Positions 1 to 64,000 of a stretch of DNA of 64,000 nucleotides are shown piece by piece. The translations under genes and the position numbers were made by a program. This DNA comes from Streptomyces bauhiniae (GTDB lineage Bacteria > Actinomycetota > Actinomycetes > Streptomycetales > Streptomycetaceae): assembly GCF_004784475.1 (NCBI RefSeq), contig NZ_SRRT01000007.1, positions 62,001 to 126,000 on the forward strand, written 5' to 3'. The first letter of the stretch is position 1. Each line of letters begins with the position of its first letter. The notes below the pieces were generated by a model. That model ran no database searches. It was not told the DNA's origin and saw nothing but the letters and a program-made list of their open reading frames with translations.

Positions 1-1199
1 ATGCCGTGCCGCGCGGCGGCGGCGACGAAGGTGTCCGCGCGCCAGCCCTCGGGCAGCCGCCACCAGCAGTGGTAGGCGCGGGGGTCGCCGTGCACGTCGA
101 AGCCGTCGAGCCGCTGGGCCGCGAGTGCCTGCCGTTCGGCCGCGTCCCGGCGCTTGTCGGCCACGAGCCGGTCGGCGGTGCCGTCGCGTTGCCAGCGGCG
201 CATGACCTCCAGGGTGAAGCGCATCGGGGTCCAGCCGCCCGAGCGCAGTGCGGTGGCCAGGGCGTCGGTGCGGGTCGGGGGTGCGACGAGGAAGCCGAGG
301 GTGAGGCCGGGGGCGACGCGCTTGGAGAGGCTGTCGACCAGCACGGTCCGCTCGGGCAACAGGGCGGCGAAGGGCGGGAGTTCACCGCGCAGGAACCCCC
401 AGACCGCGTCCTCCACCACGGGCAGGTCCAGCCGGGTCAGCACCTCGGCGAGCGCGGCCAGCCGGGCGGGCGGTGCGGTGAGCGAGAGCGGGTTGTGCAG
501 CGTCGGCTGCGTGTAGACGGCGTGCAGCGGGGCGCGCCGGTGCGCCTGCTCGACGGCACCGGGGACGAGCCCCTCCTCGTCCATGGCGAGCGGTACGAGG
601 GTGACGCCGAGGCGGGCGGCGACGGTACGGATGACGGGGTACGTCAGCTCCTCCACCCCGAGCCGGCCGCCGGGCGGGACCAGGGCGGCGACGGCGGCGG
701 AGACGGCCTGGCGGCCGTTCCCGGCGAACAGGACTAGGCCGGGGTCGGGGCGCCAGCCGCCTCGGGCGAGCAGGTCGGCGGCGGCTTCTCGGGCGGCGGG
801 GGTGCCGGCGGCGCCGACCGGGCGGAGGGCGTCGCCGAGGATGTCGGGGCGGGTGAGCGGGGCGAGGCCCTCGGCCAACAGGGCCGGGTGGCCGGGCAGG
901 TTGGAGTGGTTCAGCTCCAAGTCGACGCGGGCGGCGGCCGGTTCGGTGAGGGCGGGGGCGGCGGCCTCGGCTCCGGCGCGGACGTAGGTGCCCCGGCCGA
1001 CCTCGCCGACGGTGAGGCCGCGGCGGGCGAGTTCGCGGTAGACGCGGGTGGCGGTGGAGTCGGCGATGCCATGCCGCCGGGCGAACGTCCGCTGCGGGGG
1101 CAGCCGGTCGCCGGGGCGGAGGGCGCCGCTGCGGATCTCCTCGGCCACCGCGTCGGCCACGCTCCGGTAGTCGCTCACTCGGGCCCCCTCCCACGACAT
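1..1199 (-). CDS. MocR/PdxR-type GntR regulator with aminotransferase-like domain (3' end outside window)
   Basis: The N-terminal ~75 residues form a GntR winged helix (DYRSVADAVAEEIRSGALRPG, then GDRLPPQRTFARRHG). They are followed by a fold-type I PLP aminotransferase-like domain with the PLP-anchoring lysine in VLVDSLSKRVAPG and the cofactor-pocket sequence YTQPTLHNP. This two-domain layout is the MocR family; members sense PLP or amino compounds and usually control a divergent gene. Here the divergent neighbour is a LysE exporter about 90 bp away, so it probably controls that exporter. Two starts are possible: ATG at 1199, or GTG at 1178, which has a GGGAGGGGG ribosome site 5-6 nt upstream and may be the true start. 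The C-terminus, about 400 residues in, is cut by the window edge. Confidence 0.85.
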   Translation of the reverse strand, partial: MSWEGARVSDYRSVADAVAEEIRSGALRPGDRLPPQRTFARRHGIADSTATRVYRELARRGLTVGEVGRGTYVRAGAEAAAPALTEPAAARVDLELNHSNLPGHPALLAEGLAPLTRPDILGDALRPVGAAGTPAAREAAADLLARGGWRPDPGLVLFAGNGRQAVSAAVAALVPPGGRLGVEELTYPVIRTVAARLGVTLVPLAMDEEGLVPGAVEQAHRRAPLHAVYTQPTLHNPLSLTAPPARLAALAEVLTRLDLPVVEDAVWGFLRGELPPFAALLPERTVLVDSLSKRVAPGLTLGFLVAPPTRTDALATALRSGGWTPMRFTLEVMRRWQRDGTADRLVADKRRDAAERQALAAQRLDGFDVHGDPRAYHCWWRLPEGWRADTFVAAAARHG

Positions 1200-1291
1200 T
1201 GCCCTGAGAACAATAGTGGCTATTGCACCGAGATTTGAGGGCCCATAGCCTCAAGGCAATACCGCTCACGCACCCAACGGGGGGACTTCCC

Positions 1292-1942
1292 ATGCTCATC
1301 GAGCCCAGCGCTGCCCTGGGGGTGACGGTGGTGGCCCTCGGGATGGTCCTCACACCGGGCCCGAACATGATCTACCTGGTCTCCCGCAGCATCACCCAGG
1401 GCAGACGCGCCGGGCTCATCTCCCTCGGCGGGGTCGCCCTCGGCTTCGTCGCCTACCTCCTGGCGGCCAACCTCGGCCTCTCGGTGCTCTTCCTCGCGGT
1501 ACCGGAGCTGTACGTCGCGGTGAAGCTGGCCGGCGCGGGATACCTCGCGTATCTGGCCTGGTCGGCGCTGCGGCCGGGCGGGGTCTCGGTGTTCACCCCG
1601 CGCGAGGTGCCCCCGGACTCCCCGCGCCGCCTCTTCACGATGGGCCTGATGACGAACCTCCTCAACCCGAAGATCGCCATCATGTACGTGTCCCTGATCC
1701 CCCAGTTCGTCGACCTGGACCGGGGCCATGTCCTCACCCAGGGCCTCCTCCTGGGCGCCTGCCAGATCGCGGTGAGCGTGACGGTGAACCTCGCCATCGT
1801 CCTCGCCGCCGGCACCATCGCCACGTTCCTGTCCCGCCGCCCGTCCTGGCTGAAGTTCCAGCGGTACGCGATGGGCACGGTCCTGGGAGCACTGGCCATC
1901 ACCTTGGCGGTGGACACGTCGGGTCCGAGCGCGACGAGCTGA
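1292..1942 (+). CDS. LysE/RhtB-family amino acid exporter
   Basis: A 216-residue integral membrane protein with about six hydrophobic segments. It opens with the LysE-family signature: an N-terminal helix ending in MVLTPGPNMIYLVSRS, where the PGP motif is diagnostic. A second family motif, LNPKIAIMYVSLIPQF, lies mid-protein. Family members export basic amino acids, homoserine or related compounds. The start is the ATG preceded by GGGGGA at 1279-1285; longer in-frame starts have no ribosome site. It is divergent from the MocR-type gene, the usual pairing of an exporter with a metabolite-sensing regulator. The substrate cannot be read from sequence. Confidence 0.88.
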   Translation: MLIEPSAALGVTVVALGMVLTPGPNMIYLVSRSITQGRRAGLISLGGVALGFVAYLLAANLGLSVLFLAVPELYVAVKLAGAGYLAYLAWSALRPGGVSVFTPREVPPDSPRRLFTMGLMTNLLNPKIAIMYVSLIPQFVDLDRGHVLTQGLLLGACQIAVSVTVNLAIVLAAGTIATFLSRRPSWLKFQRYAMGTVLGALAITLAVDTSGPSATS

Positions 1943-1972
1943 GATCCCGCAAGAAAGCCCCGTAGAAGAACA

Positions 1973-2031
1973 TTCGCGGGGACCGCCGCACCCCCGGTGA
2001 AGGGGGGCGGGACGACGGCGGTCCCCGCGAA
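1973..2031 (+). terminator. Strong hairpin terminator of the LysE gene
   Basis: A perfect 16-bp stem (1973-1988 pairs with 2016-2031) closes over an inner C-run/G-run stem. It lies about 30 bp after the LysE stop. There is no U tract, as is common for Streptomyces terminators. Confidence 0.7.
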
Positions 2032-2245
2032 GGACGCGGGTCGGGTCAGGCCCGTGCGCGTCCGAGGCGCCGTGGGAGGTCCGGGAGCCGCTCCGGAGGT
2101 TCCTGGGCGCCGTTCGGCGCCGGCACGGGCGGGGAGCCGCTCCCGCCCTTGCCGACGCCCACTACTGTGCCGGGCCCGTGTTAAGCACGTGCTGCGCGCA
2201 CGTGACACGCTCGTGCCGCTTGGGCCACGGCCCGGTCAAAGGCGG
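2032..2245. other. Intergenic region between convergent genes
   Basis: GC-rich sequence between the LysE terminator and the cbs stop. Frames open through it are out of frame with any recognisable protein. Small inverted repeats occur (e.g. gcacgtgctgcgcgcacgtg near 2182), possibly terminating cbs transcription, but nothing further is supported. Confidence 0.4.
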
Positions 2246-3637
2246 TCAGTGATGGGCGCCCTTGGCGAGGAAGGACAGCAGGTCCTGGCGGCTGACCACG
2301 CCGGTCGGCTTGCCCTCGACCAGGACGATCGCCGCGTCGGCCGCGCCGAGTACGGACATCAGGTCGCCCACCGGCTCGCCGGAGCCGACCTGCGGCAGCG
2401 GGGCCGACATGTGCTTCTCCAGGGGGTCGCCGAGCGAGGCCCGCTGGGAGAACAGCGCGTCCAGCAGCTCGCGCTCCACGACCGAGCCGACGACCTCGGC
2501 GGCCATCACGTCCGGGTGACCGGCGCCCGGCTTCACGACCGGCATCTGCGAGACGCCGTACTCGCGCAGCACCTCGATGGCCTGGCCGACCGTTTCCTCC
2601 GGGTGCATGTGGACCAGGGACGGGATGACACCGCCGGCCTTGTCCTTGAGCACGTCGGCGACGCGGGCGCTGGGGCCCTCGTCCTCCAGGAAGCCGTAGT
2701 CGGCCATCCACTCGTCGTTGAAGATCTTCGACAGGTAGCCGCGGCCGCTGTCCGGGAGCAGCACGACGACCACGTCGTCCGGGCCGAGGTCCTCGGCGAC
2801 GCGCAGCGCGGCAACGACCGCCATGCCGCAGGAGCCGCCGACCAGCAGGCCCTCCTCCTTGGCGAGGCGGCGGGTCATCTGGAAGGCGTCCTTGTCGGAG
2901 ACCGGCACGATCCCGTCGGCCACGTTCCGGTCGTAGGCGGACGGCCAGAAGTCCTCGCCGACGCCCTCGATCAGGTACGGGCGGCCCGAGCCGCCGGAGT
3001 AGACGGAGCCCTCCGGGTCGGCGCCGATGACCTTGACCTTGCCGCCGCTGGCGTCCTTGAGGTAGTTGCCGGTGCCGGAGATGGTGCCGCCGGTGCCGAC
3101 GCCCGCCACGAAGTGGGTGATCTTCCCGTCCGTCTGCTCCCACAGCTCGGGGCCGGTCGAGTGATAGTGCGAGAGCGGGTTGTTCGGGTTGGAGTACTGG
3201 TCGGGCTTCCACGCGCCCGGCGTCTCACGGACCAGCCGGTCGGACACGTTGTAGTACGAGTCCGGGTGCTCGGGGTCCACGGCGGTCGGGCAGACCACGA
3301 CCTCGGCGCCGTACGCGCGCAGCACGTTGATCTTGTCCATGCTGACCTTGTCGGGGCACACGAAGATGCACTTGTACCCCTTCTGCTGCGCCACGATGGC
3401 GAGCCCGACACCGGTGTTGCCGCTGGTCGGCTCGACGATCGTGCCCCCGGGCTTCAGCTCCCCGCTCGCCTCCGCCGCCTCGATCATGCGCAGGGCGATG
3501 CGGTCCTTCACGGAACCGCCGGGGTTGAAGTACTCCACCTTGGCCAGGACGGTGGCCTGGATGCCCTCGGTCACGTTGTTGAGCCTCACCAGCGGGGTGT
3601 TGCCGACGAGGCTGATCATCGAGTCGTGGAAATGCAC
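2246..3637 (-). CDS. cbs: Cystathionine beta-synthase
   Basis: PLP-dependent synthase that condenses serine (or O-acetylserine) with homocysteine to cystathionine in transsulfuration. The 463 residues split into a fold-type II catalytic domain (about 1-320) and a tandem CBS pair at the C-terminus (about 335-460). The Schiff-base lysine is K44 in NPGGSVKDR; TSGNTG (71-76) binds substrate carboxylate; the PLP phosphate loop is GTGGT (181-185). CBS pairs in such enzymes usually bind adenosyl ligands. The start is a GTG with GGAG about 7 nt upstream. The CBS pair and length favour cystathionine beta-synthase over cysteine synthase CysK, which lacks it. Confidence 0.93.
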   Translation of the reverse strand: MHFHDSMISLVGNTPLVRLNNVTEGIQATVLAKVEYFNPGGSVKDRIALRMIEAAEASGELKPGGTIVEPTSGNTGVGLAIVAQQKGYKCIFVCPDKVSMDKINVLRAYGAEVVVCPTAVDPEHPDSYYNVSDRLVRETPGAWKPDQYSNPNNPLSHYHSTGPELWEQTDGKITHFVAGVGTGGTISGTGNYLKDASGGKVKVIGADPEGSVYSGGSGRPYLIEGVGEDFWPSAYDRNVADGIVPVSDKDAFQMTRRLAKEEGLLVGGSCGMAVVAALRVAEDLGPDDVVVVLLPDSGRGYLSKIFNDEWMADYGFLEDEGPSARVADVLKDKAGGVIPSLVHMHPEETVGQAIEVLREYGVSQMPVVKPGAGHPDVMAAEVVGSVVERELLDALFSQRASLGDPLEKHMSAPLPQVGSGEPVGDLMSVLGAADAAIVLVEGKPTGVVSRQDLLSFLAKGAHH

Positions 3638-3798
3638 CGTTGTCTCCGGTTGCTTGCAAAAAACTGTGGTCGTCGTGGTTGTGCCAGCCTACGGCCAGCG
3701 GGAGGAGATGCGGACGGGCCTTCACTCCGTGTGGAGATTGGCGCACATGCCGTACGGGGCAAGGAGTGGGTACGGCTACGAGGAGGTGGCGGCGACGC

Positions 3799-4821
3799 AT
3801 GACGAGCATGTCGAGGGCGAGAGTGGCCCGGCGCATCGCGGCCGGGGCGGCGTACGGCGGCGGCGGGGTCGGACTGGTGGGCGCGGCCGCCGTCGGACTG
3901 CTGCTGACGGAGATGCGGATGGCGCGGCGCCATGTGAACAACGGCGGCGCCAGCGGCCGGGTCCCCCTGGCGGACGGTGTGTACGGCGCGGGGTACGGGC
4001 GCTTCGGCGAGCCCCCGCTGCGGCTGGCGATGCTGGGCGACTCCACGGCCGCCGGGCAGGGCGTGCACCGGGCGGGCCAGACACCGGGCGCGCTGCTGGC
4101 CGCCGGGCTGGCGGCGGTGGCGGAGCGGCCGGTCTCGCTGCGCAACGTCGCCCTGCCGGGCGCCACCTCGGACGACCTGGAACGACAGGTGGCGCTGGTG
4201 CTGGCCGCCCCGATCACCGCGCCCGACATCTGCGTGATCATGATCGGCGCCAACGACGTCACCCGCCGCATCCCGCCCACCCGCTCGGTGCGCCACCTGT
4301 CGGCGACGGTACGGCGGCTGCGCTCGGCCGGTGCCGAGGTGGTGGTCGGCACCTGTCCCGACCTCGGCACCATCGAGCCGGTGCGGCAGCCGCTGCGCTG
4401 GCTGGCCCGGCGCGCCTCACGGCAGCTCGCGGCGGCGCAGACCATCGGGGCGGTGGAGCAGGGCGGCCGGACGGTGTCGCTGGGCGACCTGCTGGGCCCG
4501 GAGTTCGCGGCCAACCCCCGCGAGCTGTTCGGCCCGGACCACTACCACCCCTCGGCCGAGGGGTACGCGACGGCGGCGATGGCGGTGCTGCCCACCCTCT
4601 GCGCGGCGCTCGGCCTGTGGCCGGCCGAGGAGGAGCAGCCGGACGCCTCGCGCCGGGAGGGCTTCCTGCCCGTGGCCCGCGCGGCCGCCGAGGCCGCGTC
4701 GGAGGCGGGTACGGAGGTCGCGGCGGCGATGCCGACCGGGCCGCGCGGCCCGTGGGCGCTGCTCAAGCGGCGCCGGCGCCGCCGGGTGCGGGAGACGGAA
4801 CCGGTCACGCCCTCTGGCTGA
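3799..4821 (+). CDS. SGNH/GDSL-family hydrolase, membrane-anchored or secreted
   Basis: A 340-residue esterase/lipase-type protein. The SGNH blocks are visible: GDS at 80-82 (Ser82 nucleophile in LAMLGDSTAAG), GAND at 150-153, and the catalytic D247/H250 in DHYHPSAEG. A hydrophobic stretch at about residues 13-37 after a basic N-terminus suggests a signal anchor, so it likely acts outside the membrane on esters or acylated cell-envelope material; the substrate is unknown. The start is the ATG at 3799, with AGGAGG 12 nt upstream; the ATG at 3808 is an alternative. The tail is Arg-rich (KRRRRRRVRE). It is divergent from cbs and followed by a perfect hairpin. Confidence 0.82.
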   Translation: MTSMSRARVARRIAAGAAYGGGGVGLVGAAAVGLLLTEMRMARRHVNNGGASGRVPLADGVYGAGYGRFGEPPLRLAMLGDSTAAGQGVHRAGQTPGALLAAGLAAVAERPVSLRNVALPGATSDDLERQVALVLAAPITAPDICVIMIGANDVTRRIPPTRSVRHLSATVRRLRSAGAEVVVGTCPDLGTIEPVRQPLRWLARRASRQLAAAQTIGAVEQGGRTVSLGDLLGPEFAANPRELFGPDHYHPSAEGYATAAMAVLPTLCAALGLWPAEEEQPDASRREGFLPVARAAAEAASEAGTEVAAAMPTGPRGPWALLKRRRRRRVRETEPVTPSG

Positions 4822-4829
4822 AGCCGCGG

Positions 4830-4887
4830 GGCGGTGTGACACTGGCCAAGCAAGCGCTTAGACAATTGCGGCCAGTGTCACACCGCC
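4830..4887 (+). terminator. 18-bp perfect inverted repeat after the SGNH gene
   Basis: GGCGGTGTGACACTGGCC (4830-4847) pairs perfectly with 4870-4887 across a 22-nt loop, starting 8 bp after the stop codon. It probably terminates the hydrolase transcript. The length and perfection also fit an operator for the thiolase gene 80 bp downstream. Confidence 0.6.
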
Positions 4888-4966
4888 GCACCGGTGACCC
4901 GGACCATACGTACGGGTAACTTCCGACTCGGCCCTGCCCGAATTCCCGCAAGCCTCTGGAGCCGTG

Positions 4967-6187
4967 ATGCCCGAAGCCGTCATCGTGTCGACCGCCCGCT
5001 CGCCCATCGGCCGCGCCTTCAAGGGCTCCCTGAAGGACCTGCGCCCGGACGACCTCACCGCCACGATCATCCAGGCGGCGCTCGCCAAGGTCCCCGAGCT
5101 GGACCCCAGGGACATCGACGACCTGATGCTCGGCTGCGGCCTGCCCGGCGGCGAGCAGGGCAACAACCTCGGCCGGATCGTGGCCGTGCAGATGGGCATG
5201 GACCACCTGCCGGGCTGCACGATCACCCGTTACTGCTCCTCCTCGCTGCAGACCTCCCGGATGGCGCTGCACGCCATCAAGGCGGGCGAGGGCGACGTCT
5301 TCATCTCCGCCGGTGTGGAGATGGTCTCCCGCTTCGCCAAGGGCAACTCCGACAGCCTGCCGGACACGCGCAACCCGTTCTTCGCCGAGGCCGAGGCCCG
5401 CACCGCGGCCGTCGCCGAGCAGGAGGGCACCACCTGGCACGACCCGCGCGAGGACGGCCTGGTCCCGGACGCGTACATCGCCATGGGCCAGACCGCCGAG
5501 AACCTCGCCCGGCTCAAGGGCATCACCCGCCGGGAGATGGACGAGTTCGGCGTCCGCTCGCAGAACCTCGCCGAGGAAGCCATCAAGAACGGCTTCTGGG
5601 AGCGCGAGATCACCCCGGTCACGCTGCCCGACGGCACCGTGGTCGGCAAGGACGACGGCCCGCGCGCGGGCGTCAGCCTGGAGGGCGTCGAGGGCCTGAA
5701 GCCGGTGTTCCGCCCCGACGGCCTGGTCACCGCGGCCAACTGCTGCCCGCTGAACGACGGCGCCGCGGCCCTGGTCATCATGAGCGACACCAAGGCCCGC
5801 GAGCTGGGCCTGACCCCGCTCGCCCGCATCGTCTCCACCGGTGTCTCCGGCCTCTCCCCCGAGATCATGGGCCTCGGCCCGGTCGAGGCGAGCAAGCAGG
5901 CGCTGAGCCGCGCCGGGCTGAGCGTCGGCGACATCGACCTGGTCGAGATCAACGAGGCGTTCGCCGCCCAGGTGATCCCCTCCTACCAGGAGCTGGGCAT
6001 CGACCTGGACAAGCTGAACGTCAACGGCGGTGCCATCGCGGTCGGCCACCCCTTCGGCATGACCGGCGCGCGCATCACCGGCACGCTGATCAATTCCCTG
6101 CAGTTCCACGACAAGCAGTTCGGTCTGGAGACCATGTGCGTCGGCGGCGGCCAGGGCATGGCCATGGTCATCGAGCGGCTCAGCTAA
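4967..6187 (+). CDS. Acetyl-CoA C-acyltransferase (thiolase)
   Basis: A 406-residue thiolase that cleaves 3-ketoacyl-CoA, or condenses acetyl-CoA in reverse. All catalytic positions are present: nucleophilic C90 in [15 protein letters not shown]361 in [15 protein letters not shown], and C391 in [12 protein letters not shown], ahead of the C-terminal domain, is also present. The ATG at 4967 has GGAG 5 nt upstream; an adjacent in-frame GTG at 4964 is too close to it. The gene appears monocistronic, flanked by hairpins. Without partner genes it cannot be assigned to beta-oxidation, ketone-body or polyhydroxyalkanoate metabolism. Confidence 0.93.
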
Positions 6188-6235
6188 ACCCCTTTTGATC
6201 GACCCTCGGTGACCATCTCCGCACGGTCGGTCGAG

Positions 6236-6279
6236 AACGGCCCAGAACCAGGTAAAGCCCCCTGGTTCTGGGCCGTTTT
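6236..6279 (+). terminator. Rho-independent terminator of the thiolase gene
   Basis: A 17-bp perfect stem (6236-6252 with 6261-6277), an 8-nt loop and a run of four T. This is one of the few textbook terminators in the window. Confidence 0.9.
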
Positions 6280-6481
6280 GTGATCCAATCTCCCCCAGGG
6301 TGTGACCTATCTCGCTCACTGGGGGAACGGCGCAGGTCAGTGCCGTGACCCGAGTGACACCCGAGGCCGCCGGGACCAAAACCCTGTCCGTTTCGTGACG
6401 TTACGCACTGACAGGCGGTCAGTCCACCCATCAAGCTGAGGTAGGAAGTCGGGGGTCGACTTTGAACCTGGGAGTACGTCA

Positions 6482-7264
6482 GTGAGCGCCATGTCCATCG
6501 CCCTGCTGCTCACCACGGCCGCCACGGGCGCCGTGGGCGTCGCCGTCCTGTGCACCGTGCTGCGGCTGCGCCGCCAGATCGCCGAGCTGCACACGCAGCT
6601 CGCCGCGAACCAGGCGGCCGAGATCCGCGCGCTGCTGCCCGCGGCCCGCACCACCGCCGACGCGGAGGAGATACGCGAGGCCGTGGCCGCCGCGCTCGCC
6701 GAGGAGCGGGAGCGCGAGCTGGCCGAGGCCCGCGCCTTCTGGGCCGCGCAGGAGGTCCGCGACCTCTCCGACGCGCCGCCCCCGCTGTACGGCCTGGACG
6801 CCGATACGTTCCTGCCCCGCGCGTCCGACTTCGCGGGCCTGGAGCCCGTCTCGGAGCCGGTGGTCGAGCCGGACGAGTTCGCCGGCGACTCCCCCGAGCT
6901 GGCCGCGGCCCGCCGCCGCCACCCCTCGCACCCGGACTTCGTCCCCGTGCAGTCGCCGGTGGGCGACGAGGAGGACCGCGCCGTCACCATCCTGGAGCGG
7001 CTCTCCGTGGAGGGCACCGCCCTCGCCGACGTCCGCCCCGGCCCGCTGGGCACGCTGGACGTCTATGTCTTCGCCGACGGCACCACGCTGTGCATGACGC
7101 CGGGCCACCGCGAGACCGCCGAACGGCTGGCCGCCGCGCTCCAGGAGGGCGAGGCCCCCTGTCTGCTGGGCGGCTCGGGCATCTCCGGCGCCTTCACCCT
7201 GACCTTCGCCTGCGGCGAGGAGACGGTGTACGTCCTCGCCGACCGGGTCATCGCCTCGCTGTAG
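6482..7264 (+). CDS. Conserved hypothetical protein, N-terminally membrane-anchored
   Basis: 260 residues. An N-terminal hydrophobic helix (about residues 4-26, ending LRLRRQI) is followed by an Ala/Glu-rich coiled-coil stretch (about 27-85), an acidic linker with several Pro residues, and a compact C-terminal domain ending in VYVLADRVIASL. No catalytic motif is apparent. GTG at 6482 has GGGAG 7 nt upstream and is preferred over ATG at 6491. The promoter side carries the small palindrome CTGACaggcgGTCAG near 6403. I do not recognise a family. Confidence 0.7.
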   Translation: MSAMSIALLLTTAATGAVGVAVLCTVLRLRRQIAELHTQLAANQAAEIRALLPAARTTADAEEIREAVAAALAEERERELAEARAFWAAQEVRDLSDAPPPLYGLDADTFLPRASDFAGLEPVSEPVVEPDEFAGDSPELAAARRRHPSHPDFVPVQSPVGDEEDRAVTILERLSVEGTALADVRPGPLGTLDVYVFADGTTLCMTPGHRETAERLAAALQEGEAPCLLGGSGISGAFTLTFACGEETVYVLADRVIASL

Positions 7265-7274
7265 GGCCCGCCCC

Positions 7275-7586
7275 TCAGACCCCGGCCCGCTTGCGGGCCT
7301 CCTCGACCAGCTCGACGGCCTCCGCGAGCTGGTCCTCGCCCTGCAGCGCGACCGCCAGGTCGTGCCCGGCCACCGTGATCTGGTCGGCCGCCGCGAACAT
7401 CCCGGCGTCCGGCATCTCCCGCGGCTCGCTGCCCGGCTCCTCCAGCTCCTGCGCCCGCCGGGCCAGCTCCCGCGCCACCGCCAGCGCCTCGGCGGCCGCG
7501 CCGCGCTGCAGCCGGCTCTGCGGGGCGGCCCGCAGCCGGTCGGCGAAGAGTTCCACTGCTTTGGTCAGGGGCGTCGTATCCAGCAC
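7275..7586 (-). CDS. Small conserved helical protein of unknown function
   Basis: 103 residues, predicted almost entirely helical and Ala/Leu/Glu-rich (ALAVARELARRAQELEEPG, QLAEAVELVEEARKRAGV). It has no signal peptide or membrane segment, so it is probably cytoplasmic. It starts at a GTG without a clear ribosome site and is convergent with the preceding hypothetical gene, 10 bp away. Function unknown; it was accepted because it is codon-biased like its neighbours and fills the gap with a sensible start and stop. Confidence 0.6.
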   Translation of the reverse strand: MLDTTPLTKAVELFADRLRAAPQSRLQRGAAAEALAVARELARRAQELEEPGSEPREMPDAGMFAAADQITVAGHDLAVALQGEDQLAEAVELVEEARKRAGV

Positions 7587-7684
7587 GGGCCGAGCGTAAC
7601 GCGGGCACTGTTGCCAAGCGGCCCGTGCTCGGGCACGGTGACCTGAAGGACCGGCCTTAATTTCCCTTGTGTCCGGAGGCGCCG

Positions 7685-7915
7685 ATGTCCCAAGTCTTCT
7701 CCGAGGAGACCCACCGCAACCTGCTCGCCCGCATCCCGCACTGCACCGGCCGTGAAGTCACCGACTGGCTGCGCACCGTCGACGAGGGGCCGTCCCTCTT
7801 CCGCTTCGAGGACAAGGTCAACTGGCTCCGGCACGAGCACAACCTCGCGTACGGCCACGCCAAGGCGATCATCCACGAGTACGACCTGAGGAGGGCCGCG
7901 CGGAAGCTGGGCTGA
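7685..7915 (+). CDS. DUF4287-type small protein
   Basis: 76 residues, a complete small domain of the DUF4287 kind: a basic/acidic helical protein with LLARIPHCTGREVTDWLRTV and the conserved HEHNLAYGHAKAIIHEYDL region. Function is unknown; similar domains occur alone in many actinobacteria. The ATG at 7685 has GGAGG 5 nt upstream, deciding it over an upstream in-frame start at 7667. It is followed by a hairpin shared with the convergent Bax-inhibitor gene. Confidence 0.8.
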   Translation: MSQVFSEETHRNLLARIPHCTGREVTDWLRTVDEGPSLFRFEDKVNWLRHEHNLAYGHAKAIIHEYDLRRAARKLG

Positions 7916-7936
7916 CCGCCCCGCCCCCCGCACATG

Positions 7937-7976
7937 ACGGAGGGCCCCCGGCGCGTCTGCACCGGGGGCCCTCCGT
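7937..7976. terminator. Bidirectional hairpin between convergent genes
   Basis: A 15-bp perfect stem (7937-7951 with 7962-7976) and a 10-nt loop, between the DUF4287-type and Bax-inhibitor genes; it can serve both. Confidence 0.8.
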
Positions 7977-7989
7977 CGCGTCGAAAGCG

Positions 7990-8850
7990 CTAGTCGTTGT
8001 TGCTGAAGATGGCGACCAGGCGCAGCATCTCCAGGTAGATCCAGACCAGGGACACGGTGAGTCCGAAGGCGGCGAGCCAGGACTCCTCGCGCGGGGCGCC
8101 GTAGGCGATGCCGTCCTCGATCTGCTTGAAGTCCAGCGTCAGGAAGAACGCGCCGAGCAGGATGGCGATGACGCCGACGATCGCGCCCAGCGGGCCCATG
8201 CCGCGCAGACCGCCGTCCGGGGCGACCCCGAACGCGACCAGCAGCAGGTTGACCACCATGGCCAGCACGAACGCGATGGCGATGGCCATGCCGATCCGGG
8301 CGTACCGCGCGGTGACGCGAATCCAGCCGGCCTTGTAGACCAGCAGGGTGGCGGCGGAGACCGCCATGGTGCCGAGCACCGCCTGGAAGGGCGCGCCGCT
8401 CCAGCGGCTGTTGTACATCTCGCTGATGACCCCGAGGAAGACGCCCTCGAAGGCCGCGTAACCCAGGATCAGCGCGGGCGACGGCTTGCGCTTGAAGCTC
8501 TGCACCAGGCCCAGGACCATGGCGACGATCGCGGACCCGAAGGCCAGGCCGAAGCTGGTCGTGGAGACCGGCAGCAGGGCCCACGCGAGCACCGCGCCGA
8601 GGACGACGACACCCAGCGTGGTCGCCGAGCGGACGATCACGTCGTCCATCGTCATCCGGCCGGCCGCGGGCGGCGCCTGCGGCGGCGCACCCTGGCCGAC
8701 GGTGGTCTGCGCGTACGGGTTCTGCGCATACGGGTTCTGGCCGTACGGGTTGCCCTGCGCGTACCCGGCCTGCGGTGCGGTGTCGAAGCCTGCGTAGCCG
8801 TTGTCGCGGCCGAACCCTCGGCGCGAGAAGACCGGGTTGCTGCTCCTCAT
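7990..8850 (-). CDS. Bax inhibitor-1/YccA family membrane protein
   Basis: 286 residues. The N-terminal ~70 are hydrophilic and rich in Gly/Tyr/Gln/Pro with three near-repeats of NPYGQ/NPYAQ; then come seven hydrophobic segments. The family is recognisable in the late half (LGAFFLTLDFKQIEDGIAYG and the final transmembrane helix WIYLEMLRLVAIFSNND). BI-1/YccA proteins are pH-sensitive calcium-leak or protease-modulating membrane proteins; the role in actinobacteria is unsettled. The ATG at 8850 with GGAGTGAA immediately upstream is chosen over an in-frame start 39 nt upstream. No partner gene lies nearby. Confidence 0.9.
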   Translation of the reverse strand: MRSSNPVFSRRGFGRDNGYAGFDTAPQAGYAQGNPYGQNPYAQNPYAQTTVGQGAPPQAPPAAGRMTMDDVIVRSATTLGVVVLGAVLAWALLPVSTTSFGLAFGSAIVAMVLGLVQSFKRKPSPALILGYAAFEGVFLGVISEMYNSRWSGAPFQAVLGTMAVSAATLLVYKAGWIRVTARYARIGMAIAIAFVLAMVVNLLLVAFGVAPDGGLRGMGPLGAIVGVIAILLGAFFLTLDFKQIEDGIAYGAPREESWLAAFGLTVSLVWIYLEMLRLVAIFSNND

Positions 8851-9031
8851 TTCACTCCTCCATGGCTGCCGTGCGCAGCCTTGGCTCAAGAGTAATGGAT
8901 TGGCAAAGGACCGTCAGTGCTCCTCAAGGAGGATCTTTCCTTCGCCGTGCTTGACCAACGCACCACGCGGAAGCCATGTTCCCGGACCGGCCCTTTTATA
9001 TGCGCAGGCCCGTGCAGGCCCGCGCGGAAGA

Positions 9032-9083
9032 GGCCGGCCGCCGGTCCCCCGCGGGAGGCGCTCGCGGGAACCGGCGGCCGGCC
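9032..9083 (-). terminator. Terminator hairpin of the peptide/M50 operon
   Basis: A 14-bp stem (9032-9045 with 9070-9083) with a second inner GC stem, about 20 bp past the stop of the secreted protein. It marks the end of the operon that begins at the peptide genes. Confidence 0.75.
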
Positions 9084-9105
9084 GGGAGGGACGGTCGGAC
9101 CGGGG

Positions 9106-9777
9106 TCAGTGGCCCGGCCAGCCGTCCAGTCGGCGGTGCAGGGTGACGTCCGGCCGCTCGGTGCCCTTGGGCGCCTTGGCCACGGCCGCCTGGAGGACGC
9201 CGTTCACCTCGCCCGCGAGGGCGTCCACCCGCTGCTGCAGCTCGGTGGCGGGCAGCGTGGACCGGGTCAGCGCGTCCAGCCTGCGGTGGATGTCGGCAAG
9301 CCGGCGCCGGGCCCCGGCGTCCAGGGTGAGCCGGTGCGGCGTCGAGACGACGAACTGGTAGGCGCCGGCCAGCGTCTGGCAGCCGTCGCAGTACTTGTTG
9401 GCCGCGTCGCTGACGTTGACCGCCTTCAGGTGGTGCGCGTCCCCGGCGACCGTGACGATCTGGAAGGACAGCGCGACCGAGCGGCAGTGGTCGTCCACCG
9501 AGCAGCCCATGGAGACGGCGCGCGCCTGGTTGCGTACGGAGGTCGCGTCGACCTTGCCGAACTGGCGGATGGTGAAGGAGTCGCGGGCCTGGGTGTGGTG
9601 GAGCCGGTTGGCGTTCGTGAACACGCTGTCCGACACCACGGCGGCCGACCGCGCGGGCCCGGTCGCGGCGTGCGCCGGGACGGCGGTGGCCACGCCCGCC
9701 GCACCGGCGGCGAGAAGGACGGTACGGACGGCCCGCCCGTTGAACGGACTGCTGCGTGGTTTCCGGTGGCTGCTCAT
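9106..9777 (-). CDS. Secreted protein of unknown function, last gene of the peptide/M50 operon
   Basis: 223 residues with a clear Sec signal peptide: basic N-terminus, hydrophobic core (TVLLAAGAAGVATAV), likely cleavage after AHA near residue 37. The mature part has four cysteines in two close pairs (MGCSVDDHC and YCDGCQ), suggesting disulfides or metal binding outside the cell. A helical C-terminal third follows (RRRLADIHRRLDALTRS). The ATG has GGGAGAGAA upstream. It lies 56 bp after the M50 peptidase gene on the same strand and shares its terminator, so it is probably a functional partner of the peptidase or peptides. No known family recognised. Confidence 0.75.
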   Translation of the reverse strand: MSSHRKPRSSPFNGRAVRTVLLAAGAAGVATAVPAHAATGPARSAAVVSDSVFTNANRLHHTQARDSFTIRQFGKVDATSVRNQARAVSMGCSVDDHCRSVALSFQIVTVAGDAHHLKAVNVSDAANKYCDGCQTLAGAYQFVVSTPHRLTLDAGARRRLADIHRRLDALTRSTLPATELQQRVDALAGEVNGVLQAAVAKAPKGTERPDVTLHRRLDGWPGH

Positions 9778-9833
9778 GGGTTCTCTCCCGAGGAATGAAT
9801 GAAGGACGTGCTGATGAGGGGCCGCGACGGGGA

Positions 9834-11774
9834 TCAGGACGTGGACACCGGGGCCGGTGAATCGGTGGTCGGCGGCGTCGAGGGCTCGGGGGTCGGCGTC
9901 GGGGCCGCGCTCTCCGACGGGACCGACGACGTCTCCGTGACCGGGGGCGGCGACTGCTGCGGGGGCGGATCGCCCCCCGTGGCCGGGCCGCTGCTGCTCT
10001 CGCTCTGCCGGGGCCCGTCCTCACCGCGCGTCGGCTTGTCCGGTGCCGTCGACGCGGCGGCCGACGGCTGCGGCGCGGAGGCGGAGGCATCCGCCGAGGC
10101 CCCGGCGCTCGGGTCCCCCGGCTTGCCCTCGGCCGGTGCTCCCGGCGAGACCGAGGGCTCACCGGAGGCGGCGCCCGGCCCGCCGGAGGTGCCCTCCGGA
10201 CCGGCGCCCGGTGTCGAGGCGTCCGGGGACGGCGGTGGTGTGGTGGGCACCCCCGGCTGGAGGATCGGCGCGATGGGCGGCTTCTTCGGCAACGGCTGCG
10301 GGGTCACCCCGGACGACCAGGCGTACGCGAGCCCGCCGAGCCCGGCGAGCAGCACCCCGCACAGCGCGACACGCAGCGTCGGCCGGCCGGCCGTGGAGCG
10401 CTTGGCCAGCCGGAACAGCCGGCCGCCGATCTTCACCGAGAGATAGAGGACACCGGCCATCGGGAACAGCAGCATCAGCGTGCCGAGCACCCCGACCAGG
10501 CCGGACAGCACGTCCCCCGACGCGAACGCCGACCCCGTGCCGGTGACCTGCTCGGTGAGCGAGCGGATCATCGTGCTGATGATCCGGGGCAGGTTCCACA
10601 GCCCGTAGCCCAGCTCGCCGATGATCAGCGGCACCATGGTCAGCACCCAGGTGGCGACGATGGTGCGCGCGGACTTCTTCAGCCCCGCGACCTCCTGGCG
10701 GGCCGACTGCCCCCGCTTCCCCGGCACCAGGGAGAGCAGGATCGGCTTGATCTTGCCGTACAGGTCCGGGACGCCCGCGAGGTCGCCCAGGATGTAGTAG
10801 CCGTCCAGGCGGACGGCGGGCATGAGCTGTTCCAGGATCTCGAAGTGGCCGAGGTAGACCGCGGCCAGGAAGAACTGCTCCCCGGTGGCGAAGTAGGCGC
10901 CGGCCATGGCCAGCATGAAGACGACGTTGAAGTACACCCCGCCGAAGTCGGTGCGGATGCGCCCGGCCTTGCCGATCCGGTAGACGTCGGTGACGTCGGT
11001 GTACATCGACGGCCAGATGAGGAAGAGCCCGCAGCCGATGCAGCCGGGTCTCGCTCCGCCGTACCGGCACGCGGAGGCGTGGCCGAACTCGTGGAAGACG
11101 AGCGAGGCCACGGTGAGCACGAAGACCAGCAGGATGAGCACCGGCTGGTCCAGCACCTCCAGCACCGGCTCGATCGCGCCGAAGAAGCCGAACAGCCAGA
11201 CGTCCAGGACGACGGCCGCCAGCAGCACCGCCGCGACCACCGCCGGTCGGTGCAGCCAGGCGAACGACTTGGCGATCCGGGCGGTGCGCCGCTCGTCGAA
11301 GATGACCCGGTGGCCCTTGAGGGCGAGCAGCAGGTCGGAGCGCGGGGCGTCGACCTCGTCGCTCTCCTGACCCTCCGGGACCGTCACGCCCAGCGGGTCG
11401 AGCTTGTTCTCCACGAGGTAGCGGATGTTCTCCCCGCTGACCTCGCGGCCGAAGCGGGCGCTGACCCGGTGGGCGATCGTGTCGTCGTCGCGGACCCCGT
11501 CGACGGACGACGCCACCAGGTACAGCAGGCGTGAGAGCTGCACGACCTGCCCGTCCCCCCGACGGGCGATGTACTTGGGCTCGGTGAAGCCCGAGCCCTG
11601 GTACTCACCGTGCAGCCGCAGCCCCGCGCTCAGCCGCGGAACGGGCCGGACCGGCACCCCGGCGACCGGCAGGCTGCCGGTCGCCACCTGCTCGTACGTC
11701 ACCGGCCAGCCACCGGGTCCGGGCAGCGGTCCGGTGTCGTACAGCGTGGTCGTGCCGTTCCCCAGCACCGTCAT
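9834..11774 (-). CDS. M50-family membrane zinc metalloprotease with PqqD-like N-terminal domain
   Basis: 646 residues. Residues about 60-140 resemble a PqqD-like winged fold (KYIARRGDGQVVQLSRLLYL, then IRYLVENKLDPLGV), the fold that binds leader peptides in RiPP pathways. A multi-helix membrane domain follows, with the zinc site HEFGH at 228-232 and the third-ligand motif RLDGYYILGD. WPSMYTDVTDVYR is typical of the bacterial 'putative peptide zinc metalloprotease' branch. The last ~115 residues are a Pro/Ser/Thr-rich tail, probably outside the membrane. The ATG at 11774 has GGGGAGA upstream; upstream in-frame starts lack a site. It lies 125 bp after twin peptide genes, so processing or exporting those peptides is the natural inference. 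Confidence 0.87.
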   Translation of the reverse strand: MTVLGNGTTTLYDTGPLPGPGGWPVTYEQVATGSLPVAGVPVRPVPRLSAGLRLHGEYQGSGFTEPKYIARRGDGQVVQLSRLLYLVASSVDGVRDDDTIAHRVSARFGREVSGENIRYLVENKLDPLGVTVPEGQESDEVDAPRSDLLLALKGHRVIFDERRTARIAKSFAWLHRPAVVAAVLLAAVVLDVWLFGFFGAIEPVLEVLDQPVLILLVFVLTVASLVFHEFGHASACRYGGARPGCIGCGLFLIWPSMYTDVTDVYRIGKAGRIRTDFGGVYFNVVFMLAMAGAYFATGEQFFLAAVYLGHFEILEQLMPAVRLDGYYILGDLAGVPDLYGKIKPILLSLVPGKRGQSARQEVAGLKKSARTIVATWVLTMVPLIIGELGYGLWNLPRIISTMIRSLTEQVTGTGSAFASGDVLSGLVGVLGTLMLLFPMAGVLYLSVKIGGRLFRLAKRSTAGRPTLRVALCGVLLAGLGGLAYAWSSGVTPQPLPKKPPIAPILQPGVPTTPPPSPDASTPGAGPEGTSGGPGAASGEPSVSPGAPAEGKPGDPSAGASADASASAPQPSAAASTAPDKPTRGEDGPRQSESSSGPATGGDPPPQQSPPPVTETSSVPSESAAPTPTPEPSTPPTTDSPAPVSTS

Positions 11775-11899
11775 CCGTGGTCTCCCCCCACCTTGACGCC
11801 ACATCGATGCCGCCGCGCTTCCCCCGGCATGGCCGCGGGGGCGGACCGCCCCGCACTCGGGCGCGGTCCGCCCCCGTGACCGCCGTCGCGGCGGTGGTG

Positions 11900-12118
11900 C
11901 TACTGCTTGACGCTGATCGTCTGCCCGGCCTGCGACTGGGCGTCCGACCACAGCGAGTGGTCGTTGAGCGCGGCGGACTGGTTGGCGGCTTCGATGTTGG
12001 CCACGTGCTTGGTGACGTTGACCGTCTTGTTGAAGCTGAACTTCAGCTTGCCCAGGGCCTCGCGGCCCGGCAGCAGCTCGGCGGACTCGGCGTCCAGGTC
12101 GCGCATGTCCATGCTCAT
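11900..12118 (-). CDS. Candidate precursor peptide 1 (RiPP-like), 72 aa
   Basis: Small acidic-to-neutral peptide with no signal sequence. Residues 10-55 match peptide 2 at 45 of 46 positions, including ESAELLPGREALGKLKFSF and NVTKHVANIEAANQSAALN. The last 17 residues vary (LWSDAQSQAGQTISVKQ) but share the W-S and ISV.Q framework. A conserved front with a variable C-terminal tail is the leader/core pattern of ribosomally made, modified peptides. ATG at 12118 has GAGGGGAA upstream. It is followed by the M50 peptidase gene. No modifying enzyme other than the peptidase is adjacent, so assignment to a RiPP is inference. Confidence 0.75.
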   Translation of the reverse strand: MSMDMRDLDAESAELLPGREALGKLKFSFNKTVNVTKHVANIEAANQSAALNDHSLWSDAQSQAGQTISVKQ

Positions 12119-12183
12119 GATGGTGTTCCCCTCTTACCGTGCTTGGCGTGCTGTGCTTGCCGGCGGTTTCCCGACGGTCCGGA

Positions 12184-12399
12184 CTACTGGGTGACGCTGA
12201 TTGCCTGCGAGGCGCCGGAGCCGGCGACGGACCACGCCGAGTGGTCGTTGAGCGCGGCCGACTGGTTGGCCGCCTCGATGTTGGCGACGTGCTTGGTGAC
12301 GTTCACCGTCTTGCCGAAGCTGAACTTCAGCTTGCCGAGGGCCTCGCGGCCGGGCAGCAGTTCGGCGGACTCGGCCTCGAGCTCGTGGGCGTCCATCAT
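12184..12399 (-). CDS. Candidate precursor peptide 2 (RiPP-like), 71 aa
   Basis: Paralogue of the next gene in tandem, 65 bp away. Its tail is AWSVAGSGASQAISVTQ. The two genes differ at many third codon positions while the first ~55 residues stay the same, so the protein, not just the DNA, is being conserved. ATG at 12399 is preceded by GAGGGGGAA; the ATG at 12396 is also possible. It is the first gene of the operon running through the M50 peptidase to the secreted protein, and its promoter side contains the TGTCCAA palindromes shared with the divergent XRE gene. Confidence 0.75.
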   Translation of the reverse strand: MMDAHELEAESAELLPGREALGKLKFSFGKTVNVTKHVANIEAANQSAALNDHSAWSVAGSGASQAISVTQ

Positions 12400-12462
12400 G
12401 GTGATTCCCCCTCGGGAAATGGGCATTTCCGGTCGGACCGAGTCAGGTTCCCCCCGGACTCT

Positions 12463-12502
12463 GTCCAACTTAGTCGGACGAGCTGTCCAACGAGATTGGA
12501 CA
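12463..12502. promoter_or_regulatory. Pair of TGTCCAA-type palindromes in a divergent promoter
   Basis: TGTCCAACGAGATTGGACA (12484-12502) is a perfect 7-bp inverted repeat with 5-nt spacer. Just upstream, GTCCaacttagtcGGAC (12463-12479) repeats the half site in a looser palindrome. A GTCGGACCGAGTC motif lies at 12432-12444. They sit between the peptide operon and the XRE regulator gene and are likely operators, perhaps for that regulator. Confidence 0.55.
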
Positions 12503-12638
12503 CTAGGCCCTCGCGGCGGCTGCCCGCAACCCTTTTGGGTCATCACTCTTTCGGCGGGTCGGCTACTCGCCCGTAGACTCCCTCCCGACAGGGACGTGCG
12601 GCCGAGCGGCGAGCAGGACGAGCAGGAAGTGACCAACG

Positions 12639-13046
12639 GTGGCCAACGCACTGCAGCAGTTGATCCGCGAGCGCCTGGACCGCGAGGGCTGGTCCTACGG
12701 CGAAGTGGCACGTCGCGGCGGCGTCCCCCGCTCCACCGTCCACCATCTGGCCACCACCGAGCGCGTGGTGCGCATGCCCCAGGCCGGCACGCTGGAGGGC
12801 CTGGCCAAGGGGCTCGAACTCCCGCTGGACACCGTCCGCCGGGCGGCCGCCGAGGCGTGCGGCATCCATGTGTACGGCAGTCCGGCCGGTGAGGACTCCG
12901 CACCGGCCGCGCCCCGCTCCGGTGACCCCGAGGTGGATCTGCTGATCGCCAGCGTGCAGCGGCTGTCGTCCGACGACCGCAGACACGTCACCGCGCTGGT
13001 GGAGTCCCTGCTCGGCCGCGCGGCGAAGCCGGAGCAGCGGGACTGA
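12639..13046 (+). CDS. XRE-family helix-turn-helix regulator
   Basis: 135 residues with an N-terminal Cro/CI-type helix-turn-helix (about 18-45; SYGEVARRGGVPRSTVHHLA) and a conserved following helix (TLEGLAKGLELPLDTVRRAA). A short linker and a helical C-terminal segment (DLLIASVQRLSSDDRRHVTAL) follow, possibly for dimerisation. The GTG start has AGGAAG 9 nt upstream. It is divergent from the twin-peptide operon with palindromes between them, which makes it the likely regulator of that operon, of itself, or both. Confidence 0.85.
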   Translation: MANALQQLIRERLDREGWSYGEVARRGGVPRSTVHHLATTERVVRMPQAGTLEGLAKGLELPLDTVRRAAAEACGIHVYGSPAGEDSAPAAPRSGDPEVDLLIASVQRLSSDDRRHVTALVESLLGRAAKPEQRD

Positions 13047-13218
13047 GCCGGCTCACCGGGGCGCGTCGCGGAGTGTCCGGGCGGCGCCCTCACCCGGCCG
13101 CGCTTCCGTCAACCCGGAAAAAGAAAGCAAGTCCACCCGAACGGGCCGAGATCCCCCGCTAGTCTCTCGTCCTGCCCGAGGAGCGAGAGCCGCACGACCA
13201 CGGGCCCTTGGGGGGAAC

Positions 13219-13479
13219 GTGTTGTTGGTGCATGGCGGCCCGGCCACCGCGGTGGTCCGGGGCCCGGACGGCGAGTCCGTCGTCCTCCTGTCCGGCGAAC
13301 TCCCCGAGGTCCTCACCGACCAGGCGGTCCACGAACTCCTCGACCTCGCCGCGGCCATCCTGGACACCCCCGAACTGACCCTCTTCCGCACCTGCCTGAC
13401 CACCCTCCGCACGAACGGCATGCGAGCGGGCCGCAGCATCGAGGTCGACGGCGCGGTACTGACGGTCTACGAGGGCTGA
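13219..13479 (+). CDS. Small conserved hypothetical protein
   Basis: 86 residues, no signal peptide, with alternating beta-like and helical segments (ATAVVRGPDGESVVLLSGEL; AVHELLDLAAAILDTPEL). GTG start with GGGGGAA a few bases upstream. It is followed by the bldA region and probably monocistronic. No family recognised; codon bias and ribosome site support a real gene. Confidence 0.6.
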   Translation: MLLVHGGPATAVVRGPDGESVVLLSGELPEVLTDQAVHELLDLAAAILDTPELTLFRTCLTTLRTNGMRAGRSIEVDGAVLTVYEG

Positions 13480-13718
13480 GCGTGGCTCCGCCGGCCGGCA
13501 CAGGGGAATCGCGCGCGGAGGCGACACGACGCCGTCGGCCCCGCACCGCCTCCGCATTACCGCCGGCCTGCCCGCAGGCGTCCGGCAGCAAGGGACACCA
13601 GAGACCGAGCGCAGGCGATGCGGCCGAGGCGGGCCTGCCCCACGGGACGGGCGGTGCGGAAGGTGTTCGAGCGGTGCGTGCGCCGGCCTTCTTCGGCCAA
13701 GCCCCCTGCAAGGGAATG
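13480..13718. other. Intergenic region 3' of bldA
   Basis: Open frames here lack ribosome sites and recognisable products. A small GGCC-TTCTTC-GGCC hairpin (about 13685-13698) may end bldA transcription, which runs leftwards. Confidence 0.4.
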
Positions 13719-13802
13719 TGCCCGGAGCCGGACTCGAACCGGCACGCCCGCGAAGGGGCAGCGAGGTTTAAGCTCGCCGTGTCTGCATTCCACCATCCGG
13801 GC
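13719..13802 (-). tRNA. bldA: tRNA-Leu(UAA), bldA
   Basis: An 84-nt tRNA with a long variable arm. Acceptor arm GCCCGGA pairs with TCCGGGC plus discriminator A. The anticodon arm GCGAG-CTTAAAC-CTCGC gives anticodon UAA, which reads UUA. The T arm GGTTCGAGTC is intact; CCA is not encoded. In Streptomyces the tRNA reading UUA is bldA, a developmental switch because TTA codons are confined to a few genes for aerial growth and secondary metabolism. By eye I found no in-frame TTA codon in the genes of this window. TAGGCT at about 13831-13836 (minus strand) is a possible -10 box. Confidence 0.95.
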
Positions 13803-14191
13803 AGGCCGTGGGCTCCGCATTCGAGATCCAGAGCCTATCGGGAGGGCTCACTCGGACAGCGGAAAGAACGGACCGACGTTGTCTTATTTTATTGATGTCT
13901 GAGGGTGCATCAGACCACGGAACGAGCCATCCGCACTTGCCAACAGCCTGCCGGGACACCCCCGCACCCGTACGCGGAATGACGGAATTTCACCTACCGA
14001 ACAAGGGCGGTCCCCCTGTTCCTGGTGGTACGCCCCCTCAGGGTCGGCCGTCCTCCCCAGGTATGACACGGAGCGGCGCCGTCCGACCGAGGTCGCGGTA
14101 GGGAACGGGAACAGCGGCTGACCGAATGGCCACCGGGAGCGGGGACCATGGGAACAGACCCCCGAGACCCGTCCGACAGGAGCACCACCCC
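13803..14191. other. Intergenic region between bldA and an ABC transporter
   Basis: Holds the leftward bldA promoter and the rightward ABC-transporter promoter. It includes an unusually A/T-rich patch (about 13876-13898, gttgtcttattttattgatg) for this genome. No coding region with a ribosome site was found. Confidence 0.5.
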
Positions 14192-14962
14192 GTGACCACC
14201 ACACCCACCACCGGCAGGACCACCGCCGTGGCCGCGCGCGCCGCGGAGCTGTCGAAGATCTACGGGCAGGGTGAGACCCGAGTGGTCGCCCTGGACCGGG
14301 TCTCCGTCGACTTCCGGCAGGCCGAGTTCACCGCGATCATGGGCCCCTCCGGCTCCGGCAAGTCCACCCTGATGCACTGCGTGGCCGGACTGGACTCCTT
14401 CTCCTCCGGCTCGGTGCGCATCGGCGAGACCGAACTGGGCTCGCTGAAGGACAAGCAGCTCACGCGGCTGCGCCGGGACAAGATCGGCTTCATCTTCCAG
14501 GCGTTCAACCTGCTCCCCACCCTGACCGCGCTGGAGAACATCACGCTGCCGATGGACATCGCGGGCCGCAAGCCCGACAAGGAGTGGCTGGACCGGGTCA
14601 TCCAGATGGTGGGCCTGTCCGGACGCCTCACGCACCGCCCCTCCCAGCTCTCCGGCGGCCAGCAGCAGCGCGTCGCCGTGGCCCGCGCCCTGGCCTCCAA
14701 GCCGGACATCATCTTCGGTGACGAGCCGACCGGAAACCTCGACTCCCGCTCCGGCGCCGAGGTGCTGGGCTTCCTGCGCAACTCGGTGCGCGAACTGGGC
14801 CAGACGGTGGTCATGGTGACCCACGACCCGGTCGCCGCCGCCTACGCGGACCGCGTCGTCTTCCTCGCCGACGGCCGGATCGTGGACGAGATCCAGGACC
14901 CGACGGCCGACTCGGTCCTCGACCTGATGAAGCGCTTCGACGCGAAGGGCCGTACGAGCTGA
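14192..14962 (+). CDS. ABC transporter ATP-binding protein, MacB/LolD type
   Basis: 256 residues. Walker A GPSGSGKS at 51-58, Q-loop FQAFNLLPT, signature LSGGQ at 153-157, Walker B IIFGDE at 173-178, and the D-loop NLDSRSG. Typical of the MacB/LolD subfamily that works with FtsX-like permeases in mechanotransmission at the cell envelope rather than classical transport. The GTG start has AGGAG 9 nt upstream. Its stop overlaps the permease start (TGATG), so the two are translationally coupled. Close paralogue of the ATPase in the second pair near 49 kb. Confidence 0.93.
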   Translation: MTTTPTTGRTTAVAARAAELSKIYGQGETRVVALDRVSVDFRQAEFTAIMGPSGSGKSTLMHCVAGLDSFSSGSVRIGETELGSLKDKQLTRLRRDKIGFIFQAFNLLPTLTALENITLPMDIAGRKPDKEWLDRVIQMVGLSGRLTHRPSQLSGGQQQRVAVARALASKPDIIFGDEPTGNLDSRSGAEVLGFLRNSVRELGQTVVMVTHDPVAAAYADRVVFLADGRIVDEIQDPTADSVLDLMKRFDAKGRTS

Positions 14963-17490
14963 TGTTCCGCACCGCGCTGCGCAACGTCCTCGCGCACAAG
15001 GCCCGGCTGATGATGACGGTGCTCGCCGTCATGCTCGGCGTCGCCTTCGTGTCCGGGACGCTGGTCTTCACCAACACCCTCTCCCGCGCCTTCGAGAACA
15101 GCTCCGCCCAGGGCTTCGACGGCGTCGACGTGGCCGTAAAGGCCAAGCACCAGGACGCCAGTGGCGACCGGGTCGGCTCCACCCCGGACCTGACCCCGGC
15201 GCTGCTCGCCAAGGCCGAGAAGGTGCCCGGCGCCGCCTCCGCCACCGGTGTGGTCAGCGGCTTCACCGCGCTGGCCGACAAGCACGGCAAGCTGGTCGGC
15301 GACGGCTGGCAGTCCATGGGCGGCAACTACTGGGGCACCAAGGACCCCCGGTACACGCTCGTCTCCGGCCACGCCCCGCACGGCAAGGGCGAGCTGCTGA
15401 TCGACTCCGAGACCGCCCGCCGCACCGGTTACGGCGTCGGGGACACCGTCCGCCTCTCGGTCGACGGCCCGGTCCTCACCCCGCGCGTGGCGGGCATCTT
15501 CACCACCGACGACGGCAACGTGGCCGCGGGCGGCAGCCTCACCCTCTTCGACACGCCCACCGCGCAGACCCTGCTCGGCAAGAAGGGCACGTACGACGAG
15601 ATCGACGTGACCGCCGCCCCCGGCACCAGCCAGAGCGCCCTGAAGTCCGCGCTGGACAAGGCCCTCCCGGCCGGCCAGGTCAGCACCACCACGGGTGAGA
15701 AGCTCGCCGCCGACCAGGCCGAGCAGATCTCCGCCTCCATGAGCGGTCTGCGCCAGGCGCTGCTGGTGTTCGCGGGCATCGCCCTGTTCGTCGGCACGTT
15801 CATCATCGCCAACACCTTCACCATGCTGGTCGCCCAGCGCACCAAGGAACTCGCCCTGCTGCGCGCCGTCGGCGCCTCGCGCGGCCAGGTCACCCGCTCG
15901 GTGCTCACCGAGGCGCTCGCGGTCGGCACGGTCGCGGGCGTCGCGGGACTCGCCGCCGGTGTCGGCATCGGCGCCGGACTGCGCGCCCTGCTGAACTCCT
16001 TCGGCGCGAGCATGCCGGACGGGCCGCTCGTCATCACGCCGGGCACGGTCGTCGCCGCGCTCGCCGTCGGCATCGTCATCACCGTGCTCGCCGCCTGGCT
16101 GCCCGGCCGCCGGGCCGCGAAGATCCCGCCGGTCGCGGCGATGAGCAGCGTGCACGCGACCGCCACCACCCGCTCGCTGGTGGTGCGCAACACCATCGGC
16201 ACCCTGTTCGCGGCGGCCGGCGCGGCCGTGGTGTTCGCGGCCACCACCATGAACACCGACAAGGGCCAGGGCGCGATGGGCCTCGGCGCGGTGCTGCTGA
16301 TCATCGGCGTGTTCGTGCTGACCCCGCTGCTGTCCCGCCCGCTGATCGCGGCGGCCGCCCCGCTGCTGCGCCTGTTCGGCGTCTCGGGCCGCCTCGCCCG
16401 GCAGAACGCGGTGCGCAACCCGCGCCGTACGGCGGCCACCGCGTCCGCGCTGATGATCGGCCTGACCCTGATCACCGGCATGACGGTGATGGCGGGCAGC
16501 CTGCAGAAGTCGATCGACAAGATGGCCGCGGCCTCGATCCGCGCGGACTACGTCGTCTCGATGGCCAACCACACCCCGCTCTCCCCCGGCGTGGCCACCA
16601 AGCTGGCCGCCACCGACGGGGTCTCCGCCTCCAGCCCGCTGCGCAACGGCGCCTCGCGCATCGGCGGCGAGACGCAGTACCTGACCGGTGTCACCGGCTC
16701 GTCCATCGGCGAGCTGACCGACCTGAAGGTGAAGCAGGGCACGTTCGACGTGTCCGGCGACCGGGTCGTGGTGGACGCCGACCGGGCCGAGGAGCACGGC
16801 TGGAAGGCCGGTTCGAAGCTCACCGCGCACTTCGAGGACGGCAAGCAGGCCACGCTGACCGTCGCCGGGGTGTACGAGGGCAACGAGATGATCCGCGGGA
16901 TCATGATCGACGACAAGACGCTCACCCCGCATCTGCGCGCCCCGGCCGACATGCAGGTCCTGGTCCGCACGGCGGACGGCGCCTCGGACGCGGCCAAGGA
17001 CCGGCTGGCCAAGGCCCTCGGCTCCAACCCGGCCATCCAGGTGCAGGACAAGCAGGACATCACCGACGGCATCGCCAAGGTCTTCACGCTGATGCTGAAC
17101 CTGGTCTACGGCCTGCTCGGCATGGCCGTGGTGGTCGCGGTGCTCGGTGTCATCAACACGCTGGCCATGTCGGTGTTCGAGCGCTCCCAGGAGATCGGGA
17201 TGCTGCGCGCGATCGGCCTGGAGCGCGGGTCGGTGAAGCGGATGGTCCGGCTGGAGTCCCTGGTGATCTCGCTGTTCGGCGGGGTGCTGGGCATCGGGCT
17301 CGGCGTGTTCTTCGGCTGGGCGGCCGGTGAGCTGCTGGGCACGAAGATGGCGACGTACGAACTGGTGCTGCCCTGGTCCCGGCTGGTGCTGTTCCTGCTG
17401 CTGGCGGCCCTGGTGGGCGTGCTGGCGGCGCTGTGGCCGGCCCGGCGCGCGGCCAAGCTGAACGTGCTCGGCGCGATCAAGGCCGAGTAG
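14962..17490 (+). CDS. FtsX-like ABC permease
   Basis: 842 residues. An N-terminal transmembrane helix (LMMTVLAVMLGVAFVSGTLVF), a large extracellular domain (about 45-255), then two FtsX modules: helices around 260-380 and, after a second extracellular domain, the C-terminal four-helix module (VYGLLGMAVVVAVLGVINTLAMSVFERSQEIGMLRAIG). The FtsX signature RTKELALLRAVGASRGQV recurs as SQEIGMLRAIGLERGSV, i.e. an internal duplication. It forms the membrane part of the complex with the coupled ATPase. The substrate is unknown. It has a paralogue near 47 kb. Confidence 0.92.
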   Translation: MFRTALRNVLAHKARLMMTVLAVMLGVAFVSGTLVFTNTLSRAFENSSAQGFDGVDVAVKAKHQDASGDRVGSTPDLTPALLAKAEKVPGAASATGVVSGFTALADKHGKLVGDGWQSMGGNYWGTKDPRYTLVSGHAPHGKGELLIDSETARRTGYGVGDTVRLSVDGPVLTPRVAGIFTTDDGNVAAGGSLTLFDTPTAQTLLGKKGTYDEIDVTAAPGTSQSALKSALDKALPAGQVSTTTGEKLAADQAEQISASMSGLRQALLVFAGIALFVGTFIIANTFTMLVAQRTKELALLRAVGASRGQVTRSVLTEALAVGTVAGVAGLAAGVGIGAGLRALLNSFGASMPDGPLVITPGTVVAALAVGIVITVLAAWLPGRRAAKIPPVAAMSSVHATATTRSLVVRNTIGTLFAAAGAAVVFAATTMNTDKGQGAMGLGAVLLIIGVFVLTPLLSRPLIAAAAPLLRLFGVSGRLARQNAVRNPRRTAATASALMIGLTLITGMTVMAGSLQKSIDKMAAASIRADYVVSMANHTPLSPGVATKLAATDGVSASSPLRNGASRIGGETQYLTGVTGSSIGELTDLKVKQGTFDVSGDRVVVDADRAEEHGWKAGSKLTAHFEDGKQATLTVAGVYEGNEMIRGIMIDDKTLTPHLRAPADMQVLVRTADGASDAAKDRLAKALGSNPAIQVQDKQDITDGIAKVFTLMLNLVYGLLGMAVVVAVLGVINTLAMSVFERSQEIGMLRAIGLERGSVKRMVRLESLVISLFGGVLGIGLGVFFGWAAGELLGTKMATYELVLPWSRLVLFLLLAALVGVLAALWPARRAAKLNVLGAIKAE

Positions 17491-17505
17491 CGCGCAGGCA
17501 CAGTC

Positions 17506-17541
17506 GTGGGGCCCCGTTCCGGGTTCGGAACGGGGCCCCAC
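17506..17541. terminator. Hairpin between convergent permease and methyltransferase genes
   Basis: A 15-bp perfect stem (17506-17520 with 17527-17541) and a 6-nt loop, positioned to end both transcripts. Confidence 0.85.
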
Positions 17542-17550
17542 TGTCGTATG

Positions 17551-18846
17551 TCAGGTGTTCCAGGTGCGGGTGCGCGCCGGGAGGCCCGAGGTGCCGGTCT
17601 CCGGGGTGCGGACGGCGAGGACCTGGTTGACGCCGATCTGGTTGCGCTCGAAGGCCAGCGCGGAGGCCGCCATGTACAGCCGCCAGACGCGGGCGCGGCC
17701 GAACCCGGCGAGCCGCGTCGCGCGGGCCCAGTCGCCCTCCAGGTTGGCCACCCAGGCGCGCAGGGTGCGGGCGTAGTGCTCGCGCAGCGACTCCACGTCC
17801 CGTACCTCGAACCCGGCGCGCTCCAGCATGGTGACGGTGGTGCCCAGCGGGGCGAGTTCGCCGTCGGGGAAGACGTAGGAGTCGATGAAGGCGTCCACCT
17901 CGTACGCCGTCTCGTCCTGCTGGGGGCGGCGGGCGATCTGGTGGTTGAGCAGGCGTCCGCCGGGCTTCAGGAGGCCGTACAGGTCGCGTGCGTAGTCCAG
18001 GTAGCGTTCGGCGCCGACGTGTTCGGCCATGCCGATGGAGGAGATCGCGTCGTAGGGGCCGTCGCGGACGTCGCGGTAGTCCTGGACGCGGATCTCGACC
18101 CGGTCGGTGAGGCCCTCGTCGGCGACGCGCTTGCGGGCGAAGGCGGCCTGCTCCTGGGAGAGGGTGACGCCGACGACGCTGACCCCGTGCTCGCGGGCGG
18201 CGTGCACGGCCATCGAGCCCCAGCCGCAGCCCACGTCCAGCAGCCGCTGACCGGGCTTCAGGCCGAGCTTTTGGCAGACCAGTTCCAGCTTGTCGCGCTG
18301 GGCGGTCTCCAGGGAGCAGTCGTCCTCCCAGTAGGCGCAGGAGTACACCATGGACGGGCCGAGGACGAGGGCGTAGAAGTCGTTGCCCACGTCGTAGTGG
18401 TGGCTGATGGCCCGCTTGTCGGTGCGGCGGGTGTGCAGATGGCGCCGCCTGCGGACCTCCTCGCGCGGCGGGGCGGGCGGCAGCGGTGGCCCGACGAGCC
18501 GGATCAGGTCGCGGACGGCGGCCCGGGCGGCGGGGTCACGCACCGTGTCGGCGAGGGAGCGGCCGCGCCCCTCGTCGTCGTGCTCCCAGAGCAGGCCGGC
18601 CATGGCGCCGAGGGCGGTGTACAGATCGCCCTCGATGTCCAGGTCGCCGGCCACCCAGGCGCGGGCCATGCCCAGTTCGCCCGGCTTGAACAGCATGCGG
18701 CGCAGGGCGCGCCGGTTCCGTACGACGATCACGGGAGCCCCCGGCGGCCCGGCCTGGGAGCCGTCCCAGGCGCGTACCCGCACCGGGAGGGGCGCTCCCA
18801 GCAGTTGTTCGGCAACACTCACCAAGCGCGACGCGGCGTCGGCCAT
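17551..18846 (-). CDS. Cyclopropane-fatty-acyl-phospholipid synthase family methyltransferase
   Basis: 431 residues. The SAM-binding motif is DVGCGWG (204-210). Family signatures are HHYDVGNDFYALVLG (from 149) and YSCAYWEDD (168-176), the bicarbonate/active-site region of cyclopropane and mycolic-type cyclopropane synthases. The enzyme transfers methylene from SAM to the double bond of an unsaturated acyl chain in membrane phospholipid; related members methylate other lipids, so the exact product is uncertain. The ATG at 18846 has GGAGG 8 nt upstream, chosen over an upstream in-frame start. It lies downstream of ndh on the same strand, with a hairpin between. Confidence 0.88.
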   Translation of the reverse strand: MADAASRLVSVAEQLLGAPLPVRVRAWDGSQAGPPGAPVIVVRNRRALRRMLFKPGELGMARAWVAGDLDIEGDLYTALGAMAGLLWEHDDEGRGRSLADTVRDPAARAAVRDLIRLVGPPLPPAPPREEVRRRRHLHTRRTDKRAISHHYDVGNDFYALVLGPSMVYSCAYWEDDCSLETAQRDKLELVCQKLGLKPGQRLLDVGCGWGSMAVHAAREHGVSVVGVTLSQEQAAFARKRVADEGLTDRVEIRVQDYRDVRDGPYDAISSIGMAEHVGAERYLDYARDLYGLLKPGGRLLNHQIARRPQQDETAYEVDAFIDSYVFPDGELAPLGTTVTMLERAGFEVRDVESLREHYARTLRAWVANLEGDWARATRLAGFGRARVWRLYMAASALAFERNQIGVNQVLAVRTPETGTSGLPARTRTWNT

Positions 18847-18966
18847 GACGCACACCTCCAAGACGACGATCCCGGATGTCCGTTACCACGTAAACACCGC
18901 GCCGTACCCGGCACAGTCCCGCATTGGGGTTACGACAGGGCAAAACAGGGGGCGCGGCCGGGAACG

Positions 18967-19008
18967 CCGAAGGACCTCCCGCACCACGGATGGCGGAAGG
19001 TCCTTCGG
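18967..19008 (-). terminator. Terminator of ndh
   Basis: Near-perfect stem (18967-18982 with 18993-19008, one mismatch) 46 bp after the ndh stop. Confidence 0.75.
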
Positions 19009-19054
19009 GTCGAGCAGGGTGAGGGTCAGGCGGGTGAGGGGAACTGACCGGAGG

Positions 19055-20440
19055 TCAGCTCGCCTTGGCCTTCTCCTCGGTCTTCGGCGCGGCGGCGGCG
19101 ACCGGGGCGGGCTTGGCGGCCTCGTAGAACTCCTCGCGCGGGTGCTCCATGGCGCCGAGGGCGACGACCTCGCGCTTGAGGAACATGCCGAGGGTCCAGT
19201 CCGCGAAGACGCGGATCTTGCGGTTGAAGGTCGGCATGGCCAGACCGTGGTAACCGCGGTGCATGTACCAGGCGAGACGGCCCTTGAGCTTGATCTTCAT
19301 CTTGCCCATGACGATCATCGCCACGCCCTTGTGCAGGCCGAGACCCGCGACGGCGCCCTTGTTGGCGTGCTCGTAGTCCTTCTGCGGGAAGCCCCGCATG
19401 CCGGAGACCACGTTGTCGCCGAGGACCTTGGCCTGGCGCAGCGCGTGCTGGGCGTTCGGCGGGCACCAGGCGTTCTCGTTGCCCGCCTTGCGGCCGACGA
19501 GGTCGGGCACCTGGGCGTTGTCGCCCGCGGCCCAGATGTAGTCGGTGCCGGTGACCTGGAGGGTCGGCTGGCAGTCGACGTGGCCGCGCGGGCCGAGGGG
19601 CAGGCCGAAGCGGCTGAGGGCCGGGTTGGGCTTGACGCCCGCGGTCCAGACGATCGTGTCGGAGTCGACCTCGAGGCCGTTCTTCAGCACGACGTGGCCG
19701 TCGACGCAGGAGTCCATCGAGGTGGAGAGGTAGATCTCCACACCGCGGCTCTCCAGGTGCTCCTTGCCGTACTGGCCGAGCTTGGGGCCGACCTCGGGGA
19801 GGATCTTGTCGGCGGCGTCGACCAGGACGAAGCGCATGTCCTCGCGGGACACGTTCTTGTAGTACTTGGCGGCGTCGCGGGCCATGTCCTCGACCTCGCC
19901 GATGGTCTCCGCGCCCGCGAAGCCACCGCCGATGAAGACGAAGGTGAGCGCCTTGCGGCGGATCTCCTCGTCGGTCGTGGAGTCGGCCTTGTCGAGCTGC
20001 TCCAGGACGTGGTTGCGCAGGCCGATGGCCTCCTCGATGCCCTTCATACCGATGCCCTGCTCGGCGAGGCCGGGGATCGGGAAGGTGCGCGAGACCGCGC
20101 CCATGGCGATGACCAGGTAGTCGAACGGCAGCTCGTACGCCTCGCCCACGAGGGGGGCGATCGTGGCGACCTTGCGGTCCTGGTCGATGGTGGTGACCCG
20201 GCCGGTGAGGACCTCCGCCTTCGGCAGCACGCGTCGCAGCGGTACGACGACGTGGCGAGGGGAGATGTTGCCGGCGGCGGTTTCGGGGAGGAAGGGCTGG
20301 TAGGTCATGTACGACCGGGGGTCGACGACCGTGACGGTCGCCTCTCCGAAGCGCATCTTCTTGAGGATGCGCCGAGCTGCGTACAGGCCTACGTACCCAC
20401 CGCCTACTACGAGGATCCTGGGACGCTCCGTGGTGCTCAT
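19055..20440 (-). CDS. ndh: Type II NADH dehydrogenase
   Basis: 461-residue peripheral membrane flavoprotein that passes electrons from NADH to menaquinone without pumping protons. Two dinucleotide-binding folds are visible: GGGYVG at 13-18 (FAD) and GGGFAG at 171-176 (NADH). The conserved C-terminal FAD contact is WAAGDNAQVPD; the C-terminal region (HRGYHGLAMP, WTLGMFLKRE) is the membrane-binding part. The ATG at 20440 gives the normal N-terminus but has no strong ribosome site, so it may depend on a leader. A Rex-like operator and a Crp-like site lie in the 475-bp upstream region, fitting control by redox state. Confidence 0.93.
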   Translation of the reverse strand: MSTTERPRILVVGGGYVGLYAARRILKKMRFGEATVTVVDPRSYMTYQPFLPETAAGNISPRHVVVPLRRVLPKAEVLTGRVTTIDQDRKVATIAPLVGEAYELPFDYLVIAMGAVSRTFPIPGLAEQGIGMKGIEEAIGLRNHVLEQLDKADSTTDEEIRRKALTFVFIGGGFAGAETIGEVEDMARDAAKYYKNVSREDMRFVLVDAADKILPEVGPKLGQYGKEHLESRGVEIYLSTSMDSCVDGHVVLKNGLEVDSDTIVWTAGVKPNPALSRFGLPLGPRGHVDCQPTLQVTGTDYIWAAGDNAQVPDLVGRKAGNENAWCPPNAQHALRQAKVLGDNVVSGMRGFPQKDYEHANKGAVAGLGLHKGVAMIVMGKMKIKLKGRLAWYMHRGYHGLAMPTFNRKIRVFADWTLGMFLKREVVALGAMEHPREEFYEAAKPAPVAAAAPKTEEKAKAS

Positions 20441-20528
20441 GCCATCGAGTATCCACCCGCCCCGAGGGGGTAGCTCGTGCGCCCCTTCACAAGCTTGGAG
20501 AGGGGGTGTGTTATCCTCCGCCACCCGC

Positions 20529-20542
20529 GTGACGCAGGTCAT
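20529..20542. promoter_or_regulatory. Crp-like site GTGACGCAGGTCAT upstream of ndh
   Basis: Matches the Crp/FNR-type half sites GTGA-N6-TCAC at 7 of 8 positions. It lies about 90 bp upstream of the ndh start. Streptomyces Crp binds GTGA-N6-TCAC; whether this copy is used is unknown. Confidence 0.4.
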
Positions 20543-20759
20543 GTTCACAAGGGGGAACCCCACGTGAACGGGGTGCGTTGTCCATGCCGCTTGAGCTGGC
20601 TTTCCGACCTCTGCGACCCCTCCCGCGACACCCCTCCCGGGCGCTCCGGACACCCCGCCGAAACCCCGTCGCAATACGGTCGTGATCATGCTCCAGGGGC
20701 CGTCCGGACCCCGAACGGGGCAATGCGGACCCTTGCGTCCCCCACCGGGGCCGATTTCC

Positions 20760-20777
20760 TTGTGAAGAACTTCACGA
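20760..20777. promoter_or_regulatory. Rex operator-like palindrome
   Basis: TTGTGAAGAACTTCACGA matches the 18-bp Rex consensus TTGTGAA-N4-TTCACAA at 13 of 14 arm positions. Rex is the NADH/NAD+-sensing repressor of actinobacterial respiratory genes, and ndh is a known type of Rex target. The site is about 320 bp upstream of the ndh start, so the promoter would lie well upstream, giving a long leader. Confidence 0.7.
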
Positions 20778-20791
20778 AGGTTGTGCCGAGA

Positions 20792-20828
20792 GCCCCGCGA
20801 AGCGGTGTGTCAGCCGCCTCGCGGGGGC
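20792..20828 (-). terminator. Terminator of the ppx/gppA gene
   Basis: GCCCCGCGA/GCGG arm pairs with CCGC/TCGCGGGGG across a 7-8-nt loop, about 90 bp after the ppx stop. Confidence 0.6.
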
Positions 20829-20915
20829 GCTCAAACGTCGTCCGGGCTGCTCAGCCGCACACTACTGGACAGTAACAAGCCGTGCCAGTAAGGGTGTCGG
20901 AAAGGCCGCGCGGAG

Positions 20916-21857
20916 TCAGGCGATGGACCACGCGATGCCGTCGAGGATGTCGTGCTCGCTGACGACGACCTCCTCGGCACCGGTGCGCTCCATGATCGAG
21001 AGCAGTACGAGGGCGCCCGCGCCGATCACGTCGACCCGGCCGGGGTGCATGGAGGGGATCTCCGCGCGCTCGGCGTGCGAGGAGCTGAGCAGCCACTCGG
21101 TGATCTGGCGGACGCGGGCCCGCGAGATCCGGGAGTGGTGGATGCGGGCGGAGTCGTACTCCGGCAGCTCCAGGGCGATGGCGGCCACCGTGGTGACCGA
21201 GCCCGCGAGGCCGACCAGGGTGCGCGCGTCGTCCAGCGGCACGGTCTCGGCGGCCAGGTCCAGCGCGGCCGCGATGTCCGTCCTTATGGCGGCGACCTGC
21301 TCGTGCGCCGGCGGGTCGGTGACCTTGCCGTCGTGCACCAGATGCCGCTCGGTCAGCCGTACGCAGCCGATGTCCACCGACCGCGCGGCGCCCACGTGGT
21401 CGTCCCCCACGACGAACTCCGTGGAGCCGCCGCCGATGTCCACCACCAGGTACGGCTTCTCCAGGTGGTCGCCGCCGGACAGCTCCCGGGTCGCGCCGGT
21501 GAAGGAGAACTCGGCCTCCTGGTCGCCGGTGATGACCTCCGGCTCCACGCCGAGGATGTCCACGACCCCGCGTACGAACTCGTCCCGGTTCTCGGCGTCG
21601 CGCGAGGCGGAGGTGGCGACGAACCGCACCCTGGTCGCGCCGAGTTCGCGGATGACCCCGGCGTACTCCCGGCAGGCGGCGAAGGTGCGCTCCAGCGCCT
21701 CGGGGGCGAGGCGGCCGGTGCGGTCGACGCCCTGGCCGAGCCGGACGATCGTCATCCGGCGGTCCAGGTCGGTCAGTTCACCCGTCTCGGGGTCGGCGTC
21801 CGCGACCAGCAGGCGGATGGAGTTGGTGCCGCAGTCCACGGCGGCCACACGGGTCAT
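20916..21857 (-). CDS. Ppx/GppA family exopolyphosphatase
   Basis: 313 residues of the ASKHA actin-like fold that hydrolyses polyphosphate ends or pppGpp. Phosphate-1 motif VAAVDCGTNSIRLLVAD, phosphate-2 VVDIGGGSTEFVVG, and conserved QEAEFSFTGA and LAGSVTTVAAIAL. It is short: only the core Ppx domain, lacking the C-terminal HD domain of the E. coli enzyme, as in many actinobacteria. ATG at 21857 with GGAGG; it overlaps the preceding DUF501 stop by 4 nt (ATGA), so the two are translationally coupled. Last gene of the divIC-DUF501-ppx cluster. Confidence 0.9.
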   Translation of the reverse strand: MTRVAAVDCGTNSIRLLVADADPETGELTDLDRRMTIVRLGQGVDRTGRLAPEALERTFAACREYAGVIRELGATRVRFVATSASRDAENRDEFVRGVVDILGVEPEVITGDQEAEFSFTGATRELSGGDHLEKPYLVVDIGGGSTEFVVGDDHVGAARSVDIGCVRLTERHLVHDGKVTDPPAHEQVAAIRTDIAAALDLAAETVPLDDARTLVGLAGSVTTVAAIALELPEYDSARIHHSRISRARVRQITEWLLSSSHAERAEIPSMHPGRVDVIGAGALVLLSIMERTGAEEVVVSEHDILDGIAWSIA

Positions 21858-22423
21858 CGCTGCTCCTCCGCACCGGACTCGGCAGTCTCGTCGGGTTCCG
21901 CCGCGCAGGCGCCGGGGACCACGCACGGGCCCTTCGCCCACCACTCGGGCAGCATGGCGATGGCCTCGTCGCCCAGCGGGTTCACGCCCGGTCCGGCGGC
22001 CAGCGAGTGGGCAACCAGCACGTGCAGGCACTTCACCCGGTCGGGCATGCCGCCCGCGCTGGGGAAGCCCGCCAGCACCTCGATCTCGTCCCGGCGCCGG
22101 ATGTAGTCCTCGTGCGCCGCCCGGTAGGCCGCGGCCAGCTCCGGGTCGGTCCCCAGCCGCTCGGTCATCTCCTTCATGACGCCGTTGGCCTCCAGCGTGC
22201 CGATGGCCGAGTTGGCGCGCGGGCACGTCAGGTAGTACGTCGTCGGGAAGGGCGTGCCGTCGGGCAGCCGGGGCGCCGTCTCCACGACGTCCGGCTGGCC
22301 GCAGGGGCAGCGGTGGGCGATGGCCCGCAGGCCGCGCGGCGGGCGGCCGAGCTGGAGCTCGAAGGCGGCGATGTCCGCCTCGGTGGGCTCGGTGCGCGGG
22401 GTGTGGGGCGGGGGCGTTTCCAT
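21854..22423 (-). CDS. DUF501 domain protein
   Basis: 189 residues. A conserved actinobacterial family that nearly always sits between divIC and ppx. Cysteine-bearing segments (AHRCPCGQPDVVET, LTCPRANSAIG, RVKCLHVLVAHSLAAG) suggest a metal-binding or redox role, but function is unknown. The ATG at 22423 has GGAAG 6 nt upstream and is preferred over a GTG at 22456, which has none. Its stop overlaps the ppx start. Confidence 0.85.
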   Translation of the reverse strand: METPPPHTPRTEPTEADIAAFELQLGRPPRGLRAIAHRCPCGQPDVVETAPRLPDGTPFPTTYYLTCPRANSAIGTLEANGVMKEMTERLGTDPELAAAYRAAHEDYIRRRDEIEVLAGFPSAGGMPDRVKCLHVLVAHSLAAGPGVNPLGDEAIAMLPEWWAKGPCVVPGACAAEPDETAESGAEEQR

Positions 22424-22469
22424 GACTGCTTCCGTAAGTGGCTTGTCTTCGGTCACCGGCGGGTGCCGG

Positions 22470-22946
22470 TCACTGGTCGGAGGCGTCGGACCTGTCGACG
22501 CCGTCCCAGACGTTGGCGTACCAGGGCCGGTGGGCGGCGCCCCGGTCGCTGCGGGACTGCTGGGCGGCGCCGGGGTCGATCACGACGTACCCGGTCTCGC
22601 CGGGCATCACATAGTGCAGCCTGCGCCGGATCTGCTGTTCGGCGTAGGCGTCGTCCTGCCAGCGGGCCTTGACGTCCCGGAGCTGCTCCACCCGGGCGCG
22701 GGCCTGCTCCTGGCGGTGCCTCAGGTCCGCGATCTCGGCGCGCTGGGAGACGTACTGCCGCATCGGGTAGGCGAGCGCCACGATCATCGAGCACAGCACC
22801 AGGGCCAGCAGGGCGGCGCGGCCGGTGAGGCGGGAGCGGCGGACCTGCCGCTTGGCCTGGGAGCGGTAGACGCGGGCCGCCGTCTGCTCGCCGAGCAGCC
22901 GCAGCCTGGTCGTGGTGGAGAAACGGTCCCGGTCCCTCGCGGCCAT
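22470..22946 (-). CDS. divIC: DivIC/FtsB-type septum formation initiator
   Basis: 158-residue bitopic cell-division protein. A basic cytoplasmic N-terminus (about 1-45), one transmembrane helix (about 46-64, LLALVLCSMIVALAYPM), an extracytoplasmic coiled coil (about 66-100, AEIADLRHRQEQARARVEQL), then the conserved C-terminal tail (HYVMPGETGYVVIDP). It works with FtsL and DivIB/FtsQ to activate septal peptidoglycan synthesis, in Streptomyces mainly at sporulation septa. The ATG at 22946 with GGAG upstream gives the family length. Downstream of eno after a hairpin, and first gene of the divIC-DUF501-ppx run. Confidence 0.9.
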   Translation of the reverse strand: MAARDRDRFSTTTRLRLLGEQTAARVYRSQAKRQVRRSRLTGRAALLALVLCSMIVALAYPMRQYVSQRAEIADLRHRQEQARARVEQLRDVKARWQDDAYAEQQIRRRLHYVMPGETGYVVIDPGAAQQSRSDRGAAHRPWYANVWDGVDRSDASDQ

Positions 22947-23026
22947 CTGGCTCTCCGCCTCCACTGTGCCTGTGCGTCTTCTGCTGTGCGTGTGCCGCTG
23001 TGCGTGTGCTTCTGGGCTCACACGTG

Positions 23027-23071
23027 CGTACGTCCCCGGACACGGTACGGGACCGCGTCCGGGGACGTACG
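23027..23071 (-). terminator. Terminator of eno
   Basis: A 15-bp perfect stem (23027-23041 with 23057-23071), 15-nt loop, 40 bp after the eno stop and before divIC. Beside it, 22970-23010 carries short GTGCGTGTGC repeats of unknown meaning. Confidence 0.8.
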
Positions 23072-23110
23072 TACGACGGGCGGGGGCCGGCTCGTGCCGA
23101 CCCGCCGGGG

Positions 23111-25426
<2,316 letters not shown>

Positions 25427-25427
25427 T

Positions 25428-25640
25428 CACCGACGCCTGCGAGGTGAGCTGTCGGGTTCGGGCCGGTTGAGTTGCCCGGCCACCCCTCCCCGGTACTGCT
25501 GGAAGGCGTGGCTCCACCCCAAGCCCGTCCCGGTGTCAGACACCGGTCCGGGCACCTACCTTGGGTCCCCCGCTCCTGCCTACGGCGCTTGACGCGACGG
25601 TTGTCCCCGACGGCCGCTGGCAGGATTCGGCGTTGCGGCC
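25428..25640 (-). ncRNA. ydaO/yuaA (cyclic di-AMP) riboswitch leader of rpfA
   Basis: Read on the minus strand, the leader holds the hallmark ydaO segments in order: CCGAATCCTGCC near 25617-25630, GGGGGACCCAAGGTAGGTGC near 25550-25569, and CGACAGCTCACCTCGCAGGC near 25435-25454, joined by long GC stems (e.g. ACCGGTGTCTGACACCGG). The motif ends about 15 nt before the rpfA start. The class binds c-di-AMP and usually switches gene expression off. From memory, S. coelicolor rpfA has the same element. Confidence 0.88.
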
Positions 25641-25764
25641 ACGGGGGCTCGTGGTGACGAGCGGTCCCGACCGTAGACATGCCGCGCGGCGAAATTCAAA
25701 GACGATCAGGTCTTCTGAGAGTCATCCCACACTTTCGCCAAATAGGACATATAAGAAGATAGCG

Positions 25765-25792
25765 GGGCGTCAAATGCCGCTGTGTGACGCCC
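25765..25792 (-). terminator. Terminator hairpin of rpfC
   Basis: GGGCGTCA (25765-25772) pairs with TGACGCCC (25785-25792) just past the rpfC stop. The A/T-rich patch beyond it (25740-25762) fits the rpfA promoter region upstream of the riboswitch. Confidence 0.6.
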
Positions 25793-25799
25793 GTTCGCC

Positions 25800-26825
25800 C
25801 TATTCGCCCGGCAGTTTGAGGGTCTGACCCGGGTCGACATGGTTCGGGTTCGCGCCGATGGCCTGCTTGTTCGCGGAGTAGAGGGCCTCCCAGCCGCCGT
25901 CCACGTCAAGGGAGTCGGCGATGGAGCCGAGGGTGTCACCGTCGCGGACGGTGTAGGTGCCCGGAGAGGTGGTGGCGTGGCGGCCCGTGCCGGCCGTGTG
26001 CTGACCTTCCGTCACGCTCTCCTCGGCACTGCCGCCGCGGTGACGGCCGCCGCCGAGGTCGCCGGTGTCGACGAGGCTCCAGGAGCCGCCGTCCTCCCAC
26101 GACTCGTCGTCCTCCGTCGCGGGGGCGCTGGAGGGCGAACCGCCGTCCTGGTAGCCGTGACCGGCGGCCGGGGGCGCGGACGCGTCGGAGCGGGAGGCGC
26201 CGGTGTCCTTCTCGGAGTCGCCGGCGGTGTCCTTCTCGCTCGCGCTCGGGGACGGCTTGCCGGTCTCCTTGGCAGAGGAGTCGGACGAGTCGGACGACGG
26301 GGAGGAATTACCCAGTCCGGACGAGCCGGACCCATCGGACGAAGCGCCCGCGTCGGGGGCCTCGCTCGACTTGCCGGCGTCCTTGTCCGAGCCGCCCTGG
26401 TCGGCGGACGGGGACTCGCTCACGCCCGTGTCGACGTCCACCGAGCCGGAGTTGGAGGTGAGCCCGGCGAGCAGGGCGCAGGTGGCCCAGTGGGTGGTGC
26501 CCTGGTCGGCCAGGATCTTCTCGGCCACCGAGATCTGCTGCGAACGGCTGGCCTGGTCGGCGCTGGCCGCGTACTGCGTGCCGCCGTACTTGTCCCAGTC
26601 GTCCTGGGATATCTGGAGGCCGCCGTAGTAACCGTTGCCGGTGTCGGCGCTCCAGGAGCCTCCGCTCTCGCACTCGGCGACCTTGTCCCAGGTGGTGCCG
26701 TCGGCCGCGTTGGCGCTCGCCGCCCCGAGGAGCGGGATGGCGATGGCGGACGTGGTCACGCCGGCCGCGACGAGGAGCGCCGGAGCCTGGCGGGGGCGAC
26801 GGTGCCTACCGTTCCCGGAGAGCAT
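25800..26825 (-). CDS. rpfC: Second resuscitation-promoting factor-like protein (RpfC type)
   Basis: 341 residues. Signal peptide about 1-40 (cleavage near ANA); Rpf domain about 42-118 with catalytic E53 in AECESGGSWS; then an unusually long acidic Ser/Asp/Gly-rich linker (about 125-285); C-terminal LysM (YTVRDGDTLGSIADSLDV, ending DPGQTLKLPGE). Paralogue of rpfA immediately downstream on the same strand, but its own 5' region is only ~120 bp and holds no riboswitch. The ATG at 26825 has AAAGG 8 nt upstream. It likely remodels peptidoglycan outside the cell, tethered or spaced by the linker. Confidence 0.9.
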   Translation of the reverse strand: MLSGNGRHRRPRQAPALLVAAGVTTSAIAIPLLGAASANAADGTTWDKVAECESGGSWSADTGNGYYGGLQISQDDWDKYGGTQYAASADQASRSQQISVAEKILADQGTTHWATCALLAGLTSNSGSVDVDTGVSESPSADQGGSDKDAGKSSEAPDAGASSDGSGSSGLGNSSPSSDSSDSSAKETGKPSPSASEKDTAGDSEKDTGASRSDASAPPAAGHGYQDGGSPSSAPATEDDESWEDGGSWSLVDTGDLGGGRHRGGSAEESVTEGQHTAGTGRHATTSPGTYTVRDGDTLGSIADSLDVDGGWEALYSANKQAIGANPNHVDPGQTLKLPGE

Positions 26826-26948
26826 GCGGTTGCCTTTCGTGCGACAGCGGTACGGCGTGGCGAGTGGTACTCGGCGCCACACTGATGGGTGAACGTAGCG
26901 TCAGACGAACACTTGTCACAAGTTCATGCCGCAGAGATCACATGAAGA

Positions 26949-28316
26949 TCACATAGTTGAACGTCCGTCATGTGTGCTTTCACGACTGGGACCGACCGGT
27001 GTGAACTCCACCGGCAGTGTGCGCAGTCCACGCATGATCAGCCCGCCGCGCCAGCGGAGTTCGGCCGGATCGGCCCCCAGGGCGAGGTCCGGCAGCCGGG
27101 TGAGCAGGGTGGCCAGCGCGGTCTGTCCCTCCAGCCGGGCGAGCGGCGCGCCCACGCAGTAGTGGATGCCGTGTCCGTATCCCAGGTGCTGGTTGTCGCG
27201 GCGTCCGAGATCCAGCAGGTCCGGGTCGGCGAACCGCTCCGGGTCGCGGTCCGCCGCCGCGAGGACCACCAGCACCGGGTCGCCGGCCGCGATGTCCTGG
27301 CCGCCAATGGTGAGCGGCTCGGTGGCATAACGCCAGGTCGCCAGCTCCACCGGCCCGTCGTAGCGCAGCAGTTCCTCCACTCCGGTCTGGAGCAGGCCGG
27401 TCTCCCCCGCCGCCAGCGAGAGTTGGAGCCGATGGCGCTCCTCGGGGTGGGTGAGCAGCGCGTAGGTGCCGTTGCCGATGAGGTTGACGGTGGTCTCGAA
27501 GCCCGCGAACAGCAGGATGAAGGCCATGGCGGCGGCCTCGTTCTCGGTGAGGTGCTCACCGTGGTCGGAGGCCCGGATGAGCGCCGAGATGAGGTCCTCG
27601 CCGGGCGCGGGCTCGGCGGGGAGCGCCTGGCGCTTGCGGTGGATGAGGTCCGCGAGATAGCCCCGCATCTTCTTCACCGAACGCGCCACCCCGCCCCTGG
27701 GCCCGCCGCCGTGCCGGATCATCATCCCGGCCCAGTCCCGGAAGTCGTCCTGGTCCTCTCGCGGGACGCCGAGCAGGTCGCAGATGGCGTAGATGGGGAG
27801 CGGGAAGGCGAACTCGTGGATGAGGTCGGCCGAACCCTTCTCGGCGAACCGGTCGATGAGGTCGTCCGTCAGCTCCTGCACCCGGCCCGCGAACTCGGCG
27901 ACCCGGCGCGGGGTGAACGCCTTGCTGACCAGCCGGCGCAGCCGGGTGTGGTCCGGCGGGTCGATGTTCAGCAGGTGGGTCATCAGGTCGGCCTTGCGCT
28001 CACCGGGGATACCGGTCTTGCCCTTGGCCTGCGCGGTCTCGGCGTGGTGCGCCGGGTTCTTGCTGAGCCGCTGGTCGGCCAGGGCCTGCTTGGCATCGGC
28101 GTACCGGGTGACCAGCCAGGCGTCCACCCCACTGGGCAGCTTGGTCCAGCGCACGGGAGCGTGCTCCCGGAGCCAGGCGTAGGCGGGGTAGGGGTCGGCG
28201 GCGAACTCCCAGGTGAAGAGGTCCGGGGCGGGTCCCTGGGCGGGGGCCTCGGCGGTGTCCTCGGCGGGGGCTCCGGGGGTGGGGTCGTCGGGAGTGGGCT
28301 GGTGCGGCTGGGTCAC
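26949..28316 (-). CDS. Cytochrome P450 (CYP107-like)
   Basis: 455 residues. Haem ligand C387 in GYGHGIHYCVGAPLARLEG; oxygen-activating I-helix AGFETT (271-276), with E-T-T in place of the more common D-T-T; ExxR at 315-318. A Pro/Ala/Glu-rich N-terminal extension of about 32 residues precedes the fold. No ferredoxin or reductase gene is adjacent, so redox partners must be encoded elsewhere. The substrate cannot be predicted. The GTG start has GGGGA touching it, so translation may be weak or the transcript short-leadered; no better start exists before residue 112. Confidence 0.9.
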   Translation of the reverse strand: MTQPHQPTPDDPTPGAPAEDTAEAPAQGPAPDLFTWEFAADPYPAYAWLREHAPVRWTKLPSGVDAWLVTRYADAKQALADQRLSKNPAHHAETAQAKGKTGIPGERKADLMTHLLNIDPPDHTRLRRLVSKAFTPRRVAEFAGRVQELTDDLIDRFAEKGSADLIHEFAFPLPIYAICDLLGVPREDQDDFRDWAGMMIRHGGGPRGGVARSVKKMRGYLADLIHRKRQALPAEPAPGEDLISALIRASDHGEHLTENEAAAMAFILLFAGFETTVNLIGNGTYALLTHPEERHRLQLSLAAGETGLLQTGVEELLRYDGPVELATWRYATEPLTIGGQDIAAGDPVLVVLAAADRDPERFADPDLLDLGRRDNQHLGYGHGIHYCVGAPLARLEGQTALATLLTRLPDLALGADPAELRWRGGLIMRGLRTLPVEFTPVGPSRESTHDGRSTM

Positions 28317-28434
28317 TCCCCGACGGTATCCGGCGGGCCGGGGTGGGGGCGGGTCGGCTCCTTTCTGCTGGGTCTGCTGGGGCCGGCTCTGTGCCGGTGG
28401 GGGGCCCGCGCCGGTGTGGGCCCGCCCGGCCGGG

Positions 28435-29430
28435 CTACTCGGTGTCGTGGTCCGGGGCGGTCACGCCCTCGGCGGTGCGTATCGCGTCCCGGTAGGTGCG
28501 GGCAGCCGCTCTCAGGGCCGCTTCCGGGTCGACGCCCGCCTGCTCGGCGCGGGCGGCCAGGTCGAGCAGTTCGTATCCGATGCCGTCGCCCTGGGGCAGG
28601 GGCACGTCCAGGCCGGCGGTGCGGACACGGGAGGCGAGCTTGGCGGCGAGGGCGAGGCCGGGCTGGCCGAGGGGGACGCCTTCGGTGACGGAACTGCGCT
28701 GCTTCTCCTCGGCCTTGGTGCGCAGCCAGTGCGCCTTGACGTCCTCGGGGGTCTCGGCCTCCTCCTCACCGAAGACATGCGGGTGACGGTGGATCAGCTT
28801 GGTGACGATGCCCCCGGCGACGTCGTCGATGGAGAAGGGCGCGTCCGCGTCCTCCTCGGCGATGCGGGAGTGGAAGACGACCTGGAGCAGCACATCGCCC
28901 AGCTCCTCCCGCAGCTCCTCGCGGTCGCCCGCCTCGATGGCCTCGACCAGTTCGTACGCCTCCTCGATGCCGTACTTGGCCAGGCCCTCATGGGTCTGCC
29001 GGGAGGACCAGGGGCACTCGGCGCGGATGCGGTCCATGACCTGGACGAGGTCGAGGAGGCGGGCGCCGGGCAGGTCGTAGGAGGCGGGGAGCAGCTCCAG
29101 TTCGGGCATCTGCACCCGGCCGGACCCGGCGAGCCGGGCGAGGCCGTCGGTGAGGGCGGGCTCTCCCTCACCGGTGGCGACGACAACCACCGTGCGGTCG
29201 CCCGCGCAGGCGTCGACCAGTTCCTCGGCGGTCGGCGACGCCTCCGTCACCGCTATCCCGGCCTCGCGCAGATACGGCACCTGCGGATGGGCGCCGTCCG
29301 CGCACAGCACGGCGTCGGCGGAGCGCAGCGCCTGCCAGGCGGGCCAGGACAGCAGGCCGGGGGCGACGCGGTGGCTGGTGGTGAGCAGGACGATGCGGCC
29401 AGGGGCGGAGGCGGAGCTGTTTGCGTTCAC
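28435..29430 (-). CDS. mazG: Nucleoside triphosphate pyrophosphohydrolase MazG
   Basis: 331 residues. The C-terminal part carries the all-alpha NTP-PPase domain with the EExxE/ExxD metal site (GIEEAYELVEAIEAGDREEL then REELGDVLLQVVFHS) and WLRTKAEEKQR. The first ~120 residues resemble a tetrapyrrole-methylase-like fold (PGRIVLLTTSHRVAPG), seen in some actinobacterial MazG proteins. It hydrolyses NTPs to NMP and pyrophosphate, limiting mutagenic or signalling nucleotides. The GTG start has no visible ribosome site; TACGTT 6 nt before it could be a -10 box, so a leaderless mRNA is possible. Confidence 0.88.
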   Translation of the reverse strand: MNANSSASAPGRIVLLTTSHRVAPGLLSWPAWQALRSADAVLCADGAHPQVPYLREAGIAVTEASPTAEELVDACAGDRTVVVVATGEGEPALTDGLARLAGSGRVQMPELELLPASYDLPGARLLDLVQVMDRIRAECPWSSRQTHEGLAKYGIEEAYELVEAIEAGDREELREELGDVLLQVVFHSRIAEEDADAPFSIDDVAGGIVTKLIHRHPHVFGEEEAETPEDVKAHWLRTKAEEKQRSSVTEGVPLGQPGLALAAKLASRVRTAGLDVPLPQGDGIGYELLDLAARAEQAGVDPEAALRAAARTYRDAIRTAEGVTAPDHDTE

Positions 29431-29469
29431 GATCCGAACGTAACCCAGGACGCGGAAGGACGGGCCGGG

Positions 29470-29478
29470 TTATCCACA
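29470..29478 (+). promoter_or_regulatory. Isolated DnaA-box-like nonamer TTATCCACA
   Basis: A perfect match to the classical DnaA box in the 138-bp gap upstream of mazG. A second (TGTGGATAA) lies at 45756-45764 upstream of mfd. No cluster is present, so this is not an origin. Confidence 0.3.
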
Positions 29479-29568
29479 GGGGTGGAGGAGTCCTGTGATC
29501 GTATGACCGACACACCGTGCGGGGCCGGGAATCAGCAGGTCACCCGCCCCGCGCCGGGCGTACCGCGC

Positions 29569-30207
29569 TCAGGCGCTCTGCGCCGCCGAGGCGTCCCGCA
29601 GCCAGGGTGTACGGGCGTCGACCCGGCTGCTCTTGGCCACGTCCCAGGCGCCGTAGCGGGGGTTCACGTCGATGTGGAGTTCCTTGGACGCCTTGGACAG
29701 GGCGTCCCAGAACGGGGGCTGGCTGGTGTCGGTGCCGAGCTTGGCGGCGAGCTTCTGCGCCTCGATCTGGAGGCCGAGGTTGTCGTCGAGGCGCTCGGGG
29801 GCGATGCCGTACTTCTGGAGCCAGGCGGACTGGAGCTGCTTTTCGCCGCCCGCCTGCTTCTCCAGGTCGGCGTGCATCCGCTGGATCTCCTTGCGGGTGA
29901 CCGTGACGCCCTGGTCGCGCGCGGCGCGGTGCAGTACCTGGTCCAGGACCATGTTGTGCAGGGTGTCGCGGGTGAGGCTGCCGGTGGAGGCGAGGACCTG
30001 CTGGTACTGGGCCTGGTCGGTCACCTCGGCCCGCTGCGCCGCCCGTACCTCGTTCACCCGGCTCTCCAACTGCGACACGGAGATCCGCTGCCCGCCGACG
30101 ACGGCCGCGGCGCCCGGATGCGCGTCGCTGCCGCAGGCGGTCAGGAGCGGGGCCGCGGCGGCGATCGCGGCGGTGAGGACCAGCGTGGTGCGACGGCGGC
30201 GGAGCAA
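29569..30207 (-). CDS. SurA N-terminal-like lipoprotein chaperone
   Basis: 212-residue lipoprotein. Signal peptide with lipobox LTAC, lipidated at C25. The mature part resembles the SurA/PrsA N-terminal helical chaperone domain (GQRISVSQLESRVNEVRAA, TRDTLHNMVLDQVLHRAARDQGVT), without an obvious parvulin PPIase domain. It should act on the outer face of the membrane in folding secreted proteins. The start is a TTG at 30207 preceded by AGGAGG 6 nt away, which gives a normal lipoprotein signal (MLRRRRTTLVLTAA); longer frames have no site. Confidence 0.82.
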   Translation of the reverse strand: MLRRRRTTLVLTAAIAAAAPLLTACGSDAHPGAAAVVGGQRISVSQLESRVNEVRAAQRAEVTDQAQYQQVLASTGSLTRDTLHNMVLDQVLHRAARDQGVTVTRKEIQRMHADLEKQAGGEKQLQSAWLQKYGIAPERLDDNLGLQIEAQKLAAKLGTDTSQPPFWDALSKASKELHIDVNPRYGAWDVAKSSRVDARTPWLRDASAAQSA

Positions 30208-30350
30208 GGGGAACCTCCTGAGGAGATTGTGCGACGGTGCACAAAGTCTTGCGGTGATCGATGTTAGGCAGCCGTACTGCTCCGGCCAACCCATTGGACC
30301 AACGATTCACCACGAGTTCGGGCACCGCCGCGTCACTCTGCCGGGGGCGC

Positions 30351-32072
30351 TCACCCCGTGCGCGGCCGCCGCAGCATGCTCACGGCCGGCCAGCCCACGC
30401 CCGCCACCGCGGCCCACAGGACACAGGTGAGGATCGTGTACTCGCCCGCGCCGGTCTCCGGATCGCCCGCTCCCCCGACCGTCCAGGCCAGGGCCACGAA
30501 GGCGAGCAGCGCGGTGAGCGACAGCAGCAGGAAGATGCCGATCCGCTGCCCCCAGGTGCGCCGGGCGGGCGCGGCCCCGCTTGCCGTGGCCACCGGCTCC
30601 GGGCGCCGGGCCGCCGGTTGCGGCTGCTGGCGGGGCGGCAGGTGGACCACCGCATGCGGCGGCACGGCGGCGTCCAGGGCGGCCATCGTGTGGGCGTCGA
30701 TGCCGTACAGGCCCGGCTCCACCTCGACGGTCAGACCATCCGTGCCGACCAGTCGCCGGCCGCCGTCGGGCCAGCTCAGCACGGCGGCGCAGGCGCGGTA
30801 GTGGACGGTGACGGCGCGCTCGGAGCCGTTCGCCGTCCGCCCGGTCAGGCTGACACCGTCGGCGCCCATGACCAGTGCCGTGTCGTCGCCGTCCCGCGCG
30901 GGGAAGCACCGTCCGGTGACCGCGTAGGGGGAGTCGACGGGGGCGGCGGTGTACCCGGCCCAGTCGGCGCTGTGGCCGCCGGGCACCTGGAGCAGGGCGG
31001 TGCCCGCCGCCTCCAGGGCCACCTGGTGCAGGTCGGCGGGGGTGACCGCGCGCAGCTCGGCGCGCAGTTCGTCGGCGGTGCGCAGCGGGCGCCCGGCGAG
31101 CAGGTCCTCCGCGAGGCCGGGCAGCCTGCGGGCCGCCGTGTCGGGGGCGGCCAGAGCGCCGTCGGCCCGGCCGCGCACCGCGTCGAGGTCGGCCTGGGCG
31201 ATCCGGCCCGCCTGGAACCCGGCGAGCACGTCGACGAAGCCGCCGAGTACCGCGTCCTGCTTGGCGGGCAGGCTGTCCGCGAACGCGGTCACCAGGGCGT
31301 GGCCGTCCCGGCGGGAGGTGAAATCGCTCGCGGCGGTGTACGAGTAACCGCCCTCCTGCCGCAGGGCGCGGGTCAGTTCGCGCTCCAAGACGCCCGAGTA
31401 CAGCCAGGCGGCGGTGGTGTCGGCGACCACGGCGTCCAGCAGGACCCCGCCGGTGCCGTCCGAGAAGTACGCCGGGGTGGTGGGGAGGGCCGAGGTCACC
31501 GCGGGCATCGGACGCCGGTCGCCCGCGGGGAGCTTGAGGGAGAGGCCGGCCGGGATGTGCTCACCGGCGATCCAGAGCACGGCGTTGTCCGCGGTGAACC
31601 AGCTCTGCGCCCACTGCCACACGTCCTGCGCGCTCGCGTTGCGCACCCCCCACTCCGGGTAGCTGACCAGCCCGTACCCCTGGGCGCCGTACCGCCACAG
31701 GGGGAGCAGGCCCGAGTCGCGGCGGGACTCCTCGGTGCGCAGGATCTCCTTCTCCGTCTCCAGCCGGTCCATGGGCAGGTCGGTGAGGGAGGCGCAGACA
31801 CCGGTGAGGTAGGCGGCGATCTCGTGCTCGGCGCCCTCCACGTGGAAGTGGGTGAACGCGGCCTTGGTCGCGCCGTTGTAGTGGTAGTCCGCGACGCCCT
31901 GGCGGTACAGCGCGAGGTGCTCGATCAGATGGGTGAGCCCCGCCCGGCCGAGGGTCTCGTCGGCGATCCCGACCCGGAAGACGAGCCCGGCGCGCATCGG
32001 CCCGGCCGCCTGGACGAAGAGCGTGGGTATGCCGTCGACCCGGGTGTGGTGGACGGCTGCGTGCGGGTTCAT
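30351..32072 (-). CDS. M16-type zinc peptidase-like membrane protein
   Basis: 573 residues. An M16 (insulinase/pitrilysin) fold with the inverted zinc motif H48-L-I-E51-H52 in AGLTHLIEHLAL, followed by family elements (HFHVEGAEHEIAAYLTGV; EKEILRTEESRR). The second M16-like half (about 200-380) lacks the motif, as usual. It ends with two transmembrane helices (about 510-535 and 545-565). A C-terminal membrane anchor is unusual for this family, and the catalytic domain may face the cytoplasm since there is no signal peptide. It follows the helical-repeat gene by 25 bp, so the two probably form an operon. Confidence 0.8.
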   Translation of the reverse strand: MNPHAAVHHTRVDGIPTLFVQAAGPMRAGLVFRVGIADETLGRAGLTHLIEHLALYRQGVADYHYNGATKAAFTHFHVEGAEHEIAAYLTGVCASLTDLPMDRLETEKEILRTEESRRDSGLLPLWRYGAQGYGLVSYPEWGVRNASAQDVWQWAQSWFTADNAVLWIAGEHIPAGLSLKLPAGDRRPMPAVTSALPTTPAYFSDGTGGVLLDAVVADTTAAWLYSGVLERELTRALRQEGGYSYTAASDFTSRRDGHALVTAFADSLPAKQDAVLGGFVDVLAGFQAGRIAQADLDAVRGRADGALAAPDTAARRLPGLAEDLLAGRPLRTADELRAELRAVTPADLHQVALEAAGTALLQVPGGHSADWAGYTAAPVDSPYAVTGRCFPARDGDDTALVMGADGVSLTGRTANGSERAVTVHYRACAAVLSWPDGGRRLVGTDGLTVEVEPGLYGIDAHTMAALDAAVPPHAVVHLPPRQQPQPAARRPEPVATASGAAPARRTWGQRIGIFLLLSLTALLAFVALAWTVGGAGDPETGAGEYTILTCVLWAAVAGVGWPAVSMLRRPRTG

Positions 32073-32097
32073 CCTCGGCCTCTGTTCGGCATGGTGG

Positions 32098-33054
32098 TCA
32101 TCCTCGGGCGAGCGCCGCGTCGCGGTGCTTGACGTACGCCTCGGCGGGCTTCCCGAGGTAGCTCCAGGGGAATTCGGACGCCAGGTTGCCGAGGGCGCGG
32201 AAGTGGTGGGCGGCGCGGACGGTGTCCCCCATCAGGGAGAACAGGGCGGCGTACGTGCCCTCCACGCCGACCCAGCCGTAGCCGCGCGCGAAGTCGGGGT
32301 GGGCCACCGAGCGCCCGGCGCTCTCCACGAGTTCGGCGTGGACGTGGGGCTGGCGCAGGTAGGCGGTGCGCTCCTGGCCGGCGTCGAGTTCCAGCCAGTG
32401 TTCGAGGTGGGCCTCCGCCACCAGGCCGCCGTTCAGGGCGCCTTCGGGGGCGGCGAGCATGCACTCGCGGGCGAAGCCGTGGGCGTCCTCCCAGGTGCCG
32501 CTCCACTTGGGACACAGTTGCTGGAGCAGCCGGGCCTGGCCGGTGAAGTGGTGCGGGTGGTGCTTGGCCAACTGCCGGTAGCGGCGCCGGGCCTCGTTCT
32601 GGCCGAGCTGCAGGCCCCGTGCGGTGTTGAGCCGGGCCGCCCAGGCCGCGTCGGCGGACGGGTCGAGGGCGGTGGCGCGTATGAGGTACTGCTCGGCGGT
32701 CCGCAGATGCCCGTGGAAGGCGGCGAACTGCTCCCGGCTGACGTGCTCCGCGCGGAACGCCGTGCGTACCGCCCAGCCGATCTCGACCTCCCGGGCACCG
32801 AGCAGCGTCAGGCCGAGTACGTCGTCGGGAACCGCCTCGACCCGCGCGCGCAGGGCGTGTTCGACACCGTCCACCTCGCTGACGATCCGGACGGGGAACG
32901 CCCGGTCGGTGCCGTGCGGCAGCCCGTGGAAGTACCGCCACAGCGCCTCCAGGTCGCCCGCGGCGGCGGCCTGCCGGAGCCAGGCGACCTCGGGGAAGGC
33001 GGACGCTACCTCGAAGTCGGGTGGCGGCAGGGCAGATCCGGAAGCGAACGACAT
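32098..33054 (-). CDS. Tetratricopeptide-like conserved protein
   Basis: 318 residues with helical repeats resembling TPRs (AEQYLIRATALDPSADAAWAAR; YRQLAKHHPHHFTGQARLLQQL) and no signal peptide. The ATG at 33054 lacks a strong ribosome site. It is directly upstream of the M16-like gene on the same strand, suggesting a scaffold or partner. It is divergent from a small PH-like protein gene across 133 bp. Function unknown. Confidence 0.72.
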   Translation of the reverse strand: MSFASGSALPPPDFEVASAFPEVAWLRQAAAAGDLEALWRYFHGLPHGTDRAFPVRIVSEVDGVEHALRARVEAVPDDVLGLTLLGAREVEIGWAVRTAFRAEHVSREQFAAFHGHLRTAEQYLIRATALDPSADAAWAARLNTARGLQLGQNEARRRYRQLAKHHPHHFTGQARLLQQLCPKWSGTWEDAHGFARECMLAAPEGALNGGLVAEAHLEHWLELDAGQERTAYLRQPHVHAELVESAGRSVAHPDFARGYGWVGVEGTYAALFSLMGDTVRAAHHFRALGNLASEFPWSYLGKPAEAYVKHRDAALARG

Positions 33055-33187
33055 GCGGCGGATACTAGGTGAGACCAGTGACAACCCCTCGCACGGGGCG
33101 CCTTCCGGAACTTCCGTACAACCATCGCCGCCCGGCGTGAGTCTCCTTGGAGCCCTTTTCCCAGCAGCGCTTCCCCGGAGTCCGAAA

Positions 33188-33631
33188 ATGTCCCTCAATG
33201 CCCGCCGCAACCGGCAACTGCTCGAAGCCACCGCCCCCTTGCTCCTCCAGGGTGAGCGGGTGGAGTTCACCTCGCTGGCCGGGGTCGGCTCGGTGTCGGT
33301 GCGCAGGCAGGCGCTCACCGCGGCGATGGTCGGCGTGCTGAGCGCCGGCACGGTGATGGCCACGGTCACGCCCCGCCCGCTCTACCTGGTGCTCACCGAC
33401 CAGCGCCTGCTCTTCTTCGACGGCAACCAGGGCCGCAAGCCGGGCCGGCTGGTGCTGAACCTGCCCCGCCCGTACCTCTCGGCGGGCAACTCCAGGAAGG
33501 TGTTCCTGGGGCTGCAGTTCGCCACGGTCCTCTCGCTGGCCGGTGAGGAGCACGGGCTGAAGGTGACGTTCCCGGTCCAGCACAAGTCGGACGGGCCGCG
33601 CTTCGTCGCGGCGCTGCCGGTGACGCGCTGA
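33188..33631 (+). CDS. Small PH-like domain protein
   Basis: 147 residues. LYLVLTDQRLLFFDGNQGRK followed by beta strands resembles bacterial PH-like domains. A short hydrophobic stretch (about 43-62) could be a membrane contact. The ATG has GGAG 8 nt upstream. It is convergent with the Ser/Thr kinase gene 5 bp away. Function unknown. Confidence 0.68.
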   Translation: MSLNARRNRQLLEATAPLLLQGERVEFTSLAGVGSVSVRRQALTAAMVGVLSAGTVMATVTPRPLYLVLTDQRLLFFDGNQGRKPGRLVLNLPRPYLSAGNSRKVFLGLQFATVLSLAGEEHGLKVTFPVQHKSDGPRFVAALPVTR

Positions 33632-33636
33632 GCGCT

Positions 33637-35169
33637 TCAGCGCACCTGGCCCAGCCATTGCAGGGTCCGCCGGATCTCCATCGCCGTCGGATGTCCGGGG
33701 CCGTGCGTCCGCTCCACGTCCATCAGCAGCCGCGCCAGCGTGTCGTGCGCGGCCGGGCGGTCGCCGAGGGCGAGCAGCAGATGACCGATGCGGCGGCGGA
33801 CGTCGTGGGCGAGGCCGGGGTCGTCGAAGGCGTACCGGTTCTCGTAGTACGGGAGCAGCGCGCGGTACTCCGCCAGTGCGGCGGCCGGTTCGCCCAGTTG
33901 CTCCAGGCACTGCGCGGCCTCGTAACGGAAGCGCAGGGACTGCTGGTCGGCCTGGCCCGCCTCGGCGGCGCGTTCGTCGGCGAGGCGGCGCAGCTCGGGC
34001 AGGGCACGCCGGTACTGGCCGTCGTCGAGCAGCGTGGCCGCGTACTGCTTGCGCAGGGTGCGGACCACCGGCGAGTGCTCGCCGTGCTGTTCGGCCGCGG
34101 TGGGCAGGATCGCGCCGAGGATGTCCACGGCCCGGGTGATGCGCCCCTCCCCCAGCAGCCGCTTGACCTCGTCCACGGCGGCCGCCACATCGGGCTTCTC
34201 GTCCACCGGGGGCGCCGGGGCGACCGGTGCCGGCTGCGGCGCGGGGGTGCGGGCGCGGTCCGGCCAGGGGGCGTGCGGGCGCAGGAAGGGACGTGTGGGG
34301 TCGAGCGGCGCGCCGGTGGGCGTGCCCCGCGCGGGCAGCAGCGGCGCGAGCTGCTCGTACACCTCCTGCGCGGAAGCCGGGCGCGCCTGCGGGTCCTTGG
34401 CGAGCAGCCGCAGCACCAGCGCCTCCAGCGCGGGCGGCACCTCGGGGCGCAGGCGGCGCACCGGGAGCGGGGGCTCGTACAGATGCCGGTGCAGTACGCC
34501 GAGCGCGGTGGAGCCGGTGAACGGCACGTCCCCGCTGAGCAGTTCGTGCATCAGCACGCCCAGCGCGTACAGGTCGGTGTACGGGCCGACCGCGCCGCCC
34601 ATCGCCTGCTCCGGCGCCATGTAGGCGGGCGAGCCGATCGGTGAACCGGTGTGCGTGAGGCGGGTGGTGTCGGTGTCCATGACGGACGCCACGCCCAGGT
34701 CGAGCACGGTGACGGTGCCGTCCTGCTTCACCATCACATTGCGCGGCTTGAGGTCCCGGTGCACGATCGGCACCGCGTGCACCGCGCTCAGCACGGCGCA
34801 CAACTGCGCGGCCACCGCGACCGTCCACGGCCACGGGTACGGGTCGTGCTCCGCGAGGTGGTCGGAGAGGTCGGCGCCGTCCACGTACTGCATGACGAGG
34901 AACAGCTCGTCGCCCTCACTGCCCGCGTCGTGCACGGTGACCAGACCGGGGTGGTCCACCTGCGCGGTGACCCGGCACTCGCGCAGGAACCTGCGGCGCA
35001 GCTCGTCCGCCTCGAGACCGGCCACCTTGTCCGGGCGGAGCAGCTTCACCGCGACCCGCCGGTCCAGCCGACGGTCGTACGCCGTCCAGACCTGGCCCAT
35101 GCCACCCTGCCCGATCAGCGTGGACAGCTCGTACCGGTCGGCGACGACGCGTCCCTGCGTCACGCTCAC
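33637..35169 (-). CDS. Ser/Thr protein kinase with C-terminal TPR region
   Basis: 510 residues. An N-terminal Hanks-type kinase: glycine loop GQGGMGQV (20-27), catalytic K42 in AVKLL, catalytic loop HRD (137-139) in IVHRDLKPRNV, DLG (157-159) for DFG, activation-segment GSPAYMAPEQ. A Pro-rich linker (about 290-335) leads to a TPR-like helical C-terminal region (about 345-505). No transmembrane helix or PASTA repeats, so it is cytosolic. The GTG start overlaps the upstream stop by 4 nt (GTGA), so it is coupled to a membrane protein that may supply its localisation or signal. Confidence 0.92.
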   Translation of the reverse strand: MSVTQGRVVADRYELSTLIGQGGMGQVWTAYDRRLDRRVAVKLLRPDKVAGLEADELRRRFLRECRVTAQVDHPGLVTVHDAGSEGDELFLVMQYVDGADLSDHLAEHDPYPWPWTVAVAAQLCAVLSAVHAVPIVHRDLKPRNVMVKQDGTVTVLDLGVASVMDTDTTRLTHTGSPIGSPAYMAPEQAMGGAVGPYTDLYALGVLMHELLSGDVPFTGSTALGVLHRHLYEPPLPVRRLRPEVPPALEALVLRLLAKDPQARPASAQEVYEQLAPLLPARGTPTGAPLDPTRPFLRPHAPWPDRARTPAPQPAPVAPAPPVDEKPDVAAAVDEVKRLLGEGRITRAVDILGAILPTAAEQHGEHSPVVRTLRKQYAATLLDDGQYRRALPELRRLADERAAEAGQADQQSLRFRYEAAQCLEQLGEPAAALAEYRALLPYYENRYAFDDPGLAHDVRRRIGHLLLALGDRPAAHDTLARLLMDVERTHGPGHPTAMEIRRTLQWLGQVR

Positions 35170-35768
35170 CGTCCGCCCTCGGGCTTGCCGTCCTGCCGGC
35201 GCAGGTAGTCGCTCAGCTCGTCCAGCTCGGCACGCACCTGGTCGATACGGGCGGGCGCGGGGCGGGGCGGCGCGGAGGGCTGGGGCGGGACGGTGTGGGG
35301 CGCGGGGGTGTGCGGCGGCTGCGGGGTCGGTATGTACGGCGGCGGCGTCGGGGTCTGCGCCGCCGGGTAGGGCGTGTTCGGGTAGCCGTAGGCCGAGGGA
35401 ACCGTCTGGGCGGAAGGCGGCGCGTAGCCCGCGGGCATGTCGCCCTGTTGGTTCTGGAGTCGCATGTCCACGACCAGGAAGTGGACGGCCGCCGCGATGG
35501 CGAGCATCAGGATCAGGGCGAGCGCGACGTCGCTCATCGGGTCGTTCTCCGGCAGGGAGCCGACCACGGCGAAGCCGCCGACGCCCAGCGCCAGGCCCGC
35601 CCAGGCCAGCAGCCAGTCGGAGCTGCGCCCGCGCAGGTACGCCACCCGGAACAGCGGCACGCACGCGAACAGCCCGCAGGACAGCAGCGCGCACGCGGTC
35701 AGCAGCACACGAAGGAGGACGCCCGTACCCGCGCTGCGGGCGGGCGGCTGCGCGCCTTGGCCGTGCAT
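35166..35768 (-). CDS. Membrane protein coupled to Ser/Thr kinase
   Basis: 200 residues with three transmembrane helices in the first ~105 (VLLRVLLTACALLSCGLFAC; WLLAWAGLALGVGGFAVVG; LALILMLAIAAAVHFLV). A Pro/Tyr/Thr/Gln-rich stretch follows and a short acidic helix (DQVRAELDELSDYLRRQDGK) at the C-terminus. ATG with GGAG upstream. Stop overlaps the kinase start, suggesting the two proteins work together. No family recognised. Confidence 0.8.
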   Translation of the reverse strand: MHGQGAQPPARSAGTGVLLRVLLTACALLSCGLFACVPLFRVAYLRGRSSDWLLAWAGLALGVGGFAVVGSLPENDPMSDVALALILMLAIAAAVHFLVVDMRLQNQQGDMPAGYAPPSAQTVPSAYGYPNTPYPAAQTPTPPPYIPTPQPPHTPAPHTVPPQPSAPPRPAPARIDQVRAELDELSDYLRRQDGKPEGGR

Positions 35769-35864
35769 GACTGCTCCTGGACGGTTCGGTATCAGGGTTC
35801 GAGCGTATAGGCCGACACCGACAGGGCGTTACGGGTTGTGCATAACCGTTGTACGGGGTTCCGC

Positions 35865-38003
35865 TCAGTGCGGCTCGACCGTGCCGTCCGTGAGCCCGTC
35901 GTACATGCCGCGCAGCAACTGCTCCCCCAGCCTGCCCGCTTGGCGCAGCGCCTGCTCGAACTCGTCCAGGGCCCGGAACCGGGCGCCGTAGCGGCGCTGT
36001 TCGTCCAGCGGGAGGCGGGGCAGTTGCAGGCGGCGCACGTCGAGACGGGTGGCGGTGGAGGCGTAGCTGCTGGCCTGGCGGTTGTTGGCGGTGCCGCGCA
36101 GGAACCCGGCGAGGAACCACGCGTCGAGCGCGCCTGCGTCCGGGCGCAGCAGGACGAGGTTGCGGCCGAGCGCGGCGCCCGCCGTGGCCGCGTCCACCAC
36201 CCGGGCGACCGAACCGCCGCCGAGCACCGGGACGACGACGTCGCCGGGCTCGGTCAGCACGGCCTCCTCGTCGCTCTCCGGGAGCGTGCCGGAGGGGGGT
36301 GATCCGGCGAGCACGTCGTGGTCGGTGAGGACGGGTACGCGCGCGTGGGCGGTGGTCGCGGTGCTGCCCGGGGTGCCTGGCATGGCGCCGGTGCGCAGCA
36401 ACAGGGCGCCGCCTCGGGCGAGTTCACCGATGGTGGTGAGCGGCCAGCGGGTGGGCGGGGCCGGGACGGCGGGGGGCGGGGTGAGATCGGTGGTGAGGCG
36501 GAGGGTGGCCGCCAGGTCGTCCCGGACGGCGGCGAGCTGCTCCACCCCGTCGGCCGCGGCGGGGGGCGGGAGGTGACGGGCGGGGGCGAGGTCCACGTCG
36601 TCGTCGAGGAGTTCGATGACCGGCACGGAACGCGCGAGACCGGCCCGCTCCGCGAGCTTCCCGTCCCGCGCGAAGGCGCGCCAGGTGCCGAGCGCCGCGT
36701 CCCGCACCGCATGCCAGTCCGGCCCGCCGCGCGCCTCGCCGGCGAACGCCCCGGTGTCCACGAGCAGCACCTCCGGTGCCACCGGCGTCCGGTCGGGACG
36801 GCGCAGCACCCAGAGGTGAAGCGGCAGGTTGTACGGCGGGGCCGCCCCGACCGGCAACGCGAGCACCGCCCTGAGCGCGCCCCGGCGCAACAGGTCCGCG
36901 CGGATACGGCGCCCGGAACGCCGGGAGGCCGCGGCCGGCGGCATGAGCAGCACCGCGGTGCCACCGTCGGCCAACCGGGCCAGCGCGTGCTGCACCCAGG
37001 CCAGCTCGGACTCGTTGCGCGCCGGGAAGCCGTACTCCCAACGGGCGTCGTAGGCCAGCTCGTCGTGCCCCCAGTTGCGCTCGTTGAACGGCGGGTGGCA
37101 CAGGACGGCGTCCGCCCGCAGCTCCGGGTACGCCTCCGCGCGCAAGGTGTCCCCCACGGCACCGCGCACAGCCGCGCGAGTGTGCAGCGCGAGTCGCAGC
37201 GCGGTGAGCGCGACGAGGTCGGGGGCGCTGTCCTGGGCGTACAGCGTCTGGTCGGGACGGGCTTCGACGGCCCGCAGCAGGGCGCCGGTGCCGCAGGCCG
37301 GGTCGAGAACGGTGAGGGCGGGGCCTGCCAGCTCCGCCATGAGCCCGGCCAGCTCGACGGGGGTGGGCGTGTACTGGCGTGAGTGCGCGTCCAGATACCG
37401 GCCCAGCAGGAACTCGAACGTCTGCCGCGCTCCCAGCTCCCCGGCGAGTTCGACGGCGCCGCGGAGAAGGGGGGCGGAGGGGAGGAGCTGCGGCCCGGAG
37501 GGCGTGTGAACCGGCGTCGCGGTGTTCACAGAGCCTGAGGGGTTCACAAGCCCTGAGGTGTTCACAGAGCCTGACGTGTTTACGGGGCCCGAAGCGTTCA
37601 CAGGCTGACAACCGAACCGCGCCGCCATCACCGCCTCGAGCACACCGGGCAGCTTCGCGGCGAGCCGCTCGTCGGAACCGGCTTCGATGTCGAGCCAGAC
37701 GGTGGGCCGTTCCTGGACGAGCAGCAGGACACAGCCCACATGCACCAGAGCCACGGCCGGCCCCTCGGGGTGACCGGTGAGCTGCTGCCAGACCCGCTCC
37801 CGCAACGGCACCTCGGCGAGTTTCCCCTGATCACGCAGCCACGCCTCGACCTCGGCGAGCGCGAAGGAGGGGCTGGTCTCGGTACCGCCGACCGGCTTGG
37901 GGAAGTCGGGGTGCCGACGGCGCCAGTTGCTGACGGCGGCCCGGCCCACCCCGGCGAGCCGCGCGATCCCGGCCGCGGTCACCTCTGTCGCGTTGTCCTG
38001 CAC
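35865..38003 (-). CDS. N6-adenine DNA methylase with HTH and target-recognition-like regions
   Basis: 712 residues. An N-terminal helix-turn-helix (9-38, TAAGIARLAGVGRAAVSNWR), then a type I HsdM-like methylase: SAM motif DPACGTG (234-240) and motif IV as HPPF (303-306) instead of the usual NPPF/Y. The C-terminal third (from about 520) resembles half of a type I specificity subunit (LGRNLVLLRPDAGALDAWFL; LQLPRLPLDEQRRYGARF), so M and S roles may be fused. No endonuclease gene is adjacent: an orphan methylase. Residues 135-170 are six hexapeptide repeats of V-N-T-S-G type. The GTG start has GGAG upstream. Confidence 0.85.
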   Translation of the reverse strand: MQDNATEVTAAGIARLAGVGRAAVSNWRRRHPDFPKPVGGTETSPSFALAEVEAWLRDQGKLAEVPLRERVWQQLTGHPEGPAVALVHVGCVLLLVQERPTVWLDIEAGSDERLAAKLPGVLEAVMAARFGCQPVNASGPVNTSGSVNTSGLVNPSGSVNTATPVHTPSGPQLLPSAPLLRGAVELAGELGARQTFEFLLGRYLDAHSRQYTPTPVELAGLMAELAGPALTVLDPACGTGALLRAVEARPDQTLYAQDSAPDLVALTALRLALHTRAAVRGAVGDTLRAEAYPELRADAVLCHPPFNERNWGHDELAYDARWEYGFPARNESELAWVQHALARLADGGTAVLLMPPAAASRRSGRRIRADLLRRGALRAVLALPVGAAPPYNLPLHLWVLRRPDRTPVAPEVLLVDTGAFAGEARGGPDWHAVRDAALGTWRAFARDGKLAERAGLARSVPVIELLDDDVDLAPARHLPPPAAADGVEQLAAVRDDLAATLRLTTDLTPPPAVPAPPTRWPLTTIGELARGGALLLRTGAMPGTPGSTATTAHARVPVLTDHDVLAGSPPSGTLPESDEEAVLTEPGDVVVPVLGGGSVARVVDAATAGAALGRNLVLLRPDAGALDAWFLAGFLRGTANNRQASSYASTATRLDVRRLQLPRLPLDEQRRYGARFRALDEFEQALRQAGRLGEQLLRGMYDGLTDGTVEPH
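37496..37602. repeat. Coding 18-bp tandem repeats in the DNA methylase
   Basis: About six degenerate 18-bp units, each with GTTCACA followed by GAGCCTGA or similar, encode V-N-x-S-G-x. The unit GGTTCACAAGC matches one arm of the inverted repeat upstream of the same gene. Confidence 0.75.
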
Positions 38004-38089
38004 CGGCCCCGCTCCCCTCGTCCCATGTGTGCACCGAGCATACCGACGCTTACACAACTCTTGAATTCACACCTGTGCACTCCCCACTT

Positions 38090-38119
38090 CTTGTGAACCG
38101 TGTTGACTCGGTTCACAAG
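38090..38119. promoter_or_regulatory. 11-bp perfect inverted repeat upstream of the DNA methylase
   Basis: CTTGTGAACCG (38090-38100) and CGGTTCACAAG (38109-38119) with an 8-bp spacer, about 90 bp before the methylase GTG and 75 bp before the divergent secreted-protein gene. A likely operator for one or both; the methylase's own helix-turn-helix is a candidate ligand. Confidence 0.6.
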
Positions 38120-38194
38120 CTCTGTTCTTATTGACCCAGCGAACGAGCGGCCCGCTGGAGGGGGTTGGCCGCAGGCATCAGGGAGGGACGCGCC

Positions 38195-38632
38195 GTGGGC
38201 ATGATGGGCAGGATCGCGCTCAACGCAGCTACCGGACTCGTCGTCATCGGCGCCCTCTCCGCGAACACCGGCAACGGGGGGGACCTCGGCGCCGGGGGCT
38301 CGGGCGGGGAGGCGTCCACCAGCGCCGGGAGCGGGTCCGGTCAGGCGCCGGGCGGTGACGGGGGCTCAGGGGGCGCCGAGTTGGGTGCGACGAACGGCGT
38401 GCTGTCCGGTGACGGTGACTTCCGGGTCGGTACGGACATCGCGCCGGGTACTTACCGGTCCACCGGCAACGCCCACCGCACCTGCCGCTGGGAGCGCGTC
38501 AGGGACGCCAAGCATCGCTTGCGCTCGGTCATCGCCAACGGACACACGGCCGGCACCGCTGTCGTCACCATCCGCGCTACGGACGCCTACTTCAGGTCGA
38601 CCGGCTGCGGCGGGTGGAAGAGGACCGGCTGA
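38195..38632 (+). CDS. Small secreted protein with conserved C-terminal domain
   Basis: 145 residues. Signal-like N-terminus (IALNAATGLVVIGALSANTG), a Gly/Ser-rich spacer of about 45 residues, then a compact domain (DGDFRVGTDIAPGTYRS, CRWERV, TGCGGW) with two cysteines that probably pair. The 'D-F-x-V-G-x-D-I-x-P-G-T-Y' motif recurs in extracellular actinobacterial proteins of unknown function. The GTG at 38195 has GGGAGGG 7 nt upstream. Divergent from the DNA methylase. Confidence 0.7.
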   Translation: MGMMGRIALNAATGLVVIGALSANTGNGGDLGAGGSGGEASTSAGSGSGQAPGGDGGSGGAELGATNGVLSGDGDFRVGTDIAPGTYRSTGNAHRTCRWERVRDAKHRLRSVIANGHTAGTAVVTIRATDAYFRSTGCGGWKRTG

Positions 38633-38709
38633 CCTGCGTCGGGCACCAACTCCTCCTTGGCAAGCTTTCGTTCGCGGCGCTCCTTCGCCGTCCGGCGCAC
38701 TCACGCCCG

Positions 38710-38786
38710 GACCGCGCACCTCACTTCTCTTCACATCTCCTCTCTCCTCCCTCTCCTCGCTCCTCTCTCCTTTCACGACTCTTCAG
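38710..38786 (+). other. Polypyrimidine tract before a lipoprotein gene
   Basis: About 75 nt almost free of purines on the + strand (runs of ctcc/tctc) directly upstream of the lipoprotein ribosome site. It would give an unstructured CU-rich 5' leader. Confidence 0.5.
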
Positions 38787-38797
38787 TAGGAACTCTC

Positions 38798-39514
38798 ATG
38801 CGCATTCCGGCCCGTTTCGTCCAGGTCATCGCCGTCGCCGCGCTTCCGCTGGCCCTGGCCGCCTGCTCGCCCAGTTCGTCCGACTCCGGCGCGTCGGCCG
38901 GGAAGCCGCAGGCGAAGAACCTGAACGCCGGTCTGATGACGGGTACGCAGCTCAAGAAGGCGCTGGCGCCGGCGTCGGTGTTCCCGTCCAACCTGAGCGT
39001 GGTCCCCGACGGCTTCTCGGACAGCGGTGACGAGTTCGCGTCCCCGGCCGGCCGGGACACCGCCAAGCCGGACTGCACCAAGTTCGAGAACACGACCTGG
39101 CTGGACGTCTCCGGGTTCAAGGGAGGCGTGTCGTTCGCGCAGGGCGAGTACGCCAACAAGGACGAGACCGAGGAGATGGTCCAGGAGCTCGACGTGTTCC
39201 AGGGCACGACGGGCGAAACGGTGATGCGGCAGATACGGGCGGCCGCCGGAGCCTGCGCCACGTTCACGGACCTCAACGACCACTCGAAGGTGAAGCTGTC
39301 CGGCAGCACCACCTCCGGGCTCGGTGATGACGCCTACACCATGACGATGACCAGCGGACACTGGGAGAACGGCACGACCCTGGTGGCCGCCCGCGTGGGC
39401 AACGCCGTGGTCACCGTGACCTCCACGGCCGGCAAGGACAACGGCGCCGCCAACGCGGCCAAGCTGGCGGGGCACCTCGTGGACTCGCTGAAGGCCGCCG
39501 GCGCGAAGGGCTGA
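38798..39514 (+). CDS. Secreted lipoprotein of unknown function
   Basis: 238 residues. Signal peptide with lipobox LAAC (lipidation near residue 23), a Ser-rich tether, then a domain with paired cysteines (KPDCTKFENTTW; AAGACATFTDLND) resembling actinobacterial sensor-like extracellular lipoproteins. The ATG has AGGA about 7 nt upstream. Probably monocistronic; no partner evident. Confidence 0.8.
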   Translation: MRIPARFVQVIAVAALPLALAACSPSSSDSGASAGKPQAKNLNAGLMTGTQLKKALAPASVFPSNLSVVPDGFSDSGDEFASPAGRDTAKPDCTKFENTTWLDVSGFKGGVSFAQGEYANKDETEEMVQELDVFQGTTGETVMRQIRAAAGACATFTDLNDHSKVKLSGSTTSGLGDDAYTMTMTSGHWENGTTLVAARVGNAVVTVTSTAGKDNGAANAAKLAGHLVDSLKAAGAKG

Positions 39515-39575
39515 GCCGGCCCCGAGGACTGACCGGCCGTGGACTGGCCCGCCGGGCAGCCGCCAGTCAGCAGGC

Positions 39576-40292
39576 TCAGCGGGCCCGGAAGCGGGACGGG
39601 GCGTTGGTGGGGTTGCCGCCCGTGGGGAGCTTCTGGGCGGGGCAGGAGGTGAGGATCTTCTTCATCGCGGACTTCTCGGCCGAGGTCACCCAGAGGTCGT
39701 ACTTCTTCTTCACGGCGACCTGGGCGGCGACGTAGGTGCAGCGGTACTTCTTCTCCGGGGGGACCCAGCTCGCGGTGTCGCCGTCGCCCTTGCCCCGGTT
39801 GGTGCTCGCGTCGACCGCGATGAGGTTCAGGGGGTCGTTGGCGAGGGCTATGCGCTTGCTGCTGTCCCAGTACTTGGCGCCCTTCTGCCAGGCGTCCGAG
39901 AGGGCGACGACATGGTCGATGTCGACGAGGCTGCGGCCGCGCCGGTAGGTGACCGTCTTGCCGGAGTAGGGGTCGGGCTCCAGTACGCCGAAGGTGACCT
40001 TGCACTTGCCTCCGCTGAACTTCACCTCCTTCAGGTCGCGCTTGAGGATGTCGTCACGGGTGTCGCAGGAGTTGGAGTCGGTGTCGGCCCAGGCGCTGCC
40101 GAAGCGCTCACGGGAGTAACCGGTCTTCGGCGCACGGCCCTTGACGTCCAGTGAGTCGACGGCGGTCAGGGCGGCACCCTTGGCGCCCGTCGGCTCCGCG
40201 CCGGAAGAGCCGTTGACCTCCTCGGCCTTGCAGCCCGTCACGGCGGTCATCACGGCCATGGCGGTGACCGCCCCGCCCCACAGACGCTTCAC
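39576..40292 (-). CDS. Secreted HNH-family nuclease (GmrSD C-terminal-like), lipoprotein
   Basis: 238 residues. Signal sequence ending VTGC (lipidated C21). The nuclease core has the DxDH motif at 124-127 (VDIDHVVALSDAW) and downstream Asn ligands (N152/N157/N165 in ANDPLNLIAVDASTNRGKGD), the DUF1524/GmrSD C-terminal HNH arrangement. It should cleave DNA outside the membrane, for nutrient release or competition; no immunity gene is adjacent, which fits an exported enzyme. The GTG start has GAGGGGG upstream. Confidence 0.87.
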   Translation of the reverse strand: MKRLWGGAVTAMAVMTAVTGCKAEEVNGSSGAEPTGAKGAALTAVDSLDVKGRAPKTGYSRERFGSAWADTDSNSCDTRDDILKRDLKEVKFSGGKCKVTFGVLEPDPYSGKTVTYRRGRSLVDIDHVVALSDAWQKGAKYWDSSKRIALANDPLNLIAVDASTNRGKGDGDTASWVPPEKKYRCTYVAAQVAVKKKYDLWVTSAEKSAMKKILTSCPAQKLPTGGNPTNAPSRFRAR

Positions 40293-40446
40293 GTGCGTCC
40301 CCCTCGTTCGCCCTGGTCCGTCCGCGGACGCGGGCGGAGAGATCCGCCCTCCACCGTAACGGCCGCGCCGTGCTTGGTGGATAGGAACAGAAGGGGCGTA
40401 CAGGGTTATTGGGGGCCTTGGATGACTGCCGGTTCGTGCGCCTTGC

Positions 40447-41331
40447 TCAGACCTTGCCTATTCCCAGGGTCGATTCGGAGGGCAGCAGGCCGGAGGAGAG
40501 GACCGCGACCCAGTGGTCGCCGAGGAGGTCGCCCAGGCGGTCGGCATCCGTCCGGCCGAGGGACTGCCACGGGGCGGCGGCCAGGCGGTCGGTGTGCTCC
40601 TCGACGCGGCGGCGCAGGGCGCGGCCCTCCTGTGTGGCCGTACCGTCCGGCTCCACCAGGCCGCGCTCCGCGAGGCGTTGGCGGGCGGCCGCCCATTCCT
40701 CGCGGCTCCAGCCCCGGCTTTCGAAGCGTTCCACGGACGCGGCGCCTATCGCCGCGAAGGACACCAGGGATTCGACGGGATCGAGTCCGGCGACGAGCAG
40801 GGCGGCCAGGTGGCCGTCGCCCCGGTGTTCCCGCAGGATCGTGGCCGCGTGCCACAACTGGAGGTGCGGGGCTTCGGGCCAAGGGAGTTCGGCGTTGGCC
40901 GCCGCGAGGGGACGGCCCTCGGTGCCGGCCGACTCGGCCGCGCGGCGGGCCAGGGCGGCGGCCTCGGCCAGGCCGGGCCCCTCGACACCGTCTCCGAGTA
41001 TGGCCCGGTAGGCGCGGTCGATGCCGCGCAGGCGGGCCGCCAGGACTTCCCGGGGGCCGGCGATGCCCCACGTCCCCTTCATGTGCCGAGCCACCATGCG
41101 CGGGCTGAAGCTGTAGAAGGCGGAGGCCACACGCTCGGCACCGACCTCTCCCAACGGGGCCGCGCGCAGAGGGAAATACGTGGGCCAGCGGTCCTCGGTG
41201 CCGTACCCGAGCGCGGCCATCTCCTCTTCCACCTCGGGTGCGAAATAGAGCAGAGCGTGGAACGGCTCCAGCAGGTGCCAGAGCTGGCGTACGCGGGCCG
41301 TCTCCACCGTCTCCAGTGTCTTCTCGGACAT
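40447..41331 (-). CDS. SCO6745-type helical protein (HTH-like)
   Basis: 294 residues, all-helical, no signal peptide. It matches the actinobacterial family described as SCO6745-like: N-terminal LWHLLEPFHALLYFAPEV, central FYSFSPRMVARHMKG, and a winged-helix-like C-terminal part (REEWAAARQRLAERGLVEPDG). Some members sit beside regulators. The ATG at 41331 has GGAG upstream. It is divergent from a TetR gene with direct repeats between, so it is the probable TetR target. The biochemical role is unknown. Confidence 0.8.
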   Translation of the reverse strand: MSEKTLETVETARVRQLWHLLEPFHALLYFAPEVEEEMAALGYGTEDRWPTYFPLRAAPLGEVGAERVASAFYSFSPRMVARHMKGTWGIAGPREVLAARLRGIDRAYRAILGDGVEGPGLAEAAALARRAAESAGTEGRPLAAANAELPWPEAPHLQLWHAATILREHRGDGHLAALLVAGLDPVESLVSFAAIGAASVERFESRGWSREEWAAARQRLAERGLVEPDGTATQEGRALRRRVEEHTDRLAAAPWQSLGRTDADRLGDLLGDHWVAVLSSGLLPSESTLGIGKV

Positions 41332-41377
41332 GCCGGTCTCCTCCCCCGGATGCGACCGTCGGCCGGTCGCCCTCGAC

Positions 41378-41439
41378 TTGACACTGACTAGATTGCCGGA
41401 GCAAAAGGAACTTGTCAATGACTAGATTCCGCGTATGCT
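41378..41439 (+). promoter_or_regulatory. TetR promoter with two 17-bp direct repeats
   Basis: TTGACACTGACTAGATT (41378-41394) and TTGTCAATGACTAGATT (41412-41428) match at 15 of 17 positions. The second contains -35 TTGTCA; -10 TATGCT is 16 nt further (41434-41439). Initiation would fall on the A of the TetR ATG at 41446, i.e. a leaderless mRNA. The repeats are probable TetR operators. Confidence 0.6.
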
Positions 41440-41445
41440 GATTCC

Positions 41446-42039
41446 ATGAGCCCCTCGAACTCCACGTCCGCGGACCGGCGGACGTACCACCACGGCGATC
41501 TGCGGCGGGCCGTGCTGTCCGCCGCGCTCGACGTCATCGCCGCCGAAGGACCCGGTGCGCTGAGCCTGCGCGACCTCGCCCGCCGCGCCGGGGTCTCGCA
41601 CGCGGCGCCCGCGCACCATTTCAAGGACCGCACCGGACTGCTCACCGCGATAGCCGCCGAGGGGTTCGGCCTGCTCGCGGACGCCCTCCGGGAGGCTCCC
41701 GGCCTGCGCGAGGCCGGTGTGCGGTACGTCCGCTTCGCCCGCGAACACCCCGCGCACTTCCAGGTGATGTTCGGCCCCGAGCTGCTGCGCGCCGAGGACC
41801 TGGAGCTGACCACCGCCCGCGCCCTGGCCGGTGACGCCCTGGCCCAGGCCGTCACCGCCGTCGATCCCGGCGACCGGGGCCCCGACGCCCGGCTGGCCGG
41901 GGTGGCCGCCTGGTCGCTGGCCCACGGCTACGCGACGCTGCTCCTCGGCCACAACCTCGACAACCAGTTGGGAAAGGAGGACCCGGAGGACACGTTCCGC
42001 GCACTCACCGCGATGCTGTTCCACTCGGCCGCCGACTGA
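41446..42039 (+). CDS. TetR/AcrR-family regulator
   Basis: 197 residues. N-terminal helix-turn-helix (about 13-60; RRAVLSAALDVIAAEGPGAL then LRDLARRAGVSHAAPAHHFKD) and an all-helical ligand domain with a TetR_C-type core (YVRFAREHPAHFQVMFGPEL). No ribosome site precedes the ATG; the -10 box ends 7 nt upstream, implying leaderless translation. Likely represses itself and the divergent SCO6745-type gene through the direct repeats. The ligand is unknown. Confidence 0.9.
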   Translation: MSPSNSTSADRRTYHHGDLRRAVLSAALDVIAAEGPGALSLRDLARRAGVSHAAPAHHFKDRTGLLTAIAAEGFGLLADALREAPGLREAGVRYVRFAREHPAHFQVMFGPELLRAEDLELTTARALAGDALAQAVTAVDPGDRGPDARLAGVAAWSLAHGYATLLLGHNLDNQLGKEDPEDTFRALTAMLFHSAAD

Positions 42040-42060
42040 CGCCGGACCCGGGCAGCGGAA

Positions 42061-42092
42061 CGGGCCGAGGGAACCAGCGCTCCCCCGGCCCG
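42061..42092. terminator. Hairpin between convergent tetR and mfd
   Basis: CGGGCCgaGGGA (42061-42072) pairs with TCCCcCGGCCCG (42081-42092) with an internal mismatch; placed to end both genes. Confidence 0.65.
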
Positions 42093-42105
42093 CTGAAGGT
42101 CTTGC

Positions 42106-45651
<3,546 letters not shown>

Positions 45652-45802
45652 GGAGGGGCTTTCCGTCCTGGGGGTGGGAACGCGAATCGCCCGACTCGTC
45701 GTACGGGCCGGGGGTCTTCCCAGCGTACGTCGCTGCGCTCTGGCTTGGCGGGGGCTGTGGATAACGTCTGCTTCCTGGGGGGCCTGTGCTGCAGCTCGCG
45801 TA

Positions 45803-45823
45803 CCAGGGGGCTCTGCCCCCTGG
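45803..45823. repeat. REP-like palindrome upstream of mfd
   Basis: CCAGGGGGC-TCT-GCCCCCTGG followed by ACCCCC. GGGGCTctGCCCC-GGACCCC hairpins recur between genes in Streptomyces genomes; this is a single copy here. Confidence 0.5.
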
Positions 45824-45973
45824 ACCCCCGCTTTCCCACCCAGCCCACCCGTCTCGGTTGGCTGAAAAGGCGAGCGGCTCAGTCCGGGCTCGGTTGGCTG
45901 AGAGGCGGCCGTCGCGGTCGGGTGGGATGGGCTCGTTCCCGGAGCTGCCCGAACACACGCGCCCCCAAACACG

Positions 45974-46007
45974 CCGGTGCCGGGAGCCCCCAAGCTCCCG
46001 GCACCGG
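45974..46007 (-). terminator. Terminator of the second ABC permease
   Basis: A 14-bp perfect stem (45974-45987 with 45994-46007), 6-nt loop, 17 bp past the permease stop. Confidence 0.8.
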
Positions 46008-46023
46008 ACCACCCTCAGTCCCC

Positions 46024-48603
46024 CTACTCCGTGGCGATAGCGCTCAGCACATTCATCCGCCCCGCCCTGAACGCCGGGATCAGCGCCGCGAACAGCCCCA
46101 CGAAGGCCGAGGCGATGAACACCGTGATGATCGTCGGCCAGGGAATGTCCAGGACCTTCAAGCCCTGGAGGGCCAGCAGCTTCTGGGCAGTGGCCCCCCA
46201 GCCCATGCCCAGCCCAAGCCCCAGGAGCGCGCCGAAGAGGGCGATCACCACCGACTCCAGGCGGATCATGCGGCGGAGCTGGCGGCGGGAGAGGCCGATG
46301 GCTCGCATGAGGCCGATCTCGCGGGTGCGTTCGACCACCGAGAGGGCGAGGGTGTTCACGACGCCGAGGACGGCGACGATGATGGCGAGGGCCAGCAGGC
46401 CGTAGATCAGGTTGAGGAGCTGGCCGATCTGGTCCTTGAGGGCCTGCTTGTAGTCGGTCTGGTCGCGGACGGTGTACTGCGGGTAGTCGTGCAGGGACGC
46501 CTTGAGCGCCTTGTACGCGGCGTCCTGCTGCCCCTCCTTGGCGGTGGCGAAGAAGAGCAGGTCGAGTGGCATCTTGTCGGCCGGTACGTACTTCTTCGCG
46601 GTGGCGATGGAGACGTACATGGCGCCCTTGTCGACCACGACCTCGTCGCTGGTGATCGCGCGGACCGTCAGCCTGGCGGTGCGGCCGTCCTTGAAGGCGA
46701 CGTCGACCTGGGAGCCCAGCTTGATGCCGTGGTCCTTGGCGAAGCCGGCGAAGACGGACATGGAGTCGGCGCCGTAGGCGTCGGCGAGGTCGCCCTGGAC
46801 GGTCTTGGTGCGCAGATCCTCGGCGTAGGAGGGGTCGGCGGCGTTGAGGGACTCGTTCTTGGAGACCTTGCCGTCCGGCGTGGTCATGGTCACCGGGAGG
46901 ATCTTGTACTCGGTGACCCGCTCCAGGCCCGGCGTGCTCTTGAGGGCGTCCACGGCCTGCGGGGTGATGACCGAGCCGTTGTCGCTCTGGACGATGAAGT
47001 CCGCGCCCACCGTCTTGTCGAGCTGGTCGGTGGCGGAGGCCACCATGGACGAGCCCACCACGGACAGGCAGGCCACCAGGGCGAGGCCGATCATCAGGGC
47101 CGCGCCGGTCGCGCCGGTGCGGCGCGGGTTGCGCAGCGCGTTGCGCTCGGCCATGCGGCCGACGGGCCCGAAGACCCTCAGGACGATCGCGCCGAGGACG
47201 CGCACCACGCCGGAGGCGAGCAGCGGGCCGATCACCACGAAGCCGATCAGGGTGAGCACGATGCCGAGGCCCAGCCAGGCCGAGCCGGTCGTGGCGTGGT
47301 CGCTCGTGCCGGCCGCGGCCAGCCCGGCGGCACCGGCGCCGGTGAGGACCAGGCCGATGACCGCGCGGATCACGCCGGCCCTCGCGTCGGCCGGGGCGCC
47401 CGCGTCGCGCAGGGCGGCCATGGGGGAGATCTTGCCCGCGCGGCGGGCCGGCAGATAGGCGGCGAGGACGGTGACGACGACGCCGAGCACCACACCGGCG
47501 ACCGGGGTGGTCCAGGCGACCGTCAGATCGTCCGTGGACAGGTGCATGCCGATCTGACCCATGAGCTTCATCAGGCCGACGGCGATCCCGACCCCGGCGC
47601 CCACGCCGAGCACGGAGCCGACGACGCCGAGCAGCAGGGCCTCGATCAGCACCGACCGGTTGACCTGGCGGCGGGAGGAGCCGATGGCCCGCATCAGGCC
47701 GATCTCGCGGGTGCGCTGGGCGACCAGCATCGAGAAGGTGTTGATGATCAGGAAGATGCCGACCAGGAAGGCGATCCCGGCGAAGCCGAGCATCGCGTAC
47801 CGCATGACGTCGAGGAAGCTCTTCACGTCCTGCTGGTTGGCGTCGGCGACCTCCTTGGCGGTCTGCACCTTGTAGCCGGTGCCGAGGGCGGCGCTCACGT
47901 CCCGCTTGAGGCGGGCGTCGGTGACGCCCTGGCCGGCGGTGACGTTGACGTTGGTGAAGACGCCGGTGCGGCCGACCAGGGCCTGCTGGGCGGTCCTGGT
48001 GTCGAGGTAGAAGATCGCCGCGCCGGGGTTGGTGACGGTGAAGGTGGCGATGCCGGACACGCGCGCGTGGTGCGTGCCGACGGCGGTGATGACCCCGATG
48101 TCGTCGCCGAGCTTCAGGTGGTGCTTCTTCGCGGTGTCGGCGTCGACCATGATCTGGCCGGACCCCTTCGGCGCCGCACCGGTGGTGATCTTCATGGTGC
48201 GGGCGTCGTTGGCGTTCCAGTTGCCGACGATGGTCGGGGCGCCGCTGGTGGGCGACAGCTTCTCCTTGTCGCCGTCGACCACGGTGACCGAGGTGGAGAA
48301 CACGGTGCCCTCGGCCGACTTCACGCCCGGCGCCCGCTCGATCTTGCCCACCACGGCTGCGGGAAGGACCGGCGGCTTGCCGGTGTCGGAGGTGGTCTCC
48401 CCGGTGTCGGAGGCGCCCTTGGCGCTCACCGTGACATCGGAGGACGTCACCTGGAAGAGCTTGTCGAAGGTGGTGTTCATGGTGTCGGTGAACACCAGGG
48501 TGCCGCAGACGAACGCCACCGAGAGCAGGACCGCGATCGCGGAGAGCGCCATCCGGCCCTTGTGCGCCAGGAAGTTGCGCAGCGAGGTCTTCAGGACGGT
48601 CAT
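46024..48603 (-). CDS. FtsX-like ABC permease (second pair)
   Basis: 859 residues, same plan as the permease at 15-17.5 kb: N-terminal helix (MALSAIAVLLSVAFVCGTLVF), extracellular domain, FtsX module with RTREIGLMRAIGSSRRQV, second extracellular domain, and C-terminal FtsX module with RTREIGLMRAIGLSRRQL. The two modules show the internal duplication of this family. ATG overlaps the ATPase stop by 4 nt (ATGA). Likely a cell-envelope mechanotransmission or lipoprotein-handling complex; the substrate is unknown. Gene order and overlap mirror the first pair, pointing to an ancient duplication. Confidence 0.92.
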   Translation of the reverse strand: MTVLKTSLRNFLAHKGRMALSAIAVLLSVAFVCGTLVFTDTMNTTFDKLFQVTSSDVTVSAKGASDTGETTSDTGKPPVLPAAVVGKIERAPGVKSAEGTVFSTSVTVVDGDKEKLSPTSGAPTIVGNWNANDARTMKITTGAAPKGSGQIMVDADTAKKHHLKLGDDIGVITAVGTHHARVSGIATFTVTNPGAAIFYLDTRTAQQALVGRTGVFTNVNVTAGQGVTDARLKRDVSAALGTGYKVQTAKEVADANQQDVKSFLDVMRYAMLGFAGIAFLVGIFLIINTFSMLVAQRTREIGLMRAIGSSRRQVNRSVLIEALLLGVVGSVLGVGAGVGIAVGLMKLMGQIGMHLSTDDLTVAWTTPVAGVVLGVVVTVLAAYLPARRAGKISPMAALRDAGAPADARAGVIRAVIGLVLTGAGAAGLAAAGTSDHATTGSAWLGLGIVLTLIGFVVIGPLLASGVVRVLGAIVLRVFGPVGRMAERNALRNPRRTGATGAALMIGLALVACLSVVGSSMVASATDQLDKTVGADFIVQSDNGSVITPQAVDALKSTPGLERVTEYKILPVTMTTPDGKVSKNESLNAADPSYAEDLRTKTVQGDLADAYGADSMSVFAGFAKDHGIKLGSQVDVAFKDGRTARLTVRAITSDEVVVDKGAMYVSIATAKKYVPADKMPLDLLFFATAKEGQQDAAYKALKASLHDYPQYTVRDQTDYKQALKDQIGQLLNLIYGLLALAIIVAVLGVVNTLALSVVERTREIGLMRAIGLSRRQLRRMIRLESVVIALFGALLGLGLGMGWGATAQKLLALQGLKVLDIPWPTIITVFIASAFVGLFAALIPAFRAGRMNVLSAIATE

Positions 48604-49388
48604 GAGGTGCGCCCCCGCGCGTCGAAGTCCTTCATCCGGTCCAGGACCTGCTCGGCCGTGGGCTTGAGCATCTCGTCCACGATCCGGCCGTCGGCCAGGT
48701 AGAGCACGCGGTCCGCGTAGGAGGCGGCGACGGGGTCGTGGGTGACCATGACGATGGTCTGGCCCAGCTCGTCCACCGAGCGGCGCAGGAAGCCGAGGAC
48801 CTCGGCGCCGGCGCGGGAGTCGAGGTTTCCGGTCGGCTCGTCACCGAAGATGATCTCCGGCCGGGCGGCGAGCGCGCGGGCCACGGCGACACGCTGCTGC
48901 TGGCCGCCGGAGAGCTGGGTGGGCCGGTGCCTGAGCCGGTCCTTGAGTCCGACGGTCTCCACGACCCGGTCCAGCCACGCCTTGTCGGGCTTGCGGCCGG
49001 CGATGTCCATGGGCAGCGTGATGTTCTCCAGCGCGTTCAGCGTCGGCAGCAGGTTGAACGCCTGGAAGATGAAGCCGATCCGGTCGCGGCGCAGCCGGGT
49101 GAGCTTTTTGTCCTTCAGGCCGGTGATCTCGGTGTCGTCCAGATAGATCTGACCGCTGGTCACGGTGTCCAGACCGGCGAGGCAGTGCATCAGGGTGGAC
49201 TTGCCGGACCCGGAGGGGCCCATGATCGCGGTGTACTGGCCGCGGGCGATGTCCACGTCGACATGGTCGAGGGCGACGACGCGGGTCTCCCCGGCCCCGT
49301 ATGCCTTCACGACCTGCCGCGCTCGTGCGGCGACGGCCGTAGGCCCTCCAGTGCCCCCGTGCCTGGGAATGGTCACAGCCGATGTCAC
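48600..49388 (-). CDS. ABC transporter ATP-binding protein, MacB/LolD type (second pair)
   Basis: 262 residues, strongly similar to the ATPase at 14.2-15 kb. Walker A GPSGSGKS at 57-64, Q-loop FQAFNLLPT, signature LSGGQQQR, Walker B IIFGDEPTGNLD. The GTG at 49388 has AGGAG 7 nt upstream and is chosen over upstream frames. It shares MDIAGRKPDK with the first ATPase, which supports recent common ancestry. Translationally coupled to the permease. Confidence 0.93.
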   Translation of the reverse strand: MTSAVTIPRHGGTGGPTAVAARARQVVKAYGAGETRVVALDHVDVDIARGQYTAIMGPSGSGKSTLMHCLAGLDTVTSGQIYLDDTEITGLKDKKLTRLRRDRIGFIFQAFNLLPTLNALENITLPMDIAGRKPDKAWLDRVVETVGLKDRLRHRPTQLSGGQQQRVAVARALAARPEIIFGDEPTGNLDSRAGAEVLGFLRRSVDELGQTIVMVTHDPVAASYADRVLYLADGRIVDEMLKPTAEQVLDRMKDFDARGRTS

Positions 49389-49799
49389 GGTATGTCTCCT
49401 ATGCGGGTCGATCGCGGGCACCCTGGATCGCGGTGCGATGCGGGAGTGGAGTGGTGCGGGCCGGTACGTCCGTGCGCTACGCCTTGAGTCTGGCCGTGGC
49501 GGGGGGTGCCGCACGCTGGTGCGGGCCCCCGTTTCCCGGGGGGAAATCCCTACCCCCGGGGTTCGGCCAGCCGCCCCCCTGGCGGCATAAAGACAGACTA
49601 AGGACGGGGCACGCCCGCCCTCGTCCTCCGCGGGGACGAACCCTCCCCGAGCCCTCGTACGGAGATACCCCTAGGGGTACTCCACCGACGGGTGGAGCCG
49701 TTCTCAGGGTCGTGTCCACCCCCGACCCCGGTCAGCCTCCACCCTTACGCCGCGTCAGGGTCAACCCGCCCCCTACGGGCACCCCGACATGACCCCACG
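49389..49799. other. Promoter region upstream of the second ABC pair
   Basis: 411 bp without a gene. Contains the TACCCCTAGGGGTA palindrome, a neighbouring CTCCACC-gacg-GGTGGAG inverted repeat (49680-49686 with 49691-49697) and a related CCCTACCCCCGGGGT motif near 49549. Extra G/C-run palindromes suggest an operator cluster. Confidence 0.5.
49666..49679. promoter_or_regulatory. Palindrome TACCCCTAGGGGTA
   Basis: A perfect 14-bp palindrome. Its C-tract/G-tract design resembles operators of the CsoR family (copper and related sensors). It lies about 280 bp upstream of the ABC ATPase start. No CsoR gene is in the window, so the assignment is tentative. Confidence 0.4.
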
Positions 49800-50663
49800 T
49801 CACCGCGCGGCGGCCCGCCCCGTCAGCTCGGTCAGCCGGTCGCGCACGCGGCTCGTCTGGGCCTGGACGTCGTCCCAGGTGTCGCTGTGTTCGCGCAGGA
49901 CGCGCTCGGTCTCGCGGGCGGTGCGTTCCGCGCGGAGGCGGGCCCCGGCGAGGATCTCGGCGGCACGCGCGCGTGCCTCGTCCTGGCAGTGCCGCGCCCG
50001 GACGGCCGCCTCCTCCAGCGCCCGCCCGGCGGCCGCGAGTTCGGCCTCCGCGCGGGCGGTCCGCTCGGCGAGGCGGGCTTCGGCGGCCGACTCCCGCTCC
50101 GCGTCCGCGCGTTCGGCCGCCGCCCGGCGCTCCGCCCGCTCGGTCTCCAGTACGGCGGGCAGCGCGGCGGCGTGGGCGCGCGCCTCGCGCAGGACCGCGA
50201 GGGCCCGCCCGCGCAGTTCCCGCACCTCGCGCCGGGCGCCCACCCGCACCCGGTCCGCCTCGGTACGCGCCGCCAGCAGCAGCCGTACGGCCTCCTCCTC
50301 GGCCTCGGCGCACCGGGCCCGCGCCGCCTCCCGCGCGGCCCGTACGGCGCCGGCCGCGTCCTGTTCGGCCCGCGCCACCTCGTGCCGGGCCTCCTCGTGG
50401 GCCGCCTCGCGCACCGCGCGGGCCTCCTCGCGCAGCAGCCCGAAGGCGTACCGGGCGCGCTCGCCGAGGGTGTCGTACTCCTGCGGGGCCAGCCCCGCGG
50501 CCGTCTCCCGGAGCCGCGCGGACTCGGCCTCCATCCGCCTCGCCAGAACGGTCAGCCGGGCCGCGCGCTCCCAGGCGGCGTCCCGGTCGCGGGAGAGTGC
50601 CGTCAGGAACGCGTCGACCTGGTCGGGACGGTAACCCCGCGGTGTCCTCGCTGTGCCGCTCAC
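49800..50663 (-). CDS. DivIVA-like coiled-coil protein
   Basis: 287 residues. GYRPDQVDAFLTALSRDRDAAW at the N-terminus matches the DivIVA-type lipid-binding start, followed by almost continuous coiled coil rich in Ala/Arg/Glu (about 40-280). Similar Streptomyces proteins have been annotated 'cellulose-binding', but the sequence reads as a cytoskeletal or polar-organising protein like Scy/FilP relatives. The GTG at 50663 has GAGGGG upstream; the longer frame starts lack one. Preceded by a hairpin that isolates it from the toxin-like cluster. Confidence 0.82.
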   Translation of the reverse strand: MSGTARTPRGYRPDQVDAFLTALSRDRDAAWERAARLTVLARRMEAESARLRETAAGLAPQEYDTLGERARYAFGLLREEARAVREAAHEEARHEVARAEQDAAGAVRAAREAARARCAEAEEEAVRLLLAARTEADRVRVGARREVRELRGRALAVLREARAHAAALPAVLETERAERRAAAERADAERESAAEARLAERTARAEAELAAAGRALEEAAVRARHCQDEARARAAEILAGARLRAERTARETERVLREHSDTWDDVQAQTSRVRDRLTELTGRAAAR

Positions 50664-50794
50664 CTTCGGACCCCTCTCCGCCGGACCTACCCGACAGGAC
50701 GATTTCCCGCATATCCTGCCGGTCTGGTCATACGCGCTCATAACGCGACACTCCGCAGACACCACTTGGTCAGGAGCGGACAGGAAACGCCAAA

Positions 50795-50824
50795 GGGCCC
50801 TTCACCCGAACCGGTGAAGGGCCC
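50795..50824 (-). terminator. Terminator of the deaminase/SUKH fusion gene
   Basis: GGGCCCTTCACC (50795-50806) pairs with GGTGAAGGGCCC (50813-50824), 6-nt loop, 23 bp after the stop. Confidence 0.8.
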
Positions 50825-50846
50825 CATGTTTGAGCGGCGGCGCGCG

Positions 50847-53204
50847 CTAAAGCAGGCCGTCCCACATCTGCTCCAGCAGCACCGACCACCAGCTCTCCGG
50901 CGACGCCAGCGCGGCCGGGTCCAGGGCGGCGAGCTGGGCCTGGAAGTCGACGGTCCAGCGGGCCGCCTGCTCCTGGTTCAGGCCGTACCGCAGCCGCCAC
51001 ATCCGGCCCAGCAGCGCCAGGCAGCGGGCGAACTCGGGCAGCCCGGAGTTGACGAACTGCGGCGGCACCGGCGCCCCGCCCGGCCCGCTCTCCACCGGCA
51101 CGGCCACGATGTTCGCGGTGCCGTACTGCACGCAGATCGCCTTGCCGAAGTCCGTGCCCATCACCAGGTAGGACCCCGCGTCCGAGGCCGGGGCCACCCC
51201 GCGCTCGGCCGCCAGCTCCGCCAGCGTCGGCACCGGACGGCCCGGCTGGGCCTGCGCCCAGAAGAACGGGCCCATGTCCAGCGGGAGTCCGGCCACCACC
51301 AGGGTGTGCGCGACGACCGGCGGCACGCCCTGCCGGGCCACCGCCTGCTGCTCGAACCGGTACACGCCCGGACCGAACACCGCCGCGAGCTCCTGCGCGA
51401 TGCCCTCCGGCGGAATCGGCGGCACGGGCGGCACCGGCGGCAGCGGCGCCCGCACCGGCGCGGGCCGCGCGGGGCCGTCCGCGACCTGGTGCAGCTCGCC
51501 CTGATGGGCCAGCAGCTCCTGCATGCCCTCCTGCCGGCTCGCATGGTCGGTTCCGTACGGCGCGATGGACGCGATCCGCGCCTGCGGCCACTGCTCCCGG
51601 ATCATCCGCGCGCAGTAGGCGCCCGGCAGCTCGCAGGACTCCAGTTCGGTGTGCAGCTCCAGCACCTGGTCCGGCGGCACGTTCATCGCGCGCAGCTCGT
51701 GGAAGATCTGCCACTCCGGGTGCGGGGTGCCCGGCGCGGAACGCCGGATGAGCTGCTGCTCCGAGCCGTCGTGGGCGCGGTAGCGCAGCACCGCCTGGTA
51801 GCCGGGGCCCACCATGGGCTGCCCCTGCGGCGGATACCCGTACGCGCCGGGCTGCCCCGGCATCGGCGCGGCGGGCGGGGGCATCGCGCCGGGGGGCGGC
51901 ATGGCACCGGCCGGGGGCGGCATCGCTCCGGGCGGAGGCATGGCGCCGGGCGGCGGCATGGGCGCGCCCTGCGGCGGCGGACCCGCGTGCGGCATCGGCT
52001 GCGGCGCGGGCGGCGGGCCGGGCGGCATGCCGGGTACGGGCGGCATCCCGGCCGTCGGCTGGGTGCCGGGCGCGGGGGGCGTGCCGGGGGCGGACGGCGG
52101 CGGGGGCACGCCGGGGCCGCCGGGCGAGGGCGGGGACAGCACGGTCTCCGCATGGTGCACGGCACCGGGCGCTCCGGCGGGCCGGGGCGGCGCCGGGGCG
52201 TTCGGCGGCTGCGGTGCCCCCTCCGGCCCGGAGGGGCTGTCGAGCGAGGACACAAGCTGCGTCGGTACGTACCCCTCGGCGGCGCCGCCCGGCGTGCCGG
52301 GGGCGCCCGGCGGGTGCGGGAGGGCGTTGCCGCGCGGCTTGCGGGGCGGCGGGGCGGCCTTGCTGGTCGCGGCGTCGGCGATGTCACCGGCGTTCGGCGG
52401 CAGCGGCCGGGCCGGGGCGGGAGGAGTACCGGTGCCCTGGGCGGGCGTCTTGGTGCCGTCCACCGCAGGGGCGACCGCGGTCGGCGGGAGCTGGCTGCCG
52501 CCCGACATCAGGGCCGTCTTGGCGTCCGGCGCGGCGGCGGGCGGGGGCGGGGTGCCGTCGTGCACCGGCGGCGCGAACACCGTCGCGGGCAGCGGCACCG
52601 AACGGTCCTCGCCGTCGCCGTTGGTGTCCGTACCGGCCCACGGGGTGTCCCCGTCGCGGCGCTCCTCCTCCGCGTCGCCCTGGGCGGCGGGCCAGGCGGC
52701 CCCGGTGTCCGGGGCGGCGGCGGGGAGGCCGGCCTGCGTCTGGGCGAGCCCCGGGGAAGAACCCTGAGCCGGCACCGAGGGCGCACCCTGACCGGACCCC
52801 GTGTCGGCACCCTGACGCCGGTCCGGGATGCCCAGCTTGTCCGCCGCCTCCTGCAGCCACTCCGGCGGACTCAGCAGGAACGAGGTCTGGTTGAGGTCCA
52901 CCCGCGCGGCGGGCGGCACCGGCACCGCGTCCTCGACGTCGTCGGGGCGGCCGTACAGCTCCTCGTACCGGCGGACGACCTCGCCCACCGGCAGCGCGGG
53001 CCACAGCGTGGCCTCGCCGCTGTCCCGGGCGATGACCAGGCGCTGGCCGCCCGCGTCGGAACGCGGGCCGTCGGCCCGGTCCTCGCCCCACACCACGAAC
53101 CCGAGGTCGAACTCCCGCACCCGCACCTCGCGGTGCTGGTACGCCGGGACGTCCCCGTTAATCCATTCCTCGCCGCGCTCCTGCGCGCGCGCAAACGTCA
53201 CCAT
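50847..53204 (-). CDS. Deaminase-domain protein fused to YrhB-like and SUKH-4-like domains
   Basis: 785 residues in three blocks. Residues about 1-90 resemble the YrhB/Imm35-type immunity fold (GFVVWGEDRADG). A Pro/Gly/Ala-rich linker (about 120-460, including APPPG.MPPPGAM repeats) follows. Residues about 465-545 resemble a nucleic-acid/nucleotide deaminase of the XOO_2897 type, with zinc motif H495-x-E497 in HPEWQIFHELRAMNV and C524...C531 in TELESCELPGAYCARMI. About 600-785 resemble SUKH-4. Deaminase toxin folds are normally carried by secreted effectors; here there is no signal and the antidote-like folds are covalently attached. The ATG lies 10 bp after the WHH-protein stop. Confidence 0.8.
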   Translation of the reverse strand: MVTFARAQERGEEWINGDVPAYQHREVRVREFDLGFVVWGEDRADGPRSDAGGQRLVIARDSGEATLWPALPVGEVVRRYEELYGRPDDVEDAVPVPPAARVDLNQTSFLLSPPEWLQEAADKLGIPDRRQGADTGSGQGAPSVPAQGSSPGLAQTQAGLPAAAPDTGAAWPAAQGDAEEERRDGDTPWAGTDTNGDGEDRSVPLPATVFAPPVHDGTPPPPAAAPDAKTALMSGGSQLPPTAVAPAVDGTKTPAQGTGTPPAPARPLPPNAGDIADAATSKAAPPPRKPRGNALPHPPGAPGTPGGAAEGYVPTQLVSSLDSPSGPEGAPQPPNAPAPPRPAGAPGAVHHAETVLSPPSPGGPGVPPPPSAPGTPPAPGTQPTAGMPPVPGMPPGPPPAPQPMPHAGPPPQGAPMPPPGAMPPPGAMPPPAGAMPPPGAMPPPAAPMPGQPGAYGYPPQGQPMVGPGYQAVLRYRAHDGSEQQLIRRSAPGTPHPEWQIFHELRAMNVPPDQVLELHTELESCELPGAYCARMIREQWPQARIASIAPYGTDHASRQEGMQELLAHQGELHQVADGPARPAPVRAPLPPVPPVPPIPPEGIAQELAAVFGPGVYRFEQQAVARQGVPPVVAHTLVVAGLPLDMGPFFWAQAQPGRPVPTLAELAAERGVAPASDAGSYLVMGTDFGKAICVQYGTANIVAVPVESGPGGAPVPPQFVNSGLPEFARCLALLGRMWRLRYGLNQEQAARWTVDFQAQLAALDPAALASPESWWSVLLEQMWDGLL

Positions 53205-53214
53205 GACCCGGACC

Positions 53215-54216
53215 TCACTCCCCCGCCGGCGCCGACGCCGCGGACACCGGGACGGCGTGCGCGAAGCCGCCGTCCACCATCAGACTCGCCACCGTGTCCA
53301 GCTCCGGCGGATCACCGGCCAGCCGGGACAGGAACGCGTCGAAGTCGTCCCCGCAGGGCAGCAGCAGCCGCTCCACGCGCTCCGCCGCCGACCACGACGG
53401 GTCGGTGTCTCGTACGTCGTCGTACGCGCAGAACCACACCGAACCGGCCCGCTCGCCCTTCACCTTCACCGCGACCAGACCGCCCTGGACGAACGCGACG
53501 CCCAGGTAGTCCTTGGTGAGGTGGTCGCGCAGGCACTTGTTCACGTACACCAGGTCGTTGACCGCGGCCTCGTCGCGGACGGTGAAGAACGGCTGGTCCA
53601 GCAGCAGGCCCAGCTCGGCGTCGAGCGCCGCGCCCACCGGGGCGCAGCCGCCGGCCGCCTTCAGGAACGACCGGTAGGCGCCGGGCAGCCGGTAGCCGAG
53701 GTCCTCCTCGACGCCCTGCACCTGCGACTCCGTCACCGCGATCCCGGACTTGGGGAGCGCGAAGTGCGCCGGACGCGTCTCGTTCAGCGGGCGGGTACCG
53801 CGCTTGGCGTGGTCCACCACCGCCGTCGCCACCCCGCCGTGGTGCCGCAGCAGCGCCTTCACCTCGACCGGGATCAGCTCAAGACGCCGGGAGTTGGCGA
53901 CGTGGTGCCACGTCCAGCCGTGCGGCGTCGCCACCTCCGGCACCGTGTCCCACAGCTCGTGCCCGGACGCCGCGAGCACCGCGTTCGCCGACACGTAGTC
54001 CGTGAGCCGCAGTTCGTCGACGCCGAACCCCTCCGGGGGCTCCGCGATCTCGGCCGCCGCGCGCGCGTACGGCGAGAAGTCGGGATGACCGTGCTCGTCG
54101 ATCCGTACGCCGCGCGGATGGCGGGCCGCCCGCACCGGGTCCGGGAAGTGCACGACCTGCCCGGCATAGGCCGCGTTCGGCGGCGCGGCTTCCTGCCCGA
54201 GCCGACCTGTCGTCAT
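53215..54216 (-). CDS. WHH/HNH nuclease-like domain fused to SMI1/KNR4 (SUKH-1)
   Basis: 333 residues. The N-terminal part has the WHH signature of endonuclease VII-type toxin nucleases: PHGWTWHHVANSRRLELIP with W103-H104-H105, then HHGG at 125-128. From about 155 the SMI1/KNR4 fold begins (ESQVQGVEEDLGYRLPGAYR, residues 163-183). The two folds normally occur as separate toxin and immunity proteins; here they are one polypeptide without a signal peptide. ATG at 54216 with AGGGGG upstream. First gene of a two-gene operon with the deaminase fusion and divergent from the YwqJ/SUKH-3 pair. Confidence 0.85.
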   Translation of the reverse strand: MTTGRLGQEAAPPNAAYAGQVVHFPDPVRAARHPRGVRIDEHGHPDFSPYARAAAEIAEPPEGFGVDELRLTDYVSANAVLAASGHELWDTVPEVATPHGWTWHHVANSRRLELIPVEVKALLRHHGGVATAVVDHAKRGTRPLNETRPAHFALPKSGIAVTESQVQGVEEDLGYRLPGAYRSFLKAAGGCAPVGAALDAELGLLLDQPFFTVRDEAAVNDLVYVNKCLRDHLTKDYLGVAFVQGGLVAVKVKGERAGSVWFCAYDDVRDTDPSWSAAERVERLLLPCGDDFDAFLSRLAGDPPELDTVASLMVDGGFAHAVPVSAASAPAGE

Positions 54217-54549
54217 GGCGGTTGCCCCCTGCGGCACTCTGTACGAGCCGGGACGCCCCGACCCGTATCCGACTGTCTTCAACGTCACCGACGCCCTTGC
54301 CCGCGCCCCGGCGCGGTGCCGACAGCCTATGCGGTACGCGTACACCGGTCACCGGCCCACCGGACCCCGGCCCTCCGCCCCGCCCTCTCGAACACCCCCG
54401 CGAGAGCCCGTCAGTTGTGTGACCAACCGTCACCGCACGTGACGGCGGAGTTCCGCCCCAGCGTGTCGCACCGCCCCAGCTTCCGCAGCCGCCACGGCAT
54501 TTGGCACTCTGTGTCCTCCGGGCGAGGGCCCAGGGGAGGGAAGACGACC
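54217..54549. other. Divergent promoter region of the toxin-immunity cluster
   Basis: 333 bp with no gene. Contains the inverted repeat CCGTCAC-cgcac-GTGACGG (54427-54445), a possible operator placed between both divergent units, and TTGGCACT at 54500 as a possible -35 element for the rightward unit. Confidence 0.5.
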
Positions 54550-55065
54550 ATGAACACGATGCCGACCGGAGGTACCGACGTGCGGGCCGGCGACCCCCGC
54601 ATCGGCTGGAGCGACAGCAGCGAACCTCCCGCCCCCGCCCTGCTGCACCGCCGCGACGGCATCCTGCCCGCCGTCGCCGCCGCCCTCTCCGTACGCGGCG
54701 CCACCCTCACCGGCACCGCCGCCCGCGGCGACCAGCCGACCCCCCTGCACCACCTCGTGCAGGACTTCCTCGACACCCTCACCAGCGGCCAGCGCGACCG
54801 CTTCACCGGACGGTGTGCCGAAACGATCCTCATCTCCCGTCACCTCACCGCGGCCGACGCCACCCGCAGCCGGCGCTCCGCCCGCCGCCCCATGACCAAC
54901 GGCGAGGCCCGCAAGTCCCTGAAGCACGCCAAGCTCACCGCCCGCCGCATACGCGAGGACGGCGACCCGCTGCACGGCAGCTTCGCCACCCCCTGCCGCG
55001 CCTGCGCCGCGCTCAGCGCCCACTTCGGCGTCCGCATCGTCGACCCGGCCACCACCGGCGACTGA
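54550..55065 (+). CDS. YwqJ-type deaminase
   Basis: 171 residues. The zinc site is C89-A90-E91 in GRCAETILIS and P148-C149-R150-A151-C152 in TPCRACAALS, the CxE...PCxxC pattern of the YwqJ deaminase family of toxin origin. RRPMTNGEARKSLKHAKLTARRIREDG between them is also typical. No signal peptide. The ATG has GGAGGG about 8 nt upstream. 62 bp after its stop starts a SUKH-3 protein on the same strand, the classic toxin-then-immunity order. Substrate, nucleic acid or free nucleotide, is unknown. Confidence 0.87.
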   Translation: MNTMPTGGTDVRAGDPRIGWSDSSEPPAPALLHRRDGILPAVAAALSVRGATLTGTAARGDQPTPLHHLVQDFLDTLTSGQRDRFTGRCAETILISRHLTAADATRSRRSARRPMTNGEARKSLKHAKLTARRIREDGDPLHGSFATPCRACAALSAHFGVRIVDPATTGD

Positions 55066-55127
55066 ACCCGCTCCCGCCGGGCCACGTACTCAGCTCACCA
55101 GCACGACAACCGATTTCGACAGGGCAG

Positions 55128-55661
55128 ATGCACTCCGACCGCACCTCCTCCCCCCGGCTCACCGCACCCCACGGGCCGGGCGGCACCGCACCCCGCTTCC
55201 CCGGCGCCGTCGACAACGCGCTGCGCACCGCGGGCTGGCACCCCGGCCGCTGGGACATAAAGCAGGCCGAGATCTGGGCCGACACCCTGCGCGAACACCT
55301 CTCCCCCGCAGGCCACCGGCACGCCGTCTTCCCCGCCGCCGTCGAAGCCTGGGCCGAGTTCGGCGGACTCCACATCACCCCCACCGGCACCGGCCGCCAG
55401 ATCGCCCCGGCCAACCTCCACCTCGACCCGCTCCAGGGCCTGCACCTCGCCCGCACCCTCGGCGACCTCGGCCGCGCCCTGGCCACCGAACTCAGCCCGC
55501 TGGGCGAGGAGACCGACACCGCCGCCCTCCTCGCCATCGACACCCAGGGCCGCGTCTACACCCTCGACCACACCGGCGACTGGTACCTCGGCCCCGACAT
55601 CGACCACGCGCTGACCGCGCTCATCGCCGGCACCCAGCCCGTCCGCCTCACCACCGGCTGA
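55128..55661 (+). CDS. SUKH-3-type immunity-like protein
   Basis: 177 residues with SUKH-3 features (ALRTAGWHPGRWDIKQAEIW; AWAEFGGLHITPTGTG; TELSPLGEETD; LAIDTQGRVYTLDHTGDWYLG). SUKH proteins bind and block partner toxins, so this is the expected antidote of the YwqJ-type deaminase. The ATG has only AGGGCA close upstream, so its translation may depend on coupling. Its last 14 bp overlap the convergent methyltransferase gene, an unusual antisense overlap. Confidence 0.85.
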   Translation: MHSDRTSSPRLTAPHGPGGTAPRFPGAVDNALRTAGWHPGRWDIKQAEIWADTLREHLSPAGHRHAVFPAAVEAWAEFGGLHITPTGTGRQIAPANLHLDPLQGLHLARTLGDLGRALATELSPLGEETDTAALLAIDTQGRVYTLDHTGDWYLGPDIDHALTALIAGTQPVRLTTG

Positions 55662-56601
55662 CCCCCGCCGCGCCCTTCACCGCGAACACCCAGCGGTTGG
55701 CGGCCAGCGCGTCGTCCGGCTCCGGCCGCGGACCCCGCCCATACCGGCGGACATGGTCGTACGGCGTCCCCACCTCGGTCCGCCAGCCCCGGCCCGCCAG
55801 ATCCGCCGCCGAGTCCGGACGCGGATCACCGTCGAACAGCGCCAGCAGATCCACCCCCAGCCGCTCCCGCGCCTCCGCGTACACGGGGCTGTCCCGCACC
55901 GCGCGGGCCTCCTTCAGCAGCTTCACCTCGTAGCCGAGCATGCTGTCCGGCGCGCTCAACTCGTCGACGGTCCGGACGAGTTGGCGTTCAGCGTCCGCCG
56001 GGAGATACAGCAGCAGCCCCTCCGCCAGCCACGCCACCGGCAGCCCCGGGTCCAGACCGGCGCCGAGCAGCGCCGCCGCCCAGTCCCCGCGCAGATCCAC
56101 CGGCACCGGTACCCGCCCGGCCGACGGCACCGCGCCCGCCTCGGCCAGCACCCGCTCCTTGAAGCCGAGCACACCGGGGCGGTCCACCTCCCACACCGTG
56201 CTGCCCGAGGGCCAGTCCAGGCGGAAGGCGCGCGTGTCCAGGCCCGCCCCCAGCAGCACGAACTGCCGGGTACCGGCCCGCGCCGCCGCGCGCAGCGCGT
56301 CGTCCAGCACCCGCGTCCGCAGCCCGAAGTACCGGGCCAGGCGCCCCCACACCGGATCGGCGTCCCCACGCGGCACCTCCTCGGGGGACACCGGCCACCG
56401 CGCCGACACCGGCGCCGCCCGTACGAAGCGCTCGGCGTACGGGTCACGCGCCAGCGCGTCCGGGCGGCGCGCCTCGATCGCCCGCGCCGCCGCCACCAGC
56501 AGCGCGGTCACCCCTACCCCGGCGTCGACTCCGAAGTCACCGGCACCGGACCGGCCGGCCGCATGGACGGTCGTGATGATTCCTCCTCGGTCGAGGGACA
56601 C
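55648..56601 (-). CDS. Class I SAM-dependent methyltransferase (LCMT/TIGR00027 type)
   Basis: 317 residues. SAM motif LLGAGLDTRAFRL; family motifs TALLVAAARAIEARRPD at the front and VWEVDRPGVLGFKE mid-protein; a conserved lid EGLLLYLPADAERQ. Similar enzymes methylate carboxyl or hydroxyl groups on small molecules or polyketides. No ATG exists at the expected place: GTG at 56601 (88 bp inside the upstream hydrolase gene) is the first usable start but its GGAG is 11 nt away; an ATC after GAGGAGGA near 56580 is a non-standard alternative. It closes a three-gene operon. Confidence 0.78.
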   Translation of the reverse strand: MSLDRGGIITTVHAAGRSGAGDFGVDAGVGVTALLVAAARAIEARRPDALARDPYAERFVRAAPVSARWPVSPEEVPRGDADPVWGRLARYFGLRTRVLDDALRAAARAGTRQFVLLGAGLDTRAFRLDWPSGSTVWEVDRPGVLGFKERVLAEAGAVPSAGRVPVPVDLRGDWAAALLGAGLDPGLPVAWLAEGLLLYLPADAERQLVRTVDELSAPDSMLGYEVKLLKEARAVRDSPVYAEARERLGVDLLALFDGDPRPDSAADLAGRGWRTEVGTPYDHVRRYGRGPRPEPDDALAANRWVFAVKGAAGVSRW

Positions 56602-57179
56602 GCGGCCCACAGCTCCGGGTCCGCACGCGTCGTCAGCCGGGCCCCGTACACGCGCTCCATGAACGTGAGGATCACCGGCTCCGGCAGATGCAACGGCGTG
56701 GTGCAGTCCGTCAGCACCGACACCTCGAACCCCTTCTGGAACGCCGTCCGCGCCGTCGCATCCACACACACATCGGTGAACACCCCCGCGAACACCAGCC
56801 GCACCACCCCCCGCTCCCGCAGATACCGCTCGAACCCCTCCGCCAGGAACGCGTCGAAACACGCGTACTTGGTGAACACCCGCTCCCCCGCGGCCGGCAC
56901 CACCCCGTGGAACTCCGCGCCCCGACTGCCCGTCAGGCACTTCGGCCGCTTGCGCCGCGCCCGGTCCCGCCGCCGCCAGCTCGGCCCCTGATGCTCGACG
57001 TCGCCCAGGAAGCGGACGAAGACCACCTCCACCCCGGCCGCCCGCGCCTGCTCCACCACCCCGGCCGCGGCCCCCGCCGCATCCGCCACCACCTGAGGAT
57101 CGCTGCCGTGGCGGGCGGCGGCCGACGCGTCGCAGAAGTCGTTCTGCAGGTCGACCACCACCAGCACCGACCCGCTCAC
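56514..57179 (-). CDS. Isochorismatase-family cysteine hydrolase
   Basis: 221 residues. Catalytic triad visible: Asp in VVVDLQNDFCD, Lys in VFTKYACFDAF, Cys in FTDVCVDATAR. The family hydrolyses amides, isochorismate or nicotinamide; no isochorismate-specific context is seen. The GTG start overlaps the upstream dehydrogenase stop by 4 nt (GTGA), and its 3' end overlaps the methyltransferase start, so all three are tightly coupled. Confidence 0.88.
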   Translation of the reverse strand: MSGSVLVVVDLQNDFCDASAAARHGSDPQVVADAAGAAAGVVEQARAAGVEVVFVRFLGDVEHQGPSWRRRDRARRKRPKCLTGSRGAEFHGVVPAAGERVFTKYACFDAFLAEGFERYLRERGVVRLVFAGVFTDVCVDATARTAFQKGFEVSVLTDCTTPLHLPEPVILTFMERVYGARLTTRADPELWAACPSTEEESSRPSMRPAGPVPVTSESTPG

Positions 57180-58243
57180 GCCCCCGCCACCAGCGCCTCC
57201 GCCCCCAGCCCCGCCAGCACCCCGGCCACCACCTCACCCGTCGACGCCGAACCCCCCACGTCCGCCGTGCACACCCCCCGCGCCGCCAGCCCCGCCAGCG
57301 CGCCCTCCACCGCGGCCACCGCCCCCGCACACCCCGCGTGCCGCTCCGCCACGGCCGCCGCCGCCCGGATCGTCGCCACCGGGTTCACCAGGTCACGGCC
57401 CTCGAGATCGTCCGCCGAGCCGTGCACCGTCTGGAACTCCACCAGCCCCGCCACCTCCGGCAGCAGATGCACGTTCTCCGTGAACCGGCTCTCCTGCCGC
57501 TCACCCCCGAACCGGTCCAGCAGCACCACATGCATGATGTCCGCCCACTCGTTCCCCGCCACCACCACCGTCCGCGGCGGCAGCCCGTGCGCGATCAGAT
57601 CCCGGTTCACCGTGTCCGGCTGGCACAACCGGATCTCCACCCCGTGCCGCTCCGCCGCCCGCCGCACCCAGTCGTCCAGCGCCCCGTCCAGCAGATGGAA
57701 CTTGTACGCCATCACCACCCGCGCCGCCCCGCCCTCGGGCCACACCTGCCGCGCCCGCGCCAGCGCGCAGTCGATCACCTCGTTCGTGATCCCCTCGGCG
57801 AACTCCATCGTCCGCACCACCCGCCCCGGCTCGTGCCGGTTCTCCCCCGTGTAGAACCCCTGCGCCTGATCCCGCACCAGCAGCAGCTCCGGCGCTACCC
57901 CACCCGGCGGACCCCCCAGCCCGTCCACCTTCACCGCACGAAGACGCTGCCGCACCAGATACAACGACTGCGCGTTGACCGCCGTACGGAACACCGCCGA
58001 GACCCCCCGGCCCGCCAGATGCCGGCAGAACCCCTCGTAATGCGCCGCGTCCTCCGCCGTCAGCGCCGCGACCCGCTCCGGCGCCTCACCCCGCAGCGAC
58101 ACATACGAGTGGTAGACCCGCTCCGCACGCTCCACCCGCACCGGCACCCCGTACGCCCCCGCCAGATGCCCCAGCACCCGCTCGAAGACCCCGGCCACCT
58201 CCGCGCCCGTACCCCGCCCCACGGCGAGCCCCACGACCGTCAC
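57176..58243 (-). CDS. Divergent isocitrate/isopropylmalate dehydrogenase family protein
   Basis: 355 residues. Beta-decarboxylating dehydrogenase features: YTGENRHEPGR (substrate binding), KFHLLDGALDD (K of the active site), LCQPDTVNRDLIAHGLPP (metal-binding D region), NEWADIMHV, and TVHGSADDLEGRDLVNPVATI (NAD and C-terminal HGSA motif). The HGSA motif retains the key His. It lacks the strong R-rich substrate motif of LeuB, so substrate likely differs from isopropylmalate. First gene of the operon with cysteine hydrolase and methyltransferase; GTG with GAGGGG upstream. Confidence 0.82.
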   Translation of the reverse strand: MTVVGLAVGRGTGAEVAGVFERVLGHLAGAYGVPVRVERAERVYHSYVSLRGEAPERVAALTAEDAAHYEGFCRHLAGRGVSAVFRTAVNAQSLYLVRQRLRAVKVDGLGGPPGGVAPELLLVRDQAQGFYTGENRHEPGRVVRTMEFAEGITNEVIDCALARARQVWPEGGAARVVMAYKFHLLDGALDDWVRRAAERHGVEIRLCQPDTVNRDLIAHGLPPRTVVVAGNEWADIMHVVLLDRFGGERQESRFTENVHLLPEVAGLVEFQTVHGSADDLEGRDLVNPVATIRAAAAVAERHAGCAGAVAAVEGALAGLAARGVCTADVGGSASTGEVVAGVLAGLGAEALVAGA

Positions 58244-58281
58244 CCCGGACCGCCCCTCTCCCCGAACCGACCCGACGTCCC

Positions 58282-58812
58282 TCAGACCGCCGCGCCCACC
58301 AGGTGGTCCCCCGGAATCCCCGCCTTGTCCGGCGCGTAGAAGTCCTCGATCCCCGCCACCCAGGTCGCCACCGCGATCCGGTCCTCCCCGTCCGGCTCGA
58401 ACGCGTCGAACAGCGCGTCGATGTTCGGGCCCGCGAAACCGATCGCCCGCATCAGCGCCGTGAACAACGGCCGCTCGATCGCCCCGTCGCCGTCCGGGTC
58501 ACCCAGCGCCGCCAGCGCCTCCGCGAACTCCCGCACCGTCCCCGAGAACCGCTCCGGCGCCAGCACACACGCCCGGTACTCCTCCAGCGTGATCCGCCCG
58601 TCCCCGTCCGCGTCCAGCTCCGCCTCCAGCGTCTCCCAGTACCGCTGGAACGCCGCCGACATCCGCGCCCTCGCCCCCTCCCCCGAACCCTCCGCCGCCG
58701 CCGTCACCCGCGACGCCATCAGCTCGAAGTCCTCCGGGTCCAGATGACCGTTGCCGTTCGCGTCGAACAGCGAGAACACCAGCGTCACCCGGTCGATGGC
58801 CTCAGTACGCAT
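58282..58812 (-). CDS. Calerythrin-like EF-hand calcium-binding protein
   Basis: 176 residues. At least three canonical EF loops: DANGNGHLDPEDF (about 18-30), DADGDGRITLEEY (about 68-80), DPDGDGAIERPLF (about 104-116), and a degraded fourth (EPDGEDRIAVATW). Cytosolic and soluble; a Ca2+ sensor or buffer. The ATG at 58812 has GGGGAG upstream; upstream in-frame starts do not. It is 38 bp upstream of the dehydrogenase-led operon on the same strand. Confidence 0.9.
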   Translation of the reverse strand: MRTEAIDRVTLVFSLFDANGNGHLDPEDFELMASRVTAAAEGSGEGARARMSAAFQRYWETLEAELDADGDGRITLEEYRACVLAPERFSGTVREFAEALAALGDPDGDGAIERPLFTALMRAIGFAGPNIDALFDAFEPDGEDRIAVATWVAGIEDFYAPDKAGIPGDHLVGAAV

Positions 58813-58989
58813 GACTCCCCAGACCCTTTCGTCGACTCGCCCCGAACCCCTCGGCACGCACCGACACACTGCGTCTGGAGAGCCCCCCGCATGCCGGACG
58901 GCGGACACGTTCATCCAATGGGTGGATTCAGCACGTACCGAGGATTGGACGGCGAACACGACATAAGCGGCCACCGGAAAACGCGGCCC

Positions 58990-60321
58990 CTAGGCCGCCG
59001 GAATCACCGCCGACACCCGGAAACCACCGGCGTCCGTCGGTCCCGACACGAACACGCCGCCCAGCGCCACGACCCGCTCCCGCATCCCCAGCAGGCCGTT
59101 GCCGCCCGACGGCAGACCCGCCGACGCCGAACCCGGCTCCGGCGGCGAATCGTTCTCCACCTGCATCGCGATCTCCGCCGACCGATGGGCGAGCCGCACA
59201 TACGTCTTCGCACCCGCCGCGTGCTTGTGCACGTTCGTCAACGCCTCCTGCACCACCCGGTACGCGGTCTGCTCCACCTCCGCCGGATACGACCGCAGCT
59301 CACCCTCCACCGACAGCGCCACCACCATCCCGGCCGCCGCCGACTGCCCCACCAGCTCCTCAAGCTCCGACAGCCACGGCCCGTCCACCACGACCACCTC
59401 GGCCGCCGCCTTCGACGCCGCCTCCGCCGCGGCCGCCCCCACCGCCGCCAACGGCACCGGAACCGGCTCCGGCTCCACCCGCCGCCGCACCGCCTCCCCC
59501 GAGTCCCCCGACCGCAGCACCCCGAGCATCTCCCGCAGCTCGGTCAACGCCTGCCGGCCCATGTCCCCGACCAGCGCCGCGTTCCGCACCGCCTTCTCCG
59601 GGTCCTTGCGGGCCACCGCCTGCAACGCCGCCGCGTGCACCACCATCAGACTCACCCGGTGCGCCACCACGTCGTGCATCTCCCGCGCGATCCGCGTGCG
59701 CTCCTCGCTCCGCGCCCACTCCGCGCGCTCCTCCGCACGCTCCGCGAGCAACTGCAGCTCCCGCTCCAGGCTGTCCGCCCGCTCCCGCAGGCTCTCCATC
59801 AGCCGGCGCCGGGCACCCACGTACATCCCCAGCAGCAGCGGCGGCGCCGTCACACCCAGCGACGTGGCCACCGCGGCGAACGGCACGAACCAGTCGCCCA
59901 GCGTCAGATCCCCGCGCGCCATGTCCTGGCGCACCCGCACGAACGTCACGATCATCGTGCCCACCAGCGACATCCCCGCCAGCGACACGATCACCCGGCG
60001 CGGCAGCTCGCACGCCGCCAGCGTGTACAGGCCGACGACGCCCATCAGGAGGCCCATCTCGGCAGGCGTCACCGCGACCGCCACCAGCACCACCGCGACC
60101 GGCCACTTCCGGCGCACCAGCAGCGTCGAACCCGCCAGCAGCCCGAACACCACACCGAGCCACAGCGGCACGCCCGCGTCCCGCGCGAACGGCACGCCCT
60201 CCGCGCCGCACTCCGCCGCCGACGCCAGCCCCAGGCCGACGTCCAGCACCGCACCGCGCCGTCTCTCCCACCACCACGGGCCGGTCGGCGCCCTGGTGTG
60301 GTCTTCCCCCGTCGTGGTCAT
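58990..60321 (-). CDS. NarL-type sensor histidine kinase (orphan)
   Basis: 443 residues. Six or so hydrophobic helices (about 25-170), a coiled coil, HisKA_3 phosphoacceptor H216 in IAREMHDVVAHRVSLM, and a C-terminal HATPase (YRVVQEALTNVHKHA; GGNGLLGMRERV). Autophosphorylates and passes phosphate to a NarL/FixJ-type regulator. None is adjacent, so its partner is elsewhere. The ATG has GGAGG upstream. Downstream of it lies the EF-hand gene, separated by ~180 bp. Confidence 0.9.
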   Translation of the reverse strand: MTTTGEDHTRAPTGPWWWERRRGAVLDVGLGLASAAECGAEGVPFARDAGVPLWLGVVFGLLAGSTLLVRRKWPVAVVLVAVAVTPAEMGLLMGVVGLYTLAACELPRRVIVSLAGMSLVGTMIVTFVRVRQDMARGDLTLGDWFVPFAAVATSLGVTAPPLLLGMYVGARRRLMESLRERADSLERELQLLAERAEERAEWARSEERTRIAREMHDVVAHRVSLMVVHAAALQAVARKDPEKAVRNAALVGDMGRQALTELREMLGVLRSGDSGEAVRRRVEPEPVPVPLAAVGAAAAEAASKAAAEVVVVDGPWLSELEELVGQSAAAGMVVALSVEGELRSYPAEVEQTAYRVVQEALTNVHKHAAGAKTYVRLAHRSAEIAMQVENDSPPEPGSASAGLPSGGNGLLGMRERVVALGGVFVSGPTDAGGFRVSAVIPAA

Positions 60322-60459
60322 GCCCTCCAGCCTACGGGCGCCCCCGGCCCCATTTCCGGTGACTTTCCCCTACCCACCCGGACCACGGACGCCTCCGTCA
60401 CTCGAACTACTGAACTCCACCGTCCGCGCCCCCGGAGCCCCACATTCCGCCCGGACGAT

Positions 60460-61356
60460 ATGCAAATGGCACATTCACCAGGCAAAACCTCCAAGTACGC
60501 CGACTTCGAAAACCTCCGCGCCCAGGCCATCACCCTCCGCCGCCAGGGCATGAGCCTCCGCCAGATCCGCGACCACCTGAAAATCCACAACAACGACCTC
60601 CTCAACCGCCTCGTCCACGGCGAACCGGCCCCGGACTGGACCAAACGCCCCAACGCCAAGGACGACCTCCGGGAGCGGGCCCGGGAACTCCGCCGCCAGG
60701 GCCATACCTACGACCAGATCGAAGCGGCACTGGGCTGCTCGCGCAGCTCGGTGTCGTTGTGGGTGAGAGACCTGCCGAAGCCCGAGCCCCGGGACCCGAC
60801 CGAGCAGGCGAAGCTGGCCGCGCGGAAGAGGTGGGACCACGAGCTGGCCATCCGTGACGACCAGCGCCGCAGGACCAAGGCTGCGGCCACCGCGGAGATC
60901 GGCGCGATGACCCCTCGCGAGCTCTTCATGACAGGCGTGGCCCTGTACTGGGCCGAGGGAGGCAAGGACAAGCCGTACGCCAGGCGCGAGAACGTGCAGT
61001 TCGTCAACAGCGATCCGGGAGTGATCCGGGTGTTCCTCGCCTGGCTCGATCTGCTTGAGGTGGAGCGCGAGCGCCTGCGGTACCGCGTCATGATCCACAT
61101 GACCGCCGACGTCGAGGGCGCACAGCGCTACTGGGCCGGGCTGGTCGGCGTCGACACGTCGGCGTTCCAGCCGACGACCATCAAGAAGCACAACCCGAAG
61201 ACCGTACGTAAGAACGTGGGCGAGGACTACCGGGGTTGCCTGGTGATCAATGTCCTACAGGGTGCCGACCTGTACCGTCGCATCGAAGGGTGGTGGACCG
61301 GCATGGTCGATGCGGTCTCGGGACTTACGCCGCCACTGTCCTCCGGTAAGGTCTGA
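60460..61356 (+). CDS. Two-HTH protein resembling a homing endonuclease, next to tRNA-Gln
   Basis: 298 residues. Two Hin/resolvase-type helix-turn-helices: RRQGMSLRQIRDHLKIHNND (about 29-48) and RRQGHTYDQIEAALGCSRSS (about 80-100). After about residue 150 a segment (ELFMTGVALYWAEGGKDKPY; VQFVNSDPGVIRVFLAWLDL) resembles the first LAGLIDADG block of homing endonucleases. ATG at 60460 has no strong ribosome site. It ends 8 bp before tRNA-Gln. I cannot confirm nuclease activity; its location next to a tRNA could mark a past insertion. Confidence 0.7.
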   Translation: MQMAHSPGKTSKYADFENLRAQAITLRRQGMSLRQIRDHLKIHNNDLLNRLVHGEPAPDWTKRPNAKDDLRERARELRRQGHTYDQIEAALGCSRSSVSLWVRDLPKPEPRDPTEQAKLAARKRWDHELAIRDDQRRRTKAAATAEIGAMTPRELFMTGVALYWAEGGKDKPYARRENVQFVNSDPGVIRVFLAWLDLLEVERERLRYRVMIHMTADVEGAQRYWAGLVGVDTSAFQPTTIKKHNPKTVRKNVGEDYRGCLVINVLQGADLYRRIEGWWTGMVDAVSGLTPPLSSGKV

Positions 61357-61364
61357 CGCAGCGA

Positions 61365-61437
61365 TCCGCCGTAGTGTAATTGGCAGCACGACACCCTTTG
61401 GAGGTGTTCGGTCTAGGTTCGAGTCCTAGCGGCGGAG
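61365..61437 (+). tRNA. tRNA-Gln(TTG)
   Basis: 73 nt. Acceptor arm TCCGCCG pairs with CGGCGGA; anticodon arm ACACC-CTTTGGA-GGTGT gives TTG (reads CAA); T arm AGGTTCGAGTCCT intact. CCA not encoded. Confidence 0.95.
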
Positions 61438-61445
61438 CTGCACTT

Positions 61446-61475
61446 CTGGGTCCTGACAGCACTGTCGGGACCCAG
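61446..61475 (+). terminator. Terminator of tRNA-Gln
   Basis: CTGGGTCCtGACAG (61446-61459) pairs with CTGTCgGGACCCAG (61462-61475); 74 bp before the glmU start. Confidence 0.75.
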
Positions 61476-61548
61476 TCTCATGTCCGCCAAAACACCCCCC
61501 GGTATTCTGCCGCCAGTCACCACCTTCCCAGAGCCGAAAGGCAACTCC

Positions 61549-62997
61549 GTGAGCGCCATTCGCCCGGCAGCCGTCGTCGTTCTCGCAGCGGGTGAGGGCA
61601 CCCGTATGAAGTCGGCCACACCGAAGGTCCTGCACCGGATCTGCGGCCGCTCCCTGGTCGGCCATGTGCTGGCCGCCTCCCGTGAACTGGACCCCGCCGA
61701 GCTGGTGGTGGTCGTCGGCCATGCCCGTGAGCAGGTCGCCGCACACCTCGCCGAGATCGACCCCGAGGTCCGTACGGCCGTGCAGGAGCAGCAGAACGGC
61801 ACCGGGCACGCGGTGCGGATGGCGCTGGAGGAGCTGGGCGGCCCGGTGGACGGCACCGTCGTGGTGGTCTGCGGCGACACCCCCCTGCTGACCTCGGACA
61901 CCCTGGCGGCCCTCACCGGCACGCACCAGGCGGACGGCAACGCCGTGACCGTGCTGACCGCCGAGGTCCCGGACGCGACCGGTTACGGCCGGATCGTGCG
62001 GGACGGCGCGAGCGGCGCGGTGACCGCGATCGTGGAGCACAAGGACGCGACCGACGAGCAGCGGGCGATCGCCGAGATCAACAGCGGTGTCTTCGCGTTC
62101 GACGGCCGGCTGCTGGCGGACGCGCTGAAGCAGGTGCGTACCGACAACAGCCAGGGCGAGGAGTACCTGACCGATGTGCTGGGCATCCTGCGGGCGGCCG
62201 GGCACCGGGTGGGCGCGTCGGTGGCGGGTGACCACCGGGAGATCGCCGGGATCAACAACCGGGTGCAGCTCTCGGAGGCCCGCCGGACGCTGAACGACCG
62301 TCTGCTGACGGCCGCGATGCTGGACGGCGTGACCGTGGTGGACCCGGCGACGACGTGGGTGGACGTGACGGTCGGCTTCGGCCGGGACGCGGTGGTGCAC
62401 CCGGGTACGCAGCTCACCGGTGCGACGCGGATCGAGGAGGGCGCGGAGGTCGGCCCGAACAGCCGCCTGAACGACACGGTGGTGCACGCGGGCGCCCGTG
62501 TGGACAACACGGTGGCGGACGGCGCGGTGGTCGGCGAGGGCGCGACGGTGGGCCCGTACGCGTATCTGCGGCCCGGTACCCGGCTGGGGGTGAAGTCGAA
62601 GGTCGGTACGTACGTGGAGACGAAGAACGCGTCGATCGGTGAGGGGACGAAGGTTCCGCATCTGTCGTACGTGGGGGACGCGACGATCGGTGACTTCACG
62701 AACATCGGCGCGGCGAGCGTGTTCGTGAACTACGACGGTGAGAGCAAGCACCACACGACGGTGGGGTCGCATTGCAAGACCGGTTCGGACAACATGTTTG
62801 TGGCTCCTGTCACGGTCGGGGACGGCGCGTACACCGGCGCGGGGTCCGTGATCAACAAGGATGTGCCGCCCGGTGCGCTGGCCGTGGCCCGTGGTCAGCA
62901 GCGGAATATCGAGGGCTGGGTGGCTCGTAAGCGTCCTGGGAGCGCGTCCGCGAAGGCGGCTCAGGCGGCGTCCCGGCCGGGCGTGGACGAGGGCTGA
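61549..62997 (+). CDS. glmU: Bifunctional UDP-N-acetylglucosamine pyrophosphorylase/glucosamine-1-phosphate N-acetyltransferase
   Basis: 482 residues. Makes UDP-GlcNAc for peptidoglycan. N-terminal uridyltransferase with LAAGEGTRM (12-20) and QNGTGHA; C-terminal left-handed beta-helix acetyltransferase ([50 protein letters not shown]). The GTG at 61549 with AAAGG 7 nt upstream gives the standard N-terminus. Prs follows 149 bp downstream, the usual actinobacterial order. Confidence 0.96.
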
Positions 62998-63146
62998 GGG
63001 AAGGCTCGCCGGAAACGGCTGCGTCAAACACGGCGTACCGTGATAAGTGCACAACCGCACCCCTACCAGCCGATTCGGCCCTCTCGTGCCCCGTCGAGAG
63101 GTCGCTTGGCCGGCGGCTGGCTGAGAACCTCTGAGGAGACAGTGCT

Positions 63147-64000
63147 GTGACCGGGATCAAGACGACCGGCGAGAAGAAGATGATGTTCTTCTCCGGCCGC
63201 GCCCACCCCGAACTTGCCGAGGAGGTCGCTCACAAGCTCGGTGTGGGGGTCGTCCCGACCAAGGCGTTCGACTTCGCCAACGGTGAGATCTATGTGCGTT
63301 ATCAGGAGTCGGCGCGTGGCGCGGACTGTTTCCTGATCCAGAGCCACACGGCGCCGATCAACAAGTGGATCATGGAGCAGTTGATCATGATCGACGCGCT
63401 GAAGCGGGCGTCGGCGCGCTCCATCACGGTGATCGTGCCGTTCTACGGGTACGCCCGGCAGGACAAGAAGCACCGTGGCCGTGAGCCGATCTCGGCGCGG
63501 CTGATCGCGGACCTGATGAAGACGGCGGGTGCGGACCGCATCCTGACCGTGGATCTGCACACCGACCAGATCCAGGGCTTCTTCGACGGTCCGGTGGACC
63601 ACCTGTTCGCGCTGCCGCTGCTGGCGGACTACGTGGGCGCGAAGGTGGACCGCTCCAAGCTGACCGTGGTCTCCCCGGACGCGGGCCGGGTGCGGGTCGC
63701 CGACCGCTGGTGCGACCGCCTGGGCGCGCCGCTGGCGATCGTGCACAAGCGCCGGGACAAGGACGTGGCGAACCAGGTCACGGTGCACGAGGTCGTGGGT
63801 GACGTCGAGGGCCGTATCTGTGTGCTGGTCGACGACATGATCGACACCGGTGGCACGATCTGCGCGGCCGCGGACGCGCTGTTCGCGCACGGGGCCGAGG
63901 ACGTCATCGTGACGGCGACGCACGGTGTGCTGTCGGGTCCGGCGGCGGACCGGCTGAAGAACTCGCGGGTGAGCGAGTTCGTGTTCACCGACACGCTGCC
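63147..64000 (+). CDS. prs: Ribose-phosphate pyrophosphokinase (3' end outside window)
   Basis: The first 284 residues are visible. Makes PRPP from ribose 5-phosphate and ATP. MMFFSGRAHPELAEEVAHKLG start region, DFANGEIYVRYQESARG, and the PRPP/ATP loop VLVDDMIDTGGTICA are intact. The GTG start has GAGGAG 9 nt upstream. The gene runs past the right edge. Confidence 0.95.
   Translation, partial: MTGIKTTGEKKMMFFSGRAHPELAEEVAHKLGVGVVPTKAFDFANGEIYVRYQESARGADCFLIQSHTAPINKWIMEQLIMIDALKRASARSITVIVPFYGYARQDKKHRGREPISARLIADLMKTAGADRILTVDLHTDQIQGFFDGPVDHLFALPLLADYVGAKVDRSKLTVVSPDAGRVRVADRWCDRLGAPLAIVHKRRDKDVANQVTVHEVVGDVEGRICVLVDDMIDTGGTICAAADALFAHGAEDVIVTATHGVLSGPAADRLKNSRVSEFVFTDTL

Follow-up and report, generated by a model that had tools for sequence, protein, structure and literature searches.

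In Firmicutes, proteases of the M50 family mature peptide pheromones. Additionally, M50 proteases and RiPP recognition elements (RREs) are both found in RiPP gene clusters, as documented in two reports (PMC10036551, PMC10885120). Specifically, these describe daptide MpaP as an intramembrane M50 peptidase whose removal of the leader is RRE-dependent (PMC10036551), the epipeptide protease EpeP/YydH/LiaK as an M50 enzyme presumed to cleave a small peptide and export it, and the pearlin proteases TglG/TmoG as membrane-bound M50 enzymes acting on scaffold-type peptides (PMC10885120). The locus characterized here, from Streptomyces bauhiniae, combines an M50 protease with two small peptides and a secreted protein, an arrangement for which no description was found in the open-access literature among the matches listed, and of which an earlier account may exist elsewhere. 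Neither Pfam nor NCBIfam has a model that scores above cut-off against the two peptides, the M50 protease, the secreted protein, an 86-aa protein encoded nearby or ten relatives' proteins.

Organization of the cassette

Within the window, the whole 64,000-nucleotide stretch of DNA that was analysed, the following features were delineated:

12184..12399, minus strand: pepA, 71 aa; leader ELEAESAELLPGREALGK and a putative strand-turn-strand core
11900..12118, minus strand: pepB, 72 aa; layout as in pepA, core unit at about residues 39-72
11831..11881, strand not given: hairpin in the pepB-M50 intergenic gap, its 22-nt arms being 86% complementary
9834..11774, minus strand: gene for the predicted RRE-M50 intramembrane metalloprotease, 646 aa, ATG at 11774; Pro/Ser/Thr-rich C-terminal tail
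11370..11645, minus strand: predicted RRE-like domain (bbb-aaa), M50 protein residues ~44-135, from a structure model
11079..11093, minus strand: HEFGH motif, M50 protein residues 228-232
10782..10808, minus strand: LDGYYILGD motif, M50 protein residues 323-331
9106..9777, minus strand: gene for the signal-peptide protein, 223 aa
9445..9546, minus strand: secreted protein unit 1, residues 78-111, Cys92/Cys98
9340..9435, minus strand: secreted protein unit 2, residues 115-146, Cys130/Cys133; aligns with the peptide core
9032..9083, strand not given: inverted repeat 3' of the operon, with arms of 18 nt; candidate terminator, lacking a U-tract
12639..13046, plus strand: divergent HTH gene, 135 aa
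13219..13479, plus strand: gene for the 86-aa protein, no family model

The coordinates confirm that pepA, pepB and the genes for the M50 protease and the signal-peptide protein share one strand, and these genes are separated by gaps of 65, 125 and 56 bases. A terminator common to the four genes, which the original prediction also included, was not recovered: a consensus scan of the minus strand yielded no U-tract terminator, and the sole candidate after the operon is the inverted repeat at 9032-9083, which is shorter than the one inside the operon (11831-11881). The corresponding pepB-M50 gap also gives a stable fold (z of -2.0 or below, from 60 single-letter shuffles each) in 12 of 14 relatives checked.

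The interval first delimited, 9106-12399, omits the two divergent genes at 12639-13046 and 13219-13479, which co-occur with the peptides. Across 36 loci bearing peptide relatives, some with incomplete flanks and several with the HTH relative kilobases away, flanking genes include the HTH gene (30 loci) and that for the 86-aa protein (27 loci), followed by ABC genes at 10, Bax-inhibitor genes at 9 and others at fewer; the lower frequency of these other flanking genes makes plain synteny less likely as the cause of linkage. In one genome (G034) the HTH matches sit on other contigs than the peptides. Pfam returned DNA-binding matches only for the 135-aa HTH protein, whose gene probably regulates the cassette. 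A link to anti-phage systems was considered and rejected, as only weak HTH matches, taken as generic, were obtained among anti-phage models.

Distribution and leader-core organization of the peptides

Among 199 genomes assigned to Streptomyces from their named relatives, one and the same set of 19 carries the peptides, a close M50 gene, the secreted protein, the HTH gene and the gene for the 86-aa protein. The predicted association between peptides and protease was borne out, in that a close M50 gene accompanies the peptides in all 19 peptide-bearing genomes and at 31 of the 36 loci in named genomes, and homologues without the protease are the exception; the secreted protein is present at 27 of the 36 in the sequence examined, which makes the arrangement more than coincidence. 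At five of the nine loci lacking the latter, the sequence stops within or just past the M50 gene. Conversely, at L033 and L165 the peptide adjoins the secreted protein while the M50 gene lies elsewhere in the genome, and two draft genomes without an M50 match carry, respectively, a peptide (G435) and the secreted protein (G444). A secreted-protein match in G008 (E 1e-4, residues 1-53 only) falls in the signal region and was dismissed as coincidental. Eight genomes of the genus, two of which also carry the cassette, contain remoter M50 matches, which were classed with clade VI (L080-L086) or with the daptide type (L087, L088). One copy of the cassette is plasmid-borne, its peptide, protease and secreted protein each being annotated 'hypothetical protein'.

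The best 46-residue block shared by pepA and pepB contains 45 identities, as had been observed originally, and overall 58 of 71 residues are identical; their codon differences comprise 11 synonymous and 13 nonsynonymous changes. The twin arrangement holds in the window but fails as a rule, as two peptides are encoded at 21 of the 36 loci and one at 15. In an alignment of 33 of 59 peptides (2 from the window and 57 from the 36 loci, with near-duplicates and broken copies omitted), pairwise identity is 93% over residues 8-24 and 40-61% over residues 25-72, and the leader has the consensus ELxxExAELLPGREALG, its residues 13-24 being invariant except at position 14. Over residues 40-72, conservation alternates strictly (entropy 0.49 at even and 1.88 at odd positions; 0 of 20,000 permutations), as expected for a strand-turn-strand, and we read the core as such from this pattern. 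The pepA/pepB family thereby presents the conserved leader and variable core of a RiPP precursor. The core is not confined to the last 17 residues as first proposed; the alternating stretch spans 40-72, and half of it falls within the near-identical block. No solved structure matched the peptide alignment.

Related cassettes are present in many other actinobacteria. At the class level, 41 M50 places outside clade I were found at E < 1e-70; L084 was already included, and 35 of the other 40 were analysed with flanks (five were left out, as was one of three G129 places). An open reading frame with the leader motif lies upstream of the relatives' M50 genes in 40 of 42 cases, against 2 of 42 cases downstream and 2 of 42 on the opposite strand; as the pattern was composed after the data were seen, the upstream count is descriptive, and the latter two counts serve as the control. 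The cores behind this motif differ by M50 clade (labels that draw in part on the adjacent peptides and on fusions), and the retention of one leader motif upstream of related M50 genes with different cores supports the leader/core logic of the original prediction. Clade III precursors, found at 9 of 13 loci with a protease fusion described below, are 219-387 aa long with repeated modules, while clade VI cores display Cys pairs and Gly/Ser-rich stretches. No secreted units were found beside the M50 genes of clade V or, by motif search only, clade VI, and the partner is thus not universal.

The M50 protease and the secreted protein

Assignment to the M50 (site-2) peptidases is upheld by HEFGH (228-232), LDGYYILGD (323-331) and membrane helices in the 646-aa protein. 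HEFGH and LDG (323-325) recur in a 19-row alignment, with variation at residue 230; the rows of the alignments comprise the window protein and 18 of 31 M50 genes, near-duplicates and broken copies being omitted. Hydropathy indicates membrane-like segments, six of them clear, and our reading of the plot is that there are seven membrane helices. The whole window protein has zero Pfam matches at E <= 1, Peptidase_M50 included; two relatives match that model at no better than E 0.014-0.057, and the M50 core alignment, searched by sequence against solved structures, gave zero matches. In one clade IV relative (L125), a MinD/ParA-like domain at the C-terminus fits poorly with an extracellular tail at that end.

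A PqqD-like, leader-binding domain had been proposed for the N-terminus. The model of this domain (residues ~44-135; bbb-aaa, pLDDT 70.7, with three of five models near 40) was compared with the PDB, and in the second structural comparison the top match was 6jx3_B, leader-bound lasso-peptide B1 (Z 8.8 and rmsd 2.9, 82 residues). Also listed were 5v1v (Z 8.2), 5v1u, 8vpo, 5ehk, 5why, 4bs9 and 6ec7, all of which, like 6jx3, we take to contain RREs. A Z of about 8 is common in such comparisons, and structures other than RREs scored about as high, including the methyltransferase 8hkr (Z 8.3) and GdmN (Z 7.5). The structural part of the proposal thus finds support in a comparison led by RRE proteins, while its sequence-profile part does not: Pfam PqqD does not match the domain, nor did Foldseek return a match for the model at E <= 0.001. 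Taken together, the modelled fold argues with moderate confidence that the domain folds like an RRE, less firmly than the cassette itself and its co-occurrence are shown by computation. Pfam PqqD matches the window's own genome weakly at two places, neither of them the M50 gene.

The secreted protein contains the two close Cys pairs noted originally, Cys92/98 and Cys130/133. The peptide core and unit 2 are similar by profile comparison (P 0.0045, and P 0.0012 in other clades), and core/unit hhalign probabilities are 8% and 19%; these values suggest, with moderate confidence and again less firmly, that the peptide core and the secreted units are similar. At 13 of 35 class-level loci the secreted domain lies inside the M50 reading frame. 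The structure model displays six long strands, two long helices and a final strand, and a fold search with it yielded no solved structure that is clearly related (top Z 4.1; for the CsgA fibril, Z 3.4 at rmsd 8.3); searched against solved structures, the alignment (window protein and 17 of 27, with L018 and L025 dropped as broken) gave three chance-level matches. The missing fold match is no proof of a new fold.

Proposed function and comparison with known systems

We propose a cassette for leader-guided peptide maturation and export, with hairpin cores assembling with a secreted partner outside the cell, and consider the chances of this reading to be about even. Specifically, the M50 protein would bind the leader of the two small precursors in the cytosol through its RRE-like domain, and the intramembrane zinc protease would cleave between leader and core, such that the core is released outside. 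The core, as a beta strand-turn-strand, might then assemble with, or be nucleated by, the co-encoded secreted protein, whose two core-like units would carry their Cys pairs in turns. The divergent HTH protein would probably exert control, and the hairpin after pepB probably ensures that the peptides are expressed more strongly than the protease. We infer that cleavage occurs and where, as we do export, topology, assembly and a role at the surface. More tentatively, and with considerable doubt, the cassette may represent modification-free secretion and assembly of an extracellular beta-hairpin polymer or sheath, its tiny subunits placed on a related secreted nucleator through RiPP-style leader recognition and intramembrane proteolysis, widespread in Actinomycetota and with cores swapped behind one leader. 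If true, RRE-guided M50 proteolysis would extend beyond natural-product chemistry, doubling as a structural-peptide export route.

It is rather unlikely that the cassette is instead a true RiPP system, in which the cores would be modified by an enzyme encoded elsewhere before M50 cleavage and release, as for daptides and epipeptides, with the secreted protein protecting the producer. Both RREs and M50 proteases are known from RiPP clusters (PMC10036551, PMC10885120), the named models nearest to the protease are those for the daptide and epipeptide enzymes, and the Cys pairs and Gly/Ser-rich stretches of clade VI cores would suit such a system; the conservation of the core over 33 residues nevertheless looks structural, and the further co-occurring genes found encode the HTH and 86-aa proteins. 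In agreement with the initial observation that no standard maturase is adjacent, a Pfam scan of ten genes flanking the cassette in the window detected no maturase known from RiPPs, including no decarboxylase/alcohol-dehydrogenase or aminotransferase of the daptide maturation set and, unlike the epipeptide system, no epimerase; none is named in the annotation of the 25 features that surround the plasmid copy, the screen having covered the window flanks and that copy. As no modifying enzyme was found near the window copy, the label 'RiPP' in the strict sense was not sustained. A CMAS-type methyltransferase detected by Pfam at 17554-18861, at least 5 kb outside the cassette, is not a known RiPP maturase kind.

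The partner is secreted, appears to possess peptide-like units and, at 13 loci, forms a fusion with the protease, one-peptide loci are common (15/36), and the core, judged by eye, is neither strongly hydrophobic nor cationic, all of which makes it unlikely that the peptides are multi-peptide bacteriocins or toxins that act, unmodified, on related strains, with the secreted protein as immunity or binding partner, even though loci often hold two or three tandem peptides and the distribution is patchy (19/199), with one plasmid copy. Peptide signalling, in which the M50 protease would make a pheromone sensed by the HTH or secreted protein, is quite improbable, since the conserved core, at 33 residues, is long, the HTH protein is short (135 aa) with only DNA-binding Pfam matches and clade III precursors of 219-387 aa with repeated modules are odd for a signal, despite strict co-occurrence of the HTH gene and a possible analogy with pheromone maturation in Firmicutes.

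Returning to the proposed maturation and export cassette, its likeness to the daptide system consists of the homology of MpaP to this M50 protease (NF041824: E 6e-23, 81.6 bits against a cut-off of 300, spanning the N-domain from residue 67) and of small precursors with conserved leaders nearby, whereas the sub-threshold score and the additional secreted partner set it apart. Daptide precursor models do not match pepA or pepB at E up to 1, while the peptides of L087 and L088 match one (NF041808) above cut-off, and the two daptide-type rows stand apart in the M50 tree. Similarly, the epipeptide protease EpeP/YydH/LiaK is also an M50 enzyme, with a detectable match to the window protease (NF058609: E 4e-10, 39.8 bits against a cut-off of 225, residues 212-329 only). 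The pearlin proteases TglG/TmoG differ, in that they free a modified C-terminal amino acid from the scaffold and no hint of such chemistry is seen here. Lastly, curli (CsgA/CsgB) and FapC are built of small secreted strand-turn-strand subunits plus a related nucleator; no curlin repeat family was found above the Pfam cut-off in the peptides or the secreted protein, and the export route of these functional amyloids is unlike that of the cassette, whose peptides and secreted protein may be likened to them as a works-like analogy only.

The cassette and its distribution

From position 12399 to 9106, the minus strand carries, in this order, two peptide genes (pepA and pepB) and the genes for an M50 metalloprotease and a signal-peptide protein, separated 5' to 3' by gaps of 65, 125 and 56 bases:

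12399-12184, minus strand: pepA, leader and core peptide, 71 aa
12118-11900, minus strand: pepB, leader and core peptide, 72 aa
11774-9834, minus strand: M50 protease, 646 aa
9777-9106, minus strand: secreted protein, 223 aa, with Cys-bearing units 1 and 2
12639-13046, plus strand: divergent HTH protein, 135 aa
13219-13479, plus strand: 86-aa protein

Within their best-matching block the two peptides share 45 of 46 positions, and over their whole length 58 of 71. The gap between pepB and the M50 gene contains an inverted repeat with 22-nt arms, and a second repeat lies 3' of the secreted-protein gene. In relatives (14 of 21 two-peptide loci used), the pepB-M50 gap displays an unusually stable fold (z -2.0 or lower) in 12 cases, the exceptions being loci L008 (z -0.3) and L009 (z -1.6).

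This four-gene arrangement is a cassette, not a chance cluster. Relatives of the peptides occupy 36 loci from Streptomyces, Actinacidiphila and Actinospica and, within the sequence available for each, the M50 gene is present at 31 and the secreted-protein gene at 27; at five of the nine loci lacking the latter, the available sequence stops within or shortly past the M50 gene. Four of the five peptide loci with no adjoining M50 gene come from genomes encoding a close M50 elsewhere, and in one draft genome with a peptide no close M50 was found anywhere. In the genus, 19 of 199 genomes contain the peptides, and the identical 19 also encode the secreted protein and, at E below 1e-228, a close M50; the divergent HTH is present in them at E <= 1e-20 and the 86-aa protein at E <= 1e-8. 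The sole additional genome shows a weak match to secreted-protein residues 1-53. Distant M50 relatives were found in six genomes outside the 19 and in two of the 19. Across the phylum, secreted-protein relatives occur in 8 of 198 genomes, five of them outside the class; among these five stretches, three contain an M50 gene and two contain leader peptides.

One cassette copy, its peptide, protease and secreted protein annotated "hypothetical," resides on a linear Streptomyces plasmid (L153:3760-14477; NZ_CP107797.1; 343 kb, typed mobilizable), where a second peptide gene, assigned by coordinates (3760-3972), lies ~7 kb off and adjoins IS3-type transposase genes. Sequencing error or decay may explain three defects: the L018 secreted-protein gene has an apparent stop, the L025 M50 gene a broken frame, and the L055 match to the secreted protein one TGA.

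Leader, core and secreted partner

An alignment of 33 peptides shows residues 13-24 to be invariant save position 14; pairwise identity is 93% at residues 8-24, 60-61% in the following stretches and 40% in the turn (53-57). Within residues 40-72, the invariant residues A40, A44, N46, S48, N52, A60, A64, Q66, I68 and Q72 share one parity, S55, in the turn, being the sole invariant residue off it; even positions have a mean entropy of 0.49 and odd ones of 1.88, a contrast that 0 of 20,000 permutations equalled. Such alternation is the pattern expected of strand-turn-strand. A single Cys, counted by eye on the alignment, occurs in 10 of 33 peptides, always at position 54 in the turn.

The AlphaFold model of the secreted protein (mean pLDDT 81) comprises six long strands, two helices and a final strand, and has no clear relative among solved structures. 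Its strand pairs lie on both sides of the Cys-bearing turns, and are therefore read as putative hairpins. Unit 2 shows a gap-free alignment with the peptide core (N-x-S-x-A-x-N ... A-x-Q), for which hhalign gives P 0.0045; under three shuffling schemes, the ungapped profile score was matched in 0, 1 and 0 of 400 shuffles. When 21 clade II cores were compared separately with clade II to IV secreted domains, clades being branches of the M50 tree, P was 0.0012 and Q again fell on Q. Because hhalign assigns low probabilities (8% and 19%), these data provide moderate evidence that the core resembles the secreted unit.

The leader, whose motif in the window type (clade I) is ELxxExAELLPGREALG, recurs in other clades. 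Across the class, M50 relatives were found at E <= 1e-10 in 48 of 246 genomes, spanning 22 of 103 genera, and in 43 of the 48 they reach E below 1e-70. Flanking sequence was read at 42 loci (35 class-level and seven distant ones of the genus): a leader-pattern ORF lies upstream of the M50 gene at 40, downstream at two and on the other strand at two; at L119, one of the two without an upstream ORF, the sequence ends near the M50 start. Several core types follow the leader, and M50 clades correspond to core types, a match that is descriptive because clade labels derive partly from neighbouring peptides. In clade II the usual arrangement is three peptides in tandem, with NAxxAxPVNAAVAANVLSD cores; 9 of the 13 clade III loci show precursors of 219-387 aa built of repeated modules; and clades IV, V and VI have further distinct cores, those of clade VI with Cys pairs. 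In the genus, clade VI loci L080-L086 encode one to three leader-motif precursors per M50 gene, their Cys-pair cores often Gly/Ser-rich. The secreted domain is found at 24 of the 35 class-level loci, within the M50 reading frame in 13 of these, and on the other strand at L126 and L152; none was detected by profile search at clade V loci or by motif search alone at clade VI loci.

The protease and its N-terminal domain

The window protease carries M50 motifs and matches no Pfam family at E <= 1; it shows homology to the proteases of daptides and epipeptides, scoring far under their cut-offs. Residues 44-172 were modelled as three strands followed by three helices, plus two less certain helices; the mean pLDDT is 70.7, and of the five models only two come near 70. 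The Pfam PqqD model, representing the fold named in the original prediction, did not match this domain, and Foldseek returned no match at E <= 0.001. A structural second look, in which Z near 8 is common, placed first a lasso-peptide B1 protein with leader (Z 8.8), then TbiB1 (Z 8.2), TigE, MibB and a sactipeptide enzyme, among others, and also listed TruD, TbtB, ThcOx, TglHI and McbBCD. Scoring on par with these RiPP entries are 8hkr (Z 8.3) and GdmN (Z 7.5), neither known to us as an RRE protein. Taken together, the topology, the series of RiPP enzymes among the structural matches and the kinship with daptide proteases suggest, with fair but not full confidence, that the domain is a RiPP recognition element (RRE).

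The clade IV M50 protein at L125:6617-8899 has a C-terminal MinD/ParA-like domain (residues about 513-691; E 3e-9, under curated cut-offs), and the L132 and L137 M50 proteins are similar to it in length.

Proposed mechanism and known RiPP systems

In the proposed mechanism, the RRE-like domain probably grips the leader in the cytosol, the M50 protease probably cleaves and frees the core, and the freed core would probably meet the secreted partner outside the cell; we infer cleavage, export, assembly and a surface role alike. That peptide, protease and partner meet is suggested by the fusions of secreted domain to M50 and by the similar units. Clades V and VI, with no detected secreted unit, and the L125 protease, with its MinD/ParA-like end, pull the other way.

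At two loci (L087:1888-8590 and L088:2027-9740), distant M50 genes adjoin precursors of daptide type and LanKC, a class III lanthionine synthetase matched above cut-off, with a daptide dehydrogenase as well at L088; these are mixed daptide/lanthipeptide clusters. By the tests run, the window cassette is of neither daptide nor epipeptide type. It shows RiPP logic with no known maturase within the neighbourhood examined, and a bolder reading would make it a modification-free export system for structural peptides.
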